Assembly (NCBI GenBank): GCA_900114885.1
Contig: FOUN01000008.1
Location: forward strand, 124,001-188,000
Origin: Psychrobacillus psychrodurans
Lineage (GTDB): Bacteria > Bacillota > Bacilli > Bacillales_A > Planococcaceae
Direction of reading: 5' to 3'
DNA length: 64,000 nt
Shown here: piece after piece, positions 1 to 64,000 of the stretch
Numbering within the stretch: position 1 is the first letter of the stretch
How the letters are laid out: the number at the start of each line of letters is the position of its first letter
Notes under the pieces: generated by a model
Seen by the model: only the letters and a program-made list of their open reading frames with translations
What the model was told of the DNA's origin: nothing
The model's database searches: none
Made by a program: the position numbers and the translations under genes

Positions 1-902
1 AATGCATAGCTCGATACTAAAATAGAAAGCAAGAAACCAAACGCTGCAACACCTAAAAAGATTCTCAACACGTTTGCTTCCCCAAAACGACGAACAACTT
101 TATCCACCACGAACAATTGGATAATTACACTGACAATCCCAGTTCCCGTGATCATCCAGGCAATGTCCTGTGGGGATGCGACAAACTGATCATCTACAAA
201 AAGACCTAGAACGGATTCATAGGCAAGTAACCCAAAACTCATCACCAGCGTAATAACGAGCGGGATGAAGTAAGGCTTTTTAAATGATTGAGCAATTTCT
301 TTTACCATCGGTTCTGATTTACCCTCAGGAACACTTACATCCGCTGGCTTACTTTCCTTTAGAACTAAAGTGGAAAAGATAACAGCTACAACACCTACTA
401 ATGCAGAAACGAGAAGGGGCATTTTCAGTCCGTATTCCGCTAAAAACCCACCAATCCCAGGTCCTACTACTATACCTAAAGACATAGCAGCAGATATTAA
501 ACTATTACCTTTTGCACGCTGATCCATTGAAGTAATATCCGCCACGTATGCAAAAATAGCCGGAACTAATAACGCCGCACCAACTCCGCCAATAACACGA
601 GAAACATACAGAATACCTATAGAATCTGAGAAGTAAAATACAAACATAGATAAAGCAAGTCCACTCAGACCAGCAATAATCATAATTCTTCTCCCGTATT
701 TATCTGCCCATTTACCTGCAATTGGAGACATCACAAGCTGTGCTCCAGCAAATATTGATATCATTAGGCCAGCTGCTATCCCACCTTGATCAATAGATTT
801 TAAATAGGCTGGTAAAATGGGAATAATAATACCAAAACTCCCTATCGCTATAAACATATTAATCATTAATACAAATAATTTCTTTCTTTGATCGTTCGTC
901 AT
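1..902 (-). CDS. MFS multidrug efflux transporter (DHA1, NorA/Bmr-like), 3' end cut by window
   Basis: About 300 N-terminal residues are visible; the rest lies beyond the left edge. The protein is a chain of hydrophobic helices beginning with MTNDQRKKLF. Between helices 2 and 3 it has the MFS motif GKWADKYGRR, and in helix 5 the antiporter motif GIVVGPGIGG, which together mark proton-coupled drug exporters of the DHA1 group. An ATG at 902 is preceded by GAAAGAGGT at good spacing, and the other nearby ATG (907) runs into a stop at once. The substrate cannot be told from sequence. Transcribed leftwards, with about 250 bases of apparently empty DNA upstream. Confidence 0.88.
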   Translation of the reverse strand, partial: MTNDQRKKLFVLMINMFIAIGSFGIIIPILPAYLKSIDQGGIAAGLMISIFAGAQLVMSPIAGKWADKYGRRIMIIAGLSGLALSMFVFYFSDSIGILYVSRVIGGVGAALLVPAIFAYVADITSMDQRAKGNSLISAAMSLGIVVGPGIGGFLAEYGLKMPLLVSALVGVVAVIFSTLVLKESKPADVSVPEGKSEPMVKEIAQSFKKPYFIPLVITLVMSFGLLAYESVLGLFVDDQFVASPQDIAWMITGTGIVSVIIQLFVVDKVVRRFGEANVLRIFLGVAAFGFLLSILVSSYA

Positions 903-1147
903 CTCATACCTCTTTCTTCCACAATAGTAATACATAAGCAATAGATTAACATGATTTATCCACTTAAGTAAACAAAGCTAACTTATACCCAATGGAAATC
1001 GGCGGCTAATATCTTCTGTTTACTTATTTATTCAATAAACTCCTCAAACGTAAACTAGAATTACTAGTTAAAATTTATACTCTTCTTAAAAGGAACCTTA
1101 ATATTAGATACACTTAGCCAATAAAAATGCAAGCTTCCCAACAGAGT

Positions 1148-1192
1148 AAAAAAACCGATGTAACGAGAGTGTCATCTACGCTATTTCGGTTC
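1148..1192 (-). terminator. Rho-independent terminator after the DUF3221 gene
   Basis: On the minus strand AACCGA pairs with TCGGTT around a partly paired interior and is followed by a run of T (A-run at 1148-1154 on the plus strand). It lies just past the stop at 1201 and ends the operon that runs 3675 to 1201. Positions 903-1147 hold nothing I can identify. Confidence 0.65.
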
Positions 1193-1200
1193 TTTTGTTA

Positions 1201-1578
1201 TTATTCATTTATCTTTTCAATCGTCTTGGCTGTTCCTTTAGAAGGATATGATTCATCAAGCTCGGTATATCCAACCTTCACTTCATCATATGACTTTAAT
1301 GAATTACGCTGATCCATGGTCAAAGAAAACCAGGTGGCATCATTACCAGATTCCAGTGCTTCTTCCACCGACATATTCTTCGCCTCACCAACCGATAAGC
1401 CACCAATTACTAAAATGGAGGTATCTTGGATATCAATAATAACTCCTTCTATGTAATCTGTTGGTTGTTGTGGTTGAGTTGGATTATCCTCAAAAAACTG
1501 CATAATAAAATAAAAGCTCGCACCAATCGCAACTAATACAATAGCAATCAGTATTCCTACAGTATACTTTCCCTTCAT
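1201..1578 (-). CDS. DUF3221 family protein, membrane-anchored
   Basis: 125 residues. Residues 8-28 form one hydrophobic helix, so the protein is probably anchored in the membrane with the rest outside. The remainder begins YIEGVIIDIQDTSILVIGG and matches the small beta-rich DUF3221 family (YobA-like in Bacillus), whose function is unknown. The start ATG has the strong site AAGGAGG. It follows the 157-residue hypothetical gene by 13 bases in the same direction, so the two are probably co-transcribed. Confidence 0.75.
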   Translation of the reverse strand: MKGKYTVGILIAIVLVAIGASFYFIMQFFEDNPTQPQQPTDYIEGVIIDIQDTSILVIGGLSVGEAKNMSVEEALESGNDATWFSLTMDQRNSLKSYDEVKVGYTELDESYPSKGTAKTIEKINE

Positions 1579-1591
1579 TATAAGAACCTCC

Positions 1592-2065
1592 TTATCTTTT
1601 GCTATCTAGGCGGAAGCCCTCTTCTAAAAGATAAGTTTTTGCTTCGCTATAAGAACCAAAGCTTTCCTCTAAATTATACCCGTGATAGATATTCCATAAT
1701 GTATCTTCTTGTAATAGCGTTAACTTAGAATTTTCTTTGTTTTTCCAAACTTCCTCTACTTCTTCGTCCTGTGGCTCTTCTTCCTCTGTTGAAAGATAAG
1801 TAATCGAGTCTTTAATAATACTTCTAAGCTCATCAGCAGAAGCTTCCCGAATATTTAATAACCCTTTATCGTCAGCTGCTTCATATTGCGGAAGATCACC
1901 TACGTAAACAAAGCCATTTCCATTCGGATGAAGATGATAAACAACAGTTGTTTTTTCATATAAACTCTTTTCGAAATGATAATTAACTCGCTTCATCGAT
2001 ACTTCTTTACGAGTTAGCTCCGTAAATTCTTGAATAATTGCTTCTTTTTCTTCAAATGTTAGCAT
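1592..2065 (-). CDS. Hypothetical soluble protein
   Basis: 157 residues, acidic, with no signal peptide or membrane helix. Residues 105-120 contain a very acidic stretch (EEEEPQDEEVEEVW) that splits the protein into an N-terminal part with the beta-strand text NGNGFVYVGDLP and a C-terminal part rich in aromatic residues. I do not recognise the family. The start ATG at 2065 has GGAAGAGG upstream. It sits between a small membrane ORF and the DUF3221 gene, all leftward, probably one transcript. Confidence 0.6.
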   Translation of the reverse strand: MLTFEEKEAIIQEFTELTRKEVSMKRVNYHFEKSLYEKTTVVYHLHPNGNGFVYVGDLPQYEAADDKGLLNIREASADELRSIIKDSITYLSTEEEEPQDEEVEEVWKNKENSKLTLLQEDTLWNIYHGYNLEESFGSYSEAKTYLLEEGFRLDSKR

Positions 2066-2115
2066 GTGATTCCTCTTCCTATACGTTTTTTCATTTACCT
2101 AGTATAGCACACTCT

Positions 2116-2208
2116 TTATCCTCTTCGCGTCCACCATTCCGCTAAAATAACGAAACAAATAACAACTGCAATTGCTACTGCAAAAAACCAATCTGGTAAG
2201 CTCCCCAA
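2116..2208 (-). CDS. Small single-pass membrane protein, 30 aa, TTG start
   Basis: A TTG at 2208 is preceded by GGAGG at 2220-2216, seven bases away, an ideal site that overlaps the last codons of the dipeptidase gene. It opens a 30-codon frame ending in TAA at 2118-2116. The peptide begins MGSLPDWFFAVAIAVVICF and ends AEWWTRRG: one hydrophobic helix with a positive C-terminus, typical of small membrane peptides. The tight coupling to the dipeptidase stop suggests translational coupling. No homologue is recognised, so expression is an inference. Confidence 0.5.
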   Translation of the reverse strand: MGSLPDWFFAVAIAVVICFVILAEWWTRRG

Positions 2209-2210
2209 AA

Positions 2211-3155
2211 CTACGCCTCCCTACTAATGCGCATCACGAATCTTTCAAAATTCTGTGAAGTAAACCCTTCGACTTCCTCTATTGAATAGCTTTCTAATAA
2301 CTCTCTTACTATATTTTGTGTTTTCGATGCATCTTCTAAACCTACGACAAACTCACTTATCCCATCAAAGTCTGATCCTAACCCTATCAAATGCTTACCA
2401 CCAAGGGATTCGATATGCTCGATATGCTTCAACAAATCCTGTATCTCAACTGACTTTTTTGTATCACCTATAAATGGAGGATAATATACAACATGTATAG
2501 GACTATTTTTAGCGATTAATGCTTTAATCTGTTTGTCGTTTAAATTTCTAGGAGAGTTACATAAAGCTTGTGCATTGGAATGACTTGCCATTATCCATTT
2601 CGCTTTAGGAAGAACATCCCAAAAAGATTGTTCACTCAAATGAGAAACATCAATAATTATATTTTGTTCGTTCAATAAAGACACGACTTCTTCTCCAAAT
2701 GGTGTTAATCCAGTACTAGATTCTTCAGAAGAACCATCGGCTACTTTGTTTGGTCCATTCCATGTAAGTCCAACTAATTTCACACCATGAGATAGTAATA
2801 GTTTCAGCTTATGCATATCTCCATCTATCATATCCAGTCCTTCTATCGATAAGACTGCTCCTATTTGTCCTTCTTTTAGTGATCCAAGCTGCTCCCATTC
2901 ATATATGGGGATAATATTGTCATCCTTCCCCACAATTTCTCTGTGGAAAATTTCAATTTGACGAATTGCCTCCAAGAATAACTGTTCTTTAGGAAAACCT
3001 TCCGAAACAAATACTGCAAACACTTGAAGCGCAATTCCCCCTACCTCCAACGCTTTTTTACTAGCTTGAAGTTTTGGAGAATCGGCAAATGAAATAGTAT
3101 TCTCTGCTTGCGCTAATTTGTATAGTACATCACAGTGTAAATCATAAACTTTCAT
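2211..3155 (-). CDS. Membrane dipeptidase-type peptidase, family M19
   Basis: 314 residues. It has the family M19 (renal dipeptidase-like) zinc-site motifs: HCD near the N-terminus (DLHCDVLYKL), SIEGLD in the middle, DVSH, then MASHSNA and GLGSDFDG near the C-terminus. These enzymes cleave dipeptides with an unusual C-terminal residue. Despite the name, no signal or membrane segment is present, so it is probably cytoplasmic. The start is the ATG at 3155, with GGGGGAGGGTAAG directly upstream, rather than an earlier in-frame codon inside the DinB gene. It follows that gene by 19 bases. Confidence 0.88.
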   Translation of the reverse strand: MKVYDLHCDVLYKLAQAENTISFADSPKLQASKKALEVGGIALQVFAVFVSEGFPKEQLFLEAIRQIEIFHREIVGKDDNIIPIYEWEQLGSLKEGQIGAVLSIEGLDMIDGDMHKLKLLLSHGVKLVGLTWNGPNKVADGSSEESSTGLTPFGEEVVSLLNEQNIIIDVSHLSEQSFWDVLPKAKWIMASHSNAQALCNSPRNLNDKQIKALIAKNSPIHVVYYPPFIGDTKKSVEIQDLLKHIEHIESLGGKHLIGLGSDFDGISEFVVGLEDASKTQNIVRELLESYSIEEVEGFTSQNFERFVMRISREA

Positions 3156-3174
3156 CTTACCCTCCCCCAAATAT

Positions 3175-3675
3175 TTACTCAGGCGCCTCTTCACCAAATG
3201 CAAGCCATTCGTCCTTTGATGGTCCGTACATTCCCGGAACTGATAATCCGGCTTGTCGCATTAGTATCGTCATCTGCCCACGGTGATGTATTTGATGGTA
3301 GATTAATGTTTGCAATACAGTTGCAACAGTCCATAGTTCTCCGTACATATCTTGTTCTTCTAGAAGGCTTTCGTTCGTCCATTGTTCTTTTATAGCCTTA
3401 ACAATAGAATTGCTAGATTGTCTATATGCCTCCACCATTTCTTTCGTCGTCAATGGCTGAGGTGTTTCATGCGGAGTTGCAGAAAACTCCAACCCAGTTC
3501 TTCCTATCATTTCATCTATACTAATAACAAGATGCCATGCAAGTGTTCCAAGTGTACGACTGTCTTCAGACACTCTTTGTTGTAATGACATATCTGTCAA
3601 AGCTTCTAAAACTTTCAGTGTTGAATCACTTTCATGCTGCCAAACAGTTAAAAAATCTTCTAGGTTTCTAATCAT
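3175..3675 (-). CDS. DinB family protein
   Basis: 167 residues forming a predicted four-helix bundle of the DinB/YfiT superfamily. The three metal-binding histidines are visible: H in GTLAWHLV near residue 48, and the pair in YHQIHHRGQ near residue 125. Members act as metal-dependent thiol transferases or damage-induced proteins; no substrate can be assigned here. The ATG at 3675 is chosen because GGAGG lies seven bases upstream; the ATG six bases earlier is too close. First gene of a leftward operon with the M19 peptidase. Confidence 0.8.
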   Translation of the reverse strand: MIRNLEDFLTVWQHESDSTLKVLEALTDMSLQQRVSEDSRTLGTLAWHLVISIDEMIGRTGLEFSATPHETPQPLTTKEMVEAYRQSSNSIVKAIKEQWTNESLLEEQDMYGELWTVATVLQTLIYHQIHHRGQMTILMRQAGLSVPGMYGPSKDEWLAFGEEAPE

Positions 3676-3700
3676 GTTCATTCCTCCAAATAATATTATG

Positions 3701-4008
3701 TTAATCAATTTCATATTTACCTGTTTAAAATAAAAATACAATTTTTTATTCGCTTTTTCTAAAAAGGTCGATCTTGTTGATTGAAAAGTGGAAGGCGGCG
3801 ACTACAACGAGAACAAATCGAGCTGAAAACTCCGCAGGAAAGAAATTGATCGAACTTTTTTGACCAATGTCTTTGCGACGAGTATCCGAGGAGCATATGT
3901 TTTAGTGACGAGGAGATTGAAGCCATCCCGCGGAAAGCGTCCGGCTAGAGCAGAAATCAACGTTGTACGGATTTCACTAATTAATAACTTTTATGAAATT
4001 AACTCATG
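3701..4008. repeat. Dispersed intergenic repeat, family A, copy 1
   Basis: The core at about 3775-3985 shares long blocks with 55655-55853 and 6905-7040: GGCGGCGACT, CCGCAGGAA, TCTTTGCGACGAGTA, GAGCATATGTTTT, ACGAGGAGATTGAAGCC and a closing CGGAAAGCGTCC. The core is flanked by inverted ends, ATCAATTTCATA at 3703 and TATGAAATTAACTCATG at 3992, which are also found around the copy at 55.6 kb. No ORF is present. The element fills the gap between divergently transcribed genes. Confidence 0.7.
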
Positions 4009-4124
4009 TAATTAATTTCGTCACTTGTTATAAATAATCCTGCCACCAACAAAATACCTTTCAAATAGATATTGTAGTTTAGTTCTGATATACTAAAGGA
4101 CAGACAATAAGAGGACGTGAGCGA

Positions 4125-4499
4125 ATGATTAAAATTGAATTACCAAAACCAACTGTAACGATCACCCAGCGTGAACAAGTACTAAAAGAAGGCGACATAG
4201 AAATTCCAGCAATTCATGGATTTATCGACTTCCATCAAATTCCTCGTGATAAAGGTGGCATATTCTTTTTCTATAATAAGAATGATGAACTTTTATTCGT
4301 TGGTAAAGCGCGTAAAATTAGACAACGTATAAAAAAACACTTTGAAGACAATGTATCTCCGATGATTAAACATCGAGATGAAGTGTACAAAATCAGTGTT
4401 TGTATTGTAGAAGAGGCAATGGATCGCGAAATTTATGAAACATATGCAATCAATACTCAAAAAGCGAAATATAATATCGACAAAGCATTTTTTAGATAA
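4125..4499 (+). CDS. GIY-YIG nuclease-domain protein
   Basis: 124 residues. Residues 44-72 read GGIFFFYNKNDELLFVGKA followed by RKIRQRIKKHF, the GIY-YIG fold seen at the N-terminus of UvrC; Bacillales carry short stand-alone versions often labelled nucleotide excision repair endonuclease. The usual GIY/YIG tyrosines are altered (GIFFFY, FVGKA), so catalytic activity is uncertain. A Glu-rich C-terminal helix follows. The ATG has GAGGACG upstream. It is a single-gene unit ended by a strong terminator. Confidence 0.75.
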   Translation: MIKIELPKPTVTITQREQVLKEGDIEIPAIHGFIDFHQIPRDKGGIFFFYNKNDELLFVGKARKIRQRIKKHFEDNVSPMIKHRDEVYKISVCIVEEAMDREIYETYAINTQKAKYNIDKAFFR

Positions 4500-4503
4500 G
4501 ATG

Positions 4504-4539
4504 AAATCCCATGTTCTCCAAAAGAGGACATGGGATTTT
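4504..4539 (+). terminator. Terminator after the GIY-YIG gene
   Basis: AAATCCCATGTTCTC pairs with GAGGACATGGGATTT across a short CAAAA loop and is followed by TTTTCTCTG. It lies four bases past the stop codon. Confidence 0.85.
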
Positions 4540-4544
4540 CTCTG

Positions 4545-4680
4545 TCTAGCTCCAGCTCCTAGCCCGCCTGAATCGCTTTAGGATTTCAGCGCTTGACGGA
4601 GGCCCACAGGATGTGGTTCAGTCAGTCGTCTCAACACGATGTCGCAAACTTAGACTGACTTCCAATACATAGGTGCATAC
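4545..4680. repeat. Dispersed intergenic repeat, family B
   Basis: Starts with TGTCTAGCTCCAGCTCCTAG and contains GCGCTTGACGGAGGCCCACA, then GTCGTCTCAACACGATGTCG and a closing TTAGACTGACTTCC that pairs with the earlier GGTTCAGTCAGT. From memory, this layout is common between genes in Bacillales; only one copy is in this window. No ORF. It separates the GIY-YIG terminator from the end of the reductase gene. Confidence 0.5.
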
Positions 4681-4686
4681 ACTTTT

Positions 4687-5679
4687 CTATTTTACTTCTT
4701 CAAAAATACTCGTACTATGCTTTGGTTGTACTCGAGCTTTCGGATCTATGAATGCTTTAATATGGCTTATAGCAATTGGAACCTCTCCAAAGCCTACGGC
4801 AATCAGTTTTACTTTCCCATCATGCGTACAAACATCACCCGCAGCATATATTCCTTCAACACTTGTTTCCATTTTTTCATTGACTACTACAGAATTTTTC
4901 TCCATTTCCAGACCCCATTCCTTTAGAGGGCCTAGTGAAGCAACGTTTCCGTAGTTCACTAAAACATGGTCTACTGCGATTCTTTCTTCAGCTTTATCTT
5001 TACTGACAATCACGACTTCTTGAATTTTTTCACCATCACCAGTTACTTCTTTTATGCCATATGGTGTTTTTACTTCAACAGACGAGTTTTGAAGCTGTTG
5101 AATAGTCATTTCATGTGCAGTAAATTGCTCCCTACGATGACAAATGGTTACCTTTGAAGCAACACCCTCTAACATTAATGACCAGTCGAGTGCTGAATCT
5201 CCTCCACCTAATACAAGAACATCAGAATCTCTAAAAGCCTCTAAACTCTTTACCTTGTAATGAAGGTTTTTCCCATCGTACTCGGCAACTCCTGGAACGT
5301 TTAACTTACGCGGCTGAAATGAGCCTATCCCAGAAGTTAATAGAATAGTTTTAGAATAATGCACATTCTTATCTGTTGTTAGTGCAAAGTAATCTGGTAG
5401 TTTCTCAAGCGCTATTGCTGTTTCCTCTAAGCAAATGGTTGGATTACTATATGCAGCCTGCTCCTCTAAATTTGCCACTAAATCCTTTGCTAATATCTTT
5501 GGAAGTCCGCCAATATCATATATATATTTATCAGGATAGAGCTCCATCAATTGACCGCCTAGTTGTGGAAGGCTATCGATAATTTTCACCTTCAAATCAC
5601 GTAACCCACCATAAAACGAAGCAAACAAACCTGTGGGACCACCACCAATAATCGTTACATCGTATAATTCACCATTCAT
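4687..5679 (-). CDS. yumC: Ferredoxin-NADP reductase, thioredoxin-reductase-like (YumC type)
   Basis: 330 residues, the usual length for this family. The FAD-binding GGGPTG is at residues 12-17 and the NADP-binding GGGDSA near residue 160, followed by CHRREQFTAHE. The second FAD site, GIYAAGDVC, is near residue 285. The redox CxxC of thioredoxin reductase is absent, which marks the ferredoxin/flavodoxin reductase group. It moves electrons between NADPH and ferredoxin in the cytoplasm. Single gene; ATG with GAGGTG upstream. Bacilli often have two paralogues, so the symbol is tentative. Confidence 0.9.
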   Translation of the reverse strand: MNGELYDVTIIGGGPTGLFASFYGGLRDLKVKIIDSLPQLGGQLMELYPDKYIYDIGGLPKILAKDLVANLEEQAAYSNPTICLEETAIALEKLPDYFALTTDKNVHYSKTILLTSGIGSFQPRKLNVPGVAEYDGKNLHYKVKSLEAFRDSDVLVLGGGDSALDWSLMLEGVASKVTICHRREQFTAHEMTIQQLQNSSVEVKTPYGIKEVTGDGEKIQEVVIVSKDKAEERIAVDHVLVNYGNVASLGPLKEWGLEMEKNSVVVNEKMETSVEGIYAAGDVCTHDGKVKLIAVGFGEVPIAISHIKAFIDPKARVQPKHSTSIFEEVK

Positions 5680-5702
5680 ACCATTTCACCTCATAACTAT
5701 TT

Positions 5703-5935
5703 ATCCCGCATTAACGGGTAGGCCGATTAAAGTTCACCACGTCCTACAGCAACCTCGGCACTAGTATGTCCTGTACGTCGTAAGACTTGCGCTTCCTAAG
5801 TAACTAACAACAATGGGAGATTACTGACCGTAAAAGCCCATGTGATTCAACTAACAATCAGCGAGGATAAAGAAAACCCAACTGATTGAAGTTTCACTCT
5901 GTACTTATATTATTTGATGTACAGTACACAATGAT
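5703..5935. repeat. Dispersed intergenic repeat, family C
   Basis: Contains the small hairpin CCCGCATTAACGGG followed by TTAAAGTTCACCACGTCCTA, then GTCCTGTACGTCGTAAGACT and, towards the end, ATGTGATTCAACTAACAATC. From memory, this is another repeat type found between genes in Planococcaceae and other Bacillales. It has stem-loop potential but no ORF. It lies upstream of the reductase gene and downstream of the DCC gene (both leftward), so it may be in the reductase leader or carry a processing site. Confidence 0.45.
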
Positions 5936-5941
5936 GCATTG

Positions 5942-6331
5942 TCACAGAAATCTATTTCGTATCTCAGGTGGTGGAATCATACAGCTATCTTTTTTCCCAA
6001 ACCATGCATAACGATTTTTCGCTATAAATTTATATACTATGTTGCGTATAGGTTTTGGAATTACCTTTAGCACATATAAACAACTCCAAAGTCCATTTAA
6101 ATGTCTGCTAATTTGGAGTGCAGCATCTGAGGAGTAATACACCTTATGTTGGTCAATAACTAATATACTATCCAAAGTGTCAGGTACAGCATACTCACGT
6201 TTGAACTTTGCCCCAATATCACTTTGTTGCGCTGCAAACTGAAAATAACCTTTTGGATCTCGTTTAATTATAAACTGCACACTTGCATCACAAAAATTGC
6301 ACTCTCCATCAAACAAAACAATAGCTGGCAC
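5942..6331 (-). CDS. yuxK: DCC-family thiol-disulfide protein (DUF393)
   Basis: 129 residues. The N-terminus has the family hallmark DGECNFCD (residues 7-14), a DxxCxxC redox motif, followed by FIIKRDPKGYFQFAAQQSD, typical of DUF393/YuxK proteins. They are predicted thioredoxin-fold oxidoreductases; the partner is unknown. The C-terminus ends with the usual RYAWFGKKDSCMIP segment. It is a single leftward gene. The start ATG at 6331 has the site AAAGGAGTGG. Confidence 0.85.
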   Translation of the reverse strand: MPAIVLFDGECNFCDASVQFIIKRDPKGYFQFAAQQSDIGAKFKREYAVPDTLDSILVIDQHKVYYSSDAALQISRHLNGLWSCLYVLKVIPKPIRNIVYKFIAKNRYAWFGKKDSCMIPPPEIRNRFL

Positions 6332-6485
6332 AGGGATTCCACTCCTTTCCCCTAGTGTACTATAATCACTTCTGAAATGCGCTTAATCGGCTTTCTAAAT
6401 ATTTTATCTTTTCTTTACATAAACTAAATATTTCAATCTCAAGACAAAAAAACTGGGCAAAAAGATGACCTGTCCTTAAAGGTCA

Positions 6486-6630
6486 AAACCTGTTTCAATC
6501 GTTTTCGAAGGGCTTTGGACAGACATTTTACCGAGTGAATTTTTAGGGATGCTGGTTGGTTGTGACGGACGTCCCAACCAACCAGCATCCCTTTTTTTCG
6601 GTAATCTTACAACCCTCAGAAACAGGTAAG
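6486..6630 (+). other. Large nested hairpin ending in a terminator-like T-run
   Basis: Three inverted repeats are nested. The outermost is ACCTGTTTC (6488-6496) with GAAACAGGT (6619-6627). The next is TTACCGA (6528-6534) with TCGGTAA (6598-6604). The inner one is a perfect 17-bp stem, GGGATGCTGGTTGGTTG (6546-6562) with CAACCAACCAGCATCCC (6575-6591), followed by seven Ts. There is no gene upstream on the plus strand that would need a terminator. It could be an unannotated small RNA, or a dispersed palindromic element. The surrounding 6332-6900 shows no ORF. Confidence 0.5.
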
Positions 6631-6904
6631 TGCGTTTTTGGATAACTAGAGAAAAGATACTTTCTTATTCATAGAGCAAGCTCACAAACATGCAATTTAG
6701 TGAGCTATTTCGATTCTTTATTTAGTAACTACTTACTATCTCTCTTTATTTCTACTAGTAAAAAAGGAATTCTACTTTCATCACACTTCATAACAGAATA
6801 GTACCTTTGATTAAATAGATCGTTTTATCACTATATTAATTTTGACCACTATTATCATCTTAGCGATAGCCTATGCATAATCTTTTTGCCTGCATACTAC
6901 ACAT

Positions 6905-7040
6905 TATATTGATTGTAGTGCAAGGCGGCGACTCCAGCAGGAACAGCCACGGGCTGAAAGCCCCATAGGAACGTAGTGACGAGAAGATTGAAGCCGTGCC
7001 TGCAGAACGGCGTCCACCTGTAATGGAAATCACAGTATTA
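6905..7040. repeat. Dispersed intergenic repeat, family A, short copy 2
   Basis: Shares GGCGGCGACTCCAGC, GAACAGC, CTGAAAGCCCC, GACGAG, AGATTGAAGCCGTGCC and GGAAATCA with the copies at 3.8 and 55.7 kb, but lacks their internal hairpin and the outer inverted ends. About 130 bases. It lies downstream of nothing in particular, between the nested hairpin and the yteA gene end. Confidence 0.65.
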
Positions 7041-7142
7041 TTCATACACTCAAGTATCATGAACCTAGTGTTCACCGGATATTACTTACCTCAAAAAATG
7101 CCCTTAAGTCCAGTAAGAACTTTAAGGACACCTCTATCCATT

Positions 7143-7628
7143 TCACTGCTTGTCTTGTGGTGTATCAGATGAACCAACCTCTTCTAGTATCTCAAAGCTG
7201 TTGGAATAATCGCGAAGTCTTTCGTCTTCGTCCTCCACCGGCTGATCTGTTGTAGAATTTAAGAGTGATTCTTCTACCGGACGAATTTCTTCATTGACCT
7301 GTTGATGAGCATGTTCTACACAAGTCAGAGCTGTAGGAATTGCCTCTAAACGAGCGAGTGAAATTTCTTCTCCACACTCCGTACATTTCCCGTATGTACC
7401 ATCCTTTATAGCAGTTAATGCTTTTTCAATATCTACCATTTCCTCGTCAAAATGTCTATTTAATGCCAGCCGAGTATGTTGATCAGTTAAATCCGTCGCA
7501 TTATCTGCAGGGTGATTATCATAATTAGATAACTCAGTCGTTTCAAACTCTTCTTCATTTTGCTTCTGGTGCTCTAACTCTTCAAAACGCTTTTCTAATG
7601 TATTTTTTAATTTATCGTATTTTGTCAT
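7143..7628 (-). CDS. yteA: YteA-type DksA/TraR zinc-finger protein
   Basis: 161 residues. A long charged coiled region (1-75) leads into the zinc finger CTECG at 82-86 and TCVEH at 102-106, giving Cys82, Cys85, Cys103 and His106 as likely ligands. This matches the Bacillus YteA family of DksA-like proteins found in spore formers. The text NHPADNATDLTDQ near residue 39 is a family signature. Function is unknown, possibly sporulation-related or acting on RNA polymerase. ATG at 7628 with AAGGAGG upstream. Single leftward gene. Confidence 0.88.
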   Translation of the reverse strand: MTKYDKLKNTLEKRFEELEHQKQNEEEFETTELSNYDNHPADNATDLTDQHTRLALNRHFDEEMVDIEKALTAIKDGTYGKCTECGEEISLARLEAIPTALTCVEHAHQQVNEEIRPVEESLLNSTTDQPVEDEDERLRDYSNSFEILEEVGSSDTPQDKQ

Positions 7629-7667
7629 TTAAATTCCTCCTTGGGTTACTTAAGGATTACCCAAAAA

Positions 7668-8126
7668 TCAGCGAAATAAAACAACTTGCACATCTACCTT
7701 TAATACAAGCAAATACGAATACAGTTGCATACGATGATGAACTAAGTGATTCATAATTTGCAGAAACCACTCTCCTGTACGATATTCACTCCCCCAATAG
7801 GTTGTAAAACCCTTTGAGAGTGCCTCTTCGGTATGTTTTTCTATGTGCTTCATAACCTCCTGGATACCTGCCAGAAATTGTTCTTTTGCATCTTGTAAAT
7901 TGACTGGTTTACTTTCTTCATAATACAGCCGCATTTCATCTAAGTTATATCCTTTGCAAATAAGTAAATCTGCCTGTGGAATTTGCGCAAGGTGCACACA
8001 AACCTCCCAAACAGTCATTTTATTTTCAATAGGACGTTTAGAAAGTAACTTTTCGTCTATATAATCAAATAACTGTGTTATTGTACCTGAGATATAATTT
8101 AATTGGCTTATCATAGAGTGAATCAT
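7668..8126 (-). CDS. DinB-superfamily protein
   Basis: 152 residues, predicted four-helix bundle. Metal-ligand-like histidines occur in EVCVHLAQ near residue 49 and in MNHLVHHRMQ near residue 130, the DinB pattern. No substrate can be assigned. The first ATG (8126) has AAGGTGAG a few bases upstream and is preferred over the Met four codons later. The last residues (VQVVLFR) look divergent from the family but the frame is intact. Divergent from the HD nucleotidase gene at 8211. Confidence 0.72.
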   Translation of the reverse strand: MIHSMISQLNYISGTITQLFDYIDEKLLSKRPIENKMTVWEVCVHLAQIPQADLLICKGYNLDEMRLYYEESKPVNLQDAKEQFLAGIQEVMKHIEKHTEEALSKGFTTYWGSEYRTGEWFLQIMNHLVHHRMQLYSYLLVLKVDVQVVLFR

Positions 8127-8210
8127 TTTATCTCACCTTCAATTCAGAGTGTTTTAGTATGGTATTTTTTTGTTTTTCCAGTATGATTAATAATAAGGGA
8201 GTGTTTGTTA

Positions 8211-8837
8211 ATGGGTATACACAAATTTTTTATGAGTATGAATGATTTAGAAAGAATTATCCGATGTCCTGGACGCTTTAAATTTGAAGAACATAATGTG
8301 GCTGCACATTCATGGAAAGTTTCTCAATACGCTATGTTTTTTGCGACTCTTGAAGAGAATAATGGAGCAACAATTAATTGGAAATCACTTTACGAAAAAA
8401 CGATTAACCATGACTTTGCAGAAATTTTTATCGGCGACATTAAAACACCAGTTAAGCACGCATCTCCTGAGCTAAAACAAATGCTAACACATGTGGAAGA
8501 AAAAATGATGGAAAAGTTTATATTGGATGAGATACCAAAAGAATTTCAGCCCGTATTTTTTGACCGTATGAAAGAAGGAAAAGATGATACTATTGAAGGC
8601 CGTTTACTTGAGTTAGCCGACAAGCTAGACCAAGTATATGAAGCTTTTGCTGAATTACAACGTGGAAATACGGATGTTGAATTTGTAAACATGTATGAAA
8701 CGGCTTTAAGAAAAATTCTTCATATCCCGTTAGAAACTAGTATAAACTATTTTAAAGAAGTTATTATGCAGGAAATTATGAAGGAGCAATCGGTCATTGA
8801 TGTGAAATCTATTACCGTACAATTACTAGTAGAATAA
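8211..8837 (+). CDS. YfbR-like 5'-deoxynucleotidase, HD domain
   Basis: 208 residues. HD-domain metal ligands are visible: His33 in NVAAHSWKV, His67-Asp68 in TINHDFAE, and the later ADKLDQ helix. The pattern EEHNVAAHS followed by NHDFAEIFIGDIKTPVKH matches the YfbR-like family that dephosphorylates deoxynucleoside 5'-monophosphates. The ATG at 8211 with AGGGAG nine bases upstream is preferred over the TTG at 8205. It stands alone, divergent from the DinB gene. Confidence 0.85.
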   Translation: MGIHKFFMSMNDLERIIRCPGRFKFEEHNVAAHSWKVSQYAMFFATLEENNGATINWKSLYEKTINHDFAEIFIGDIKTPVKHASPELKQMLTHVEEKMMEKFILDEIPKEFQPVFFDRMKEGKDDTIEGRLLELADKLDQVYEAFAELQRGNTDVEFVNMYETALRKILHIPLETSINYFKEVIMQEIMKEQSVIDVKSITVQLLVE

Positions 8838-8926
8838 TTATTTTCCATTTTTATGCGATATATTGTATAATTTATTGTATAATATTTTGGAATTATTAAG
8901 ATAATTCAAAGGGGGGAAATCGTTTC

Positions 8927-9571
8927 ATGCCTATTCCAGTTAATCACACTAAGCCTGTCCGTACAACAGCTAAGTTGCACGCTTTTAACCAGTTACAACA
9001 ATGGATTATTGATGGTACTTTACAGCCAGATGAAAAATTAAACGATATTGAACTTGCACAAGCATTAGGGGTGAGCAGAACGCCTATTCGAGAATCCTTA
9101 CAACTTTTGGAATCTCAAGGCTTTGTAACGATGCAACCAGGGAGAGCAACTCAAGTCACAACTGTAGAAAAAGAAGATATTAATAATCTCCTACCACCAT
9201 TATCAGTATTACAGGCACTTGCAGCAGAACTTGCAAGTCCTAATATGAATGAAGAGATTCTAAGTCTATTAGAAGAAAAGAATAGAGAATTCGCTGAGGC
9301 TTTACAAGAAAAACAATTTACTACTGCTCTAAGAGTAGATGAAGAATTTCATCAGCTCATTGTAGACACCGCCAATAACCCATACATACATTCCATGGTA
9401 GAAATGCTTCAAGCTCATGTACGTAGATTGTTTTATTATGAAAAAATTATCTTACGAGAATATTCTGTTGAGCAACACGGGAACCTAATTCGTGCATTCC
9501 GCGAAAATAACACCAAGGAACTAGCAGAAGTAATGCGTGCAAATTGGATCTATACAATCGAAGAATTTTAA
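8927..9571 (+). CDS. GntR-family regulator, FCD type
   Basis: 214 residues. Residues 14-82 form the GntR winged helix with the signature VSRTPIRESLQLLESQGFV. The remainder is an all-helical FCD ligand-binding domain with the metal-binding-like pattern DEEFHQLIV and, later, EQHGNLIRAF. FCD regulators bind small organic acids and usually control the adjacent catabolic operon, but no such operon is next to it. The start ATG has GGGGGG upstream. A clear terminator follows at 9638. Confidence 0.88.
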   Translation: MPIPVNHTKPVRTTAKLHAFNQLQQWIIDGTLQPDEKLNDIELAQALGVSRTPIRESLQLLESQGFVTMQPGRATQVTTVEKEDINNLLPPLSVLQALAAELASPNMNEEILSLLEEKNREFAEALQEKQFTTALRVDEEFHQLIVDTANNPYIHSMVEMLQAHVRRLFYYEKIILREYSVEQHGNLIRAFRENNTKELAEVMRANWIYTIEEF

Positions 9572-9637
9572 TAGGAAAGTAGTTTGAGAAGATAGGGTGA
9601 GAAGTGACCAACTCTCCATTTCATCGAAAACAAATAT

Positions 9638-9685
9638 GGTGGTCTGGAAAGGAGTGATATTCACAACCTTCCTGACCACCTTTTT
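9638..9685 (+). terminator. Terminator after the GntR gene
   Basis: GGTGGTCTGGAAAGG pairs with CCTTCCTGACCACC across a 14-base loop and is followed by TTTTT. It lies about 65 bases past the gntR stop. Confidence 0.85.
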
Positions 9686-9733
9686 AAGGCATATTAAGAG
9701 ATTAATAGATTTATCGTGAAGTTATATCAAACC

Positions 9734-9762
9734 TTGACACTTTAGTTGAATATGAATTATTA
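9734..9762 (+). promoter_or_regulatory. Likely sigma-A promoter for the DUF3977 gene
   Basis: TTGACA at 9734-9739, a 17-base spacer, and TTATTA at 9757-9762. It lies after the gntR terminator and about 50 bases before the DUF3977 start. Confidence 0.55.
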
Positions 9763-9813
9763 CCAATGATAAATTCAACAATTAAATTGTCCGGCTATTA
9801 GGGTGTGTCCATT

Positions 9814-10050
9814 TTGAAATTCATTGAATTTGGATTAGGCAACACATGGTTAATTAGAACTGAAACAGAATCTGAAGATGGCACGGAATATGAAGAGAAA
9901 GGAATAAAAGGACCAATAAACTTTTATTCAATGTATTTCAGAGTTTGGATAGGTAAGACAGTTGTCATAGCAGATTTAAAAGAAGGTTTTAAAAGACAAA
10001 AGAAAAGCCGTACCGATTTTAAATTTATTTTTGGAATAGTTAGTAATTAA
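9814..10050 (+). CDS. DUF3977 family protein
   Basis: 78 residues when started at the TTG at 9814, giving MKFIEFGLGNTWLIRTETE, which matches how DUF3977 proteins begin; a GTG nine bases upstream (9805) would add three residues. The conserved DGTEYEEKG and RVWIGKTVVIADLKEGFK segments follow. Short, soluble, probably beta-rich. Function unknown. Preceded by a good promoter and the weak site AGGGTG. The 220 bases after it show no further gene. Confidence 0.75.
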   Translation: MKFIEFGLGNTWLIRTETESEDGTEYEEKGIKGPINFYSMYFRVWIGKTVVIADLKEGFKRQKKSRTDFKFIFGIVSN

Positions 10051-10273
10051 ACTATATCACCAATAAAGGGTGTTAATTATAGATTATGGAGTAGCTTTTC
10101 ATATCGTACTAACCGGTATATTTTGAGGAATATTAAAAGCATGAGCTAGAATGTAAATAACACCAACACCTTACTTGTTGATAATACTAGGAAACATGTG
10201 ATAAAGTACATTAATTTGCGTAGTTGGCGATGAATCGGCCGACATCTCAAATTATAGATGAGGAGATGTTTCA

Positions 10274-11023
10274 ATGGAGTTTAAGGGATCTAGTGTTTAC
10301 GATCAAACTGACTTTTTTAAAAATTATATGACTAGAAGAAACAGAAATGATAGTCCAAATAACGCCATTGAAGGACCTATCATCTATGAATTAATCGGGA
10401 GCTTTCAAGGTAGTAGCGTCTTAGATTTAGGGTGTGGTGATGCATCGTTTGGAAAAGAACTCTTGCATTTAGGAGCAAAAAGCTACACAGGAGTAGAGGG
10501 TTCGAAGCAAATGGTTGAAGCTGCACACTTAAACTTGCTTGAACAAAATGGGACAATACACCTTGAAACAATGGAATCTTATGATTATCCATTAGAGGCA
10601 TTCGATATTGTTACATCTCGATTTGCCATCCATTATGTTTCAGACATTTATAATCTCTTTGAAAATATTCATAAAACACTTAAAGAAAACGGAAAGCTTA
10701 CTTTTAGTATCCAACATCCACTGACAACCTCGTCATTTGCTAGTAAGAAAACTGGAGATAAACGTGGTAATTGGATTGTCGATGACTATTTCCATGAGGG
10801 AGAAAGAAAAGAGCCCTGGATAGACCAAATAGTGGTGAAGTATCATCGAACAATCGAACATTATTTTACAGCACTAAAACAAGCTGGATTTACAGTTCTA
10901 GAGTTACGTGAAGGCACACCAAAGCGGGAACATTTTAGTAGAGAAGATGAATTTGTTAGAAGACAACGAATTCCAATTGTACTAGCTTTTTCTTGTGTTA
11001 AGTTAACAAAATCCTATTTCTAA
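10274..11023 (+). CDS. Class I SAM-dependent methyltransferase
   Basis: 249 residues. The SAM-binding motif I reads VLDLGCGDASFG near residue 50, with the acidic end of strand 2 in GVEGS near residue 74 and the post-motif FDIVTSRFAIHYV near residue 112. The overall pattern resembles small-molecule methyltransferases of the UbiE/type 11 group. The substrate is not predictable. The ATG has GAGGAGATG upstream. It is a single-gene unit, convergent with brnQ across a shared hairpin. Confidence 0.82.
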   Translation: MEFKGSSVYDQTDFFKNYMTRRNRNDSPNNAIEGPIIYELIGSFQGSSVLDLGCGDASFGKELLHLGAKSYTGVEGSKQMVEAAHLNLLEQNGTIHLETMESYDYPLEAFDIVTSRFAIHYVSDIYNLFENIHKTLKENGKLTFSIQHPLTTSSFASKKTGDKRGNWIVDDYFHEGERKEPWIDQIVVKYHRTIEHYFTALKQAGFTVLELREGTPKREHFSREDEFVRRQRIPIVLAFSCVKLTKSYF

Positions 11024-11169
11024 ATGTATAACTAACATGGACTTTACTTGATAAAGAAACTTTTAAAAAAATTGGTAGTTACCGATGAAAATAGAAACCT
11101 GAATTGTGTAGTTGGTAAACGGAGAGGATTCTGCGACAAGCAGATAAACTCCATAATATTAGTAAGAAA

Positions 11170-11205
11170 TAGAGGCTGATCGTGATATGTCACGATCAGC
11201 CTCTA
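11170..11205. terminator. Bidirectional terminator between methyltransferase and brnQ
   Basis: A perfect 16-bp stem, TAGAGGCTGATCGTGA with its complement, around a four-base TATG loop. It lies between two convergent genes. A/T-rich sequence on both sides would allow termination in either direction. Confidence 0.75.
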
Positions 11206-11305
11206 TAAAAAACAAAAGATTATAATATAGCATCATGCTTGTCCAAAGCACACCTCAAATGTTAAGAACTGTTTTACTTAAAAGTTGCACTTGGATTTCC
11301 TACCC

Positions 11306-12661
11306 TCAAGCTGATTTGATTTCCTTTTTTAAAAATCTCGAAATGATGCCTGTTACAAGAGTTACTATAACAAATGGTATTAACCATCCCAAACCTACAC
11401 TATAAAAAGGTAGTACATTCTCGTAAAAACTTACGATAGGTTGTAGCCACCCATAATATTCGATATTTAATGACCCACAAAGAGCTTTAAAGCCATCTAC
11501 TAAGCTTATTAAGAAGGTTACAAACATCACACTAACATATACTAATCTTGCATGATTGAATAATGGTGATAAAAAGGTTAAGAATATCAATACTATCGCT
11601 AAAGGATATAGCAACATTAATACTGGAATGGAATACGTAATAATATTAGATAATCCAAAGTTCGCAATAATACAAGTGAAAACACTAAAGAAAATAACAA
11701 ATGCTTTATAACTAATCTTTGGCATTAATGTGTGGAAATACTCACCACAAGCAGTAGTTAAGCCAATGCTCGTTGTCAAACAAGCTAAGAAAATGATAAC
11801 TGATAAAAGTATAGCTCCAAATGACCCGAAGTAATGCTCTGAAGCAGCACTTAATACTGGTCCACCATTTTCAAATAATCCATATATATTCACACTAGTA
11901 GCCCCTAGGTAGGCGATCCCAGCATAAATTAAACCTAAGAACAAAATTGCTATCCCGCCAGATTTAGCTGTGGCAACTAAAATCCCCTTAGTAGAAGTTA
12001 CACCCATAGATCGGATAGCTTGAATCACGATAATCCCAAATACTAAGGAAGCCAATGCATCCATCGTATTATAACCTTCCGTAAATCCAGTCATAAAGGC
12101 GTTTCCTACATAGCTTCCTTGTGGCTCTTGAAAGTCTCCCATCGGACTAATAATAACAAACAGTAATAAGAATAATAATCCTATTATAATTCCAGGAGAA
12201 AGATATTTTCCAACATTGTCTACAATTTTAGATGGATTCAAAGAAAGCAATAACGTGATTCCAAAGAAAATAATCGTAAATATTAACAAACCAAGTTGAG
12301 CATTATTTTGATCCATAAATGGAAGAATTCCAATTTCAAATGAAACTGCCCCTGTTCTTGGCAAAGCAAAAAATGGTCCTATTGTTAAGTAAAGGAGCGA
12401 AGTGAAGATAACTGCAAAAATAGGATGTACTCTGCTAGAAAGGTCCTGTAAATTTTTACTTCCCGAGAATCCCATCGCTAAAGTACCTAAAAACGGCAAG
12501 CCAATTCCTGTCAGTAAAAACCCAATGGTGGCTATCCAAACTTGTGTCCCTGCATTTTGCCCTAAACTTGCTGGAAATATTAAATTCCCCGCACCAAAAA
12601 ATAATGCAAATAGCATAACTCCAATCACTAAATGATTAGAAAATGATAATTTATTTTTCAT
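11306..12661 (-). CDS. brnQ: Branched-chain amino acid:cation symporter (LIVCS family)
   Basis: 451 residues with about 12 hydrophobic helices. The N-terminus NHLVIGVMLFALFFGAGNLI followed by FPASLGQNAG is the hallmark of BrnQ carriers, which import leucine, isoleucine and valine with Na+ or H+. The C-terminus ends in a short basic tail (RFLKKEIKSA). ATG with AGGAGG upstream. A sigma-A-like promoter lies 120 bases upstream. CodY control is common for brnQ in Bacilli but I see no convincing CodY box. No T-box leader is visible. Confidence 0.92.
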   Translation of the reverse strand: MKNKLSFSNHLVIGVMLFALFFGAGNLIFPASLGQNAGTQVWIATIGFLLTGIGLPFLGTLAMGFSGSKNLQDLSSRVHPIFAVIFTSLLYLTIGPFFALPRTGAVSFEIGILPFMDQNNAQLGLLIFTIIFFGITLLLSLNPSKIVDNVGKYLSPGIIIGLLFLLLFVIISPMGDFQEPQGSYVGNAFMTGFTEGYNTMDALASLVFGIIVIQAIRSMGVTSTKGILVATAKSGGIAILFLGLIYAGIAYLGATSVNIYGLFENGGPVLSAASEHYFGSFGAILLSVIIFLACLTTSIGLTTACGEYFHTLMPKISYKAFVIFFSVFTCIIANFGLSNIITYSIPVLMLLYPLAIVLIFLTFLSPLFNHARLVYVSVMFVTFLISLVDGFKALCGSLNIEYYGWLQPIVSFYENVLPFYSVGLGWLIPFVIVTLVTGIISRFLKKEIKSA

Positions 12662-12760
12662 CTTGTAGTTCCTCCTGTGATATTAGAAATAATCATTTCT
12701 TATGTTTTCTCGATGCTTGTTACGAATGCTATACATATGATTTTCTCTAATCACGGCCGT

Positions 12761-12812
12761 ATGCAATATATCAATGTTGATAATACTATGGAAATTGGTA
12801 GAATGCAATATA
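12761..12812 (-). promoter_or_regulatory. Likely brnQ promoter with a duplicated 10-mer
   Basis: On the minus strand TTGCAT (12808-12803), a 17-base spacer and TATTAT (12785-12780) form a good sigma-A promoter. The 10-mer TATATTGCAT covering the -35 region occurs again 42 bases downstream (plus-strand ATGCAATATA at 12803 and at 12761), on the same helical face. It could be a regulator site. Confidence 0.5.
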
Positions 12813-12887
12813 TTAGACGAAATTAATTGAACATTTATTTTATTTTCACAAATGTATCAATTTTATAAAAGCACAGCATATAGTAAA

Positions 12888-13066
12888 ATCCGAACAACTT
12901 TGTTTTTTCTCTAGAAGAATGATTTCCGCTCAACACAGCATCAATCTTCTTGGAACAAAAGATAATTGGGCCAAGCCATAACTCAAGGAGTGTCGATTAG
13001 CCTTTGTTCCTTAGAGTTCTCCTAAGTACTTATAGCTCATGATGTTCCCATTGGAGTCACCCTCTC
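12888..13066. repeat. Possible decayed family A repeat, reverse orientation
   Basis: In the plus direction it starts AATCCGAACAAC, then TGATTTCCGCTC, CATCAATCTTCTTGG and CATTGGAGTCACC. These resemble, in order, the reverse complement of the family A copies (AATCCGAACAACG, TGATTTCCGCTC, CTTCAATCTCCTCG, GCTGGAGTCGCC), but with many differences. There is no ORF in 12813-13090. Confidence 0.35.
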
Positions 13067-13094
13067 CCAATTCAATAAACAAAAATCGAATTTA

Positions 13095-13140
13095 AAAAGG
13101 CGAATAATTAGTTGCTAAACAACTTAAACATTCGCCTTTT
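13095..13140 (-). terminator. Second hairpin between the mrp operon and brnQ
   Basis: AAAAGGCGAAT pairs with ATTCGCCTTTT, with a smaller stem GTTG/CAAC inside, followed on the minus strand by TTTTTAAA. It lies beyond the mrp terminator and upstream of the brnQ promoter, so it may be a back-up terminator. Confidence 0.5.
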
Positions 13141-13224
13141 CCAATAAAAATGGTAATTATGTAATTAACAAAAATTGATTATATAACAATCTATTATGAA
13201 ACTCATTTCATTTTAAATATAACA

Positions 13225-13266
13225 AAAAGCTATACAATTAGGATAAACTCCAATCATATAGCTTTT
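13225..13266 (-). terminator. Terminator of the mrp operon
   Basis: On the minus strand AAAAGCTATA pairs with TATAGCTTTT and is followed by TTTTTGTT. It lies six bases past the mrpG stop. Confidence 0.8.
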
Positions 13267-13272
13267 CATTTG

Positions 13273-13632
13273 TTATTTCTTCTCTGGAAATAATACTTCC
13301 TTTAAAGCATCATCTGAGGAATTTTCGGTAAGCTTCACTTTCGAACGATACGCTGCACGTGTTAGCAAGTGCCCAGAAACAGGGGCAGTCAAAAACACAA
13401 ATAATATACCTAGTATAAGACGAACGCTTATAAAATTCTCACTTACCCAAAAGTGTATAAATGCACCAGTTAGAGACAACAGTACTGCTACTGTTGAGCT
13501 TTTTGTAGCCGCATGTGAACGTGTATAGACATCTGGAAGACGAATAATACCGAAGGCACTAATCACACTCATGATACTCCCTAAAAAAATGATAATAACC
13601 GCTACGTACTCAATTATCTGACTTGTGCTCAA
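13273..13632 (-). CDS. mrpG: Mrp antiporter subunit G
   Basis: 119 residues with three hydrophobic helices, the usual size of MrpG. The segment FGIIRLPDVYTRSHAATKS is the family signature. I start it at the TTG at 13632 because AGAGGGGGG lies six bases upstream and the product MSTSQIIEYVAVIII has the right length; the longer frame would begin deep inside mrpF. Overlaps mrpF by 23 bases. Last gene of the mrp operon. Confidence 0.88.
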   Translation of the reverse strand: MSTSQIIEYVAVIIIFLGSIMSVISAFGIIRLPDVYTRSHAATKSSTVAVLLSLTGAFIHFWVSENFISVRLILGILFVFLTAPVSGHLLTRAAYRSKVKLTENSSDDALKEVLFPEKK

Positions 13633-13894
13633 TGATAGCCCCCCTCTCGATATACTTGGAGATGGCAATCGTACTTATAAAAGCAAGTATACCTAGTATT
13701 AGAATGGCCTCTAAAAATGCCTTTGTCTTCAATACAATGGAAATAATGGCTATCATTGATATGAGATTTACACCTATCATATCTAACGCTACTGCTCTAT
13801 CGGGCATAGAAGGTCCCTTAATGATTCGAAAAAGAGCTATTGCAATTGAAATAGCAAATAAAGTTAAAGAAACCAACAGTATTTTTTCTATCAT
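13610..13894 (-). CDS. mrpF: Mrp antiporter subunit F
   Basis: 94 residues, three membrane helices. The loop GPSMPDRAVALDMIGVNLI after helix 1 is the MrpF signature; its Asp is conserved in the family. MrpE, F and G are small subunits needed to assemble the antiporter complex. It shares its ATG region with the end of mrpE (one-base overlap), which indicates translational coupling. Confidence 0.92.
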   Translation of the reverse strand: MIEKILLVSLTLFAISIAIALFRIIKGPSMPDRAVALDMIGVNLISMIAIISIVLKTKAFLEAILILGILAFISTIAISKYIERGAIIEHKSDN

Positions 13895-14376
13895 TATCGA
13901 GTCACCTCCATTATTGCTTTTTCAAATTTAGTAATTGATCTTAATACATCCGTTTTAGACTGCTCTATATCCATTGCATGAATATAAAACATATCTCCCT
14001 CTGGATTTACTTCCATAACTACGGAACCAGGGGTCAAAGTTAACAGCATTGCTAACGTGGTAATCTCCCAGTCTCCTTTAAGTTCTGTTCTATAGGTGAA
14101 AATTCCAGGCTTGAGGTCCCAGCGAGGATTTAATATTTGTTTACTTATAAGTATACTCGACTGAGCCAACTCTGATATGAATATGAAAATTAACTTAATA
14201 ATGGAAAGTAATCTTCTCAAATAAAACTGAGTCCCAAAAAAGCGATGCATTAAGAATATTATGAAGATCCCTACGATGAAACCACTAAAAAATGTCGTCA
14301 TCTTAAGTTCATCTTCGTCCTTTAATGTTGTCCACAAAAATGCGATGAATAGGTTTAGTAAAAATTGTGCCGGCAT
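13894..14376 (-). CDS. mrpE: Mrp antiporter subunit E
   Basis: 160 residues: two membrane segments, then a cytosolic part with GDWEITTLAMLLTLTPGSVV, the MrpE signature, and HAMDIEQ. The ATG at 14376 (MPAQFLLN) is chosen because GAGGTGAG precedes it; the earlier in-frame ATG at 14397 has no good site and would overlap mrpD. The start lies 18 bases after the mrpD stop. Confidence 0.9.
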   Translation of the reverse strand: MPAQFLLNLFIAFLWTTLKDEDELKMTTFFSGFIVGIFIIFLMHRFFGTQFYLRRLLSIIKLIFIFISELAQSSILISKQILNPRWDLKPGIFTYRTELKGDWEITTLAMLLTLTPGSVVMEVNPEGDMFYIHAMDIEQSKTDVLRSITKFEKAIMEVTR

Positions 14377-14393
14377 ACTTCTCACCTCTCCCT

Positions 14394-15878
14394 TCACTTA
14401 TTTCCACCCATTACTGCATCAATATACACGGAAGGATTAGATAGAGTATGAGCTGCGTCCGTGACATAACTGGAGATAACCTCTGCTCCTAGACCTAAAG
14501 AAATCGTTGCAATTCCCAACAAAACAATGGGAATAATCATTCCCATTTCCATCGGTTTTTCATCTTCTAGACTTATAATAGTTTCCCCAAATATAGTATT
14601 TAAGAAAATTCGAAGAAGCGAATACAGCACAACAATGCTGGAGATAAAGGCCAGCGCTAATAGTATGTAAGATCCTGATTCAATAGAACCTTGTCCAACT
14701 AGTATTTTCCCTACAAATCCGCTCAATGGTGGAATACCTGCCAATGAACAAGTAACAAGGAAGAACATCCACCCAAATACAGGATAATTTCGTATTAGCC
14801 CACTCATTTCATCTATCTTTGATTTCCCAGTTAAGTAAATCATCGTACCAGCTAGTAAAAATAACATTGCTTTTGCAATCATGTCATGAATTACGTAGTA
14901 TATAGATCCAGCAATTGAAGTTTCAGTTCCCACCGCAAGACCAATCATTATAAACCCAACAGCAATTACCACATTGTAAGAAACAATTAACCGGACATCC
15001 TTAAAAGCAATTGCCCCGATACATCCGACAATTAGTGTTATTCCTGCCATTATCCCTATTACCGTGTGTGATATTAATGGCTCGTGATAGAATATGAGTG
15101 TAAATGTACGGAAAAGAGCATATATTCCAACCTTTGTAAGTAACGCTCCAAACAATGCGGCAACCGCAGTTGGTGGCACTGAATAAGATCCCGGTAGCCA
15201 AAAGAATAGCAACAACCCAGCTTTTAAACTAAATACGACTAAAAACAAAATACTTATCGTAGTAAGTAGCGGTCCTTGTCCTGATTCCGCTACTCTTTCT
15301 GAAATATGAGCCATGTTTAAAGTACCTACAGTACCATATAAATAGGCAAGGGCTACTAAGAAGAACCATGAAGCAAGCACATTTATCACTACATATTTAA
15401 TCGATTCCCTCAACTGCGGCTTAGTCCCCCCTAATGTAATTAATACATATGAGGCCAATAACATTACTTCGAAACAGACAAACAGGTTAAATAGATCCCC
15501 TGTTAAAAACGACCCATTAACTCCTGCAACTAAAAACAACACAAATGGGTAGAAGTACATTTTCTCATGTTTATCTCCTATTGAAGAAAAAGCATGGATT
15601 AGACAGATTCCGGTAACTACACTTGCCGTAAGCACGAGTAACATCGCAAAGGAATCCGCCACAAACAGAATTCCAAATGGTGGTTCCCATCCTGCAAAAT
15701 CTAATCGTATAATTCCATCTGTCTGAACTCTATTTAAGATAAATAAACTTATACCCGCAATACCAATCATCGTTAATAAACTAATTACTCGTTGCCATTT
15801 CACATATGGACGTAAAAATACCAGTATAATCCCAACTATAATTGGAATGATCAACGGTAAAACAATTAAATTATTCAT
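14394..15878 (-). CDS. mrpD: Mrp antiporter subunit D
   Basis: 494 residues with about 14 membrane helices, homologous to complex I antiporter-like subunits (NuoM/N). The helix LFNLFVCFEVMLLASYV carries Glu137, matching the essential Glu137 known in Bacillus MrpD. A later helix with FFWLPGSY and a Lys in LFSLKAG complete the proton path. With MrpA it forms the core of the Na+(K+)/H+ antiporter. It overlaps mrpC by eight bases. Confidence 0.95.
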   Translation of the reverse strand: MNNLIVLPLIIPIIVGIILVFLRPYVKWQRVISLLTMIGIAGISLFILNRVQTDGIIRLDFAGWEPPFGILFVADSFAMLLVLTASVVTGICLIHAFSSIGDKHEKMYFYPFVLFLVAGVNGSFLTGDLFNLFVCFEVMLLASYVLITLGGTKPQLRESIKYVVINVLASWFFLVALAYLYGTVGTLNMAHISERVAESGQGPLLTTISILFLVVFSLKAGLLLFFWLPGSYSVPPTAVAALFGALLTKVGIYALFRTFTLIFYHEPLISHTVIGIMAGITLIVGCIGAIAFKDVRLIVSYNVVIAVGFIMIGLAVGTETSIAGSIYYVIHDMIAKAMLFLLAGTMIYLTGKSKIDEMSGLIRNYPVFGWMFFLVTCSLAGIPPLSGFVGKILVGQGSIESGSYILLALAFISSIVVLYSLLRIFLNTIFGETIISLEDEKPMEMGMIIPIVLLGIATISLGLGAEVISSYVTDAAHTLSNPSVYIDAVMGGNK

Positions 15879-16209
15879 CTTTTGCCCCTCTCAATTTATC
15901 GAGATCATCCGTACCAACATCCTGATAAGTACGATAGGCTAACACAAGTATGAAAGCTGTTACAGCAAAACTAATCACGATAGCAGTTAATATTAGTGCT
16001 TGTGGTAAAGCATCTGCATAAGGCGCATCTGCTTCCTTTAACAAGGGAACATTGCCTTGCTTTAAGTCCCCCATCGTTAATATGAGCAAATGGACGGCAT
16101 GTGAAAACACAGCAGTACCTAAAATTATTCGAATTATATTTCTGGAGAGGATTAGATACGTGGCAACAGCAACTAAAATACCTATTAACATAATGATTAA
16201 TGTTTCCAT
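15871..16209 (-). CDS. mrpC: Mrp antiporter subunit C
   Basis: 112 residues, three membrane helices, homologous to the complex I subunit NuoK. The signature AVFSHAVHLLILTMG and, in helix 3, DALPQALILTAIVI are present. It lies three bases after the mrpB stop and overlaps mrpD by eight bases, the usual gene order. Confidence 0.93.
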   Translation of the reverse strand: METLIIMLIGILVAVATYLILSRNIIRIILGTAVFSHAVHLLILTMGDLKQGNVPLLKEADAPYADALPQALILTAIVISFAVTAFILVLAYRTYQDVGTDDLDKLRGAKDE

Positions 16210-16212
16210 TGT

Positions 16213-16647
16213 TTATCCACCATCCTCACTAATGCTTAAAATAATTGTTACTAGTACACCTACAACTGTCAAGGCTACACCTGCTTCAAAAATAGTCACC
16301 GTTGTCAGTTCTGTTTTTCCAAAAATCGGCAAATCAAAATAGGCAAAGGTTTGAGACATAAATGGAACTCCGAATACTATTGACCCAAAACCTGTGGATG
16401 TAGCTAATAACACACCAATCGCTGCAACATATTTAAAATCTAAAGGAAGACTCTTTTTTACCGTTTCAATATCCGTGGACAAATATAGCAATACAATTGC
16501 ACTTGCTAGAACTAATCCACCTATAAATCCTCCACCGGGTGTATTATGACCCGAAAGAAATAAATACACACCGAATGTCAAAATTATAAATACAACAATC
16601 CTACTAATTGTCCGGAGTATGACATCATTAATCTTCAATGTTTTCAT
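16213..16647 (-). CDS. mrpB: Mrp antiporter subunit B
   Basis: 144 residues, four membrane helices. The motif LSGHNTPGGGFIGGLV after helix 1 is diagnostic for MrpB and the MrpB-like part of MrpA. Its ATG overlaps the end of mrpA by 20 bases, which implies coupled translation. GAGGATG lies upstream. Confidence 0.93.
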   Translation of the reverse strand: MKTLKINDVILRTISRIVVFIILTFGVYLFLSGHNTPGGGFIGGLVLASAIVLLYLSTDIETVKKSLPLDFKYVAAIGVLLATSTGFGSIVFGVPFMSQTFAYFDLPIFGKTELTTVTIFEAGVALTVVGVLVTIILSISEDGG

Positions 16648-19036
16648 CCTCCTTTTTAGTTCTTAGCTTAATCATGGAATACACACCTAAACCAGCTATA
16701 AATAGGACAACCACCTCGAGCATCGTATCAAAACCACGGAAATCTCCCAATATAGCATTTACTATATTGGCTCCTCCAGCTAGTTCATAAGCATCTTCAA
16801 AATAACTAGAAATAGGTTCAAACTGATTGAAATCTACTACTGATAATCCAACTAAAACAACTACTAATCCGACCGCTATTGATATTATTCCGTTGACTAC
16901 TTTTGTTCCTTTTGGAAGCTTTTCCTTCTCCCAATCCGGTAAATGAGAAAAAGCTAGTAGAAATAATGCAGTAGTCACAGATTCTACGACTAACTGTGTT
17001 AGGGCTAAATCTGGAGCCCGGAAAATGACAAAAAAGATTGCAATAGAGTATCCTAATACTCCATTCAATAATGTCGCTGTCATTCGAGACCTCGCAAATA
17101 ACATGGACATAGCCGCTACTGCCATAATAGCAACTAAACAAACTTCATAGACCCTGAACGATGCATTTGTAGAAATATCAAACGAGAAAGCTCTTGAATA
17201 AAACAAGTAACCACCCACGGTCACTATAAAGAATACAAATATATATATTAAATAATGTCGTAATAATCCATTCATATAAAACTTAGTTATTGTGTTAGAT
17301 TTGCTTACCGAAGAAGCCAATAAGTTACTATAAAGTGCATTAAATGTGAAACGTGAAGAAAACAATCCATAAATCGGTTTCCAAAATTTAAGAAATTTGA
17401 AAAGAATAGCACCTACTATAATAACCCCTATAGTCATGAGCAATTCAGGGTTTACTCCATGCCAAGCCGATACTTTTGGCGTCAAATCTACTGCTTCCCC
17501 AAAAGTTGGATAAACACTACTCATAGCTGGTTGTAATATATATTGCCCTAATAGATTCGGGAAGAAGAATATACCAACAACTAAAGTGGCAAGAATCATT
17601 GGAGATATTAACATTCCAATTGGAGCTTCGTGAATAGGTTTATCCAATTTCTCTGGCTGAGGATTACCAAGAAATGCTTTAAAAACGATAACTGCACAGT
17701 AAACAAATGTAAATACACTAGCAATCCAAGCTACAACTGGGAAAATAATTCCTAAAGATGGCAAAGAAAAAATATCTACCTCCATAATATGTACAGTCGC
17801 TGCAAAGAACATTTCCTTACTAAGGAACCCATTGAATGGAGGCAAACCAGCCATCGATAAACTTCCTATTAGAGCAACTGTAAATGTAAACGGCATGAAG
17901 GTCATTAATCCCCCAAGTCTTCGAACATCCCTTGTCCCTAGCTCGTGATCGAGAATTCCTACGACCATAAACAATGCACCTTTAAAGGTCGAATGATTTA
18001 TCAAGTGAAATAAAGCGGCAAATGTAGCTTGCGTATACAGAACTGAATCAGCTGAATAGCCAAACTGCAGCGCTATCGAACCTAAACCAAGCAAACTCAT
18101 GATAAGTCCCAGCTGACTAATAGTAGAAAAAGCTAGTAATGCCTTCAAATCTGTTTGTCTAACAGCATTAAAGGAACCCCAAAATAGAGTAATCATCCCA
18201 ACTACACTTACTACCCAAAACCATACTTCATCCGCTCCAAAAACTGGTGTGAAACGCGCCACCAAATATATACCAGCCTTTACCATCGTCGCAGAGTGTA
18301 AATAAGCACTAACTGGGGTTGGCGCTTCCATAGCATCCGGTAGCCAAATATGGAAAGGGAATTGTGCTGACTTCGTAAATGCTCCTAGCAATACTAAAAT
18401 CATCGCAGGCATGAACAACGCGTGGTCACTGAACTCACTCATACTCGAAATTATTTCTCGAATACTGAAAGAACCAGTCATCGTATGTAACATGATAAAA
18501 CCAACTAACATAGCAATACCACCACTTACAGTGATTAGCATAGCTTTTTGCGCTCCAAATCTGGAAGCTTGTCGATGATTCCAAAAGGCGATTAACAGGA
18601 ATGAAGAAACACTCGTTAATTCCCAAAAAACGTATAACACCATCAAGTTATCAGAAAAAACAACTCCAAGCATGGCACCCATAAATAGTAATAAATAACA
18701 ATAAAAATGCTGTAAGGATTCTTTAGAGGAAAGATAAAAAATAGAATATAAAATAACTAAACTTCCAACACCTGTGATTAATAGAGCAAAAATCATACTT
18801 AGACCATCTAAATATGTTGTGAAGTTAAAATCTAATGTGGGAATCCATTCATATGTATGGACATAAGTTTTACCACTTGCTACCGAGGGAATTAGCCTAG
18901 CAAGTATGACAAACAAAGCTATAGGCACGATTAATACAAACCAACCGAGATGGGTCTTTTTAAATCGCCTATATGTAAAAGGTAAGAGTGCAGCTACAAT
19001 AAATGGGATTAATATAACTAAATTAACGGAAAACAA
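16628..19036 (-). CDS. mrpA: Mrp antiporter subunit A
   Basis: 802 residues, the normal length for MrpA, related to complex I NuoL. The helix VFWELTSVSSFLLI carries Glu139, the counterpart of the essential Glu140 in alkaliphilic Bacillus MrpA. The signature FPFHIWLPDAMEAPTPVSAY is near residue 230. The C-terminal third is the MrpA-specific extension. The start is a TTG at 19036 with GGAGG seven bases upstream; no ATG fits. The complex exchanges cytoplasmic Na+ or K+ for external protons and supports pH and salt tolerance. Confidence 0.95.
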   Translation of the reverse strand: MFSVNLVILIPFIVAALLPFTYRRFKKTHLGWFVLIVPIALFVILARLIPSVASGKTYVHTYEWIPTLDFNFTTYLDGLSMIFALLITGVGSLVILYSIFYLSSKESLQHFYCYLLLFMGAMLGVVFSDNLMVLYVFWELTSVSSFLLIAFWNHRQASRFGAQKAMLITVSGGIAMLVGFIMLHTMTGSFSIREIISSMSEFSDHALFMPAMILVLLGAFTKSAQFPFHIWLPDAMEAPTPVSAYLHSATMVKAGIYLVARFTPVFGADEVWFWVVSVVGMITLFWGSFNAVRQTDLKALLAFSTISQLGLIMSLLGLGSIALQFGYSADSVLYTQATFAALFHLINHSTFKGALFMVVGILDHELGTRDVRRLGGLMTFMPFTFTVALIGSLSMAGLPPFNGFLSKEMFFAATVHIMEVDIFSLPSLGIIFPVVAWIASVFTFVYCAVIVFKAFLGNPQPEKLDKPIHEAPIGMLISPMILATLVVGIFFFPNLLGQYILQPAMSSVYPTFGEAVDLTPKVSAWHGVNPELLMTIGVIIVGAILFKFLKFWKPIYGLFSSRFTFNALYSNLLASSVSKSNTITKFYMNGLLRHYLIYIFVFFIVTVGGYLFYSRAFSFDISTNASFRVYEVCLVAIMAVAAMSMLFARSRMTATLLNGVLGYSIAIFFVIFRAPDLALTQLVVESVTTALFLLAFSHLPDWEKEKLPKGTKVVNGIISIAVGLVVVLVGLSVVDFNQFEPISSYFEDAYELAGGANIVNAILGDFRGFDTMLEVVVLFIAGLGVYSMIKLRTKKEDENIED

Positions 19037-19373
19037 ATTTTAACCTCCTATTGGTTAAGTAGAATTAGGATTGGGCAGTTATGAGGGTTAAATTACTTTT
19101 TCAAACTATAGACTTGACTATCCTAACAACTAGTAGCATAATAGGATTCCATATGAGACCCTTCAAAATACACTAGAATTTAGGATATATAACTTGCTTG
19201 TATTAATAGCTAATGCATATTATGTATAGAATTGAAGTGATTGTACTACTTTACATGCATTTAATAATTATACATGAAAGAAAGGTACAACACACTTTTA
19301 GTGTCTTGAAGCATTATTTATAGAAAATTACACGAGAAATATATATAGGAAAACAAAAAAGAGGTGTATAAAC
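19037..19373. other. Divergent mrp / stress-protein control region, 337 bp
   Basis: It holds the start sites of both divergent transcripts and is about 70 percent A+T. I found no promoter with two good boxes on either strand and no riboswitch-like fold. Several TTTACA/TATAC-like elements near 19.25 kb could serve the rightward gene. Confidence 0.4.
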
Positions 19374-20060
19374 GTGAAACGCGTAAAAGGTCGAATGGAT
19401 GAAAGTATACTTGTCTGCGTATACTACGGACCAAATGGAGAGCGGCTAATTAGACGAGGACATAAAATGGCAAGTATGCTTGATTGTCCACTGTATATTC
19501 TTACAGTCGATCCACTTCCATATGATGCATTCGATGCTGAGAAATCCCAGTATATCGAACAGTGGAAGACTTTAGCAGAAGAATTAGAGGTTGAAGAGTT
19601 TATCATTCGTGATAACGAAAAACGTTCTTCACCAAAAGTTATTCAAGAAGTTGCCCATGGATTAAATATAACTCAAATTATTATAGGACAAACTGCACAA
19701 AGTAGATGGGAAGAAATAACAAAAGGATCCTTCATGAATGTCTTATTAAAAGAAATTCCTTTTGTGGACTTCCATGTTGTTTCAGTTGCCCGCTACATTA
19801 AAGATGAAGAAGATGGCATTTTCGAAAAAGGAGTCCGTGCTTATTTAGTAGTAGATGGAGATTCTTATAAAGTGTCCTTCACTTGTGCGAAGAATATGTG
19901 CCAAGAAGGTATTTTCTTCAAAGAAATTGGTACAGATTTTGATAATGGTATTTTCAAGTTTATGCATAACAATAAAATGCACCAGGTTCATATCCAAGAT
20001 AACCTAGTTACCGATTCGTCTCAAGTACCTGATGGTTGTAGCTTAAAAGCATATAAATAG
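19374..20060 (+). CDS. Stand-alone KdpD-type universal stress domain protein
   Basis: 228 residues. The first 140 are a universal stress (USP) domain of the type found inside KdpD sensor kinases: ILVCVYYGPNGERLIRRGHK at the start and IIIGQTAQSRWEEITKGSF, the nucleotide-loop region, near residue 105. The C-terminal 75 residues are unique and not kinase-like. No membrane helix. The start is GTG with AGAGGTG seven bases upstream. Divergent from the mrp operon, it may sense potassium status or bind a nucleotide; this is inference from position and domain type. Confidence 0.75.
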   Translation: MKRVKGRMDESILVCVYYGPNGERLIRRGHKMASMLDCPLYILTVDPLPYDAFDAEKSQYIEQWKTLAEELEVEEFIIRDNEKRSSPKVIQEVAHGLNITQIIIGQTAQSRWEEITKGSFMNVLLKEIPFVDFHVVSVARYIKDEEDGIFEKGVRAYLVVDGDSYKVSFTCAKNMCQEGIFFKEIGTDFDNGIFKFMHNNKMHQVHIQDNLVTDSSQVPDGCSLKAYK

Positions 20061-20090
20061 AAAAAAGGAAACTCTTAGAGTTTCCTTTTT
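20061..20090 (+). terminator. Terminator after the USP gene
   Basis: AAAGGAAACTCT pairs with AGAGTTTCCTTT around a single T and is followed by TTATTATT. It begins at the stop codon. The inverse A-run allows use by the opposite strand. Confidence 0.85.
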
Positions 20091-20145
20091 ATTATTACTT
20101 GATTAAATTAAAAGCACGCCTGAAAGGATAATCACTCGATGTTCA

Positions 20146-21360
20146 TTAATTTGACAGCGTTATTTTACGGTCCTTGGGTAATCCCAATCCTACTAATCCT
20201 ATTATTGGTAGCGTCGCCACAACAATCATTGTCGTATAAACACCTACATAATCCATTAATATACCGATCACAACTGCTCCAATTGCTCCCATTCCAAATG
20301 CTAAACCTACAGTTAACCCAGCCATCGTCCCTATTTTACTCGGTACGAGTTCTTGTGCGTATACAACGGTTACCGAAAAGCTTAACATGATGAAAAATCC
20401 TATTGCGATGAGCAACAATATAATTGCCCAAACAGGTACGTAAGGTAGTAGTAGACTTAGTGGGATTGGAACCGCCATCGACAATATAATAACATTTCTT
20501 CTTCCCATTCGGTCCGCCATTGGTCCACCGAAAAATGTCCCTACTGCCCCCAGTGCCAGAAAGATAAAGATAATTAACTGCCCTTCTTTAATAGTCATAC
20601 CGTAATTCTCCATTAAATGAAAAATATAAAAGTTGGTCATATTAGTAACATAAAAAGAGCGGGCGAAAATTAACACCATCAAAAGAGTTAAGGCGACGCC
20701 AACTTGTTTTTTAGATAAAGCTGGGAGTGAAGAAAGAAGCGTCCTCTTTCTTTTGGATAGCTTTTCTAACTCCAACTGTTTTTTATACCATGCAGAAATC
20801 TTCGATAACAGAAATATTCCCACCGCAGCAACTACTAAAAAAAGAGCTGCACCTTTTTGACCTAATGGTACTAATATAAATGCGCTTATAAGAGGCGCAA
20901 GTGCTTGTCCAGAATTCCCCCCCACTTGATAAATCGATTGCGAGAGACCTCGTTTAGAACCTGCTGCCATAAAGGACACTCGCGAGCCTTCTGGATGAAA
21001 TACCGCTGAACCCAATCCCAAAAATATTACCGAAACGAGGATCATCCAATACTGCGGCGCAAAGGCTAATCCCGCCATTCCGACAAAGGAGCTCATCATC
21101 CCAAGCGGTAACGCATAAGGCATAGGTTTTTTATCGCTTATAAAGCCTACAACAGGCTGGAGAACCGATGCAACAATATTTAACACAAATGAGATGAGAC
21201 CTAATTGGGTAAACGTTAGACCTAGTTCCAATTCTAAAACAGGAAACATCGCAGGAATTACCGCCTGCAACGTATCATTAAATAGATGACATACACCTAT
21301 AGCAAACATTATGGGATATACTGGATTACCCATTTTATGGACGGAATTAAACTTGGACAT
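20146..21360 (-). CDS. fsr: MFS efflux transporter, fosmidomycin-resistance (Fsr) family
   Basis: 404 residues, 12 predicted helices. Family signatures are CHLFNDTLQAVIPAMFP in helix 1, GSAVFHPEGSR after helix 4 and SIYQVGGNSGQALAP in helix 5. The loop GGPMADRMGRR is the second copy of MFS motif A. Homologues export fosmidomycin and other drugs; the natural substrate here is unknown. It is a single leftward gene, divergent from the DUF421 gene with only about 70 to 135 bases between starts. Confidence 0.88.
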   Translation of the reverse strand: MSKFNSVHKMGNPVYPIMFAIGVCHLFNDTLQAVIPAMFPVLELELGLTFTQLGLISFVLNIVASVLQPVVGFISDKKPMPYALPLGMMSSFVGMAGLAFAPQYWMILVSVIFLGLGSAVFHPEGSRVSFMAAGSKRGLSQSIYQVGGNSGQALAPLISAFILVPLGQKGAALFLVVAAVGIFLLSKISAWYKKQLELEKLSKRKRTLLSSLPALSKKQVGVALTLLMVLIFARSFYVTNMTNFYIFHLMENYGMTIKEGQLIIFIFLALGAVGTFFGGPMADRMGRRNVIILSMAVPIPLSLLLPYVPVWAIILLLIAIGFFIMLSFSVTVVYAQELVPSKIGTMAGLTVGLAFGMGAIGAVVIGILMDYVGVYTTMIVVATLPIIGLVGLGLPKDRKITLSN

Positions 21361-21495
21361 ATTTTCACATTCTTTCTAGATTTTCACCAATAAAGTTATT
21401 ATAGCTCAAATTGGACAAAGTATTTCATTATGAATGGAATACTAACAAAGTTCATGGCAACACTAAGCAATACGTCAATAATGAAATGGGGTTAT

Positions 21496-22212
21496 ATGAG
21501 TTATATGGAGACCTTTTTCGAAATGAACTTTTGGGAAATGATTTTGAGATCCACCCTTTCCTTCATCGTATTACTTGTATTAGCAAGGCTATTAGGAAAG
21601 AAACAATTAAGCCAGCTCACTTTTTTCCACTATATAACTGGTATAACAGTTGGGTCTATAGCCGCAGAAATTGCCTCTCAACATGAAACACCTTTTCTAG
21701 ATGGATTGATTGCAATTATTTGGTGGACGGCCCTCACTTTATTAATGAGTTATATATCTTTGAAATTTCCTACAGCTCGAACATGGATTGATGATGAACC
21801 AACAATTGTTATAAGAGACGGTAAAATCAGTGTGAAGTCTTTAAGATCCTCACGTTTACATATGGATGATGTATTAATGATGCTGAGAGAGCAATCTATT
21901 TTTTCTATCCAGGATGTTCATTATGCAGTCCTTGAAACAAACGGCGAACTAAGCGTCATGAAAAAGGTTGGTTTGCAGGAGGCTACAAAAGAGGACGTTA
22001 AAGTGCCCCTTACTCTTCCTTTGTTCATACCCTCTGAAATAATATCCGACGGTAAAATTGTAAAAAAGAACTTGGAAGAATTAGATTTAACAGAAGAATG
22101 GGTAATGAAAAAGCTAAGAAAACATGGAGTAGATTCAGTTAGTGATGTGTTTTATGCACAATTACAAACGAATGGCTCATTATATATTAGCTTAAAAGAA
22201 AATGGTGTTTAG
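21496..22212 (+). CDS. DUF421 (YetF/YcaP-like) membrane protein
   Basis: About 238 residues from the ATG at 21496. Three N-terminal helices (LSFIVLLVLARLLGKKQLSQ is the family opening) precede two small cytosolic repeats with VIRDGKI and HYAVLETNGELSV. Family function is unsettled; YetF proteins are linked to the spore or membrane envelope. The start is uncertain: the frame is open from 21430, and ATGs at 21496, 21505 and 21523 all have weak sites (GGGG at 21488, GGAG at 21507). Homologues begin close to the helix, favouring the later ones. Confidence 0.82.
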   Translation: MSYMETFFEMNFWEMILRSTLSFIVLLVLARLLGKKQLSQLTFFHYITGITVGSIAAEIASQHETPFLDGLIAIIWWTALTLLMSYISLKFPTARTWIDDEPTIVIRDGKISVKSLRSSRLHMDDVLMMLREQSIFSIQDVHYAVLETNGELSVMKKVGLQEATKEDVKVPLTLPLFIPSEIISDGKIVKKNLEELDLTEEWVMKKLRKHGVDSVSDVFYAQLQTNGSLYISLKENGV

Positions 22213-22216
22213 CAAA

Positions 22217-22262
22217 AAAGGAGCGAGGAAATGTGACATAATCACTTTTCTTAGCTCCCTTC
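22217..22262. terminator. Convergent terminator, DUF421 gene / hydrolase gene
   Basis: AAGGAGC and GAGGAAA on the left pair with TTTTCTT and GCTCCCTT on the right, with A and T runs outside. It lies in the 53-base gap between the two convergent stops. Confidence 0.65.
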
Positions 22263-22265
22263 TAT

Positions 22266-23042
22266 TTATCCGTGATTTAAATAAGTGAGAATGGCATTAC
22301 CCAGTTCATCCGGCGCCTCATACATACTCATATGACCTGCATCCCCTATGACTACTTGTTTGATATTATCTCCACTTGCTGTGAATGTCTTGTCAGCTGG
22401 GATAAGTTGGTCACTTTCTCCTGCTATTAATAGTACTGGTAGCTCTGTCTTCTCCAAAATTTCCGTACGATCTTTTCTATTTTTCATCGCAAGAAGTGCA
22501 TTTTTAGCTCCTTGAGGTTGTACTTCATATCCAATCTTTTTAACTTCCTCCATCGATTGTTTATGACTTTCTACATTTTCTGGAGCAAATAGTTTTGGAA
22601 CAAGACCATCGATGAATATATCGATTCCTGCCTTTTCTATTTTATCGGCTGAGGCAATTCTTCCTTCCTTAGCTTCTTCTGAATCAGGAAATCCTGTGGA
22701 ATGAATTAAAGAGAAACCGCTTAAATATTGATTATATTTTTCTGCAAAAGCTAGTGTGATATAGCCACCTAGTGAATGACCGAACATGGTCACCTTCTCT
22801 ATTCCTAGTTCCTCTAAGAAGTCTTTTAGAATTAATGTGTATTGTTCTATATCATTCACGCTATCGAGCACTTTAGATTCTCCATGACCAGGAAGATCAA
22901 TTGCAATAACTCTATATTTTTCCGATAACATTGGTATTACTTTTCCCCAATAACCAGAGCTTCCACAAAATCCATGGATGAGTAATAGGACCTCTCCTGT
23001 GCCTTCCTCTTTGTAAGCAATGTTGGTATTAATTGTTTTCAT
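22266..23042 (-). CDS. Alpha/beta hydrolase
   Basis: 258 residues. The nucleophile elbow reads MFGHSLGGYITLAFA (Ser near residue 98), the acid is Asp in AGESDQLIPA, and the catalytic His is in GDAGHMSMYE. The oxyanion region is LLIHGFCGSSGYWG. Such proteins are esterases, haloperoxidases or MhpC-like hydrolases; the substrate cannot be told. It starts four bases after the stop of the upstream GH3 gene, so they are likely co-transcribed. Confidence 0.85.
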   Translation of the reverse strand: MKTINTNIAYKEEGTGEVLLLIHGFCGSSGYWGKVIPMLSEKYRVIAIDLPGHGESKVLDSVNDIEQYTLILKDFLEELGIEKVTMFGHSLGGYITLAFAEKYNQYLSGFSLIHSTGFPDSEEAKEGRIASADKIEKAGIDIFIDGLVPKLFAPENVESHKQSMEEVKKIGYEVQPQGAKNALLAMKNRKDRTEILEKTELPVLLIAGESDQLIPADKTFTASGDNIKQVVIGDAGHMSMYEAPDELGNAILTYLNHG

Positions 23043-23046
23043 TAAG

Positions 23047-24681
23047 TCATCTCCCTAATGTTTGATTAATTGATTGGTTCAACTCTTCTATGTTTACCCC
23101 ATCTATTTGTTTATTACTCAAATTATATTTCTTCTTAATAGAGAGAATCCGTTTCACGCTTTCATCGATTCTTTGTTCCGTAATTTCTCCATCTTCTATT
23201 GCTTTAAGAATTGCGTCTACCGTTTTTTTTACATTTGCGTAGTTATGCGCTACTAACACTATGTCATTTCCTGCTTTTACTGCAGATACGGCTGATTCAC
23301 CTATTTCCAAGTTATTTAGGATTGCTTTCATCGTCATATCATCTGTTATGATAATACCTTCATAGCCTAGTTGTTCCCTCAATACATCGGTAATAATTCT
23401 CTCTGATATGGAGGCCGGATATGTAGAATCAATTTTCGGAAGTAAAATATGACCTACCATCACGACATCCGCACCTTGCTCTACCGCATGCTTAAAAGGT
23501 ATTAACTCAAGAGCTTGTAATTCCTCTAAGCTCTTTTGAATTATTGGTAGCTCTTTATGCGAATCCACTGCAGTATCGCCATGTCCGGGGAAATGCTTTA
23601 TAACCGAAATAACCTGCTCACTTTGAATGCCTTTCATCATCTGTAGCCCCAGCTCACTTACTAGCTCCGCATCTTTTCCAAAGGATCGGTCTCCAATAAT
23701 CGGATTATCGGGATTGCTGTTTATATCAAGAACAGGAGCAAAATCTAAATTGAAACCAAATGCACTTAGTTCTTTCCCTAATAGCTTCCCTATATTATAA
23801 GAAAGAGATATATCATTTCGCTTTCCTAATTCTTCGTTTGTCGGTAACTTAGTTAACTCTGGGAGCCTAGAAATTCTACCACCCTCTTCGTCAACTCCTA
23901 AAAACAATGGAACTTTATTATTAGTATTTTCTTGTTTAATGGCATTCAATAAGGAAACAGATTGATTGGCATTCTTTAAATTGTCCTTGAACAAAATAAT
24001 ACCGCCGACTTGATGTGTAGATATGATTTTCTTGGTCTCATTTGTAATATCCGTCCCTTTTATACCCGCAAATATCATCTGGCCTACTTTTTCTTCTAGG
24101 CTTAAATCGGAAAGAGAGAAGTCTTTTTCAAATTCTGTGAATACAGATATGTGATGAACTTCTGGATTTGGCTCTTCTTCCGTTGGCTTAGGCATTATCC
24201 ATTTCAATTGAAAGTCTGTTGTGACATCATATATAAAAATCGTTTGGTCTACTTGGTCATCCTGATAGCTTCTAACTTTATCAGCTTCACCTTTAATGGA
24301 TTTAATATCCTCGAGACGGATTTGTTGGATTTCAGGTGAACTGGACCGTATATCAAAAACAACTTCAGATTGATGACCCACTGTTGCATCGTTCGATAGA
24401 AATTCTTCATAGATGGCACTAGCATTCTTACTTTTTCGATCTGGAGCTCCCCATAGTTCATGCACTTTTTGGATGGTAGTTTCTCCTACGATAAAAGGTG
24501 AATTAATCGTTTGCCCTTTTTCTGCTAGGTCAAACAAGAGGGATACAAAGGATTCCGCATCTGAAGACATTTCTATCGGCACTTCCTTTTGTGAATCGCT
24601 ATCTTCCTTAGAATCTTTGAGCATTACAACTACGGCAATTGCAAATAATATTAGAAGAAGTATTACTACCTTTTTGGTCAT
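23047..24681 (-). CDS. Exported DUF4309-GH3 fusion: beta-N-acetylhexosaminidase (NagZ-like)
   Basis: 544 residues. An N-terminal hydrophobic segment (VVILLLILFAIAVVVML) anchors or exports it. Residues about 40-190 match DUF4309 (YjgB-like): TTIQKVHELWGAPD and KWIMPKPTEEEPNPEVHHISV. Residues about 195-530 are a glycoside hydrolase family 3 catalytic domain with FLGVDEEGGRISRLP, KHFPGHGDT followed by DSH, and the nucleophile Asp in IITDDMTM. It probably trims N-acetylglucosamine from peptidoglycan fragments outside the cell. The ATG at 24681 has GGAGG seven bases upstream. The DUF4309 fusion is unusual. Confidence 0.85.
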   Translation of the reverse strand: MTKKVVILLLILFAIAVVVMLKDSKEDSDSQKEVPIEMSSDAESFVSLLFDLAEKGQTINSPFIVGETTIQKVHELWGAPDRKSKNASAIYEEFLSNDATVGHQSEVVFDIRSSSPEIQQIRLEDIKSIKGEADKVRSYQDDQVDQTIFIYDVTTDFQLKWIMPKPTEEEPNPEVHHISVFTEFEKDFSLSDLSLEEKVGQMIFAGIKGTDITNETKKIISTHQVGGIILFKDNLKNANQSVSLLNAIKQENTNNKVPLFLGVDEEGGRISRLPELTKLPTNEELGKRNDISLSYNIGKLLGKELSAFGFNLDFAPVLDINSNPDNPIIGDRSFGKDAELVSELGLQMMKGIQSEQVISVIKHFPGHGDTAVDSHKELPIIQKSLEELQALELIPFKHAVEQGADVVMVGHILLPKIDSTYPASISERIITDVLREQLGYEGIIITDDMTMKAILNNLEIGESAVSAVKAGNDIVLVAHNYANVKKTVDAILKAIEDGEITEQRIDESVKRILSIKKKYNLSNKQIDGVNIEELNQSINQTLGR

Positions 24682-24771
24682 CATAAAACCTCCAAACAAA
24701 TGATAATCTTACCCTACTTCCATAAGCCTAACCAATATCCCTTTAATCTAACTAAAAAAAGAGCTTTATAT

Positions 24772-24800
24772 TTGATATATTTTCACTTCTCAAATATAGT
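24772..24800 (+). promoter_or_regulatory. Sigma-A promoter for the small cysteine peptide
   Basis: TTGATA at 24772-24777, 17 bases, TATAGT at 24795-24800. It points at the 51-codon ORF that starts 49 bases downstream. Confidence 0.6.
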
Positions 24801-24848
24801 ACTATTTGAATCAAAATAATATAAAAACGACTGAAAAGAGGAATAGTT

Positions 24849-25004
24849 ATGTCTAATAAAGATGCTATGATATGTGATATAGAAACTGGAATTTGCGGAC
24901 CTGCAGAAGAAAGTAATTCTGTTATAGAGCTAATTGACCTAACTGCCCTGTCTACAAAAAAAGAATCTGATGCAGTTACTGTACAAACTGAAAAAGACAA
25001 ATGA
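24849..25004 (+). CDS. Small cysteine-containing peptide, 51 aa
   Basis: An intact 51-codon frame from ATG at 24849 to TGA at 25002-25004. GAGGA lies seven bases upstream and a well-formed sigma-A promoter 49 bases upstream. The peptide begins MSNKDAMICDIETGICGPAE, with two Cys separated by six residues and followed by Gly-Pro, then a hydrophobic patch (SVIELIDLTAL) and a charged tail. No signal peptide. I do not recognise the family. The opposite-strand frame at the same place has no supporting signals. Confidence 0.6.
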   Translation: MSNKDAMICDIETGICGPAEESNSVIELIDLTALSTKKESDAVTVQTEKDK

Positions 25005-25011
25005 AATAGTT

Positions 25012-25047
25012 AAAACGCCCTTCTGTAATTAGTACGGAGGGGCGTTT
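25012..25047. terminator. Terminator between small peptide and phosphatase gene
   Basis: AAACGCCC pairs with GGGCGTTT, with further pairing around ACTAATTACA. On the minus strand it ends in TTTTAAC and lies seven bases past the phosphatase stop. It can also end the rightward small transcript. Confidence 0.7.
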
Positions 25048-25053
25048 GCCATA

Positions 25054-25644
25054 TCATTGCACTTCCTTCACTTCTAAATGCTTCATACAGTTAAATAAAT
25101 GACAACTGTTACCTTGATCGTTGAGCTCCACAATTGAAACGGAAGTGTTTCCGATATCACGAGAAAACTCTCCATTTGGAACAAGTGCATATAATAATCT
25201 ACTTATGAAGCCTCCATGACTAACTACGAGCACTCGTTTTCCCAAATGTTTTTGTTTTACTTCTTCTATAAAAGACATCCCACGAGAAAGAATATCTGCC
25301 TCTGATTCAAAGCCGATATCCTGGTTTCTCCAATCCAGCCCCCATTTAGCAATTCGTTCATCCTCAGTCGTTCCTTCGATTAAGCCACCACCAATTTCTC
25401 CAAGACGTTTGTCTTGAATAAAGTCGACTCCCGAATGATTTTCAGCAATAATTTCAGCTGTTTTCTTTGCACGAATTAATGGACTTGTATAAATAACGTC
25501 CCATTCTTCGAACTGCATTCTTTGCGCTGCACGCTTAGCCATTTGAATTCCTTCTTCATCTAATGGCACATCTGTACTCCCCTGAGCTCTACCTTCCTTA
25601 TTCCAAGCAGTGACACCATGTCTTACAAACCCTATCGTCGTCAT
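25054..25644 (-). CDS. Histidine phosphatase family protein (phosphoglycerate mutase-like)
   Basis: 196 residues. The phosphohistidine motif is FVRHGVTAWN (His near residue 8), the second site reads YTSPLIRAKKTAEII, and the second catalytic His is in LVVSHGGFISRLL. The set marks the branch that includes broad-specificity phosphatases such as PhoE and alpha-ribazole phosphatase. The substrate is not predictable. ATG at 25644 with GGGGGAAA upstream. Single leftward gene, divergent from the Mta-like regulator. Confidence 0.85.
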   Translation of the reverse strand: MTTIGFVRHGVTAWNKEGRAQGSTDVPLDEEGIQMAKRAAQRMQFEEWDVIYTSPLIRAKKTAEIIAENHSGVDFIQDKRLGEIGGGLIEGTTEDERIAKWGLDWRNQDIGFESEADILSRGMSFIEEVKQKHLGKRVLVVSHGGFISRLLYALVPNGEFSRDIGNTSVSIVELNDQGNSCHLFNCMKHLEVKEVQ

Positions 25645-25706
25645 GTAATTTCCCCCTTACTTATTGTTTCATTATAATCAAATTAAAATAATTGAACAAT
25701 TATTGC

Positions 25707-25737
25707 TTGACCTTCACGCAACGTAAAGGTTTAAGCT
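25707..25737 (+). promoter_or_regulatory. MerR-type promoter/operator of the Mta-like gene
   Basis: TTGACC at 25707-25712 and TAAGCT at 25732-25737 are separated by 19 bases, the long spacer typical of MerR-activated promoters. The spacer is an imperfect palindrome, ACCTTCACG-CA-CGTAAAGGT. It sits 22 bases before the gene start, suggesting autoregulation. Confidence 0.65.
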
Positions 25738-25759
25738 GAATATATAAGGAGGTGATGAA

Positions 25760-26518
25760 TTGGAATACACGGTACAAAAACTTGGGCAGCTTGCTGGTAT
25801 TAGCGCAAGAACACTACGATATTATGATGAGATTGGGCTACTTAAACCTACACGTATCAATTCATCAGGATATCGTATATACTGTGTAACTGAAGTAAAT
25901 CGGCTGCAACAAATACTATTTTACCGCGAACTTGGAGTAAATTTAGAAAGTATTAAAGAAATCATGACATCCCCAGCATTTGACGGTACACAAGCGCTTC
26001 GAGATCATCGTGATAAACTGCTCGAAAAACGTGTGCAACTTGATGCACTTATTAATAACGTGGATAAATCAATTAAACAGACAGAAAGGAAGATTAGCAT
26101 GACAGATAAGGAAAAGTTTGAAGGCTTTAAACAAAAACTTGTTGATGACAATGAGAAGAAATACGGAAAAGAAATTCGAAAAAAATACGGTGAAGATACA
26201 GTGAATGCATCCAACGTAAAAATAAAGGGCATGACCGAAGAGGAGTATGCGAAAATACAGAAATTAGAGGAGCAAATGTTCATGAATTTAAAAGCAGCAA
26301 TGGATACCGGAAATCCCGCCGGAGAACAGGCTCAAAAAGCGGCAGATTTGCATAAACAATGGCTTTGCTTTTACTGGGATCAATACTCTAAAGAAGCTCA
26401 TGAAGGTCTTGCAGAAATGTATGTCTCTGATGAACGATTCACTGCATATTATGATAAAGTACAATCAGGTGCAACTGAATTTTTACGAGATGCAATTGTT
26501 ATTTACACAAAAAGCTAG
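25760..26518 (+). CDS. mta: MerR-family regulator with TipAS domain (Mta-like)
   Basis: 252 residues. Residues 1-70 are the MerR DNA-binding head (SARTLRYYDEIGLLKPTR), followed by a dimer coiled coil to about residue 115, then a TipAS effector-binding domain with HKQWLCFYWD and HEGLAEMYVSDERFTAYYD. This is the layout of B. subtilis Mta, which activates multidrug transporter genes. No pump is adjacent here. The start is a TTG with AAGGAGGTGAT upstream. It is autoregulated by its MerR-type promoter, as inferred from the sequence. Confidence 0.88.
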   Translation: MEYTVQKLGQLAGISARTLRYYDEIGLLKPTRINSSGYRIYCVTEVNRLQQILFYRELGVNLESIKEIMTSPAFDGTQALRDHRDKLLEKRVQLDALINNVDKSIKQTERKISMTDKEKFEGFKQKLVDDNEKKYGKEIRKKYGEDTVNASNVKIKGMTEEEYAKIQKLEEQMFMNLKAAMDTGNPAGEQAQKAADLHKQWLCFYWDQYSKEAHEGLAEMYVSDERFTAYYDKVQSGATEFLRDAIVIYTKS

Positions 26519-26542
26519 AAGGCTCATACCTTCTAGCTTTTT
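26509..26542 (+). terminator. Terminator overlapping the mta stop
   Basis: AAAAAGCTAGAAGG pairs with CCTTCTAGCTTTTT around CTCATA. The left arm contains the stop codon. Confidence 0.85.
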
Positions 26543-26700
26543 CTAACTATCACTTTGTATATTTTATCGATTCCATAGACACCAACCAATAACAAAAAGA
26601 AGGCAATAATATAGTTGGACAAACTCTTTTCTATTTCGAGGATATTTAACAAATAAAGAAAAATAATAGCCCAAATTATTATTAATACGGATTTAATAAT
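26533..26700 (-). CDS. Small two-helix membrane protein, probable ATT start
   Basis: Directly after the stop of the NUDIX gene is a strong GGAGG (26710-26706). The only long frame behind it opens with ATT ATT (26700 or 26697), five or eight bases away; no ATG, GTG or TTG is available in this frame before a stop. It encodes about 55 residues starting IIKSVLIIIWAIIFLYLL and including IIAFFLLLVGVYGIDKIY, two clear membrane helices with a basic tail (VIVRKS). ATT starts are known (infC). It ends in the mta terminator. Alternatively the gene has lost its start. Confidence 0.4.
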   Translation of the reverse strand: MIKSVLIIIWAIIFLYLLNILEIEKSLSNYIIAFFLLLVGVYGIDKIYKVIVRKS

Positions 26701-26713
26701 TCCAACCTCCTAA

Positions 26714-27142
26714 CTAATTTGGAAGTTTGTCCTTTCCATTTTGTAATACATTCTCGATTATGTGGATATCCTCTGGATAAGCTAAATCCAAGTCTTGGAT
26801 TTCCTCGAATGACATCCAGGCAATTTCGTGAATAAATTCATCTGGGTCTTGCAATGTTATTTCACCGCTTATTATTATAACTAAAAAATAGTCTACATCG
26901 TAAGAGATTCCGTGTTCACTGAGAGTTCCACTTTTATTATGTACCTTGTCAATCGTTTTCACTATGAATCCAGTTTCCTCACAAAATTCTCTTATACAGC
27001 ATTCTTCTATTGTTTCTCCTTCTTCAAGCGTCCCAGAAGGAACTGTCCATTTCTTATCTTCTCCTGGTGCTGCTTGAAGTACCATTAATACTTCCTTCTG
27101 ATCATTTACACAAATACCAGCTGCACCTTTCCAGCTAAACAT
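26714..27142 (-). CDS. NUDIX hydrolase
   Basis: 142 residues. The Nudix box is GTLEEGETIEECCIREFCEE followed by TGF (residues 37-59), complete for the GX5EX7REUXEEXGU pattern, so it should bind metal and cleave a nucleoside diphosphate-linked substrate. The specific substrate is unknown. It lies 19 bases after the alkyltransferase-like gene and immediately before a small membrane ORF, all leftward. ATG at 27142 with GGAGAGGAAG upstream. Confidence 0.87.
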   Translation of the reverse strand: MFSWKGAAGICVNDQKEVLMVLQAAPGEDKKWTVPSGTLEEGETIEECCIREFCEETGFIVKTIDKVHNKSGTLSEHGISYDVDYFLVIIISGEITLQDPDEFIHEIAWMSFEEIQDLDLAYPEDIHIIENVLQNGKDKLPN

Positions 27143-27161
27143 CAGCCTTCACTTCCTCTCC

Positions 27162-27491
27162 TTATATCCACTCTTCTTCTATTATATTTGGATCATAACG
27201 GGACTTTTTTAAATCTACACATCCATTGGCAAGAAAGTGGACCCCTTCTGATTCTAGCATTGCTTTTTGAGAGTATGCCGATTCTTCATCAGCCATTACA
27301 ATTTCGCCCTTCGCATTAATCACACGTTGCCAAGGAATATTATGTTTTGCACTCATAGAATGTAAAACACGAACTACCTGTCTTGCTCCTCGAGGGCTTC
27401 CTGCAACTTTTGCAACCTGTCCATACGTCATCACTTTTCCCGATGGAATGGACTTTATAATATGAATTACTTTTTCAGTAAAAGGATTCAT
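27162..27491 (-). CDS. Alkyltransferase-like DNA-binding protein (ATL, MGMT fold)
   Basis: 109 residues covering only the DNA-binding domain of O6-alkylguanine methyltransferases. The active-site PCHR is replaced by PWQRV (Trp54 for Cys), the mark of alkyltransferase-like proteins, which bind O6-alkylguanine and hand it to nucleotide excision repair. The recognition helix SPRGARQVVRVLHSM is intact. The ATG at 27491 is preferred because AGGGAG lies seven bases upstream; the frame opens six codons earlier. First gene of a leftward operon with the NUDIX gene. Confidence 0.85.
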   Translation of the reverse strand: MNPFTEKVIHIIKSIPSGKVMTYGQVAKVAGSPRGARQVVRVLHSMSAKHNIPWQRVINAKGEIVMADEESAYSQKAMLESEGVHFLANGCVDLKKSRYDPNIIEEEWI

Positions 27492-27559
27492 CCCGTAACT
27501 CCCTTTCATTTCCTCTAATTATAACTGACAATTTATAAAATTATAATTGCATTTAATGT

Positions 27560-27608
27560 AGTACCTTGCATAAGATAATACCATATGATATATTCTATCT
27601 AAGGTACT
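27560..27608 (+). promoter_or_regulatory. padR promoter bracketed by an inverted repeat
   Basis: TTGCAT at 27566-27571, 17 bases, TATATT at 27589-27594. AGTACCTT (27560-27567) overlaps the -35 box and its complement AAGGTACT (27601-27608) lies just after the expected transcription start. This fits autorepression by a dimeric PadR protein. Confidence 0.55.
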
Positions 27609-27643
27609 GTTCATTAGTTAGTAGTGGAAGGAGGAAAAAAAAG

Positions 27644-27967
27644 ATGAATATTCAATTTAAAAAAGGAGTATTAAACTTATGTGTGCTCGTTTTATTGGAT
27701 AAGCAAGATCGATATGGTTATGAGCTTGTACAAAAAATATCCGATCAGATTTCAATTTCAGAAGGATCCGTATATCCATTATTAAGACGTTTGACAAAGG
27801 AAGGCTATTTTACCACATATCTGCAGGAGTCCACAGAAGGACCCCCACGGAAATACTACAAACTCACTGATTTAGGTCGCTCCTACTTACATGAACAATT
27901 GAAAGAATGGAAAAGTTTTACGACTGGTGTAAATAATCTAATTGAAGAGGGTGTAAAAAATGACTGA
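27644..27967 (+). CDS. PadR-family transcriptional regulator
   Basis: 107 residues, a single winged-helix domain. [19 protein letters not shown] is the PadR recognition helix and [19 protein letters not shown] the wing and dimer helix. The ATG at 27644 has AAGGAGG upstream, replacing a longer open frame. It overlaps the next gene by eight bases. PadR proteins paired with HAAS-domain membrane or envelope proteins typically repress their own operon and respond to envelope or compound stress. Confidence 0.9.
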
Positions 27968-29009
27968 ACAACAATTTTTAAATGAATTAGAAACTGCTTT
28001 AACGAGGCTTCCAGCTGAAGAGAGATATGATATTCTTTCTGATATTAAAGAGTACTTCTCAAATGGCCGAGAAGATGGAAAATCAGATAGTGAAATTGCG
28101 GCTTCTTTAGGGTCACCAAGAGATATTGCTAAGGAGCTTTCCGAAAACCAAGTTCAAATTCCAGAGAAAGTTACAACTGGCAATAAAATCATTAAAGTCC
28201 CTCATGCGAACTTCTCAAATGTGATGATGGATATAGAATTCGGCTCTTTATACGTAACTCCTTCGGAAACAGACGAAACAACTATAGAGCTAGTTGGAGA
28301 AAATGATAAATTACAATTGACCGTCGATATAATAAACGACACATTATCCATTCAATTTAAAACCAAAAAGTATAAACTTTTTAGTTTCATGTTCTTAATA
28401 AAAGAACTAAGAGTAAACGTTTCCCTACCTAAAAAGCTATATACAACCGTTATTATGAAAACTACTTTCGGACGAATTCGTGCTGAAAAAATACTCGCGA
28501 AGAATATAAAAACTACATCAGATAACGGGAGTATTGGATTAAAAGAATTTGCTACAACCATTCTAGAAGTAAAAACCGATAATGGACGTATCGAAATGGA
28601 TAAAATTCAGGCTGATAGGCTCACTGCTGAAACTGATAACGGCAGAATTGAGCTTCGAAATATCGATGCCGAGCAAGTTCACACGGAAACAGATAACGGG
28701 AGAATTATGATGCAATACGTAAACGGAAGTATTGTAGGAAAAACTGATAATGGCAGAATCGAGTTACTAACTGCTAGCTTGGATCGAATGATTGAATTGG
28801 AGACAGACAACGGGGGCATTTTAGTAGAAACGGAAAATGAGCCAACGGACGTATCTATTCATGCAAATGTAGATTTTGGCAAAATAAGCGTGTTCGGTGA
28901 GAGAAATACTCGAACTGTTTTCGGAAACGGAACAAACAAAGTCCGACTTTCATCGGATAATGGGAAAATAGCGGTAGAAAAGAAAAGCAGAGTAGTAGCT
29001 TATAATTAA
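27960..29009 (+). CDS. HAAS-domain protein with DUF4097 beta-repeat
   Basis: 349 residues. Residues 1-65 are a HAAS/DUF1700 helical domain ([26 protein letters not shown]). From about residue 75 it is a DUF4097 beta-solenoid-like part with seven or so copies of a 20-residue unit centred on TDNGRIE (also SDNGSI, TDNGGI, SDNGKI). There is no membrane helix. Similar DUF4097 proteins (YvlB, LiaX) belong to cell-envelope stress systems, so an envelope-sensing role is plausible but not shown. It is translationally coupled to padR by the ATGA overlap. Confidence 0.82.
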
Positions 29010-29012
29010 GAA

Positions 29013-29050
29013 AAAGTCCTTCAAGACGACAAATCATCTTGAAGGACTTT
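29013..29050. terminator. Convergent terminator, DUF4097 gene / swrC
   Basis: AAAGTCCTTCAAGA pairs with TCTTGAAGGACTTT across ten bases, with A and T runs outside on both sides. Confidence 0.85.
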
Positions 29051-29065
29051 ACTATTTTGTACGTA

Positions 29066-32000
29066 TTAGTTTTCTTCTATTTCCTTACGGTTTTTCTTGA
29101 ATAGTTTCGATAGGATTTCATAAACAATCGGTACAACTATTAACGTTAACAACGTTGAACTTGTTAAACCACCGATTACTGTAATACCAAGACCCTTCGA
29201 GATTAAACCGCCACCACCTGAACCAACAGCTAATGGAATCAATGCACCAATAGTTGCAATTGCAGTCATTAGGATTGGACGAAGACGAGTTGCCCCCGCT
29301 TCCAGAATTGCTTCACGCATACTCAGACCATCACGTTCCATATGAATGATTCGGTCTACTAGTACAATCGCATTTGTGACTACGATACCGATTAACATGA
29401 GCATACCCATCATTACTGATACAGATATAGTTTCTTTCGCGATCAATAAACCAACGAATGAACCTATTACTGCAAACGGTAATGAGAATAGTATAGCAAA
29501 TGGTGCTACACCCTCACGGAATGTTACTACTAAGATAAAGTAAACAATTGCGATAGCCGCAAGCATTGCTATTCCAAGCTGTGTAAATGTTTCAGTCATA
29601 TCTGCTGCAACACCTGCAACACCAACTGTAACACCTTTTGGCAAGTCTAATTTATCAATTGCTTCATCTACTTCTGATGTTGCAACTGAAATATCATCCC
29701 CAAGGATTGTTCCAGTAACAGTTGCATAGTACTCCCCTTTACTACGAGCAAGAGTATTAAGTGTTGTTCCTTCTTCTACTGTTACCAGCTCAGAAAGAGG
29801 CATTGTCGTACCCAATGCTGTAGGTACTTCTGTAGCTAAAATATCATCTACTGATTTTGGTTGTTGTGCTTTTTCCTGCTGAACAATTACATCTAACGAA
29901 TTGCCATCTTTTTCAACTGTCGTCAATACTTCTTGTGTAGCTGAAGAACTTAACATCATGACAATTTGGCCTGTTGTTAAACCATACTGAAGTAACTCAT
30001 CTTGCTCTACATTGAATGTATATTCTACATAAGCATCCTCAGTACTAGAAGAAACGTCTTCTAAACCATCATTTTTCTTCATTACATCTTCTACCATTGT
30101 TACAGCTTCATTTAGTTTGTTTAAGTCTTCACTATAGAATGTATAGCTAACTTCATTTGAAGACATTGACATAGCGGAGAAGTTTTGGCTCTTCCACTCA
30201 CCTGTTTGCCCAATATTAAATACATACTCTTCAATTTCTTCACGCACTCCTGGGAAGTCTTCCATTTCTGGATCGAAGATAAGGTACATTAATGCACCGC
30301 CTGCTCCGCCTCCCATCATTGCAGCTGCCGGATCAGCACTATCACTATCTGTCACTGATAATTGAAGTATATCAATATCTTTACGTTTTAATAACTCTTC
30401 TTCTACCGTGGCAACATTTGCTAATGTATCATCTTTTAGCTCACCGGCTTCTGGTGTATACGTTAAATACATAACTTTTTCTTCTTCACTTCCTAAGAAG
30501 CTGAAGCCGATTAATGGCGTTAAAGCTAAGCTACCAACTAGTAAAACAATAGATACTATAGAAGTAATTATTTTATGGTTAAGCGTCCATTCCAATATAC
30601 GCTTATAGCCATTAGCTAGTTTACCAACCTCTTTATGATTACTCTCATTCTTTTTACTATATAATTTCTTCTTAAACAAGAAGTGAGATAATGCTGGAAC
30701 GATTGTGATAGCCACGATCAATGATGCTCCAAGGGCAAACGTCATTGTTAAAGCAAATGGCATAAACAATTCTCCTACCATACCACCTACAAATAATAAT
30801 GGTGCAAATACTGCAACCGTAACTAGAGTAGATGACAAAATAGGTTTGAACATTTCAATTGTCGCTTCACGTACTAGCGCACGTCCCGATAACTTCTCTT
30901 CTTTTAGATGAATTCGACGATAAATATTTTCCACTACTACAATGGAGTCATCTATTACCCGTCCAATCGCAACTGTAATAGCTCCAAGGGTCATAATATT
31001 CAACGTAATATCCATCCAGTTTAATAGTAGTAACGCCATAAAAATAGAGACTGGAATAGATATGATTGAGATGACTGTTGATTTAAAATCACGTAAAAAC
31101 AGTAATATGATTAATACTGCAATTAAACCACCAAATAATGCTTTTTCAATCATCGTGAAGACCGATTCTTCAATTGGCTCACCTTGGTCTAGCGATATAT
31201 CAATAACAAGACCATCAATATTTTTCTGCTCTTCTTTGATTAATTCTTTGACACTATTAACAACATCAACAGTATTTGCTTGCTGTCCTTTAACAATTTG
31301 AACAGAAATTGCATCCTCTCCATTTGTACGTGAAACTGATTGAACTCTACCAACTTCTTCAATAGAAGCAATATCGCTAAGTTTCACAAATGGAGATGGG
31401 TTCGCTGCGGATGGTGTTACCGGAATAAGCATTTCCTTTAGTTCATCTGATGTCATGAACTTACCATCTACTGAAACTGCCTCTTCGCCTTCTTCAAACT
31501 CGTATAAACCTAATGAAACCGCTAAGTCACTTGCTTGTATCATTTGTTTTACATCATCTTCTGTCAATCCAAGCTCGGTCATTTTTTCTTCGTTATACGT
31601 AAGGTTAACTTCTTCTATATGCTGTCCTGCAATAGTTGCAGAAGCTACACCATCAATTTTCTCAATCTTAGGAACTAATAGATCTGAAACTGTAGAAGTT
31701 AACTCCACAATGTCTTCTGTCTTACTACTAACACTTAATGCTACAACTGGCATCATATTCATGCTAAGAGCAGTGACAATTGGTTCCTGTGCTCCTTCAG
31801 GTAATTTTACCGACTCTAATGCTGACTTTAATGCACGATTTGCTTCGTCCATATCCTCACCATATTCATATTCCACTTGAATACTTGCCATATTCGAATT
31901 GGAATTAGAATAAACCGATTTTACACCCTCAAGGTTTTCTACTACTTTTTCCAAGGGCATGGATACATCTTCCATTACCTGTTCAGGTGTTGCACCAGGA

Positions 32001-32155
32001 TAGACATCCATTACCATTAAATACGGTATTGAAATATCTGGAATTGTTTCCATGTTCATACGTGTCCCTGAATAAATACCGGATACTGTGATAATAATTG
32101 TAAGTAGCCATACCGCTAATTTATTGTGCAGGACAAAATTAACTAAACCTTTCAC
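29066..32155 (-). CDS. swrC: RND efflux permease, AcrB/SwrC-like
   Basis: 1029 residues with the AcrB layout: one N-terminal helix, a large outer loop, a block of helices, a second loop and a final block. Helix 4 carries the proton-relay pair in GRVIDDSIVVVENIYR. The C-terminal block has LIGIVVTNAIVLVDRI. B. subtilis SwrC of this type exports surfactin and other lipopeptides. No membrane-fusion partner is adjacent, as is usual in Gram-positives. Divergent from a TetR regulator, whose probable operator lies in its promoter. Confidence 0.92.
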   Translation of the reverse strand: MKGLVNFVLHNKLAVWLLTIIITVSGIYSGTRMNMETIPDISIPYLMVMDVYPGATPEQVMEDVSMPLEKVVENLEGVKSVYSNSNSNMASIQVEYEYGEDMDEANRALKSALESVKLPEGAQEPIVTALSMNMMPVVALSVSSKTEDIVELTSTVSDLLVPKIEKIDGVASATIAGQHIEEVNLTYNEEKMTELGLTEDDVKQMIQASDLAVSLGLYEFEEGEEAVSVDGKFMTSDELKEMLIPVTPSAANPSPFVKLSDIASIEEVGRVQSVSRTNGEDAISVQIVKGQQANTVDVVNSVKELIKEEQKNIDGLVIDISLDQGEPIEESVFTMIEKALFGGLIAVLIILLFLRDFKSTVISIISIPVSIFMALLLLNWMDITLNIMTLGAITVAIGRVIDDSIVVVENIYRRIHLKEEKLSGRALVREATIEMFKPILSSTLVTVAVFAPLLFVGGMVGELFMPFALTMTFALGASLIVAITIVPALSHFLFKKKLYSKKNESNHKEVGKLANGYKRILEWTLNHKIITSIVSIVLLVGSLALTPLIGFSFLGSEEEKVMYLTYTPEAGELKDDTLANVATVEEELLKRKDIDILQLSVTDSDSADPAAAMMGGGAGGALMYLIFDPEMEDFPGVREEIEEYVFNIGQTGEWKSQNFSAMSMSSNEVSYTFYSEDLNKLNEAVTMVEDVMKKNDGLEDVSSSTEDAYVEYTFNVEQDELLQYGLTTGQIVMMLSSSATQEVLTTVEKDGNSLDVIVQQEKAQQPKSVDDILATEVPTALGTTMPLSELVTVEEGTTLNTLARSKGEYYATVTGTILGDDISVATSEVDEAIDKLDLPKGVTVGVAGVAADMTETFTQLGIAMLAAIAIVYFILVVTFREGVAPFAILFSLPFAVIGSFVGLLIAKETISVSVMMGMLMLIGIVVTNAIVLVDRIIHMERDGLSMREAILEAGATRLRPILMTAIATIGALIPLAVGSGGGGLISKGLGITVIGGLTSSTLLTLIVVPIVYEILSKLFKKNRKEIEEN

Positions 32156-32197
32156 TCTTACACCTACCCCTAATTGACTTTAATTTCTCAATTACTT

Positions 32198-32226
32198 ATA
32201 ATAATGACTTATTAGTCAGTTGTCAA
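32198..32226 (-). promoter_or_regulatory. swrC promoter with TetR operator in the spacer
   Basis: On the minus strand TTGACA (32226-32221), a 17-base spacer and TATTAT (32203-32198). The spacer contains the palindrome TGACTAATAAGTCA (32218-32205). A repressor bound there would block RNA polymerase. The TetR gene starts 29 bases to the right. Confidence 0.7.
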
Positions 32227-32254
32227 TAATATGAACTAGGAGCGGTAGTTTCAG

Positions 32255-33103
32255 ATGGGTAAAAAACAATTAATAATGGAAAAAGCATTAGAGCTTTTTG
32301 CACAACAAGGATTTGAACTTACTTCTGTTCAACAAATCACTGAACACTGTGGGATTTCTAAAGGTGCTTTCTATTTGTCTTTCAAATCAAAAGATGAATT
32401 GATATTAGCATTAATCGACCAATTTATGAGTCAAATGATTTCAGATACTGACTATCGGGTCACAACCTCCCAAAACGATGAGAAAACATTATATGAATTT
32501 TACTTTACCATGTTCCAATCCACTCAAAAGCATTCCGATTTTGCAAAGATTTTGATGAAAGAACAGTCCCAATCATTTAATAAGGAGCTTGTTATAAAAT
32601 TTCATTATTATGACCGATTACTAGAGAAAACTATCCTTACTTTGATGGAAAGGTTATTTGGGGAAAAGATCGAAAACACAAAACATGATTTAGTATATTG
32701 TATTAAAGGGTTCATCAGTATTTATTCGGAATTAATTCTATTCAATAATGTCCCAGTAGATTTGGATCAGCTCGCGCAATCATTAGTGGAAAAAACAAAC
32801 CTGCTTGCGACACACGCTACAATTCCATTTATCACCGAAGAAATTTTCCAGTTTAAACGGTTGACCCATACGGAAGTAACGATTGATCAACTGCTTGAAA
32901 TCTTAGAGCAGAATTTAAAAGATGTAGAGGAGCCACTTGAAAAAGAATCGCTTACCTTGCTAAAGCAACATATACTAGAGCCCTCTCTAAGCCCTGCTGT
33001 AGTAGAAGGTCTTTTAAAAAATATTCAAAGCTATCCTAGTTGCAAATGGGTTGCATTCTTACTTCGGAATTACTTCAAACTTGAAAATAATGAGGGAAGA
33101 TAA
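32255..33103 (+). CDS. TetR/AcrR-family regulator of the RND pump
   Basis: 282 residues. The N-terminal 50 residues form the TetR helix-turn-helix (KALELFAQQGFELTSVQQIT then CGISKGAFYLSFKSKDEL). The C-terminal helical ligand domain is longer than usual (about 230 residues). Divergent from swrC with a palindrome in the shared 99-base region, so it most likely represses the pump until a pump substrate binds. ATG with AGGAGCGG upstream. The 190 bases after it contain nothing obvious. Confidence 0.9.
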   Translation: MGKKQLIMEKALELFAQQGFELTSVQQITEHCGISKGAFYLSFKSKDELILALIDQFMSQMISDTDYRVTTSQNDEKTLYEFYFTMFQSTQKHSDFAKILMKEQSQSFNKELVIKFHYYDRLLEKTILTLMERLFGEKIENTKHDLVYCIKGFISIYSELILFNNVPVDLDQLAQSLVEKTNLLATHATIPFITEEIFQFKRLTHTEVTIDQLLEILEQNLKDVEEPLEKESLTLLKQHILEPSLSPAVVEGLLKNIQSYPSCKWVAFLLRNYFKLENNEGR

Positions 33104-33296
33104 AATAGGGACATTACCGGTAGAAATCGTCTATCTGTTTCCGCATCGTTACGCTAGATTCGAAATATGAAATTACGTTGGAGCAAAAATCAGCATTAAT
33201 TCACGTAAATATTAGTTGGTGATTATTTCAAGGTTCGTTCGTACATAAATCGGGTATTTTATAGACAACATCACATTTATAGAGAGTTGCGATAAA

Positions 33297-33872
33297 ATGT
33301 TTGGATTTTCGGATTTACTATCTTTGGTAATTTCAGCATTTATCATTTTGCCTATAGTTGTATTTCTGCGAGAAACAGGTTACTTGATAGCAAGTGAGAT
33401 TTTTGGTGTGAAGAATCCAAGACTAACTATCGGTTCTGGACCACGGGTTTTCAAGTTTTGGATAATTGATGTTCGAAAATATTATCATCTATTTAGCTGG
33501 TTTTCATATGATTCTTTAAAAAGGAAAAGTAAGCTAGCATATATATGTCTTTACGCAGGTCCGATCTTCATGAATCTTTCTGTGGCTCTATTATTAAATG
33601 CATTATTAGCAAACGGGTTATTAGAAGAACATAAAACGTTTTGGAATCGCTTTGTATTTTATGCTTTTTACTATGTTTTGTTTGATATTATTCCGATGAG
33701 AACAGTAAATGGCATGCCGAATAACGGACTGATTATTTATGAAATGCTTCGCTATGGAAAACGGACTGACTTTAACCATGAACCTTTTATATACAAAACA
33801 ACCGATATTGAAGAGGAATACCAAGACTCTTTAGAAGAAATAGAGGATAACAAAAAAGGTGAAGGAAGATAA
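33297..33872 (+). CDS. M50/site-2-protease-like membrane protein lacking the zinc motif
   Basis: 191 residues, four hydrophobic segments. The layout copies family M50 proteases: where HExxH should stand, residues 24-30 read LRETGYL, and the usual IGxGP strand follows as LTIGSGPRVF. Near residue 130 the normal NxxPxxxLDGG reads FDIIPMRTVNGMPNNG. All three zinc ligands are therefore changed, so it is probably not a protease but a non-catalytic relative that may bind or regulate membrane proteins. The ATG has only a weak site (GAGAG). A terminator follows. Confidence 0.6.
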   Translation: MFGFSDLLSLVISAFIILPIVVFLRETGYLIASEIFGVKNPRLTIGSGPRVFKFWIIDVRKYYHLFSWFSYDSLKRKSKLAYICLYAGPIFMNLSVALLLNALLANGLLEEHKTFWNRFVFYAFYYVLFDIIPMRTVNGMPNNGLIIYEMLRYGKRTDFNHEPFIYKTTDIEEEYQDSLEEIEDNKKGEGR

Positions 33873-33883
33873 AGTAATTCTAA

Positions 33884-33934
33884 AGGGTAGATGAAGAGGG
33901 TTGCTATTTCCCGTCCTTCGTCTACCCCCTTTTA
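33884..33934 (+). terminator. Terminator after the M50-like gene
   Basis: GGGTAGATGAAG pairs with CTTCGTCTACCC (one mismatch) with GGG/CCC inside, followed by CCTTTTATA. Confidence 0.75.
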
Positions 33935-33973
33935 TAAAGTATCTTTCATTTATCTTACCGTAAAAAAGTATTA

Positions 33974-34826
33974 CTATTTTGTTTCCAATTTCAAATGAAC
34001 AGAATCTACGAGCTTCTGATAGCCTATTTCTTGATAGATTTTGTTCGATGTTGGATTGAGCATATCTGTATATAGTACACAAAACTCGAATTCCTTCAAT
34101 AACTCTTTACTCACTGTTGCAACCAATGTTCTTCCGTACCCTTTTTTTCGTTTTTCAGCGGGTGTAAAAACAAGTGAAACTGTTATCCCATTTGTTGTTG
34201 GCCTAGACTTTTTCATCATGGATACAACCTCTCCTTGGTCTTCCCAAAAGAAGACTTCCTTTCCATCCAACATATTTTTTACACGTTTTTTTATTTCTTC
34301 TGGAGCTGTAACGGATAACCCAGTATCTTGTTCAAACTGACTGCACCATTTCTCTATAAGCTGTGCGTCACTAATCGTTGCATAACGCCATTTCCCCTGG
34401 ACTCATTTCTAGTGATTCCTCTACTTGGTCCAGTCTATATAGCCCTTGATCCATCATTAAAGAATAGTTCCCATCGGTTTTCTCCTGCCATTTTTGTGCA
34501 AACAGAACAGCCCATTCCTTCACACTAATAATTGATGCTACCGGTACGGCATGCTTGGTTAATTCAGATATACATAAATCTATGCACGTAGATATTTGAT
34601 TTTCATCAACAAATATAATATTTAAAGGATGTGGTGGAGTCATTTGAAAGATTGCTAGTAATTGACCGTTTTCTTCTATAGTTGCCATGTACGGATTTTT
34701 GTATGCACCAGCTTTTATCCCCTTCAAAACACCTAGAAACAGGCTAAATTTATCTTCATTTTCTTCCAAAAAGGGTGTTACTATTTTTGCAAATGCATCT
34801 ACGTTTTCATAACGCTGAAAATTTAT
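33974..34826 (-). pseudogene. GNAT acetyltransferase, frameshifted and start codon lost
   Basis: Two adjacent leftward frames together make one two-domain GNAT protein of about 280 residues. The first (to 34371) runs into ALCND and stops; deleting one base from the four-C run at 34394-34397 joins it to the frame reading WRYATISDAQLIEKW, which continues into the second part with the acetyl-CoA loop KRKKGYGRTLVATVS. Further upstream the frame extends to MNFQRYENVDAF-like text whose first codon is ATA (34826) at ideal distance from AGGAGGG, so the start is probably mutated as well. Two lesions argue for true decay. Confidence 0.7.
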
Positions 34827-34892
34827 AAAATTGCCCTCCTTTTATCTTTGTATGTTAATATAACCTAAAACAACGCTGGAGGGGATACTTTT

Positions 34893-35645
34893 ATGAAAGT
34901 TGTTTCTATCAGAGATATCCATATAGGAAAAGGTATACCAAAAGTCATTGTCCCAATAATGGGGGATACTCTAGAAGCGCTCCTTTTGGAAATAAAAACA
35001 ATTAAACAAATAAACCTAGACATCGTCGAATGGCGTGCAGATTTGTTTGAGGATATTGAAGATTTGGCTACGGTAAAACAAACACTCTCAATCATTCGTA
35101 AAGAGCTACACTCTATACCGCTCTTATTCACTTTTAGAACCCATCGGGAGGGTGGCAACAAAACTATTGAAGATTCGTACTACAAGAACCTTCTTGTGGA
35201 AGTGATGAAAACAGATGAAATAGATTTAGTAGACGTAGAGTTGTTTTCACCCAAAGTGACAGAAATTATGGAGATCGCCAAAAAAAGTGATGTCGTTACC
35301 ATTATGTCTAATCATGATTTCGAAAAGACTCCTGCCAAGGAAGAGATCATGTGGAGACTTAGAAGAATGCAAGAATTGGATGCACATATCACTAAAATTG
35401 CCGTAATGCCGAACAATCCAGCAGATGTTCTGACATTGCTAGAAGCGACGTATACCATGCAATCATTGTATGCAGACCGTCCGATTATCTCCATGTCTAT
35501 GGATTCTACTGGTGTCATAAGTCGATTAGCTGGAGAAATTTTTGGTTCTGCAGCAACATTCGGTGCTGGTGTAGCACCATCTGCTCCTGGTCAAATCCCA
35601 GCGAGTGATCTTAAACGTATTTTAGAATTACTACATACACAATAA
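34893..35645 (+). CDS. aroD: 3-dehydroquinate dehydratase, type I
   Basis: 250 residues. The catalytic His is in TIMSNHDFEKTP and the Schiff-base Lys in ITKIAVMPNNPADVL, both as in type I AroD. The N-terminal IVEWRADLFE and C-terminal SAPGQIPASDLK match the family. It dehydrates 3-dehydroquinate in the shikimate pathway. Single gene with ATG and TGGAGGGG upstream; other aro genes are not nearby. The reading frame is complete. Confidence 0.93.
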   Translation: MKVVSIRDIHIGKGIPKVIVPIMGDTLEALLLEIKTIKQINLDIVEWRADLFEDIEDLATVKQTLSIIRKELHSIPLLFTFRTHREGGNKTIEDSYYKNLLVEVMKTDEIDLVDVELFSPKVTEIMEIAKKSDVVTIMSNHDFEKTPAKEEIMWRLRRMQELDAHITKIAVMPNNPADVLTLLEATYTMQSLYADRPIISMSMDSTGVISRLAGEIFGSAATFGAGVAPSAPGQIPASDLKRILELLHTQ

Positions 35646-35690
35646 CAAAAGCGAAGTGCTCTTGGATATTGGACAGAATTAGCTAAAGCA

Positions 35691-35717
35691 CAGGGAGGGA
35701 TGCACTCCCCTCCTTTT
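35691..35717 (+). terminator. Terminator after aroD
   Basis: AGGGAGG pairs with CCCCTCCT around GATGCACT, followed by TTTTATAG. It touches the end of the convergent acetyltransferase gene. Confidence 0.65.
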
Positions 35718-36162
35718 ATAGTAGCTGCCTTAGGCGAATCATATCTACACATGGGATACCATTTTCGATTATTTCCTCTTCATAGTGAGCTGTGAAAAAG
35801 TCTATATCCACACCGACAATTCGAAATCCACATTTTTGATAAAGAGCTAGCTGATCAATACTTGAATTGCCTGTACCTAATTCAATGACTCTATATCCTT
35901 GTTCCTTTGCCATATTTATAGCACCTATTAAGAGCGCTTTCCCAAACCCTTTACCTCGATAATGCTCCTCTATAGCAATATTAACGAGTTCTACAGTTTC
36001 TGGTCTAGTTGAAAGTAGTACAAATACGCCTACTATTTCTCCACCTTCTTCGCCTATGTAGCATTTCCCCCGCTCTAGATATTGCTGGATAAGCTTCTTA
36101 GAAGGATCTGCCTGTAATAATAATTCTATTGGGTATGCTTCATATATTCGTCTTATTTCCAT
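35716..36162 (-). CDS. GNAT-family N-acetyltransferase
   Basis: 148 residues. The acetyl-CoA loop is EEHYRGKGFGKALLIGAINM (Q/RxxGxG/A type), preceded by VELVNIAI and followed by GYRVIELGTGNSSIDQLALY, where the last Tyr matches the usual catalytic position. The substrate is unknown. Single leftward gene, divergent from alkA. The start is ATG at 36162 with a weak site. Confidence 0.85.
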   Translation of the reverse strand: MEIRRIYEAYPIELLLQADPSKKLIQQYLERGKCYIGEEGGEIVGVFVLLSTRPETVELVNIAIEEHYRGKGFGKALLIGAINMAKEQGYRVIELGTGNSSIDQLALYQKCGFRIVGVDIDFFTAHYEEEIIENGIPCVDMIRLRQLL

Positions 36163-36291
36163 GTAATTTCCTCTACTTTCTTTTGTAAATGTCTAATACA
36201 CACTGTATCATCTCTACCTTCCTTCTTGTATACTTTTAGCATAACTCATTTTCCTAATATTACTAAGAACGTATAAAAGAGGTGGCATAAT

Positions 36292-37206
36292 TTGTTTTGG
36301 GAAGAAGTAGACGACAAAATACTATTACATACTCCATCTGGATTTAGCTTTTCTAATAATCTTCAATATCTCTCCAGATCAACTAATGAGTGCTTATTTC
36401 ATATTCAGAACAATAAAATCCGAAAAGCAATACCATTAGGAACTTGCAACCTATTAGTAGAAATCAGCGAATACAAAGATGAAATTCTAGCAATTAATTT
36501 TATAAATGATACATGTCCCGATGGTAAAAATCGCAATGAAGAGATAGTAGCCTATATAATTGAGTGGTTTGACCTCAATGCGGATTTGCAGGAATTTTAT
36601 AAACTAGCCTCCAATGATCCAATATTGTCACAAGCGGCTAAAAAATTTGAAGGGCTACGCATTATGGGTATTCCTGATTTATTTGAGGCAATGACATGGG
36701 GCATCCTAGGTCAACAGATTAACCTTACCTATGCCTATACATTGAAGCGTCGTTTAGTGGAAACTTATGGCCATTCTATTCATTTTGAAGGTCATGATTA
36801 TTGGTTATTCCCTACACCTGATACTATTGCAAATCTGACCGTACATGACTTAAGTGGACTAAAAATGACCGTAAAAAAATGTGAGTACTTAATAGATGTG
36901 GCAAACTTAATCCACAAAGGTCTACTGACAAAAGAAATGCTCTTAGCAGAAATTGATGTAAAAAGAGCTGAAAAGATTCTTACTCAAATCCAAGGGATTG
37001 GTCCGTGGACCGCTAATTATGTATTAATGCGCTGTTTAAGATTTCCTTCCGCTTTTCCTATTGATGATGTAGGACTACATAATGCTATTAAACAGGTAAC
37101 TGGCTCACCGACTAAACCTACGAGGACTGAAATTATGCAACTGGCTCAGCACTGGACCGGTTGGGAAGCATATGCAACCTTTTATTTATGGAGATTACTT
37201 TATTGA
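36292..37206 (+). CDS. alkA: DNA-3-methyladenine glycosylase II (HhH-GPD)
   Basis: 304 residues. The helix-hairpin-helix reads IQGIGPWTANYVLMR (residues 233-247) and the catalytic Asp is in FPIDDVGL (Asp258/259). The region GILGQQINLTYAYTLKRRLV is the damaged-base pocket helix of the AlkA family. It excises alkylated purines. The start is a TTG with AGAGGTGG upstream. No Ada regulator is nearby. About 170 bases to the next gene hold only a terminator. Confidence 0.9.
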   Translation: MFWEEVDDKILLHTPSGFSFSNNLQYLSRSTNECLFHIQNNKIRKAIPLGTCNLLVEISEYKDEILAINFINDTCPDGKNRNEEIVAYIIEWFDLNADLQEFYKLASNDPILSQAAKKFEGLRIMGIPDLFEAMTWGILGQQINLTYAYTLKRRLVETYGHSIHFEGHDYWLFPTPDTIANLTVHDLSGLKMTVKKCEYLIDVANLIHKGLLTKEMLLAEIDVKRAEKILTQIQGIGPWTANYVLMRCLRFPSAFPIDDVGLHNAIKQVTGSPTKPTRTEIMQLAQHWTGWEAYATFYLWRLLY

Positions 37207-37376
37207 AGGTCAAAAATTGCAGGAAGCGTCGAATTTAGATTGCCCTCCATTTGAGGTGACACTCTTATCCTTCGTTCCTCCACTCGAAACAGAAGTCAGC
37301 ACTATTATTCACTCTTAAAAGTGTCGAAAACTCAGTGTTCATGATACATTTTTATATACTTCCTTATCTTTAAATA

Positions 37377-37411
37377 AACCCCATCCTTCTCAACTAGAAA
37401 AGGATGGGGTT
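37377..37411. terminator. Convergent terminator, alkA / secreted protein
   Basis: AACCCCATCCTT pairs with AAGGATGGGGTT across CTCAACTAGA with mixed A/T outside. Confidence 0.8.
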
Positions 37412-37415
37412 ATGA

Positions 37416-38834
37416 TTATTTTAATATATCTAGAATTTCTTCTGATACATATGTTTTCTTATCTTTTAGCACTGGTCGTTCTAAAAATAATCGCAGACTT
37501 TTATTGTAGCTGTAAATATTCATGTTACGTATAACCTTAATAGAACTATTCCCCTTTGTAAGTGTTACTGTCTTTTGTGAAGAGGCAGGATAAGACTCCA
37601 CTTTATATCCAAGTTGTTCAGCCACTTGAAGAAGCGGAATCATTTTTACCCCATTTTGTATAAAATGATCATTATTAATAATTTGTTTCAGATCGGCTGA
37701 AAGATAGTTTACAGCAACAATTTTCGTTGGAACTGTTTGGGCTGGAATGCTTTTTGTAGTGATATTATAAAAAACAATTAGCTCTTTTCCTTCTAAATCC
37801 TTCTTAGTTATTACTTCCCCATTTTCATTAAGTATTTCAGTCTCTGTGGAAATATTTAATTTAAGCTCTCCATCTAAACTAATCATATCTTGGTCAAACT
37901 TCGACACTTTCGAGAAGCTAACTTTTTCTTTATCTTGAACAATGAGAATCTCTGGTGTTATTCTTGCTGGATATATTAAGATCATTGGCTTGTTTTTATC
38001 ATAGTAAGCATCTATTTTTTGGCCCACTTGAAAGGATTCTTTTTTAACCGCTTCAGCATTGGTCCCATTTAAAAGAAGGACATTATTATCTAGTGTGAAA
38101 ATAGTTGTAGTTGGCTCATCTTCTTCTGTCACTACTGTTAGTGCAACCTGATTTTTATCGTTTGTTATATCAGTAATGACACCTGAAAATTTTACGAAGT
38201 TTGAAGCTTCAACTGCTTCTTCAGCTTTTTCAGGTGAAATTGCTACTACTTTAGTTGGGGCTGTCTGAGCTGGAATGCTTTTAGTCGCCACCGTATAGAA
38301 TACAATAAGCTCTTTTCCACTTAAGTCTTGTCGTTCTATTTTTTCTCCTTCAGTGTTTTCGAAAGTAGTTTTACCATCTACTTTCAGATTCAATTTATTA
38401 TCTAAACTACGCAGTTCTTCATCAAACTTCCCTACTTTAACGGAACCGAAAGTTTTAGCATCATGTACGACTATTAATTCAGGAGAAATTTGCGGTGGAT
38501 ATATCATGATCATCGGTTTATCTTTACCATAGTAAGCATCTATTTGTTGCCCTTTTTGGAATCCCACTTTTTCCATCTTTTTCGTTGAACCGCTAATGTA
38601 TATCATTGTTTCGCTCGTTACGGTGTAAAAAGTGATCTGTGGCTCTTTGCCAGTTGTTTCTACCGTCAATGTAACAGTGTCCTTTTTTTCTTCTACATTT
38701 GTTATAATCCCAGAACCTTTTACAAAGTTAGTTGCTTCGATTTTCGCATCGTCACTTTTCGCATATACTGATCCTTGGCTCCATCCTAGCCCTAGCATTA
38801 AAATCATTGCGAAAACTCCAAAAATTTTCTTCAT
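37416..38834 (-). CDS. Secreted protein with two tandem repeats and a stalk-like domain
   Basis: 472 residues. A signal peptide (KIFGVFAMILMLGLGW, cleavage after VYA near 25) precedes two repeats of about 170 residues, at about 36-205 and 213-385. Each opens with FVKxSGxIT and contains GQxIDAYYxKxKPMIxIYP, LIVVxD and GKELIVFY and closes with TKSIPAQTxPTKxVA. The last 85 residues resemble the copper-amine-oxidase N-terminal stalk domain (MIPLLQVAEQLGYKVE). Probably a cell-wall-associated protein of unknown role. The ATG at 38834 has AGGAGAG six bases upstream. Confidence 0.75.
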   Translation of the reverse strand: MKKIFGVFAMILMLGLGWSQGSVYAKSDDAKIEATNFVKGSGIITNVEEKKDTVTLTVETTGKEPQITFYTVTSETMIYISGSTKKMEKVGFQKGQQIDAYYGKDKPMIMIYPPQISPELIVVHDAKTFGSVKVGKFDEELRSLDNKLNLKVDGKTTFENTEGEKIERQDLSGKELIVFYTVATKSIPAQTAPTKVVAISPEKAEEAVEASNFVKFSGVITDITNDKNQVALTVVTEEDEPTTTIFTLDNNVLLLNGTNAEAVKKESFQVGQKIDAYYDKNKPMILIYPARITPEILIVQDKEKVSFSKVSKFDQDMISLDGELKLNISTETEILNENGEVITKKDLEGKELIVFYNITTKSIPAQTVPTKIVAVNYLSADLKQIINNDHFIQNGVKMIPLLQVAEQLGYKVESYPASSQKTVTLTKGNSSIKVIRNMNIYSYNKSLRLFLERPVLKDKKTYVSEEILDILK

Positions 38835-38962
38835 CAAATCTCTCCTTTTTTTGCTTCTCTTTCCATTTGACGGGCCTATTTACAAAAACGTTACAATTTT
38901 TTTGAAACATTCTTAAATTTGATTCGTATAAAGTGTAAAGAGAAAAAGATAGGAGTTTGAAT

Positions 38963-39862
38963 ATGACGTTATCAATCAACCAAGTAACTAAGAGATACCA
39001 AGACTTCGTCGCTGTTAACAGTTTGTCCTTTACAATTGAAAAAGGAGAAATCTTTGGATTGATCGGACAGAATGGGGCTGGTAAAACAACGACATTTCGC
39101 ATGATTTTAGACTTACAGGAGACTACTGAAGGAAATATTATGTGGAATGGGAAGCAGATTAACTCCATTAACCGAGACATTCTAGGCTATTTACCTGAAG
39201 AGCGCGGCATCTTCCCTGCAATGACAGTGGAAGACCAATTATACTTCTTCGGAGAGCTAAGAGGGAAGACAAAAAAAGATCTTAAAAAAGAAGTAGATTA
39301 CTGGATTAATCGTTTTGAATTAGAGGATAAGCGAAAATCAAAAGCGGAAACCTTGTCCAAAGGGAACCAACAAAAGGTCCAACTTATCGCTAGTTTTATA
39401 CATCAACCAGAGTTCTTGATATTAGATGAGCCTTTTAGTGGCTTGGACCCTGTTAATATGGATTTACTAAAGCAAGCAATTCTGGACTTAAAGCGCAAGG
39501 GAACGACTATATTATTTTCTAGTCATCAAATGGATAATGTTGAAGAGCTTTGTGATCATTTATGCTTACTGAAACGTGGTGTGTCCTTGTTTTCAGGTAG
39601 CTTATTGGACTTAAAGAAACAATACGGTAAAACAAAATTAACGATACGTACAGAAATTCCAAGAGAAGTCTTAGCTGGATTGCATGGTGTAAGGGATATT
39701 CAAGTTGGAAAGGATCATTATACATTAACACTTGAGGATGAATCATATGCGCAGTCTATCTTCGACTATGTATCTAATGGAAAATATATAGAGAAATTTA
39801 GTTTGGATTATTTATCATTAGATGAAATCTTCAAGGATAAGGTAGGTGGTACACATGTCTAA
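38963..39862 (+). CDS. yhaQ: ABC exporter ATP-binding protein (YhaQ/NatA-like)
   Basis: 299 residues. Walker A is GQNGAGKTT near residue 37, the signature LSKGNQQKVQ near 134 and Walker B FLILDEPFSGLDP near 154, with the switch His in LFSSHQMD. The C-terminal 75 residues match the extension of YhaQ/NatA-type ATPases that pair with a NatB-like permease. The ATG at 38963 has GGAG seven bases upstream; the TTG six bases before it is too close. Overlaps the permease gene by eight bases. Confidence 0.87.
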   Translation: MTLSINQVTKRYQDFVAVNSLSFTIEKGEIFGLIGQNGAGKTTTFRMILDLQETTEGNIMWNGKQINSINRDILGYLPEERGIFPAMTVEDQLYFFGELRGKTKKDLKKEVDYWINRFELEDKRKSKAETLSKGNQQKVQLIASFIHQPEFLILDEPFSGLDPVNMDLLKQAILDLKRKGTTILFSSHQMDNVEELCDHLCLLKRGVSLFSGSLLDLKKQYGKTKLTIRTEIPREVLAGLHGVRDIQVGKDHYTLTLEDESYAQSIFDYVSNGKYIEKFSLDYLSLDEIFKDKVGGTHV

Positions 39863-41093
39863 ATTTTGGCTATTAGTTAAGCAGTTATATGTTCAAAAAG
39901 TAAAAGCGAAATCATTTATATTTTCTATCGTACTATATGTTGCAGTGATCAGTGGAGTTATGTTCTGGTCAGATATTAAAGAAGCGTTTTTCCAAGAAGA
40001 AGCTTTACAGATTGCTTTAATCAACGAAACAGATATAGAAATCGAGGCTTTATTTGAATCGACTAACGACATAGAATTCACCTTTCCAACTGATGAGGTA
40101 GAAAAGGTAGAAGAACAAGTCGTCAACGGGGACTTTGCCGCTGTAATTTTCGTTGAGGATCAGGACAATTCATTGACAGCAGAAATCGCCACCTTTGAAC
40201 CACTAACATTTAATGATCAGCAAAGCCTTTCTTCAACTCTACAGTATGCAGGGAAAATATATGAAGTACAGCAGCTAAATTTAACAGCTGAGCAAGCTGA
40301 CAAAATTCTTCAATCCGAAACTACTATCACGATGAAAAATCTTGATGAGCAATCTGCCTCAGGTAAAAGTGAGGATGAGAAGGCTGCAGGAATTGGTGCT
40401 TCCTTTTTAATAGGCTTTTTAATTTATTCATTTGTTATGACATTTTTATCGATGATTACAACTGATGTTGCTTCCGAAAAAGGTTCACGTGTTCTAGAGG
40501 TTTTACTCGCTAGTGTAAAGCCAGCTACACATTTTATGGCGAAGTTAACCGGAACATTTCTCCTAGCATTGACACAAATTGCGGGATTATTACTTGTTCA
40601 AGGATTGTTATTCGCACTGATTGATGGCGGATCTAAATGGGATGTTGTCCAGGAAATTGCCAACGAATTATCCCTTGCATTTATCGGATACTCAGTAGCA
40701 TTTTTATTGATAACAATCATTCTATACTTAATACTTGGTGCATTATTAGGGTCTTTAGTTTCCAAGGTTGAGGAATCAAGTCAGGCGATGATGCCTGCGA
40801 TGATGGTAGGAATTATTGGATTTTACGTTTTAATCTCAGGTATGGCAAGTCCTGATACGCTGCTGATTAAAGTATTCTCTTATATTCCGTTCACGTCAGG
40901 TATGGTAATGCCACTACGAATTGGAGCAACAGATATATCCACATTTGAACCAATTCTGTCCATGGCTATACTAATCGTCACTGTAATTCTTCTATTCCTA
41001 TTAAGCTTATCCTTCTATAAACGAAGTGTTTTAACTTATAGTAGTGGGGGAATAATTCAAAAAATCAAAACCGTTTTAAAGGTCACAACTTAA
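39855..41093 (+). CDS. yhaP: ABC exporter permease (YhaP/NatB-like)
   Basis: 412 residues. It has one N-terminal helix, a large outer loop of about 130 residues, then five or six helices, the ABC-2 family layout. Text such as TDVASEKGSRVLEVLLASVK and the final LLFLLSLSFYKRSVL is typical of NatB/YhaP permeases. The substrate is unclear; relatives export sodium or peptides. The ATG at 39855 is preferred over GTG nine bases earlier because GGTAGGTGG sits at the correct distance. Confidence 0.87.
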   Translation: MSKFWLLVKQLYVQKVKAKSFIFSIVLYVAVISGVMFWSDIKEAFFQEEALQIALINETDIEIEALFESTNDIEFTFPTDEVEKVEEQVVNGDFAAVIFVEDQDNSLTAEIATFEPLTFNDQQSLSSTLQYAGKIYEVQQLNLTAEQADKILQSETTITMKNLDEQSASGKSEDEKAAGIGASFLIGFLIYSFVMTFLSMITTDVASEKGSRVLEVLLASVKPATHFMAKLTGTFLLALTQIAGLLLVQGLLFALIDGGSKWDVVQEIANELSLAFIGYSVAFLLITIILYLILGALLGSLVSKVEESSQAMMPAMMVGIIGFYVLISGMASPDTLLIKVFSYIPFTSGMVMPLRIGATDISTFEPILSMAILIVTVILLFLLSLSFYKRSVLTYSSGGIIQKIKTVLKVTT

Positions 41094-41108
41094 TATATTT
41101 CACAGAAA

Positions 41109-41145
41109 TAATCGCGAAGGTATCCACCCTTGCGATTATTTTTTT
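41109..41145 (+). terminator. Terminator after yhaP
   Basis: TAATCGCGAAGG pairs with CCCTTGCGATTA (one mismatch) and is followed by seven Ts. Confidence 0.85.
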
Positions 41146-41199
41146 GATACAATTTTTGATTTCTTGCATAAAATAATGGATGAAAGAAGGGATGCATAT

Positions 41200-43044
41200 A
41201 TGTGTGGAATTACTGGTTGGATTCATTTTCAAAGAGATTTGCGAAACGAATTATCAGCGGTTTCGAAAATGACGGAAACCTTAAAGAAGCGTGGTCCAGA
41301 TGACGATAATATTTGGAGTTCTCCGCACGCCGTGTTTGGACATCGACGTCTAACAGTGGTAGATCCTGTTGGTGGAAAACAACCAATGACTAAAAACTAT
41401 CAATCAAGTGAATATACACTTACGTATAATGGAGAGCTATATAATACTGAGGATCTCAGAACAGAATTGTTGAAACGTGGGCATTCCTTCTCTGGCCATT
41501 CGGATACCGAGGTTTTATTGACCTCTTATATTGAATGGAAGGAAAAATGCGTTGACTACTTTAACGGTATATTTGCTTTTGCAATTTGGGATGAAATGGA
41601 ACAAAAAGTGTTTATTGCACGCGATCGCCTTGGAGTTAAACCACTTTTTTATACTGAGAAAAATGGGGGTTTCCTATTTGGCTCTGAGCAAAAATCGCTC
41701 TTCGCACATCCTGCTATTTCTCCAATCATAAATAGAAATGGCCTTGCAGAGATTATTGGTTTAGGCCCATCTCGTCTCCCTGGTTCAGGCGTGTACAAGG
41801 ATATACATGAATTACGCCCCGCACACGCACTAAGCTTAACTAGTAAAGGACTCCGTACTTGGCGCTACTGGAATGTAGAAAGTAAGGAGCATACAGATTC
41901 TTTAGACGAAACAATCGAAAAAGTTCGCTTCCTAGTAACTGATGCTGTAGAAAGACAACTTGTATCTGACGTACCTCTTTGCACATTTCTGTCTGGTGGT
42001 TTGGATTCTAGTATCATTACGTCAATCGCTGCCAAATCCTATTCACATAATTCTAAATCCTCTCTGAACACTTACTCCATTGACTATCAAGACAATGACC
42101 ATCATTTTAAAGGCAATACCTTTCAGCCATCAAACGACCTCCCTTGGATTCAAAAGGTGACAAACCATCTAGAAACGAAACATCATTTCTCTATTATTAC
42201 CCAACAAAAATTAGCGGAGTTTTTAAGAGAGGCTGTTCACGTACGTGATCTTCCTGGAATGGCCGATATCGATTCATCTTTACTTTGGTTTTGCAGAGAA
42301 ATTAAACAGGATTTTACAGTAGGACTTTCTGGAGAGTGCGCTGATGAGATTTTTGGTGGCTATCCATGGTTCCATCAGGTTGGAAACGCAGAAAAAGGTT
42401 TTCCCTGGATACGATCTACCAATGAACGCTTTCAGCTATTAAATGATAGTTGGCAAGGTAAATTAAAAATAGAAGAATATGTACAAAATGCATACGATTC
42501 AACTATAGCTGAAACTCCTCTGCTAGAGGGGGAAACAGATATAGAAGCAAAAAGACGAGCATTATTTTATACAAATATGACATGGTTTATGACTACCCTT
42601 TTAGATAGAAAAGATCGTATGAGTATGGGTGCTAGTTTAGAGGTCCGCGTGCCATTTGCGGATCACCGATTGGTAGAGTATGCATGGAACATTCCTTGGG
42701 AATACAAAATGGTTGGCAACCAGGAAAAAGGTATTCTACGAAAGGCATTTCAAGATAGCTTGCCATATGATGTACTTTATCGCAAAAAAAGCCCATATCC
42801 CAAAACCCATAATCCAGTCTACACAGGGATTGTAAGTAATATGTTAAAAGAGCAATTGCAAGATAAAAACTCTATTCTGCATGAGCTTTTCCAAAAGCAA
42901 CGTCTAGCTGATTTAGTTGAATCGAATGGGGAAGCATTTAAAGTACCATGGTTCGGTCAGTTAATGTCTGGTCCACAACTTCTTGCATATCTAGTGCAAA
43001 TGCATATTTGGTTTAAGGAATATAATGTTCAACTGGTGGATTAA
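41200..43044 (+). CDS. asnB: Asparagine synthase, glutamine-hydrolysing
   Basis: 614 residues. It starts with MCGITGW, where Cys2 becomes the N-terminal nucleophile of the class II glutaminase domain, so the ATG at 41200 is the start rather than codons upstream; GAAGGG precedes it. RGPDDD and NGELYN belong to the same domain. The synthetase domain has the PP-loop SGGLDSS (265-271) and SGECADEIFGGYPW. It makes asparagine from aspartate, ATP and glutamine. Which Bacillus paralogue it matches (AsnB, AsnH, AsnO) cannot be decided; the symbol is generic. Confidence 0.9.
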   Translation: MCGITGWIHFQRDLRNELSAVSKMTETLKKRGPDDDNIWSSPHAVFGHRRLTVVDPVGGKQPMTKNYQSSEYTLTYNGELYNTEDLRTELLKRGHSFSGHSDTEVLLTSYIEWKEKCVDYFNGIFAFAIWDEMEQKVFIARDRLGVKPLFYTEKNGGFLFGSEQKSLFAHPAISPIINRNGLAEIIGLGPSRLPGSGVYKDIHELRPAHALSLTSKGLRTWRYWNVESKEHTDSLDETIEKVRFLVTDAVERQLVSDVPLCTFLSGGLDSSIITSIAAKSYSHNSKSSLNTYSIDYQDNDHHFKGNTFQPSNDLPWIQKVTNHLETKHHFSIITQQKLAEFLREAVHVRDLPGMADIDSSLLWFCREIKQDFTVGLSGECADEIFGGYPWFHQVGNAEKGFPWIRSTNERFQLLNDSWQGKLKIEEYVQNAYDSTIAETPLLEGETDIEAKRRALFYTNMTWFMTTLLDRKDRMSMGASLEVRVPFADHRLVEYAWNIPWEYKMVGNQEKGILRKAFQDSLPYDVLYRKKSPYPKTHNPVYTGIVSNMLKEQLQDKNSILHELFQKQRLADLVESNGEAFKVPWFGQLMSGPQLLAYLVQMHIWFKEYNVQLVD

Positions 43045-43120
43045 AAACTCCAGCCACACTTCAAGAGATTTGTATTCCTAACTAGGCAGAGATGCGTGAG
43101 ATGGATAAATTTCCCTTTCC

Positions 43121-43246
43121 GCAAGTAAATCATCATCCAGAGCAAGTAAACAAACAGCGAACACAAGTAACTTATGAATTAAAGCAAGTAACTGCCCGAT
43201 GAACGCAAGTAACTGGCATGCCAAAGCAAGTAAATGGTTAAGAAGG
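43121..43246. repeat. 21-bp periodic tandem repeat, six units
   Basis: The 8-mer GCAAGTAA (once ACAAGTAA) starts at 43121, 43142, 43163, 43184, 43205 and 43226, exactly 21 bases apart each time. The other 13 bases of each unit vary. It lies between two convergent genes, before their shared terminator. Not a CRISPR: units are too short and the spacing is fixed. Confidence 0.85.
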
Positions 43247-43279
43247 TTAGATCTTCGCTTAATAATTATGGGAAAATAA

Positions 43280-43323
43280 ACAAAAGAAGCTACTCAATCC
43301 TTAGACAGAGTAGCTTCTTTTGT
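43280..43323. terminator. Convergent terminator, asnB / dapL
   Basis: ACAAAAGAAGCTACTC pairs perfectly with GAGTAGCTTCTTTTGT across 12 bases, good for either direction. Confidence 0.9.
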
Positions 43324-43324
43324 A

Positions 43325-44449
43325 TTAACTTGAAATTTCACGAAAGTAGGAATCTATAAATGGCACAAGATAGTCAATCACCGCTTCATCTGGATTGAGC
43401 TTCGGATGATGCAATCCATAAGGTGATTCAACTCCAGCCCAAAATAACAGTCCCGGTATTTCTTGTAGGAAATAACCAAAGTCTTCGCCAGTCATAGCCG
43501 CATCACATAAAATGGCATTAGTTGCAGGATGCGCTTCTGCAAATGCCAAAAACTCGTTCGCAAGTACCTCATCATTTTTAACTTGATAATAGGACGAACC
43601 ATAGTTTATTTGAACAGAGCATTCAAAAGCAATTTCTGCTGCTCGACAAAATGCCTCGATCTTCTCTTTAATAATTGTCATTGTTCCTGCATCCATTGTA
43701 CGAATAGTTCCCTCTAACCTAGCATGTCCAGAAATTATATTCTGTACTGTTCCAGAGGTGAACTTCCCAATCGTAAGTACTGCGGGATCCATTGGATTGA
43801 CAGAACGGCTTACAATTGTCTGAAGTTGCAATAGTAGCGTAGCGGCCGCAACAGACATATCTCTGGCTTGATGCGGAAATGCTGCATGCCCCTCCTTACC
43901 AATGACATTGATAAACAATTCAGATGTATTGGCAAATAACAAACCTGGGCGCGTAGCTACAGTACCAACAGGGAATTCTGGTGCTACATGAAAGGCAAAT
44001 ATTTTATCAGGTACCAAAGCTTGTTGCTCTTCTTTCAGCCATTCACGCATTGGGAGAGCACCACCCGGACTTTCCTCAGCTGGTTGAAACAGAATAACTG
44101 CATGATCTTTTATAGGGTTTTCTACTAATTTTCTTAGTAGCCCCAGTGCCACAGTCATATGCATATCATGACCACAAGCATGCATTTTCCCCGGATGACT
44201 GGATTCAAAGGAAAGCCCAGTCACCTCTGTTATTGGAAGACCATCGATATCCGTTCTCCAGCCAATCGTTTGTGTAGGTTCGGTTCCTTCTATTTTCACA
44301 ACTATACCTGTTTTCCAAGTAGTAATTGTCAGTCTATCCTGTGGAAGTGTACGAATTTGCTCTAATAAATAATTTTGTGTTTTTACTTCTTCAAAACCTA
44401 ATTCAGGTATGCGATGTAAATCTCTCCGAATATCTTGTAAGGTTTTCAT
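43325..44449 (-). CDS. dapL: N-acetyldiaminopimelate deacetylase
   Basis: 374 residues of the M20/amidohydrolase fold. The metal ligands are in MHACGHDMHM and FQPAEESPGG, with HAAFPHQARD and the closing His in PYGLHHPKL. Located 11 bases after dapH, it removes the acetyl group from N-acetyl-LL-diaminopimelate in the acetylase branch of lysine and peptidoglycan precursor synthesis. That context separates it from similar hippurate-type hydrolases. It starts at ATG; the preceding AGTTGGTAGCTG is a modest site. Some databases use the name ykuR. Confidence 0.92.
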   Translation of the reverse strand: MKTLQDIRRDLHRIPELGFEEVKTQNYLLEQIRTLPQDRLTITTWKTGIVVKIEGTEPTQTIGWRTDIDGLPITEVTGLSFESSHPGKMHACGHDMHMTVALGLLRKLVENPIKDHAVILFQPAEESPGGALPMREWLKEEQQALVPDKIFAFHVAPEFPVGTVATRPGLLFANTSELFINVIGKEGHAAFPHQARDMSVAAATLLLQLQTIVSRSVNPMDPAVLTIGKFTSGTVQNIISGHARLEGTIRTMDAGTMTIIKEKIEAFCRAAEIAFECSVQINYGSSYYQVKNDEVLANEFLAFAEAHPATNAILCDAAMTGEDFGYFLQEIPGLLFWAGVESPYGLHHPKLNPDEAVIDYLVPFIDSYFREISS

Positions 44450-44460
44450 CAGCTACCAAC

Positions 44461-45174
44461 TTACAACTGACGTAATTCTTGCATGATTTCCGTTTTTGAT
44501 CTTGTTTGATCATCAATTTCTTTAATCACTTTTGCGGGTGCTCCAACGGCAACCGAGTACGGTGGAATATCCTTCGTTACAATTGCACCAGCAGCTACAA
44601 CTGCTCCTTTACCAACTCTACAACCTTCAAGAACTACAACATTTGCACCAATTAGTACATCATCTTCAATAATGACAGGAGTTGCAGAAGGTGGCTCAAT
44701 TACTCCTGCTAGCACTGCACCAGCACCAATATGACAGTTTTTCCCAACAGTCGCACGACCACCCAGAACTGCACCCATATCAATCATCGTACCTTCTCCA
44801 ATAACCGCACCAATATTAATAAGTGCCCCCATCATAATTACACTATTATCGCCGATACTAACTTGATCTCGAATAATTGCACCTGGCTCAATACGTGCAT
44901 TTATCCCCTTCAAATCTAAAAGTGGAATAGCAGAATTACGACTTTCGTTCTCAACTACTACATCTTCAATTTGATCTTTATATTCATTTAAAACGGATTC
45001 GATTTCAGACCATTCTCCAAATAATACTAGGGAATTTCCTTCACCAAAAACTTTTGTATGTTCTCCGAAAGAAATCTGATTTATGCCGTTTCCTTTTATG
45101 TATACTTTCACCTGCGTAGATTTCTTTGCATGCTGAATATATGAAATAATTTCGTTTGCATCTAGTTGTTTCAT
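44461..45174 (-). CDS. dapH: Tetrahydrodipicolinate N-acetyltransferase
   Basis: 237 residues. The C-terminal two thirds is a left-handed beta-helix of hexapeptide repeats ([39 protein letters not shown]). The N-terminal 85 residues are the DapH-specific domain ([19 protein letters not shown]). It acetylates tetrahydrodipicolinate with acetyl-CoA, the first step of the branch. It is the first gene of a two-gene operon; ATG with GGAGGT upstream. The 340 bases upstream are very A+T-rich and hold no visible lysine riboswitch. Confidence 0.94.
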
Positions 45175-45518
45175 TCTCCATACCTCCTCAAATATGTATC
45201 TATTCTACAGTAATTTTTATTAAAAATCACGAATTAAAATTCATTTTTCAAAATTTAACCAACAGTAAGTTATTTTGAAGCTAGTGAAATATTATTGATG
45301 ATAAACTTCCACGATAACTTTTAACTTACTAGATAGTATTATGCAGATTTCACCAATTATTATCAAATTATCAGAAAATACAGAGAACATGTTGTAAATT
45401 ATCAGATTAATAATATAATAATATTAATCTTCTATTTTTAAGTACTACAATTTTAAGCATTTTTTCTTGTAGGTACTTTCAATTGAGTGGGAGAAATAAT
45501 TATTTTGGGGTGAGAAAG

Positions 45519-46517
45519 TTGAAGAAAAATCAATTCAGGTTTTTAGCTTTACTTCTCGGCATGATATTATTACTCGCAGCTTGTAGTGAAAGCAAAAAAA
45601 ATATTGCAATTGGTCCTCCTGCCAGTGAAACAAATTCAGTTTCAAAAATTATCTTGGATGCCTACGGTCTCGAAGAAGGAGATTATAATGAGCATCAAGA
45701 AGGATTTGGAGATGCTGCTGACGGTGTGCAGGATGGAAACATTGACATTTCAATTGGAATTCTAGGACTTCCAGCCGCAAGTATTGAAAGCCTCCAAGCC
45801 TCCTCTGGTGACGTTGTGATGATTAGCCTTACTGATAATGCCATCAAGCATATTGAAGCTAATAGCGGATATAGACGTCATACAATTCCTAAGGACACAT
45901 ACGATTTTCTCGAGTCTGATGTCGAAACTGTTACTGCATATGCAATCCTCATGGCTAATACAGATACAATTAATGAAGAACTTGGTTATAATCTAACAAA
46001 AGTTATGATTGAAAAAGCAAGTGAAAATACACATGCTCAAGCTAAACAAATGACCTTAGAAAATGCACTATTAGGTTCAGAAGGGCTTCCCATCCATCCT
46101 GGAGCTAAACGCTATTACGAAGAACAAGGATTAACAGTAGAAAACCCAGTTGCTGAACTTAGTGCAGATGTAAGTGATGCCAAGAACGAATTTATCCTTG
46201 GTACCGGTAGTCAGGGTGGCACTTACTATCCTTTAGGTGGTGAAATGGCAAGCATTTGGAATAAAAATATTGATGATTTTAACGTGACAAACACCGAAAC
46301 CGGAGCATCTGTTGAAAACTTATCTAGTATCCGAGATGGACATATGGATCTAGGGATGACAGTACATGTACCAGCATTACAAGCAATAAACGGGGAGGCT
46401 GCATTCGAAGGACACAAAGTTCCAAACACCGCTTTTATTGGTCATATTTATCCCGAAGTCATTCAAATTGTTACACGCGAAGATTCTGGTATAAAAAGCT
46501 TTGATGATTTGAAATAA
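45519..46517 (+). CDS. TAXI-type TRAP solute-binding lipoprotein, circularly permuted
   Basis: 332 residues. The lipobox LLLAAC gives Cys22 as the lipid anchor. Normal TAXI proteins then run into the GTGGxGGTYYPLGG lobe and later cross to DDLKGKxxAIGPPGSGT. Here residue 27 goes directly to KNIAIGPPASETNS, the second half follows to HPGAKRYYEEQG (193-204), a linker (205-222) resembles a normal mature N-terminus, and only then comes FILGTGSQGGTYYPLGGE (225 on). The protein ends at GIKSFDDLK, exactly the normal junction. The whole domain is present in permuted order. The start is a TTG at 45519 with GGGGTGAG upstream. It is followed by its permease. Confidence 0.85.
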   Translation: MKKNQFRFLALLLGMILLLAACSESKKNIAIGPPASETNSVSKIILDAYGLEEGDYNEHQEGFGDAADGVQDGNIDISIGILGLPAASIESLQASSGDVVMISLTDNAIKHIEANSGYRRHTIPKDTYDFLESDVETVTAYAILMANTDTINEELGYNLTKVMIEKASENTHAQAKQMTLENALLGSEGLPIHPGAKRYYEEQGLTVENPVAELSADVSDAKNEFILGTGSQGGTYYPLGGEMASIWNKNIDDFNVTNTETGASVENLSSIRDGHMDLGMTVHVPALQAINGEAAFEGHKVPNTAFIGHIYPEVIQIVTREDSGIKSFDDLK

Positions 46518-46560
46518 AACTTCTAGTTTAACTCAATGAATTTAAAAGTGAGGTGGGAAA

Positions 46561-48534
46561 ATGCAGGATAAGCAACCTATTAGTGCACAGGAAATCTTAG
46601 AAAAATACGATAAAGAAAATCAGTTCCGTACAAATATCGGTAAATGGGCATGGGTTGTCACATTTTTAGGTGTATCTCTTACTGTGTTCCATCTATACAC
46701 AGCGTATTTTGGCACTCTTCCCTCCCAGAAGCAAGGGGCCGTACATCTTGGTACCGCCCTTGGTGTTATATTTCTTTTGTACCCCGTTAAAAAAGGGATG
46801 CTAAAAGTACAAAAAAGAATTCCCTGGTATGATATATCACTAGCCTTCTTGGCAATGTATGTAACCTATCATAAGATTATTTTTTATGAATCGATTCTAC
46901 AAAGTCGTATTTCAGGATACAACACCCTAGATATAATCATTTCCTTACTAGGTATCCTTTTAGTACTTGAAGCTACAAGAAGAACAGTTGGCCTCCCAAT
47001 TGTAATAGTAGCTTCAGCAGCAATCTTGTATGCAATTTACGGAAATTTCGTCCCTACACAAATTCTTTCACACCCAGGTTTTTCAGTTGATCGAACAGCA
47101 ACCACTCTCTGGTATAAGGAAAGTGGTATTTTCGGAACTCCGATACAGATTTCAGCAAAATTTATTTTCCTCTTCTTATTTTTTGGCGTAATGCTCGTGC
47201 AAACAAATATCGGAAAATTCTTCAATGACCTAGCATTCGCTTTAACCGGCCGCTATACAGGGGGAACTGCAAAAACTGCCGTAGTAGCAAGTGCATTACA
47301 AGGGTCTGTATCCGGAAGTTCTGTCGGAAACACCGTTGCAACCGGATCCTTTACGATTCCAATGATGAAGAATGCAGGATTTAAACCTGAGTTTGCAGGT
47401 GCAACCGAAGCAGCAGCATCTACCGGTGGGCAAATCATGCCACCAATGATGGGGGCAGCAGCGTTTATTATGATGGAGTATCTAGGAGTTTCTTATGGAA
47501 CAATAATGTTGGCAGCACTTATTCCAGCTATTCTTTATTTCACTGGAATTTTCATTGGGACGCACTTTGAGGCAAAGAAATTAAAAATACACGGTTTACC
47601 AAAATCTCAATTACCGTCCTTTCGAAAACTTATGAAAAAAAACTGGTTTATGCTACTCCCACTAATTGTTATCATCGGAACGATTATGTATGGCTTCACA
47701 CCCCAACGAGCTGCTCTTTTTGGAATTATTACTGCATTTTTAGTTAGCCTTGTTCGCCAAGAAACAAGAATGTCGTTTAGAAAGACTATAAACGTCCTAG
47801 AACAAGGTACCAGAGTAGCACTTCCCGTCATAGCTGCTGTAGCAACAGCTGGCGTCATTGCAGGAGTTGTTAGTATGACAGGTCTTGGCTCAAAGTTTGC
47901 AGCTGGAGTAATTGAACTTTCGAATGGTTATCTAATTCTTGCTCTATTCTTCACTATGATTGCATGCCTTGTTCTTGGAATGGGTCTACCAACAACAGCA
48001 AATTACGTTGTGACCGCAACAATTGCAGCTCCCGTGCTTATAAATGAGTTCGGAGTGGCGCCAATAGCTGCTCATTTGTTCGTCTTCTATTTTGGAATTG
48101 CCGCCGACATAACCCCTCCAGTATGTTTAGCTGCATATGCTGGAGCTGGGATAGCAGGTGCAAATCCATTTAAGACTGGAATGATTGCTGTGAAATTAGC
48201 GATTGCTGCGTTTATCGTCCCATTTATTTTCATTTACAATCCAATTCTAGTAATGGTAGAAATCGAACCAGTTATGCTAGTATTCTCAGCGATTGCTGCG
48301 GTTATTGGTATGGCTGCTGTCAGCAGTTCGATGATAGGATATTTTATTCGAAACTCAAAGATTTGGGAAAGATTTATTCTTTTTATAGCAGGTATCATGC
48401 TTATCTTACCCGAGATTACTACCACTATAATAGGTATAGTATTAATTGTAGCCATTTGGTTCATACAGCATCGTCGAACAGATGATGATTATGGACTTCA
48501 AAGTTTAACAGGTAACATTTCTACGACAAATTAA
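46561..48534 (+). CDS. TRAP transporter fused permease (TAXI type)
   Basis: 657 residues with about 17 membrane helices: the small DctQ-like part and large DctM-like part fused in one chain, as in TAXI systems. Signatures are ALQGSVSGSSVGNTVATGSF, EAAASTGGQIMPPMMGAAAF, LGMGLPTTANYVV and AADITPPVCLAAYAGAGIAG. It imports an organic anion driven by an ion gradient, delivered by the binding protein encoded 43 bases upstream. The substrate is unknown, possibly a C4-acid or glutamate-like compound. ATG with GAGGTGGG upstream. Confidence 0.92.
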   Translation: MQDKQPISAQEILEKYDKENQFRTNIGKWAWVVTFLGVSLTVFHLYTAYFGTLPSQKQGAVHLGTALGVIFLLYPVKKGMLKVQKRIPWYDISLAFLAMYVTYHKIIFYESILQSRISGYNTLDIIISLLGILLVLEATRRTVGLPIVIVASAAILYAIYGNFVPTQILSHPGFSVDRTATTLWYKESGIFGTPIQISAKFIFLFLFFGVMLVQTNIGKFFNDLAFALTGRYTGGTAKTAVVASALQGSVSGSSVGNTVATGSFTIPMMKNAGFKPEFAGATEAAASTGGQIMPPMMGAAAFIMMEYLGVSYGTIMLAALIPAILYFTGIFIGTHFEAKKLKIHGLPKSQLPSFRKLMKKNWFMLLPLIVIIGTIMYGFTPQRAALFGIITAFLVSLVRQETRMSFRKTINVLEQGTRVALPVIAAVATAGVIAGVVSMTGLGSKFAAGVIELSNGYLILALFFTMIACLVLGMGLPTTANYVVTATIAAPVLINEFGVAPIAAHLFVFYFGIAADITPPVCLAAYAGAGIAGANPFKTGMIAVKLAIAAFIVPFIFIYNPILVMVEIEPVMLVFSAIAAVIGMAAVSSSMIGYFIRNSKIWERFILFIAGIMLILPEITTTIIGIVLIVAIWFIQHRRTDDDYGLQSLTGNISTTN

Positions 48535-48548
48535 TGGGAATATGCTAC

Positions 48549-48817
48549 AATTCAATTAACAAATTCGAAGGGATGATGGGTGGACAATGATTTAATAATC
48601 TTATTTCTTGCATAATATTTGCTGCTTCGTGCAGAACAAAATATTTAGAACGCAAACGGAAATAGGATTAGTCTGCCCATTATTCAAAAAAGTACGAATG
48701 ATATTCTCTACACTGCAGTGAATGTGTAGTGTTTTTTCGTATATTCTACATGGTCAGCAACATCCTTCCGTATAATTCGGAGGGATTTTTTTATTCCTCC
48801 AAAGAGGAGTTGTTTGA
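48549..48817 (+). promoter_or_regulatory. Leader of the ABC-F gene with two terminator hairpins (probable attenuator)
   Basis: After a possible promoter (TACAAT at 48550), the leader holds a hairpin near 48615 (CTGC-GCAG within paired AATATTT/AAATATT). Then follow a terminator-like stem CTACAC/GTGTAG (48708-48729) extended by TACGAA/TTCGTA with TTTTTT, and a second stem ATCCTTCCG/CGGAGGGAT (48762-48786) followed by six Ts. The gene's GAGGAG and ATG lie immediately after. Very short ATG frames occur near 48577-48590 (M-M-G-G-Q-stop and M-I-stop). This is the layout of antibiotic-induced attenuators of ribosome-protection ABC-F genes. Confidence 0.6.
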
Positions 48818-50473
48818 ATGACTTTATTAGGAAAACTAAATAATATTAGCATTACATTTGGGGATACTGAATTATTACAAAACGTAAATGTAGATATACC
48901 GGCAAATGCCGTGATTGGAATCGTTGGTGGAAACGGAGAAGGAAAATCTTCACTGCTTACCGTTCTCTTTAAAGAAGCCCTTCCTACTATTGGTAAAGTG
49001 GAATGGATTGGAAAATCCCCTTCTATCAGCTACTTCAAGCAGGAAGAAGAGCAATTTGATCAAACAGAATATGAACATGATGAAAGATCCTATTTCAGTA
49101 AATGGGCTGTTCCAGAAGAGAGGGAATATGCTCATCTTAGTGGCGGAGAAAAGATGAAAAGAAGACTTTCTCGTGTGTTTGCAGAGAATTCTCAAGTTTT
49201 ATTGCTAGATGAACCTACTAATCATTTGGATCAAGATAGCTTATCCTTCTTACAAAAACAAATCCTCTCCCACAGTGGCACATGTATTTTAGTATCACAT
49301 GACCGTTACTTCTTAGATGAGGTAGCAGATTATATATGGGAAGTTGAAAACAAAAACTTGACGGTATACACAGGGAATTACTCGACTTATAGGGATAAAA
49401 AAGCAGAGCGGCTACTGACTCAACAAAGGCTATATGATGCTCAACAATTGAAAATACAGCAGGTCGAGAATCAAATTACCGAGCTGAAAAACTGGTCTTC
49501 CAAAGCACATGCAGAATCCACCAAGCAAGAATTCAACAAAGAATACTATCGTGTGAAAGCGAAGAAAATGGACGTTCAAATACGCTCCAAAAAGAAAAGG
49601 CTTGAACTGGAACTCACCAAAAATACTATAGATAAACCAGGTATAGAAAAAGAAGTGTCGTTTTCCATTGAGGGAAACAAGAAAAAAGGTAAACGTGTCA
49701 TAGAAGTAAAAGATTTGAGGAAAGACTTTGAGAAAAGAACACTCTTTCAAAATACTTCATTCACCATACTAGCCGGAGAACGCGTAGGATTATTGGGTTC
49801 AAACGGCAGTGGAAAATCGACATTTTTTCGCATGCTCTTAGGGGAAGAAAGCTTTCAAGGAGAACTTTGGAAAACCGAATCTATGAATATTGGCTATTTA
49901 CGCCAAACTGTTTTCGACTTACCAGAAGATCAAACGCCATTTGAATTTTTTGGACCAACCGACTTTAAAGCAAGGGGACGTATCCAAACACTCATGACAA
50001 ATTTAGGCTTTTCAAAAGAACACTGGTCGCGATCCATATCAACTATGAGCATGGGGGAAAGAGTGAAGCTGAAGCTAATGGAGTTTATGCTCGATCAAAA
50101 GGACGTATTACTGTTAGACGAACCAACGAACCATTTAGATCTTCCTTCCCGTGAGCAACTAGAAAAAACTCTTTCTACTTACCCGGGGACCATTTTACTC
50201 GTAACACATGATCGATATTTTTTAGAAAAGCTAACGAACAAGTTGCTTGTAATTGAAAATAAATCAATTCGAAAGTTGGAAATGAATTATAACGAGTGGA
50301 TGCATAAAAACTATGAATCACATCTCGAAAAAGAACTTTTAACATTAGAAACAGAACGACAGGCCGTACTTGGAGAACTTAGTTTCTTAAAGAGTAAGGA
50401 TCCAAAATATAACAAGCTAGATGTACAATTTAACGAATTAACTAAGAAGATAAATGAATTAAAAAAGGGATAG
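48818..50473 (+). CDS. vmlR: ABC-F ribosome-protection protein, VmlR-like
   Basis: 551 residues with two ABC ATPase domains and no membrane part. The first has Walker A GGNGEGKSS (37-45), LSGGEK (108) and LLLDEPTNHLD (129); the second has GSNGSGKST, MSMGER and LLLDEPTNHLDLPSREQLE. The linker between them, with LKNWSSKAHAEST and KEYYRVKAKKMDVQI, closely resembles VmlR of B. subtilis, which frees ribosomes from lincosamides, streptogramin A and pleuromutilins. A C-terminal coiled helix ends the protein, as in VmlR. Expression is probably controlled by the attenuator upstream. Confidence 0.85.
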   Translation: MTLLGKLNNISITFGDTELLQNVNVDIPANAVIGIVGGNGEGKSSLLTVLFKEALPTIGKVEWIGKSPSISYFKQEEEQFDQTEYEHDERSYFSKWAVPEEREYAHLSGGEKMKRRLSRVFAENSQVLLLDEPTNHLDQDSLSFLQKQILSHSGTCILVSHDRYFLDEVADYIWEVENKNLTVYTGNYSTYRDKKAERLLTQQRLYDAQQLKIQQVENQITELKNWSSKAHAESTKQEFNKEYYRVKAKKMDVQIRSKKKRLELELTKNTIDKPGIEKEVSFSIEGNKKKGKRVIEVKDLRKDFEKRTLFQNTSFTILAGERVGLLGSNGSGKSTFFRMLLGEESFQGELWKTESMNIGYLRQTVFDLPEDQTPFEFFGPTDFKARGRIQTLMTNLGFSKEHWSRSISTMSMGERVKLKLMEFMLDQKDVLLLDEPTNHLDLPSREQLEKTLSTYPGTILLVTHDRYFLEKLTNKLLVIENKSIRKLEMNYNEWMHKNYESHLEKELLTLETERQAVLGELSFLKSKDPKYNKLDVQFNELTKKINELKKG

Positions 50474-50644
50474 TTTACAAGTTAGCCCCTCCATAGGGAC
50501 TGCCTTTATTTTATTCAAAGTTTGTCGTTTTAAATTTTATCTTGGCAATTTCCCGGGAAATTTGTCAGTGTATGTTACCCTGTTTACTTTTCATGGTAAT
50601 CACTTTATAATCTAATAAATCTAATAAGAAAAGTAGGTTTTAAT

Positions 50645-51064
50645 ATGAGAACAATCCCCAAACCTCTCGTGATGATAAATCAATGGACAATTGTATTATC
50701 TGTAATCATCTCGCTTATAACTCAAACTGCATGGATTTTGCTAATCCCATTAGTTGCAAATATATCAAGTTTATTGATAGGATTCCACCCTATACTAGTT
50801 GTGGCCAAAAGGTTTTTATCTAAACCCGCCAACCAGTATATACAAGAAGACTATGCGCAACTTCGGTTCAATCAGTGGCTTGCTGTTAGCTTTTTGTTAG
50901 TAGCTAGCATCAGCTTTCTATTGAATTGGACAATACTTTTCAATACAGCAGCTATTATGGTCGGTCTAGCTGCATCCATTGCATTAGCAGGGTTTTGCAT
51001 AGGCTGTTTCGTTCGATTCCAATTTCAACAATGGAACTATCGAAGAAAAAAGTCAGCTTTATAA
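50645..51064 (+). CDS. DUF4395 membrane protein
   Basis: 139 residues with three or four hydrophobic helices. IPKPLVMINQWTIVLSVIIS at the start and GFCIGCFVRFQFQQW at the end, including the paired Cys, are the DUF4395 signature. Function is unknown; homologues often sit next to thiol or sulfur-related genes, but none is adjacent here. ATG with AAGTAGG upstream, a moderate site. A terminator follows at 51114. Confidence 0.8.
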   Translation: MRTIPKPLVMINQWTIVLSVIISLITQTAWILLIPLVANISSLLIGFHPILVVAKRFLSKPANQYIQEDYAQLRFNQWLAVSFLLVASISFLLNWTILFNTAAIMVGLAASIALAGFCIGCFVRFQFQQWNYRRKKSAL

Positions 51065-51113
51065 ATCAATTTATAAAGGCATATTAAAAATTGGCTTATA
51101 TAATACGAAAATA

Positions 51114-51138
51114 GCCTTTCCTGTTAAATAGGAAAGGC
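51114..51138 (+). terminator. Terminator after the DUF4395 gene
   Basis: GCCTTTCCT pairs with AGGAAAGGC around GTTAAAT and is followed by AGTTTATTTG, a weak T-run. Confidence 0.6.
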
Positions 51139-51244
51139 AGTTTATTTGTTTTCGAATCCATTGATGCATTGAGGATCTAAATAGAAAAAATGAGAAAAGT
51201 GCAGGAAATCGTAGCTCCCCCATTTGAACTTTCATGACTCCTTC

Positions 51245-51967
51245 TCACCCCTTACCTATTTCCCTTGCCGTTTCACTTATAATCAGACTAAGCTTTAAAC
51301 TATTAAACCATTTATCTGACTCACTAACATTCCCATTCAAACCATTTATGTCTTCATGATACTCTAACCCTTCAACGGCACGGAAATCTAATTGTTTTTT
51401 AGCCATTCTCCAAATAATCATTGCCCATTCTGCATCTGTCATCATAGCTTTTGAATATCTATTTATAAATTTTGCACTTCCATGCGAAAAAGCACATGAA
51501 CCAGCAGTTATGTCGACTTCTTTTCCTAGTTCTAGGGAGAATATATGATTTGTTATTTTTTCAGTTTCAATCCATTCTATTGGATGGGAGTTCTTAGCTT
51601 TTTCTGTCCTTCCTAGTATTAAATAATTATAGGTAGGTATGTCCTCTACTATTTCTCTTAATTCCTTTGGGTAGCACTTAACCCATGTTAAAATCCTATC
51701 AAAATCACAGTAATGATAGAAATCACTAATCCCCCGAAATGCAAGTTTCAATGCTTCCCTTCTTGCATTTGCTACTCCTTTTTTAGGAATAATCTTAACG
51801 TTAAATTTACTTTTTTCAATTTCTGTAATTAACCCTCTAGAAGTTTCTTCACTAACAGCAATAAAAAGTTTCGAATAAATTTGTTCTAATTCTTTTTTAT
51901 GTTCCTTAAAAAGCTCAATACTTTTCCCTTCTGGGTAATGAATTACAGTTACAAGTGCTGTATTCAA
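51245..51967 (-). CDS. Putative glycosyltransferase-like protein
   Basis: 240 residues, no signal or membrane helix. The order of elements suggests a GT-A fold: a first strand TALVTVIHYP, KKGVANARREALKLA, then HYCDFDRIL as a possible DxD metal site, LGRTEKA, AGSCAFSH and TDAEWAMIIWRM as a possible catalytic acidic helix. I do not recognise a named family, so the sugar-transfer role is inference. It lies leftward, 58 bases after a small exported protein gene in the same direction. ATG with no strong site (a stretch ending GATTGTTTATTG). Confidence 0.5.
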   Translation of the reverse strand: MNTALVTVIHYPEGKSIELFKEHKKELEQIYSKLFIAVSEETSRGLITEIEKSKFNVKIIPKKGVANARREALKLAFRGISDFYHYCDFDRILTWVKCYPKELREIVEDIPTYNYLILGRTEKAKNSHPIEWIETEKITNHIFSLELGKEVDITAGSCAFSHGSAKFINRYSKAMMTDAEWAMIIWRMAKKQLDFRAVEGLEYHEDINGLNGNVSESDKWFNSLKLSLIISETAREIGKG

Positions 51968-52024
51968 TAAACAATCACCACCGATGTCGTAATTAGTTTT
52001 CCTTTTGTTAGAGTACCCTCCAAT

Positions 52025-52480
52025 TCATTCCATTCTTTTATTTCCATAATAATTAATTCCTACAATAGCAAGTAGGATAACCAGTAAAATTGAGCCAATA
52101 AAAACTGGGGTACTTATATTTCTTGTACCAAATTTATTAGCAGCATACTCCCCATCTCTTGTGGCCTTAATATATGTTCCAACTTCCTCCTGTATAGCAA
52201 TCGCTTTATCTGTGGTTATTCCTTGGATAGAAAAATACTTTGTTCCTTTCTGATAGGAATTTGAGAAATTTCCAGAATAGGTTCCTTCCTTATCCGAATA
52301 CTTTGTAACATGTCCAATTTCTTTATCCACCTCATTGACCCGTTCGTCCGTGATAACATACACAGAACCCTCCCACACGACGAATGCAAATGACCAATCT
52401 GCAAATGTTTTAATAGGAAATAATATATGGACAAAAAGAATAAAAACGATACCAACACGCATTATTTTTTTGCTATTCAA
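52025..52480 (-). CDS. Hypothetical exported protein with C-terminal membrane helix
   Basis: 151 residues. An N-terminal signal (VGIVFILFVHILFPIKTFA) and a C-terminal helix (PVFIGSILLVILLAIVGINY) bracket an outer domain with VVWEGSVYVITDE, KEGTYSGNFSNSYQKGTKYF and AIAIQEEVGTYIKA. Basic residues at both ends suit a two-anchor protein. Similar unnamed proteins occur in other Bacilli; no function is known to me. ATG at 52480 with AGGGGTG upstream. Probably co-transcribed with the glycosyltransferase-like gene. Confidence 0.65.
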   Translation of the reverse strand: MNSKKIMRVGIVFILFVHILFPIKTFADWSFAFVVWEGSVYVITDERVNEVDKEIGHVTKYSDKEGTYSGNFSNSYQKGTKYFSIQGITTDKAIAIQEEVGTYIKATRDGEYAANKFGTRNISTPVFIGSILLVILLAIVGINYYGNKRME

Positions 52481-52548
52481 ACAATAATCACCCCTATAGA
52501 ATATCGGACATTCTAACTTCGTCCCTGTTCCACTAACGTTTTATTTTA

Positions 52549-52596
52549 AAAAAAGGCTGCTTCAAAGCAGAAATCTACTTTAAAACAACCTTCATA
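52549..52596 (-). terminator. Terminator after yeeI
   Basis: AAGGTTGTTTTAAAGTAGA pairs, with a few mismatches, to TCTGCTTTGAAGCAGCCTT on the minus strand and is followed by seven Ts. Confidence 0.8.
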
Positions 52597-52600
52597 TCTA

Positions 52601-53320
52601 TCATTCTCCTAAATCTACATTGTGGTAGACTTGTTGAACATCTTCTAAATCTTCAATTGCGTCGATCATTTTCTCGAATTGTGCTTGAGCGTCTGCATCT
52701 AAAGCAATATCATTTTGCGCAAGCATTGTTAGTTCCGCGACTGTGAAGTCCGTTACCCCCGCCGTTCTTAATGCTTCTTGTACGGCATGGAATTGATCTG
52801 GCTCTGCATAGACGATTACTGCATCTTCCTCTTCTAAAATGTCGCGCGCGTCTACTTCTGCTTCCATCAAAATTTCTAGTACGTCATCAGCAGTTTTACC
52901 TTCTAATCCAATAACTGCAGTTGCATCAAACATATAAGCAACTGAACCACTGACACCCATATTACCGCCATTTTTACCAAATGCAGCACGTACATCGGAT
53001 GCAGTACGGTTTACGTTATTTGTAAGTGCATCTACAATTACCATAGAACCATTCGGTCCAAAACCTTCATAACGAAGCTCATCAAAGCTTTCTTCTGATC
53101 CGCCTTTTGCTTTTTCAATCGCTTTATCAATAATATGCTTAGGCACACTGTATGTTTTTGCACGTTCCAATACTACTTTAAGCGCTTGGTTAGATGTAGG
53201 ATCAGGCTCACCTTGTCTTGCAGCAACATATATTTCACGACCAAATTTCGCATAAATGCGGCTAGTATTAGCATCTTTGGAAGCTTTCTTTTCTTTAATA
53301 TTATTCCACTTACGACCCAT
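52601..53320 (-). CDS. yeeI: YebC/PmpR-family protein (YeeI type)
   Basis: 239 residues. The N-terminus [20 protein letters not shown] followed by [17 protein letters not shown] is the signature of the YeeI branch of YebC proteins. The middle has [17 protein letters not shown]. YebC proteins act in the cytoplasm as transcription regulators or, by recent work on homologues, as translation factors helping ribosomes through proline stretches. The ATG at 53320 fits homologues better than the one nine bases earlier. Single leftward gene. Confidence 0.93.
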
Positions 53321-53420
53321 AAGTCCCACTCTCTTTCGCTAAGCTAAATTTTATACTGTAACATTATACATGAAACCCTTATAAACTAGCAAAATAAATA
53401 CATTAACTTCCATTTATATA

Positions 53421-53849
53421 CTATTGATTTGGGTATAATTCTTGCAGGAATGCGATCGATTTTGTAATCATTTCCTTTAAAACATCTTCATTAACATCCT
53501 CGACTTTGTTTATATATACGCATGATTTTCCTGCTGTATATTTCCCGAAGCGTTTGAGAGCTTCTTCTCGTGCCGTGTCCCCAGTCGTAATATATAAACT
53601 AATCTTTGCCTTTCTCGGTGAAAATCCCACTAAAGGAGCATCTCCTTCGTGACCTGAAGCGTATTTATAATGATAAGTCCCAAAACCAATAATGCTCGGT
53701 CCCCACATCTTAGCTTTATAGCCTGAGGTCTTCTCAAAAATTTCTAAAAGTCTGTATGCATCCTCACGTTTCTTCGTATTATCGACTGCCTCTATAAATT
53801 CAATTACACTAGCATCTGTCTCTTTCATCTTTGCTTCATATTTAGCCAT
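53421..53849 (-). CDS. DUF1801 family protein
   Basis: 142 residues. FEKTSGYKAKMWGPSIIGFG, then HEGDAPLVGFSPRKAKISLY and FGKYTAGKSCVYINKVEDV, match DUF1801 (YdhG-like), a small fold sometimes seen near iron-sulfur genes. Function unknown. It starts 20 bases after the DUF2339 gene in the same direction. ATG at 53849 with AGGAGTC upstream, so the pair may be an operon. Confidence 0.82.
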   Translation of the reverse strand: MAKYEAKMKETDASVIEFIEAVDNTKKREDAYRLLEIFEKTSGYKAKMWGPSIIGFGTYHYKYASGHEGDAPLVGFSPRKAKISLYITTGDTAREEALKRFGKYTAGKSCVYINKVEDVNEDVLKEMITKSIAFLQELYPNQ

Positions 53850-53869
53850 TTTCTGACTCCTTTCGATAA

Positions 53870-55456
53870 CTACTTTTTATAATAATAAGCCCGTGACACG
53901 AGTAGTCCAACCACTCCCAGAACTATAAATAAGAATGCCTTAATAGCTACAGATACAAATGAAATATCGAACAATATGATTTTCGCTAACGTCACAAACA
54001 GAATACTGACACCGACATACTTACCTTGAGGCAATGAAAAACGACTAACTACCATAAATAAGATAGCCACTATAATCCATAAAGAACTAGTAATGACTCG
54101 CTCGGCATTGCTACCAATATCCCCTGAAAGTAAAGTAGCAACCATATGCAAAAAGTATAAAATCATACTCGCGATAAATGATACTCCAATATTTATGACA
54201 GTTTTCTCTATAAAAATTCTAGATAGTAAATAAACTCCATAAACTGTACCTACTAAAAATACTATCCAGTGTAGCATTTCCCATGATATCCAACTCATAA
54301 TTGAAAAAGATAGCACATAGTAGAAAGCCACGATATAACTAATACTCAAAAGAATTAGATGTAAAATATGTTTGAAACTTTTATATACAAAGAAGTATAT
54401 ATAGCTCAACCCGATTATCCCTTCAAACAATAAATTATCTAGCTGAAGCTGCATTATATTTAACAAAGCAACTGATCCATTCGCGATAAAAATAGGTGTA
54501 CGAATAGAATCCTTTTGATATACATAATAACAAATTCCATAAATTAGCGTAATAATTACCATTAAAGCTGTTGCTTCTTTGTCCGTGAATATTATACCTA
54601 TCCATAAGACAGTTAATAGCATAATTGAAAATAGCGTATACGCTTGTTCCTTTAACATCTGCTTTGTCTTCAAAAGACTAACCAATAAAGCAACATGCTG
54701 CGCGAATACGGGAAGCATTGCGATCCATTTATATGCGTCAGGTACATTTGTAAAAATAAAGAAAACTAATATTGCGACCTGTAGGAAAATGACCGAAATA
54801 TAATATAGTGCCTTGTAGGAATATTTTAAGGCGATCCATAGAAATACTGTAAAAAGAACTGTTTCGTATAAAGAAAACAATGGAATATTGGGCAAAGTGC
54901 TTTTTATCAGAAATGGAACAAATACGCCCCCAACTATAGCTACAATTCCAATTCCTTGTGAGCGATACTTATAGGTAAAAAATAATCCTAATGCAATCCA
55001 AATAAGATTGAAAATAAATGCTACTGTAGGTCCGGATATATTATAAAGCTGATGCATCGCAAAAGTTGTCAACATTAGGATTGGAATAGAGCCACCAAGG
55101 AGCATATGCCCTAAATTCTTACGACTTTTTTTAATTTGCCATATACCTAATGCGATTAATACAAAACCAACGACATAACCTATGATTACTTTTACGGCCG
55201 GTTGTAAAAAACCGTAATCTGACACCGCTTTGAATCCCCAAATTATTCCCATTATAAATACGACAATAAATAAGGGAGGAAGTATTTTCTGAAAGATTAG
55301 TACATCCCATTCAACAGGCTGTTTCACTTGTTGTTGCTGTTTGACAAGTCGCTCGGGTTGAGAGATATTTGGTTTAGTATGTATTTGCTCTTCTAAAAAT
55401 CGAACTCGTTCTTCTAATTGCTCTATTCTCTTTTCAAGAAGTTCACTCTTCTCCAC
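53870..55456 (-). CDS. DUF2339 multi-pass membrane protein
   Basis: 528 residues. An N-terminal coiled coil (ELLEKRIEQLEERVRFLEEQ) and a Gln-rich linker precede about 15 membrane helices, with FIMGIIWGFKAVSDYGFLQP, the DUF2339 signature, at the first. Function unknown. The frame is open to 55564, but that start lies inside a terminator hairpin; the GTG at 55456 has AGGAGGG five bases upstream and gives the normal N-terminal coiled coil, so I use it. Confidence 0.82.
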   Translation of the reverse strand: MEKSELLEKRIEQLEERVRFLEEQIHTKPNISQPERLVKQQQQVKQPVEWDVLIFQKILPPLFIVVFIMGIIWGFKAVSDYGFLQPAVKVIIGYVVGFVLIALGIWQIKKSRKNLGHMLLGGSIPILMLTTFAMHQLYNISGPTVAFIFNLIWIALGLFFTYKYRSQGIGIVAIVGGVFVPFLIKSTLPNIPLFSLYETVLFTVFLWIALKYSYKALYYISVIFLQVAILVFFIFTNVPDAYKWIAMLPVFAQHVALLVSLLKTKQMLKEQAYTLFSIMLLTVLWIGIIFTDKEATALMVIITLIYGICYYVYQKDSIRTPIFIANGSVALLNIMQLQLDNLLFEGIIGLSYIYFFVYKSFKHILHLILLSISYIVAFYYVLSFSIMSWISWEMLHWIVFLVGTVYGVYLLSRIFIEKTVINIGVSFIASMILYFLHMVATLLSGDIGSNAERVITSSLWIIVAILFMVVSRFSLPQGKYVGVSILFVTLAKIILFDISFVSVAIKAFLFIVLGVVGLLVSRAYYYKK

Positions 55457-55548
55457 CCAATCCCTCCTTTTCAATAAGTTCATACTCATACTATTAGACA
55501 AATATTGAAAATATCCTTTAAGCTGCACTGATAATTGATCATAAAAAA

Positions 55549-55582
55549 CATGAGGAGTTATCATTTAAATAACTCCTCATGT
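55549..55582 (-). terminator. Terminator of the upstream acetyltransferase gene
   Basis: AACATGAGGAGTTAT pairs with ATAACTCCTCATGTT and is followed on the minus strand by TTTTTTATG. It lies between the GNAT gene at 55891 and the DUF2339 gene. Confidence 0.75.
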
Positions 55583-55620
55583 TCTCTTTTATTTCGGCAA
55601 TAACGAATTAATTTCATAAA

Positions 55621-55890
55621 TGAGTCAATTTCATAATTACTTGTTTCATTTAAATTGGAGTGGCTGGCGGCGACTCCAGCGGAAACAGCGCGAACTGAAA
55701 GCCCCGCAGGAAAGACATTGGTCGAACTTTGTTTGACCAATGTCTTTGCGACGAGTAACCGCAGGAGCATATGTTTTCGTAGTAACGAGGAGATTGAAGC
55801 CGTGCCCGCGGAAAGCTTCCGCCTAGAGCGGAAATCAGCGTTGTTCGGATTTAACTATATAATATTCTTTATGAAATTGATTCAAATAAG
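55621..55890. repeat. Dispersed intergenic repeat, family A, copy 3
   Basis: The best preserved copy: core about 55655-55853 with GGCGGCGACTCCAGCGG, CTGAAAGCCCCGCAGGAA, an internal perfect hairpin GACATTGGTC/GACCAATGTC, TTTGCGACGAGTAACCGCAG, AGGAGATTGAAGCCGTGCCC and TCCGCCTAGAGCGGAAATCA. Outer inverted ends TCAATTTCATAA (55625) and TTATGAAATTGA (55869) match those around the copy at 3.7-4.0 kb. No ORF. Confidence 0.75.
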
Positions 55891-56367
55891 TTAAATTTCT
55901 AAACCTACTTTTTCACTAGTCGTTTTTTCATAAACTTTAATAGAGCCTCCAGAAGGTCCGTAAGTAATCGTTGAATTTACCCAACCATAGTTTTCATAGT
56001 ACCCTTCTAAATCACTAGATAAATAAAGTTTCTCATATCCTAGCTGCGCACTCACATTCAATCCATGTTCTAAGAGACTTTTACCAATTGACCTTCCTCT
56101 ATACTCCGGCTTCACATATAAGCAGGCTAACCAAGGGAACAAATCTTGTCTGCTATTAATGTCATTTCGAAGCAACGCATAAGTACCAATGATTTCCTTA
56201 CCCTCGATAGCAATATAAAATCTTGGTATAGCATCCTTATCTTTACTTGAATGTCTCATACAATCCTTGTAAAAATCATAGTTCGTTTCATTTCCCCATT
56301 GCCCCCAAAATATTTCCACTGATTCATTAAACAAATCAGATTCATTTTGGATATTTAAAATTTCCAT
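55891..56367 (-). CDS. GNAT-family N-acetyltransferase
   Basis: 158 residues. The acetyl-CoA loop is YRGRSIGKSLLEHGLNVS after the strand WLACLYVKPE, then YEKLYLSSDLEGYYENYGW, with the Tyr cluster at the usual catalytic site. The substrate is not predictable. Single leftward gene. The ATG at 56367 has AGGGGTG upstream. The repeat element of family A begins at its stop codon. Confidence 0.87.
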   Translation of the reverse strand: MEILNIQNESDLFNESVEIFWGQWGNETNYDFYKDCMRHSSKDKDAIPRFYIAIEGKEIIGTYALLRNDINSRQDLFPWLACLYVKPEYRGRSIGKSLLEHGLNVSAQLGYEKLYLSSDLEGYYENYGWVNSTITYGPSGGSIKVYEKTTSEKVGLEI

Positions 56368-56438
56368 ATTAGCACCCCTTTTTATAACTTCTTTATCTTA
56401 TTTCGCTATATAATATAAGATACCTTTATTTCCGTAGG

Positions 56439-56840
56439 ATGGTGAGAAAAATTAGAGATCGTGGAGCAACCATAATTATTGAAAACGGCCAAGTAGCACT
56501 CATTAAACGAACAAAACCTCATATGACGTATTATGTGTTTCCAGGGGGAGGATTAGAAGAAGGAGAAACTCCAGAGCAAGCGGCGATTCGCGAAACATAT
56601 GAAGAGATAGGCGTACATGTAAGAATCCAGCGTCCTTTTAAGATTCTTGAACAAAGTGGTACTCAACATTTTTTTCTAGCAGATATAATAGGAGGAAAAT
56701 TTGGACCCGGAGTCGGTGAAGAATATACAGATTCATCTCCTCAAAGAGGCGGTTATGAACCGATTTGGTTAGATATTAAAGATCTATCCTCACTGGATGT
56801 ACGTCCTAAAGAAATCATCGAGCTAATTACAGAGGTCTAA
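56439..56840 (+). CDS. NUDIX hydrolase
   Basis: 133 residues. The Nudix box reads GGGLEEGETPEQAAIRETYE then EIGV (residues 36-59), complete. Upstream the strand GATIIIENGQVALIKR is typical. The substrate is unknown. The start ATG (56439) has a weak site. It precedes the AraC-type gene by 75 bases; the two may share a transcript. Confidence 0.85.
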   Translation: MVRKIRDRGATIIIENGQVALIKRTKPHMTYYVFPGGGLEEGETPEQAAIRETYEEIGVHVRIQRPFKILEQSGTQHFFLADIIGGKFGPGVGEEYTDSSPQRGGYEPIWLDIKDLSSLDVRPKEIIELITEV

Positions 56841-56915
56841 GCAGTCCAATAACCGCACAAAATGACAGGCTTACCTCTTTGTTTTCCACTAAAATACATA
56901 TTAGGAGTGAAGCCA

Positions 56916-57779
56916 ATGGGATGGGTAGAGTCGATTCAACAAGCAATCAGTTACATGGAAGATCATTTACTAGAAGACTTATCAATAGAACAAATTGCTA
57001 AGGAAGCTAATTCTTCTGCTTTTCATTTCCAACGGACGTTTTCCATCTTAACGGATATGTCCCTCGGAGACTATATTCGAAGAAGACGACTCACTTTAGC
57101 TGCGCAAGAACTGCTGAATACAGACAATAAAATTATCGATGTCTCCTACAAATTCGGCTATGACACTCCTGAATCTTTCACTAAAGCATTCCGTAAACAA
57201 CACGGTATAACGCCTAGTGAAGCACGAAAAAATATAGGGAAAATAAATTCCTATAACCGCCTTGTTATTCAGGTAAATTTAAAAGGAGCTGAGCCAATGA
57301 AGTACAAAATTTTAGAAAAAGATAGCTTTCAAGCTGTTGGAGTGAAAAGAAGATACAATTGTAAGAACGGAGAAAATACACAAGGTATTCCTTTGTTTTG
57401 GGATGATGTAAATGCGGACGGAACAGATGATTTGCTATTCCAATTAAACAACGGAGCAATTAAAGGTGTACTTGGTGTTTGCGTTGCAGACGAAGCATAT
57501 CAAGAGAATAGCTTAATCGATTATTGGATTGCAGCAGATTATGTTGGCGAAGTACCAGAAAATTTATCAGCTATTACAATTCCGGCATCTAAGTGGGTTG
57601 TGTTCGAGGTACACGGTGCGATGCCAGATGCCATGCAAAATACATGGAAACAAATATATTCCGAGTGGTTTCCATCCAATCCATATGAGCCAGCAGGAAC
57701 ACCAGAGTTAGAAGTATATTCTACTGACGACCCTACTAGCCCAAACTGTTATTCAGAAATTTGGATACCGATTAAATAA
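56916..57779 (+). CDS. AraC-family regulator with GyrI-like effector domain
   Basis: 287 residues. The two AraC helix-turn-helix motifs cover residues 5-105 (LSIEQIAKEANSSAFHFQRT; IIDVSYKFGYDTPESFTKAF). From about residue 128 to the end is a GyrI-like or BacTranscr_effector-binding domain (FQAVGVKRRY, WVVFEVHGAMPD, YEPAGTPELEVY) which binds small drugs or ligands. The layout resembles Rob/SoxS-type multidrug regulators. The ATG at 56916 has AGGAG eight bases upstream; a longer open frame begins at 56862. A terminator follows. Confidence 0.88.
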   Translation: MGWVESIQQAISYMEDHLLEDLSIEQIAKEANSSAFHFQRTFSILTDMSLGDYIRRRRLTLAAQELLNTDNKIIDVSYKFGYDTPESFTKAFRKQHGITPSEARKNIGKINSYNRLVIQVNLKGAEPMKYKILEKDSFQAVGVKRRYNCKNGENTQGIPLFWDDVNADGTDDLLFQLNNGAIKGVLGVCVADEAYQENSLIDYWIAADYVGEVPENLSAITIPASKWVVFEVHGAMPDAMQNTWKQIYSEWFPSNPYEPAGTPELEVYSTDDPTSPNCYSEIWIPIK

Positions 57780-57787
57780 TAACAAAG

Positions 57788-57816
57788 ACCCGAGGAGCAC
57801 AAATCCCTCGGGTTTC
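57788..57816 (+). terminator. Terminator after the AraC-type gene
   Basis: ACCCGAGG pairs with CCTCGGGT around about ten bases, followed by TTTCC. Confidence 0.7.
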
Positions 57817-57880
57817 CATGTATTATATAGTTCTCATTTCCTAAAAAAAATTGTTGCAAATTTAGGACAAGTTTAAAATG

Positions 57881-58825
57881 TTATTTAAATAATTCCGGGT
57901 ACACTGTTTTAGCAACCAGTTCTACTGCTTCACCAATACGCGGCCCAGGTCTAGATATAACGTCACCGTCTACTAAAAATACTGAATCACTTTGTACAGC
58001 TCGGATCTTGTCCCAACCTGCACGAGATTTAATCTCGCCAGTTGCATCTTCTATATAATTTGAAGTTGTTAAAATAATTTCTGGATTTTTGGCAATAACA
58101 TCTTCTTCTGATACACTAATCCATCCTTCTTGATCGCTAAACACATTGTCGACAGATGCTGCAGCTAAAATTTCTTGCTGGAATGTTTTACTTCCCGTTG
58201 TATAAATATCTGGCGATGGGCTAATTTCATAATATACTTTTTTTAATGAGGCAGCAGTTTCCACTTTTTCTTGAACTTCTTGAATAGTAGTTTGAATTGA
58301 AGAAATAATTTCCTGCCCTTTTTCCTCAACTCCCATTACTGTAGCCAGCTGCTCGATATCTCCGTATACATCCTCAAAAGAAGTCGCAGACTCAATAACA
58401 AAGACTTTTAATCCAGCTTCCTCTAATAGTTGTAAAGCCTCTTCTTGACCGATTGTATAAGCGATTACTACGTCTGGGTTCAGTTCTGTAATTCGTTCCG
58501 CATTAAATGCAACTGAATCAGATACTCGTTCAATTTCAAGCGCTTCCGCTGGATATGTATCATATTCTGTTGCACCTACAATTTTATCCCCTACTCCTAA
58601 CGCAAAAAGAATTTCTGTATTGCTTGGCTGAAGAGAAACAATCGTTTCGGGTACTTCTTTAAATGCAACCTCATTACCTGCATCATCAGTTACTGTGTAT
58701 TCTTTTACTTCATCTACTACTTCCTCTTGTTTCTCTACATTTGTTGTTTCTTCTGCAGAACAGCCAACAAGTAAGAACGAAAATAGCAGCACTGCTAACC
58801 AATTAAATACATGACTTTTCTTCAT
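57881..58825 (-). CDS. btuF: Substrate-binding lipoprotein, BtuF-like (probably cobalamin/corrinoid)
   Basis: 314 residues. A lipoprotein signal with LFSFLLVGC makes Cys22 the anchor. The domain has the class III binding-protein pattern: ETIVSLQPSNTEILFALGVG, then LNPDVVIAYTIG and RPGPRIGEAVELVAK at the end. Metal-chelate binding proteins share this fold, but here a cobalamin riboswitch controls the operon, so B12 or a corrinoid is the likely ligand. No BtuC or BtuD genes are nearby; the permease must be elsewhere. It begins four bases after the adenosyltransferase-like gene. Confidence 0.78.
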   Translation of the reverse strand: MKKSHVFNWLAVLLFSFLLVGCSAEETTNVEKQEEVVDEVKEYTVTDDAGNEVAFKEVPETIVSLQPSNTEILFALGVGDKIVGATEYDTYPAEALEIERVSDSVAFNAERITELNPDVVIAYTIGQEEALQLLEEAGLKVFVIESATSFEDVYGDIEQLATVMGVEEKGQEIISSIQTTIQEVQEKVETAASLKKVYYEISPSPDIYTTGSKTFQQEILAAASVDNVFSDQEGWISVSEEDVIAKNPEIILTTSNYIEDATGEIKSRAGWDKIRAVQSDSVFLVDGDVISRPGPRIGEAVELVAKTVYPELFK

Positions 58826-58829
58826 ATTA

Positions 58830-59369
58830 TTATTCCTCCTTTTGCTTCTTTTTTCTCATTGGATACGACTTACTGACAAATTGAATTTCTTCCACAGCAT
58901 GATGTTTATTAACATAAACAGCCATAGCAAACAACACGTTTGCCAATAACTGTGCATAGTCAAATAAAATCTCAGGTACTTCCCTTTCTAATGAAACTTT
59001 ATGTAGAGCTCTAACTGACTTCTTTGCTTCACTTCTACAAACGTGTAATTCACAAGCTGCAGTTGTTCCTTGTGGTAGTACAAATATATCTACTCTTCCT
59101 TTTACTTCCTCCACATAGAAGTCGTACATATCACTTAGAAACTGTAAATCACCTTCTGTTATAGCAACCTTACCTCGAACGGACCCGTTTAAATGGTAAG
59201 CCATTGGCGCCAAATACATTAGATCCTCGTAAACCTTTGGTACATCCTTGGTCAAAGATGCCGCTAATCCAATTCGTGTAGTCAATGAATCTGTTCGAAT
59301 TTCAAAATCTACAGTAGAAGGTGTCTCACGCATAAATGGATAACAAATATAGCGGATATCTTTTTTCAT
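58830..59369 (-). CDS. PduO-like cobalamin adenosyltransferase homologue
   Basis: 179 residues. The helical-bundle region FVLPQGTTAACELHVCRSEA resembles the ATP:cob(I)alamin adenosyltransferase PduO family, and RTDSLTTRIGLAASL stands where the substrate loop lies. The N-terminal TKTGDxGxT ATP motif of the usual enzymes is missing, and the region before residue 20 is different. So it may be a divergent or inactive member. The ATG at 59369 has GGAGG seven bases upstream; the frame opens 45 bases earlier. First gene behind the cobalamin riboswitch. Confidence 0.7.
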   Translation of the reverse strand: MKKDIRYICYPFMRETPSTVDFEIRTDSLTTRIGLAASLTKDVPKVYEDLMYLAPMAYHLNGSVRGKVAITEGDLQFLSDMYDFYVEEVKGRVDIFVLPQGTTAACELHVCRSEAKKSVRALHKVSLEREVPEILFDYAQLLANVLFAMAVYVNKHHAVEEIQFVSKSYPMRKKKQKEE

Positions 59370-59434
59370 CTTTTTTCCTCCTCTCCTCTCGTTTGTGAAC
59401 TTTCCGGCATACAATACTTAGTTAGTTAACAGCA

Positions 59435-59465
59435 CAAAAAAACGCCACCCAAATTAGGGCGGCGT
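59435..59465 (-). terminator. Expression-platform terminator of the cobalamin riboswitch
   Basis: ACGCCGCCC pairs with GGGTGGCGT (one wobble) around TAATTT and is followed on the minus strand by seven Ts. It lies between the riboswitch and the first gene, so binding of cobalamin should favour it. Confidence 0.8.
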
Positions 59466-59554
59466 GATACCTATTTATCGAGAAAATAAAAAAGAAAAAT
59501 AGAAACGTGCCGTACAATCCCTTAACTTCCGAAGAGTATCTATACGTTCAAGAA

Positions 59555-59725
59555 AAGGTTGGTCTCCTGGCTCATGCATCCATTTACTCTAAGAACCTTC
59601 CCATTGACTAATCAACAGTGGTATTTTTCTTATTTCATCAGCATTTACAGTTGCGGAAACAGCTTCGGATTTTAACCGAATTCCCAAATTAAGCTAACAA
59701 GTTAGCACCTTTTCCCTGCGAAAAT
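59555..59725 (-). ncRNA. Cobalamin riboswitch (B12 aptamer)
   Basis: Reading the minus strand, the order is GGTGC, a peripheral stem, GGGAATTCGGT, AAATCCG, GCTGTTTCCGCAACTGTAA (core with CCGCAACTGTAA) and, 90 bases on, GAGCCAGGAGACCAACC, the conserved B12 box. A terminator lies 90 bases downstream. It controls the adenosyltransferase-like gene and the BtuF-like gene. On cobalamin binding the terminator should form and shut off expression. Confidence 0.92.
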
Positions 59726-59819
59726 TATTCACTTACCACCAGTGTACCATAGCCATCTCGCTAACTGTAACAACAATTTCACACATGAAAATTCCTCATT
59801 TTTATGCTAATGTCAGTAT

Positions 59820-60293
59820 ATGAAAAAACTTATACCTCTTTTACTTTTACTTGTTGTTGTATTTTTAGCATCAGGACAAACAGCTGAACAGCAATCTATG
59901 CAGGAAGTTTTAAAGGCATGGCTACCTAACAAACCTTTAGAGTCTTTTCTTTCTATATTTCAAGTTCCATATTGGGGTATTCTCGTTTCGGTGGAAGAGC
60001 GTGGTTACTATGCATTTTTAGAATTTTTGATACGAAAAGGAACACATTTCATTTATTTTGGAGTAATTGCTTTAGCCATCTATATTGCACTATCAAGAAT
60101 TAAGTATCGAAAGGCCACCGTGGTCGTAATTACTATGTTTCTTGCCATCGCTGATGAATTTCGTCAATCTTTTACAATCGGTCGGACGGCTTCCCTTCAG
60201 GATGTCATATTGGATACATCCGGGGCAATTGTTGCTATACTGTTACTAACATTATATCAGTGGTACAAACAAAGAAAAAACGTTGCACAGTAA
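59820..60293 (+). CDS. VanZ-family membrane protein
   Basis: 157 residues, four or five hydrophobic helices. LIRKGTHFIYFGVIALAI and DEFRQSFTIGRTASLQDVIL are the VanZ signature. The role is uncertain; some relatives lower teicoplanin susceptibility. The start ATG at 59820 has no ribosome binding site, and a plausible -10 element (TGCTAAT at 59803) lies about ten bases upstream, so the mRNA could be leaderless or nearly so. Convergent with the GerW-like gene. Confidence 0.82.
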   Translation: MKKLIPLLLLLVVVFLASGQTAEQQSMQEVLKAWLPNKPLESFLSIFQVPYWGILVSVEERGYYAFLEFLIRKGTHFIYFGVIALAIYIALSRIKYRKATVVVITMFLAIADEFRQSFTIGRTASLQDVILDTSGAIVAILLLTLYQWYKQRKNVAQ

Positions 60294-60308
60294 AGTCAAC
60301 GTTTTTTC
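60274..60308. terminator. Bidirectional terminator, VanZ / GerW-like
   Basis: GAAAAAACGTTG pairs with CAACGTTTTTTC around ACAGTAAAGT. The arms overlap the last codons of both convergent genes. Confidence 0.85.
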
Positions 60309-60673
60309 TTTATAAGTAAAACTAAACCAAACGACATAACCGCAACGAATGTGAGCATCAATTTAACGGGAAGGATAGGCTTGAATATAACTTTTTTATC
60401 AGTAATCTCATATACCCCAATTGGCTTAATGGAAAAAATACCTCCGCCTCCTTCTCCTTGTCCAATTGACACAGCCTGCTCTTCATCCAATTGCCCACCA
60501 CTTCCTCCTCCCACAAAATAGTTTACTTTGGCAACAGGTAATACCTGCTTATTCTCCATAACAATGGGCTCTCCGTAAACTAACGCAACATCCTTCTCAC
60601 GAGAGAACTTTTCAAAAATAGAACGTACTGGTGCTTGAAACATCGGATATTTCACTTCTGGTTTTTTAGTCAT
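60296..60673 (-). CDS. GerW/YtfJ-like protein with C-terminal membrane helix
   Basis: 125 residues. VYGEPIVMENKQVLPVAKVN then FVGGGSGG and GQGEGGGGIFSIKPIGVYEI match the GerW (YtfJ) family of sporulation proteins, in which the Gly-rich loops are typical. Unlike YtfJ it ends in a hydrophobic helix (VKLMLTFVAVMSFGLVLLI) and a basic tail, so it is probably a membrane-anchored paralogue. The ATG at 60673 has AGGGTGG upstream. It lies leftward, 14 bases after the GNAT gene. Confidence 0.75.
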   Translation of the reverse strand: MTKKPEVKYPMFQAPVRSIFEKFSREKDVALVYGEPIVMENKQVLPVAKVNYFVGGGSGGQLDEEQAVSIGQGEGGGGIFSIKPIGVYEITDKKVIFKPILPVKLMLTFVAVMSFGLVLLIKKKR

Positions 60674-60687
60674 AATAATTCCACCCT

Positions 60688-61194
60688 CTATTCTAAAATA
60701 AGTGACATATGCTGTTCTTCGTAATAAGTATCCCCTATCTTTAATGCCATCTCTTCTGTACCAAATACTTTAAAACCTAATTGAAGATACAGATTCTTGG
60801 CTGCCTTATTGCTTGAAACGACAGATAGGTTTATCTTTTGAATTTCTTCACTTTCTTTGGCATGTTCAATTGCCATCTCCATTAACGCCTTGCCAATACC
60901 TTTTCCTCGGGCCTTTGGACTAATATACATAGCGAAAATATTAGCTCTATGCCTCATCTTTAAAGTACTTTCTTGTAATAGAGTAACTACACCAATTAAT
61001 GTATGTTGTTCGAAAGCTCCAAATGTATAATTTTCCTTTACTTTAAAATTATCTTTTACTCGTTCAATTGGATTGTCCCGTAGAATCGCTTCCTCATAGC
61101 TCGTGCCAAAAGCTTCTGGACTATTTTGCAATGCTTCTAGTCTTAACTTCCAATACGCACTCGCATCTTTACCTACTAATTGTCTAAACTCCAT
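60688..61194 (-). CDS. GNAT-family N-acetyltransferase
   Basis: 168 residues. The acetyl-CoA loop is KARGKGIGKALMEMAIEHA, preceded by the strand ANIFAMYISP and followed by INLSVVSSNKAAKNLYLQLG with the usual Asn and Tyr. The N-terminal YWKLRLEALQNSPEAFG is typical of the broad GNAT type that acetylates small amines. The ATG at 61194 is two bases after the stop of the nucleotidyltransferase gene, so they form an operon with the GerW-like gene. Confidence 0.88.
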   Translation of the reverse strand: MEFRQLVGKDASAYWKLRLEALQNSPEAFGTSYEEAILRDNPIERVKDNFKVKENYTFGAFEQHTLIGVVTLLQESTLKMRHRANIFAMYISPKARGKGIGKALMEMAIEHAKESEEIQKINLSVVSSNKAAKNLYLQLGFKVFGTEEMALKIGDTYYEEQHMSLILE

Positions 61195-61196
61195 TC

Positions 61197-61994
61197 TTAT
61201 ACCTCCAAGAAATATTTATCATTACATAATTCATGAGCATATAAAACAAAATGTCGACAAGCTTCTGCACGTAAACTTTCTGTATTAAATAATGACTCAG
61301 TTTGTCTAGACGAACGTATTCTTAGACCCTCCATCAATAAAGGTTTCCACCGTTCAGGCAATGTGTCTATTCCGTTTTCTAATGCTATTTCCTTTGAAAT
61401 AATCTCTTTTTTATCTAAAGAGTATAGAATTCTACAAATAGTTGTCGTAGCAAATTCCACCATTTCATCTGAAACTGAACCCCTTATTTCTTTTGCCTTA
61501 CTGTACCAATATTCATTAATATTATATTTTAATGTATTGAAAACATCTTCCCATTTAGTAGCAATGCCAAGTTCTATAATTGGTGTTCCTTGTAGTACAT
61601 TTCCGTATTCCTTTAAAATCCACCAGGTTATATGATTAATATCCCAATGACCAACCTCTAGACTTCCATCCGAATAGTAAGGATAGGGAGCTAAGACACT
61701 ATTTGTTTTCCCTATGTCGTCTTTTAAAATATACATTCCATCCATACGTGCTCCAAGGTTTTCATTTGTTAATTGAACATGAATATCGTCCAGAATTTCT
61801 ATTTCCTTTTTATTTGCTGTTCGCTTCAATAACACAATAAAGTCAATATCGCTTTTCTCCTGTTCAAATGCGCCTATTGCAGTAGAACCATAAATATAGA
61901 TTCCTTCAATTAAATCCTTAGTTAAATATGTGTTCAATAAATGCAAAAACACTTGCATTAATTTATGTACCTCCTGTGGTAATGTTTGCTTCAT
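61197..61994 (-). CDS. Nucleotidyltransferase, AadA/ANT-like with DUF4111
   Basis: 265 residues. The nucleotidyltransferase motif GSTAIGAFEQEKSDIDFIV (GSx..DxD) is near residue 36, with the third acid probably in HWDINHITWW. The C-terminal helical part with RSSRQTESLFNTESL matches DUF4111 of the aminoglycoside adenylyltransferases (ANT(9), ANT(3'')). Chromosomal members in Bacilli can give low-level spectinomycin or streptomycin resistance, but the substrate here is unproven. ATG at 61994 with AAAGGAGAG upstream. Confidence 0.78.
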   Translation of the reverse strand: MKQTLPQEVHKLMQVFLHLLNTYLTKDLIEGIYIYGSTAIGAFEQEKSDIDFIVLLKRTANKKEIEILDDIHVQLTNENLGARMDGMYILKDDIGKTNSVLAPYPYYSDGSLEVGHWDINHITWWILKEYGNVLQGTPIIELGIATKWEDVFNTLKYNINEYWYSKAKEIRGSVSDEMVEFATTTICRILYSLDKKEIISKEIALENGIDTLPERWKPLLMEGLRIRSSRQTESLFNTESLRAEACRHFVLYAHELCNDKYFLEV

Positions 61995-62137
61995 GATTCA
62001 CTCTCCTTTGAAATTATGTTCAAAATATGTACTAGGCTCCGAAATACCTACAAAATATGACATATAACACTATTGCTAATATTAAGTCTGATGTAAATTA
62101 GCGCTAATAGGATTGCAAAAAAGGAGCCCTTAAAATT

Positions 62138-62986
62138 ATGAAGAAAAAAGTTGCTTGGATTACTGATACCGCCGCTTTATTAGACCCAACTTTCATTGAA
62201 AAACATAATATTTATGTCCTTCCCTTGAATATCGTATTTGAAGATGGTGCTTTTAAAGAAACAATTGAAATGACGCATGACGAATTTTACGACAAGTTAC
62301 GCAAAGCAAAGGTTCATCCAAAAACTTCACAGCCTCCAATCGGTGAGATGGTGCAATTATATGAAGACTTAAAAGCAAAAGGATACGACTGTGCCGTTGC
62401 TGTTCACACATCCAGTGAGTTGTCAGGAACCTATAATAGCTCACAAACTGCTTCAAAAATGGCAAACTTTCAAGTGTATTCAATTGACTCTAAAATAGGA
62501 TCATATCCAATGGTCAAAATGCTAGAAGTCGGTAAGCGTATGATGGAAGAAAATCACGACATAGAGGAGGTTGTTGCTCATATTGAAAATATGACGAATA
62601 ACTCCGAACTTTCCTTTATACCATCCAGCTTAACGCAACTCCATAAAAGTGGTCGTGTATCTGGAACAAAAGCTTTTCTAAGTAACCTTTTAAACATAAA
62701 AGTTGTTATTTCCTTTGATAACGGAAAAGTTGTTATGAAAGAAAAGGTTCGCGCAGATAAAAGAGCGAAGAATTATGTAATGAATTTGCTACGAAACGAC
62801 ATGAAAATTTCCAAGGTTCCAGAAGTTGCGGTTATTAATTGCAACAATACGATTGATGCTAGAACTTGGAAAGAAGAATTGCTACAAGAATTCCCTAAAC
62901 TAAAAGTAGTTGTTCTTCCTCTTAGTGCTTGTGTTGGAGTCCACGCTGGTGAAGGAACAACAGGACTTAGCTGGGTTAGATATTAA
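62138..62986 (+). CDS. DegV-family fatty-acid-binding protein
   Basis: 282 residues. WITDTAALLD at the start, VHTSSELSGTYNSSQ and YSIDSKIGSYP in the middle and LSACVGVHAGEGTTGLSW at the end are the DegV signature. DegV proteins bind one fatty acid in a deep pocket and can act as FakB in fatty acid phosphorylation with FakA. No fakA is next to it. ATG with AAGGAGC upstream. The stop overlaps the end of the convergent gene by 11 bases. Confidence 0.92.
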   Translation: MKKKVAWITDTAALLDPTFIEKHNIYVLPLNIVFEDGAFKETIEMTHDEFYDKLRKAKVHPKTSQPPIGEMVQLYEDLKAKGYDCAVAVHTSSELSGTYNSSQTASKMANFQVYSIDSKIGSYPMVKMLEVGKRMMEENHDIEEVVAHIENMTNNSELSFIPSSLTQLHKSGRVSGTKAFLSNLLNIKVVISFDNGKVVMKEKVRADKRAKNYVMNLLRNDMKISKVPEVAVINCNNTIDARTWKEELLQEFPKLKVVVLPLSACVGVHAGEGTTGLSWVRY

Positions 62987-63746
62987 AGAGTTTGTGCTGC
63001 GGCACATTCTCTTTTTTCAATAAGGAACAAATTGCCGCATCACAAAAATACCCCTTTTCAAACGCTGATTGCCTTAAAACTCCTTCATATACAAAGCCTG
63101 CTTTTTCTAGTGTCTTTTTTGAGGCTAAGTTTTCGGGATCATAGAGTGCTTCAATTCGATTTAACTCCATTGCCTCGAAACCGTAACGTAAAACAGGCTC
63201 TAAAACCTCAGTCATAACGCCTTTTCGCCAAAACTCTGGTGTCACTTCAAAACCAACTTCTGCTTTAAAATGTTCCTTCTCCCAATTGTGATAACCACAG
63301 CTACCAATAATTTTATTGTCTTCCTTCGTAGCAATTCCCCAGCGTAACCCCTCTTTTTTATGGTATCGCTTTTGCCAGTTTTCTATTAATACTTTTGCTT
63401 CCCTTATGTCCTTAAACGTATTTAAGTCATAATACTTGGTGACCTCGTCTTGTGAAAAATAATGATATACTTCCTTTGCATCACTTATTTCAATTGGGCG
63501 CAATAAAAAACGTTCTGTTTCCAATCTTGGAAATCTTTTTTTATGGTTATCATATAGAAAAAAAACTACAGATTGTGCTATAACAAATAACCCCGTCAGT
63601 GAACTTATAGATATACTAACCCAGACCTGGTCCGCAATTTTCCCGTTCCCAATTGGCCCTACTCTCGGCTGATACATAGAATAGATGCCCCATACATTAC
63701 CAACTAGAATAGCAAGACCCCCAAATAACAATAACCACTTTCTCAT
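62976..63746 (-). CDS. Membrane-anchored RimJ/RimL-type N-acetyltransferase
   Basis: 256 residues. Residues 1-70 hold two hydrophobic helices (WLLLFGGLAILVGNVWGIY and SSLTGLFVIAQSVVFFLYD). From residue 72 a GNAT domain of the RimJ/RimL type follows: RLETERFLLRPIEISDAKEV, GFEVTPEFWRKGVMTEVLEP and NLASKKTLEKAGFV. Soluble relatives start at the LETERLILR segment, so the membrane part is an added module. The ATG at 63746 has AGGAGGT upstream. The 250 bases beyond, to the window end, show nothing. Confidence 0.8.
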   Translation of the reverse strand: MRKWLLLFGGLAILVGNVWGIYSMYQPRVGPIGNGKIADQVWVSISISSLTGLFVIAQSVVFFLYDNHKKRFPRLETERFLLRPIEISDAKEVYHYFSQDEVTKYYDLNTFKDIREAKVLIENWQKRYHKKEGLRWGIATKEDNKIIGSCGYHNWEKEHFKAEVGFEVTPEFWRKGVMTEVLEPVLRYGFEAMELNRIEALYDPENLASKKTLEKAGFVYEGVLRQSAFEKGYFCDAAICSLLKKENVPQHKLFNI

Positions 63747-64000
63747 AACTACCTCCTTGTTCTGTCTTTATTCATTCGTTATAAAGTATGGAAACTCCTT
63801 TTCAATAATGTGAATACTTGTGCTCTTTTGAGTTATTAAGACAATTGGTACAGTATTTATTCACTTAAAGCTTATTTAGAATTGTCTATCCAGAAGGAGC
63901 AACAAACATTTATAGTAGCAGAGTTTTAATTGCTGCACTCTAGGGCTATTTGTCTCCTCTTTTCAATTCCTCTATAAAAGCTGAAATACTCATCTCACCC

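Follow-up and report, generated by a model that had tools for sequence, protein, structure and literature searches.

The window analysed here, a stretch of 64,000 nucleotides from contig FOUN01000008.1 of Psychrobacillus psychrodurans, contains a gene for a TAXI-type solute-binding protein (SBP) whose two parts stand in swapped order, followed by a gene for a fused TRAP permease. The TTG start of the SBP reading frame (45519-46517, plus strand) sits behind GGGGTGAG. The features of the locus are listed below, with the domain limits used for the parts of the SBP taken from the paper on the TAXI protein VcGluP (PMC11574862).

45519..46517, plus strand: gene of the permuted TAXI solute-binding lipoprotein (332 aa, initiated at TTG, coordinates including the stop codon)
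45519..45584, plus strand: lipoprotein signal peptide and lipobox, ending at Cys22
45597..46130, plus strand: residues 27-204, C-terminal in the parental order (the bulk of domain 2 with hinge strand 2 and the C-terminal segment of domain 1)
46131..46187, plus strand: residues 205-223, the linker between the two old termini, conserved in its first half and variable in its second
46188..46514, plus strand: residues 224-332, N-terminal in the parental order (the N-terminal segment of domain 1 with hinge strand 1 and a short helix ending DLK)
46561..48534, plus strand: fused TRAP permease (TIGR02123), beginning 43 bases after the stop of the SBP gene and presumed to work with the permuted SBP

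The adjacent fused QM permease scores 734 bits against the TIGR02123 cut-off of 320.65. Upstream of the SBP gene and divergent from it lie genes for DapH and an M20 peptidase of the diaminopimelate pathway type (43325-45174, minus strand); among the five loci of the Psychrobacillus clade (L034-L038), the M20 cluster is present in all five and the DapH cluster in four. Downstream, an Rfam match to the ncr1575 Bacillus sRNA (48555-48792, plus strand, 96.6 bits, gathering score 60) stands just 5' of a gene at 48818-50473 with two ABC_tran stretches (ABC-F-like), and the RNA is possibly a leader controlling that gene. Further RNAs in the window are a cobalamin riboswitch (59540-59727, minus strand, 112 bits) and a Bacillaceae-1 RNA (4603-4669, minus strand, 55.6 bits), and no ligand-sensing RNA near the permuted gene matched Rfam at gathering scores.

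The initial annotation, made from the sequence alone, had described the SBP as carrying its halves in swapped order, and the landmarks that it named are all found in the reading frame, including the lipobox at Cys22, NIAIGPPAS at residues 28-36, FILGTGSQGGTYYPLGG from residue 225 and the terminal GIKSFDDLK. Profile, phmmer and BLASTP comparisons agree that residues 27-204, the old C-terminal part, precede residues 224-332, the old N-terminal part. The TRAP_TAXI model TIGR02122 matches in two stretches at 232 bits (cut-off 84.35), and the higher-scoring one places residues 27-204 on profile positions 142-320 of 320, and PF16868 matches with 218 bits (cut-off 27), also in two stretches, with residues 26-204 on positions 111-289 of 289; the standard-order relative L107 matches PF16868 in a single collinear stretch, 1-289. 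By score under both models the protein is a TAXI member, but the collinear order of N-terminal part followed by C-terminal part is absent, and the swapped order thus makes it a permuted variant rather than an ordinary member. That it passes the TAXI cut-offs despite this order amounts to an annotation blind spot.

Comparison with single proteins leads to the same arrangement. Against the 300-residue chain of VcGluP (8s4j_A), phmmer aligns query residues 224-331 with chain residues 5-115 and query residues 27-205 with chain residues 118-298; as two swapped pieces cover nearly the entire chain, almost nothing is missing and only the order has changed. The coordinates of the best phmmer stretches fit the swapped order for all seven matched PDB sequences, and BLASTP against each of five single standard-order relatives returns two swapped pieces. 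When the relatives are doubled head to tail, as the initial annotation had proposed, each of the five gives one alignment running from residue 25 or 27 to 331 or 332, with 33.8-55.6% identity (the top alignment covering residues 27-332 at 55.6%) and a best E-value of 1.7e-124, and a control protein of standard order gains nothing from doubling. A remnant standard copy beside the gene is ruled out by a six-frame search of the window, in which other matches to either half reach only E-values of 1.3 or more. Both parts are thus homologous to one parent, their order is swapped, the old termini are joined and relatives retain the parental order, which confirms that the gene encodes a natural circular permutant of a TAXI-type TRAP SBP.

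The genome is a draft of 47 contigs, so a misjoining of adjacent pieces of a normal gene during assembly or cloning has to be considered, and is practically inconceivable. The permuted order occurs in 14 of 151 related genomes, this one included, among them assemblies of one contig (G012) and two contigs (G010), and in 69 named loci that include NZ_CP048812.1, a record titled complete genome; moreover, the junction linker is conserved among permuted members. Such independent assemblies rule out the artefact. According to the initial annotation, the permutation was to be abandoned if the join proved an artefact or if a close relative had the standard order here, and related genomes were to be searched for the same order; 8 of the 19 genomes of the same genus turn out to be permuted.

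The permuted form is widespread but patchy. A search of genome contigs found it in 69 of 74 named loci and standard order in the remaining five, a proportion that favours permuted relatives since the scan used patterns from the permuted query. The 69 loci comprise Bacillota (Psychrobacillus, Sporosarcina, Siminovitchia, Oceanobacillus, Virgibacillus, Bhargavaea, Paucisalibacillus, Salinibacillus and others) and gammaproteobacteria, namely the Halomonadaceae Halomonas, Vreelandella, Billgrantia and Bisbaumannia and one Pseudomonas. Wider genome samples were searched at E-values of 1e-60 or 1e-100 with models from an alignment of 59 permuted sequences. Permuted genes were found in 8 of 398 genomes of the same class, where 10 more genomes have a standard-order relative, in 14 of 151 from the family to which a Halomonas genome belongs, in 1 of 369 of the class of the Pseudomonas genome (that genome itself) and in 1 of 299 of the phylum of the window's genome (again the genome itself), alongside one standard-order relative. 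Among plasmids, 342 records matched, all below 60% identity, and all 20 matches listed of the 342 came in two pieces. Oceanobacillus damuensis has two operons with a permuted TAXI gene, L049 and L050, each on a separate contig.

The permuted gene is under purifying selection. Against seven relatives, pN/pS is 0.09-0.19 for the whole gene and 0.03-0.16 for the two halves, the more diverged pairs being near saturation at synonymous sites, and the linker, which is short and has few sites, gives 0.22-1.43, indicating weaker constraint than in the halves. Both the secretion signal and the permease partner are kept, as first proposed. A lipobox-like motif, defined by a permissive pattern, is present in all 69 named permuted members, C22 is found in at least 90% of the 59 aligned members (the alignment comprises 59 of the permuted sequences collected), and a TRAP_fused-type permease follows the SBP in 74 of 75 permuted loci, counting 73 in the permease tree and L086, where it is cut by the contig end. 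In the 11.4 kb locus L055 (Virgibacillus sp. MSJ-26), the permuted gene at 4352-5365 has no TRAP permease match and the next reading frame is of 996 aa. The purifying selection, the universal lipobox and the confident structural model described below argue for function, and the permuted family is apparently old, conserved and functional.

VcGluP consists of domain 1 (residues 29-115 and 268-328) and domain 2 (132-254), joined by hinge strands at 116-131 and 255-267 (PMC11574862). If 28 is added to the chain numbers of 8s4j to obtain VcGluP numbering, the cut lies between residues 143 and 146; this is within domain 2, 12-15 residues beyond hinge strand 1, and not at the crossing between the lobes, where the initial annotation had set it. 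Both hinge strands are therefore kept, the two old termini both lie in domain 1, and the lipid anchor is transferred from domain 1 to domain 2. By DSSP, the predicted model has a helix at 328-331 before the cut and a strand at 28-30 after it. The linker that joins the old termini had been likened to a mature N-terminus, a description that is too simple: its second part (residues 215-223) is variable and contains indels, and residues 205-214 are conserved with the consensus LTVDNPVAEL (N209 in 56 and A212 in all 59 aligned permuted members) and modelled with pLDDT 87-98.

Structure prediction, which had also been suggested at the outset, gives a confident model. AlphaFold2 with 59 permuted sequences reaches pLDDT 90 and pTM 0.83 for the permuted protein, and 92 and 0.84 for the standard-order L107, and after rotation all 21 DSSP elements following the signal peptide correspond in order between the two models. 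Foldseek, whose alignment is order-dependent, matches the permuted model to the TAXI structure 9ibp_A over 206 columns (TM 0.47) and the standard-order model over 302 columns (TM 0.75); the top match of the latter is 1us4 (298 columns, TM 0.86), which is absent among the best 50 matches listed for the permuted model. The protein is thus predicted to retain the type II (Cluster F) fold, bilobed and with a pair of hinge strands. The permuted chain would begin with the signal peptide and lipobox placed in front of a domain 2 strand, and a linker of about 18 residues would bridge the old domain 1 termini. As in the standard-order sisters, the fold would be a Venus flytrap with two hinge strands and a preserved ligand pocket, but with the membrane anchor on domain 2.

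The closest standard-order proteins allow the event to be placed. These sisters come from Anaerobacillus, Salipaludibacillus, Alkalicoccus and other genomes of the class (L102-L104, L106-L117), are about 48-66% identical to the window's SBP per half and 54-62% in the permease, and differ in their standard order and, in several, an acidic low-complexity spacer after the lipobox. In a tree of SBPs with the halves reset to standard order (97 sequences, 13 of 110 having been dropped for identical halves), the 72 permuted rows form one clade with support 99/96 against 25 standard rows; the nearest rows to this clade are standard-order proteins of the same class, and it is attached to two particular standard rows by a branch of weak support (88/34). 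The permease tree was built leaving aside L001-L033 (with L008, L013 and L017 kept), L055, where the permease match is absent, and L086, with fewer than 350 aligned residues at a contig end. In it the 73 partners of permuted SBPs likewise group together in a single clade (SH-aLRT 99, without bootstrap), nested within a set of 19 permeases whose SBPs have the standard order.

Neighbouring genes are also shared between the two groups. A PLP gene resembling glutamate-1-semialdehyde aminomutase lies in the flanks of 11 of the 15 sisters and of three permuted loci (L050, L119 and L118, cut in the last by the locus edge about 5 kb away), as well as near L030, a TAXI protein outside this group, and an RpiR regulator accompanies 12 of the 15 sisters and the permuted L119. 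The single SBP clade, the matching permease clade and the shared neighbours suggest that the permutation most likely happened once, in place, beside its permease in a working SBP-permease operon. In an ancestral Bacillota operon of this kind, the gene would have been opened after the helix that ends in DDLK and before the domain 2 strand (GK)xxAIGPP. All 24 gammaproteobacterial rows group together within the Bacillota rows in one sub-clade (100/99), which is best read as one later transfer of the permuted form into the Halomonadaceae.

Duplication with trimming is the usual model for permutation, and the route first suggested, a duplication followed by deletion of the outer halves, is plausible here. 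Since none of the 124 TAXI reading frames of the loci carries one half twice, as a tandem or fused intermediate would, this route is inferred. The absence of that intermediate also speaks for fission and re-fusion, or for transposition of the N-terminal piece, but no split gene is seen, the one partial C-half reading frame (L041) sitting at a locus edge, and these routes are appreciably less likely than duplication and trimming.

Several standard-order loci have features of their own. A KamA-family radical SAM protein is encoded near sisters L102-L104, L106, L107, L115 and L117, and the one scanned, that of L106, is nearest to glutamate 2,3-aminomutase, below its cut-off; the sister transporters may feed an unusual amino-acid pathway. 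In L043, L044 and L048 (Siminovitchia, B. norwichensis), a standard-order TAXI operon of SBP, a 141-177 aa protein and permease stands directly upstream of the permuted operon, and its SBP is only a distant relative.

For the ligand, the pocket can be compared with the 13 contact positions named for VcGluP, which like TtGluBP binds glutamate (PMC11574862). Six of these (S40, Y45, Y46, S75, E125, G203) are identical in all 75 permuted rows and seven differ, with T in place of V44, V of Q93, Y of H123, T of D157, G of Y200, mostly I of M201, and a variable residue at G156. At 12 of the 13 positions, the majority residue is the same or similar in permuted rows and standard sisters. The Q93-to-V change, at V282 of the permuted protein, and the Y200-to-G change occur in all 75 permuted and all 15 standard sister rows, which indicates that the shift predates the permutation. 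As Q93 is the strongest glutamate determinant of VcGluP, whose loss costs most affinity (PMC11574862), the seven changed contacts make glutamate itself doubtful as the ligand.

The gene context in gammaproteobacteria hints at a homologue of glutamate. At least one of 2-aminoadipate transaminase, HglS and YdiJ is encoded in the flanks of 20 of the 24 gammaproteobacterial permuted loci, which are related and hence do not represent 20 independent cases; the exceptions are L081, L084, L087 and, on a short contig, L086. The 36 genes comprise 15 transaminases (NF049976), 16 HglS (NF049974) and 5 D-2-hydroxyglutarate dehydrogenases YdiJ (NF049975), all above curated cut-offs, and HglS acts on 2-oxoadipate in D-lysine catabolism (PMC7286885). 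A class-III PLP gene at L050, grouped by clustering with the aminoadipate transaminases, was rejected as one and left out of this context, as the family scan assigns it to the glutamate-1-semialdehyde-aminomutase-like proteins. Together with the glutamate ligand of VcGluP and TtGluBP, these neighbours suggest 2-aminoadipate or a related amino-dicarboxylate, an assignment that is tentative and falls somewhat short of even chances.

Less likely is a VcGluP-like transporter of glutamate or glutamine with no relation to aminoadipate. This alternative draws on the glutamate binding of the two characterized proteins, the six identical contacts and the aminomutase-like genes near 11 of 15 standard relatives, and it is opposed by the replacement of Q93 and Y200 in every permuted and sister row and by the 2-aminoadipate degradation genes. 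In the window's own relatives, HglS is ruled out as a ligand clue, being found in none of 151 genomes with the positive control detected, so the aminoadipate context holds only for gammaproteobacteria and this organism may feed its substrate elsewhere. The transaminase model at E 1e-150 also matched none of the 151 genomes, a result that is uninformative because the control genome was likewise undetected. The neighbours in this lineage, DapH, M20 peptidase and ABC-F, point to no firm ligand.

The seven changed contacts, the anchor shifted to the other domain and the lone L055 gene could also be signs of a domesticated protein that has kept its fold in a non-transport role, for example as a sensor or an anchored scavenger. 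Such a loss of transport is quite improbable given the permease in nearly every permuted locus, the agreement of the permease and SBP clades, and the replacement of Q93 and Y200 in all 15 standard-order sisters as well. Transport by the permuted SBP and its permease is inferred, with the SBP capturing a small amino-dicarboxylate, at best guess 2-aminoadipate or a related glutamate homologue, which it would hand to the adjacent fused permease. Taken together, the data make it very probable that the gene specifies a working lipid-anchored permuted TAXI SBP of single origin, which would capture a ligand, perhaps an amino-dicarboxylate, for delivery to its neighbour.

The permuted protein shares with the TAXI family (TIGR02122/PF16868; VcGluP 8s4j, TtGluBP 1us4) homology of both halves, an adjacent fused TRAP permease, part of the VcGluP contacts and the predicted bilobed fold, and like many TAXI proteins it is a lipoprotein. 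It differs from standard members in having the C-terminal before the N-terminal part, the anchor on domain 2 and the old termini linked; VcGluP residues Q93 and Y200 are replaced, but no less so in its standard-order sisters. The TAXI-GltS protein BP0403 (PMC12344293) is also a TAXI protein of unusual architecture, but one with extra domains, a GltS partner and an SBP domain described as being of standard architecture. No natural circular permutation of a TRAP or TAXI SBP was found among the papers listed in searches of the open-licence literature, and no word beginning 'permut' occurs in the available portions of two recent TAXI papers (PMC11574862, PMC12344293). The original claim of novelty, made for TRAP binding proteins, thus stands within this literature, but among bilobed SBPs at large there is a published precedent in TpMglB-2 (PMC4990184), the one natural case in an SBP recognised among those papers. 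As far as the searches show, what is new is the family in which the permutation occurs, its cut site, the relocated anchor and the relatives that cleanly represent the states before and after; the phenomenon itself is known from another SBP cluster. Since close standard-order relatives stand beside homologous permeases, the two forms constitute a natural experiment on chain-end and anchor position, and the effects of these on ligand capture, domain closure and docking in tethered SBPs become testable.

TpMglB-2 (Tp0684) of Treponema pallidum is a naturally permuted glucose-binding lipoprotein of an ABC system; the study describing it put forward 'Type Ic / Cluster Bc' as a permuted class and also speculated about tethering (PMC4990184). 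Homology to MglB-type Cluster B did not appear among the profile and Foldseek matches: Pfam gives NMT1_3 only, NCBIfam gives TRAP_TAXI with weak sub-cut-off SsuA and HP0135, and the best Foldseek matches of the permuted model are TAXI 9ibp followed by low-TM ABC binding proteins such as PhnD and OpuAC. Relocation of the anchor to domain 2 might have altered docking on the permease or opening, so that the permutation was selected across the whole lineage rather than neutral and, with TpMglB-2, represents convergent anchor relocation, a speculation we regard as unlikely though worth stating. The two proteins have in common a natural permutation in a bilobed, membrane-tethered SBP with Gram-positive relatives (PMC4990184), but TpMglB-2 belongs to an ABC system and Cluster B and is cut inside the N lobe with a fourth hinge crossing, whereas the present protein belongs to Cluster F (TAXI) and keeps two hinge strands.
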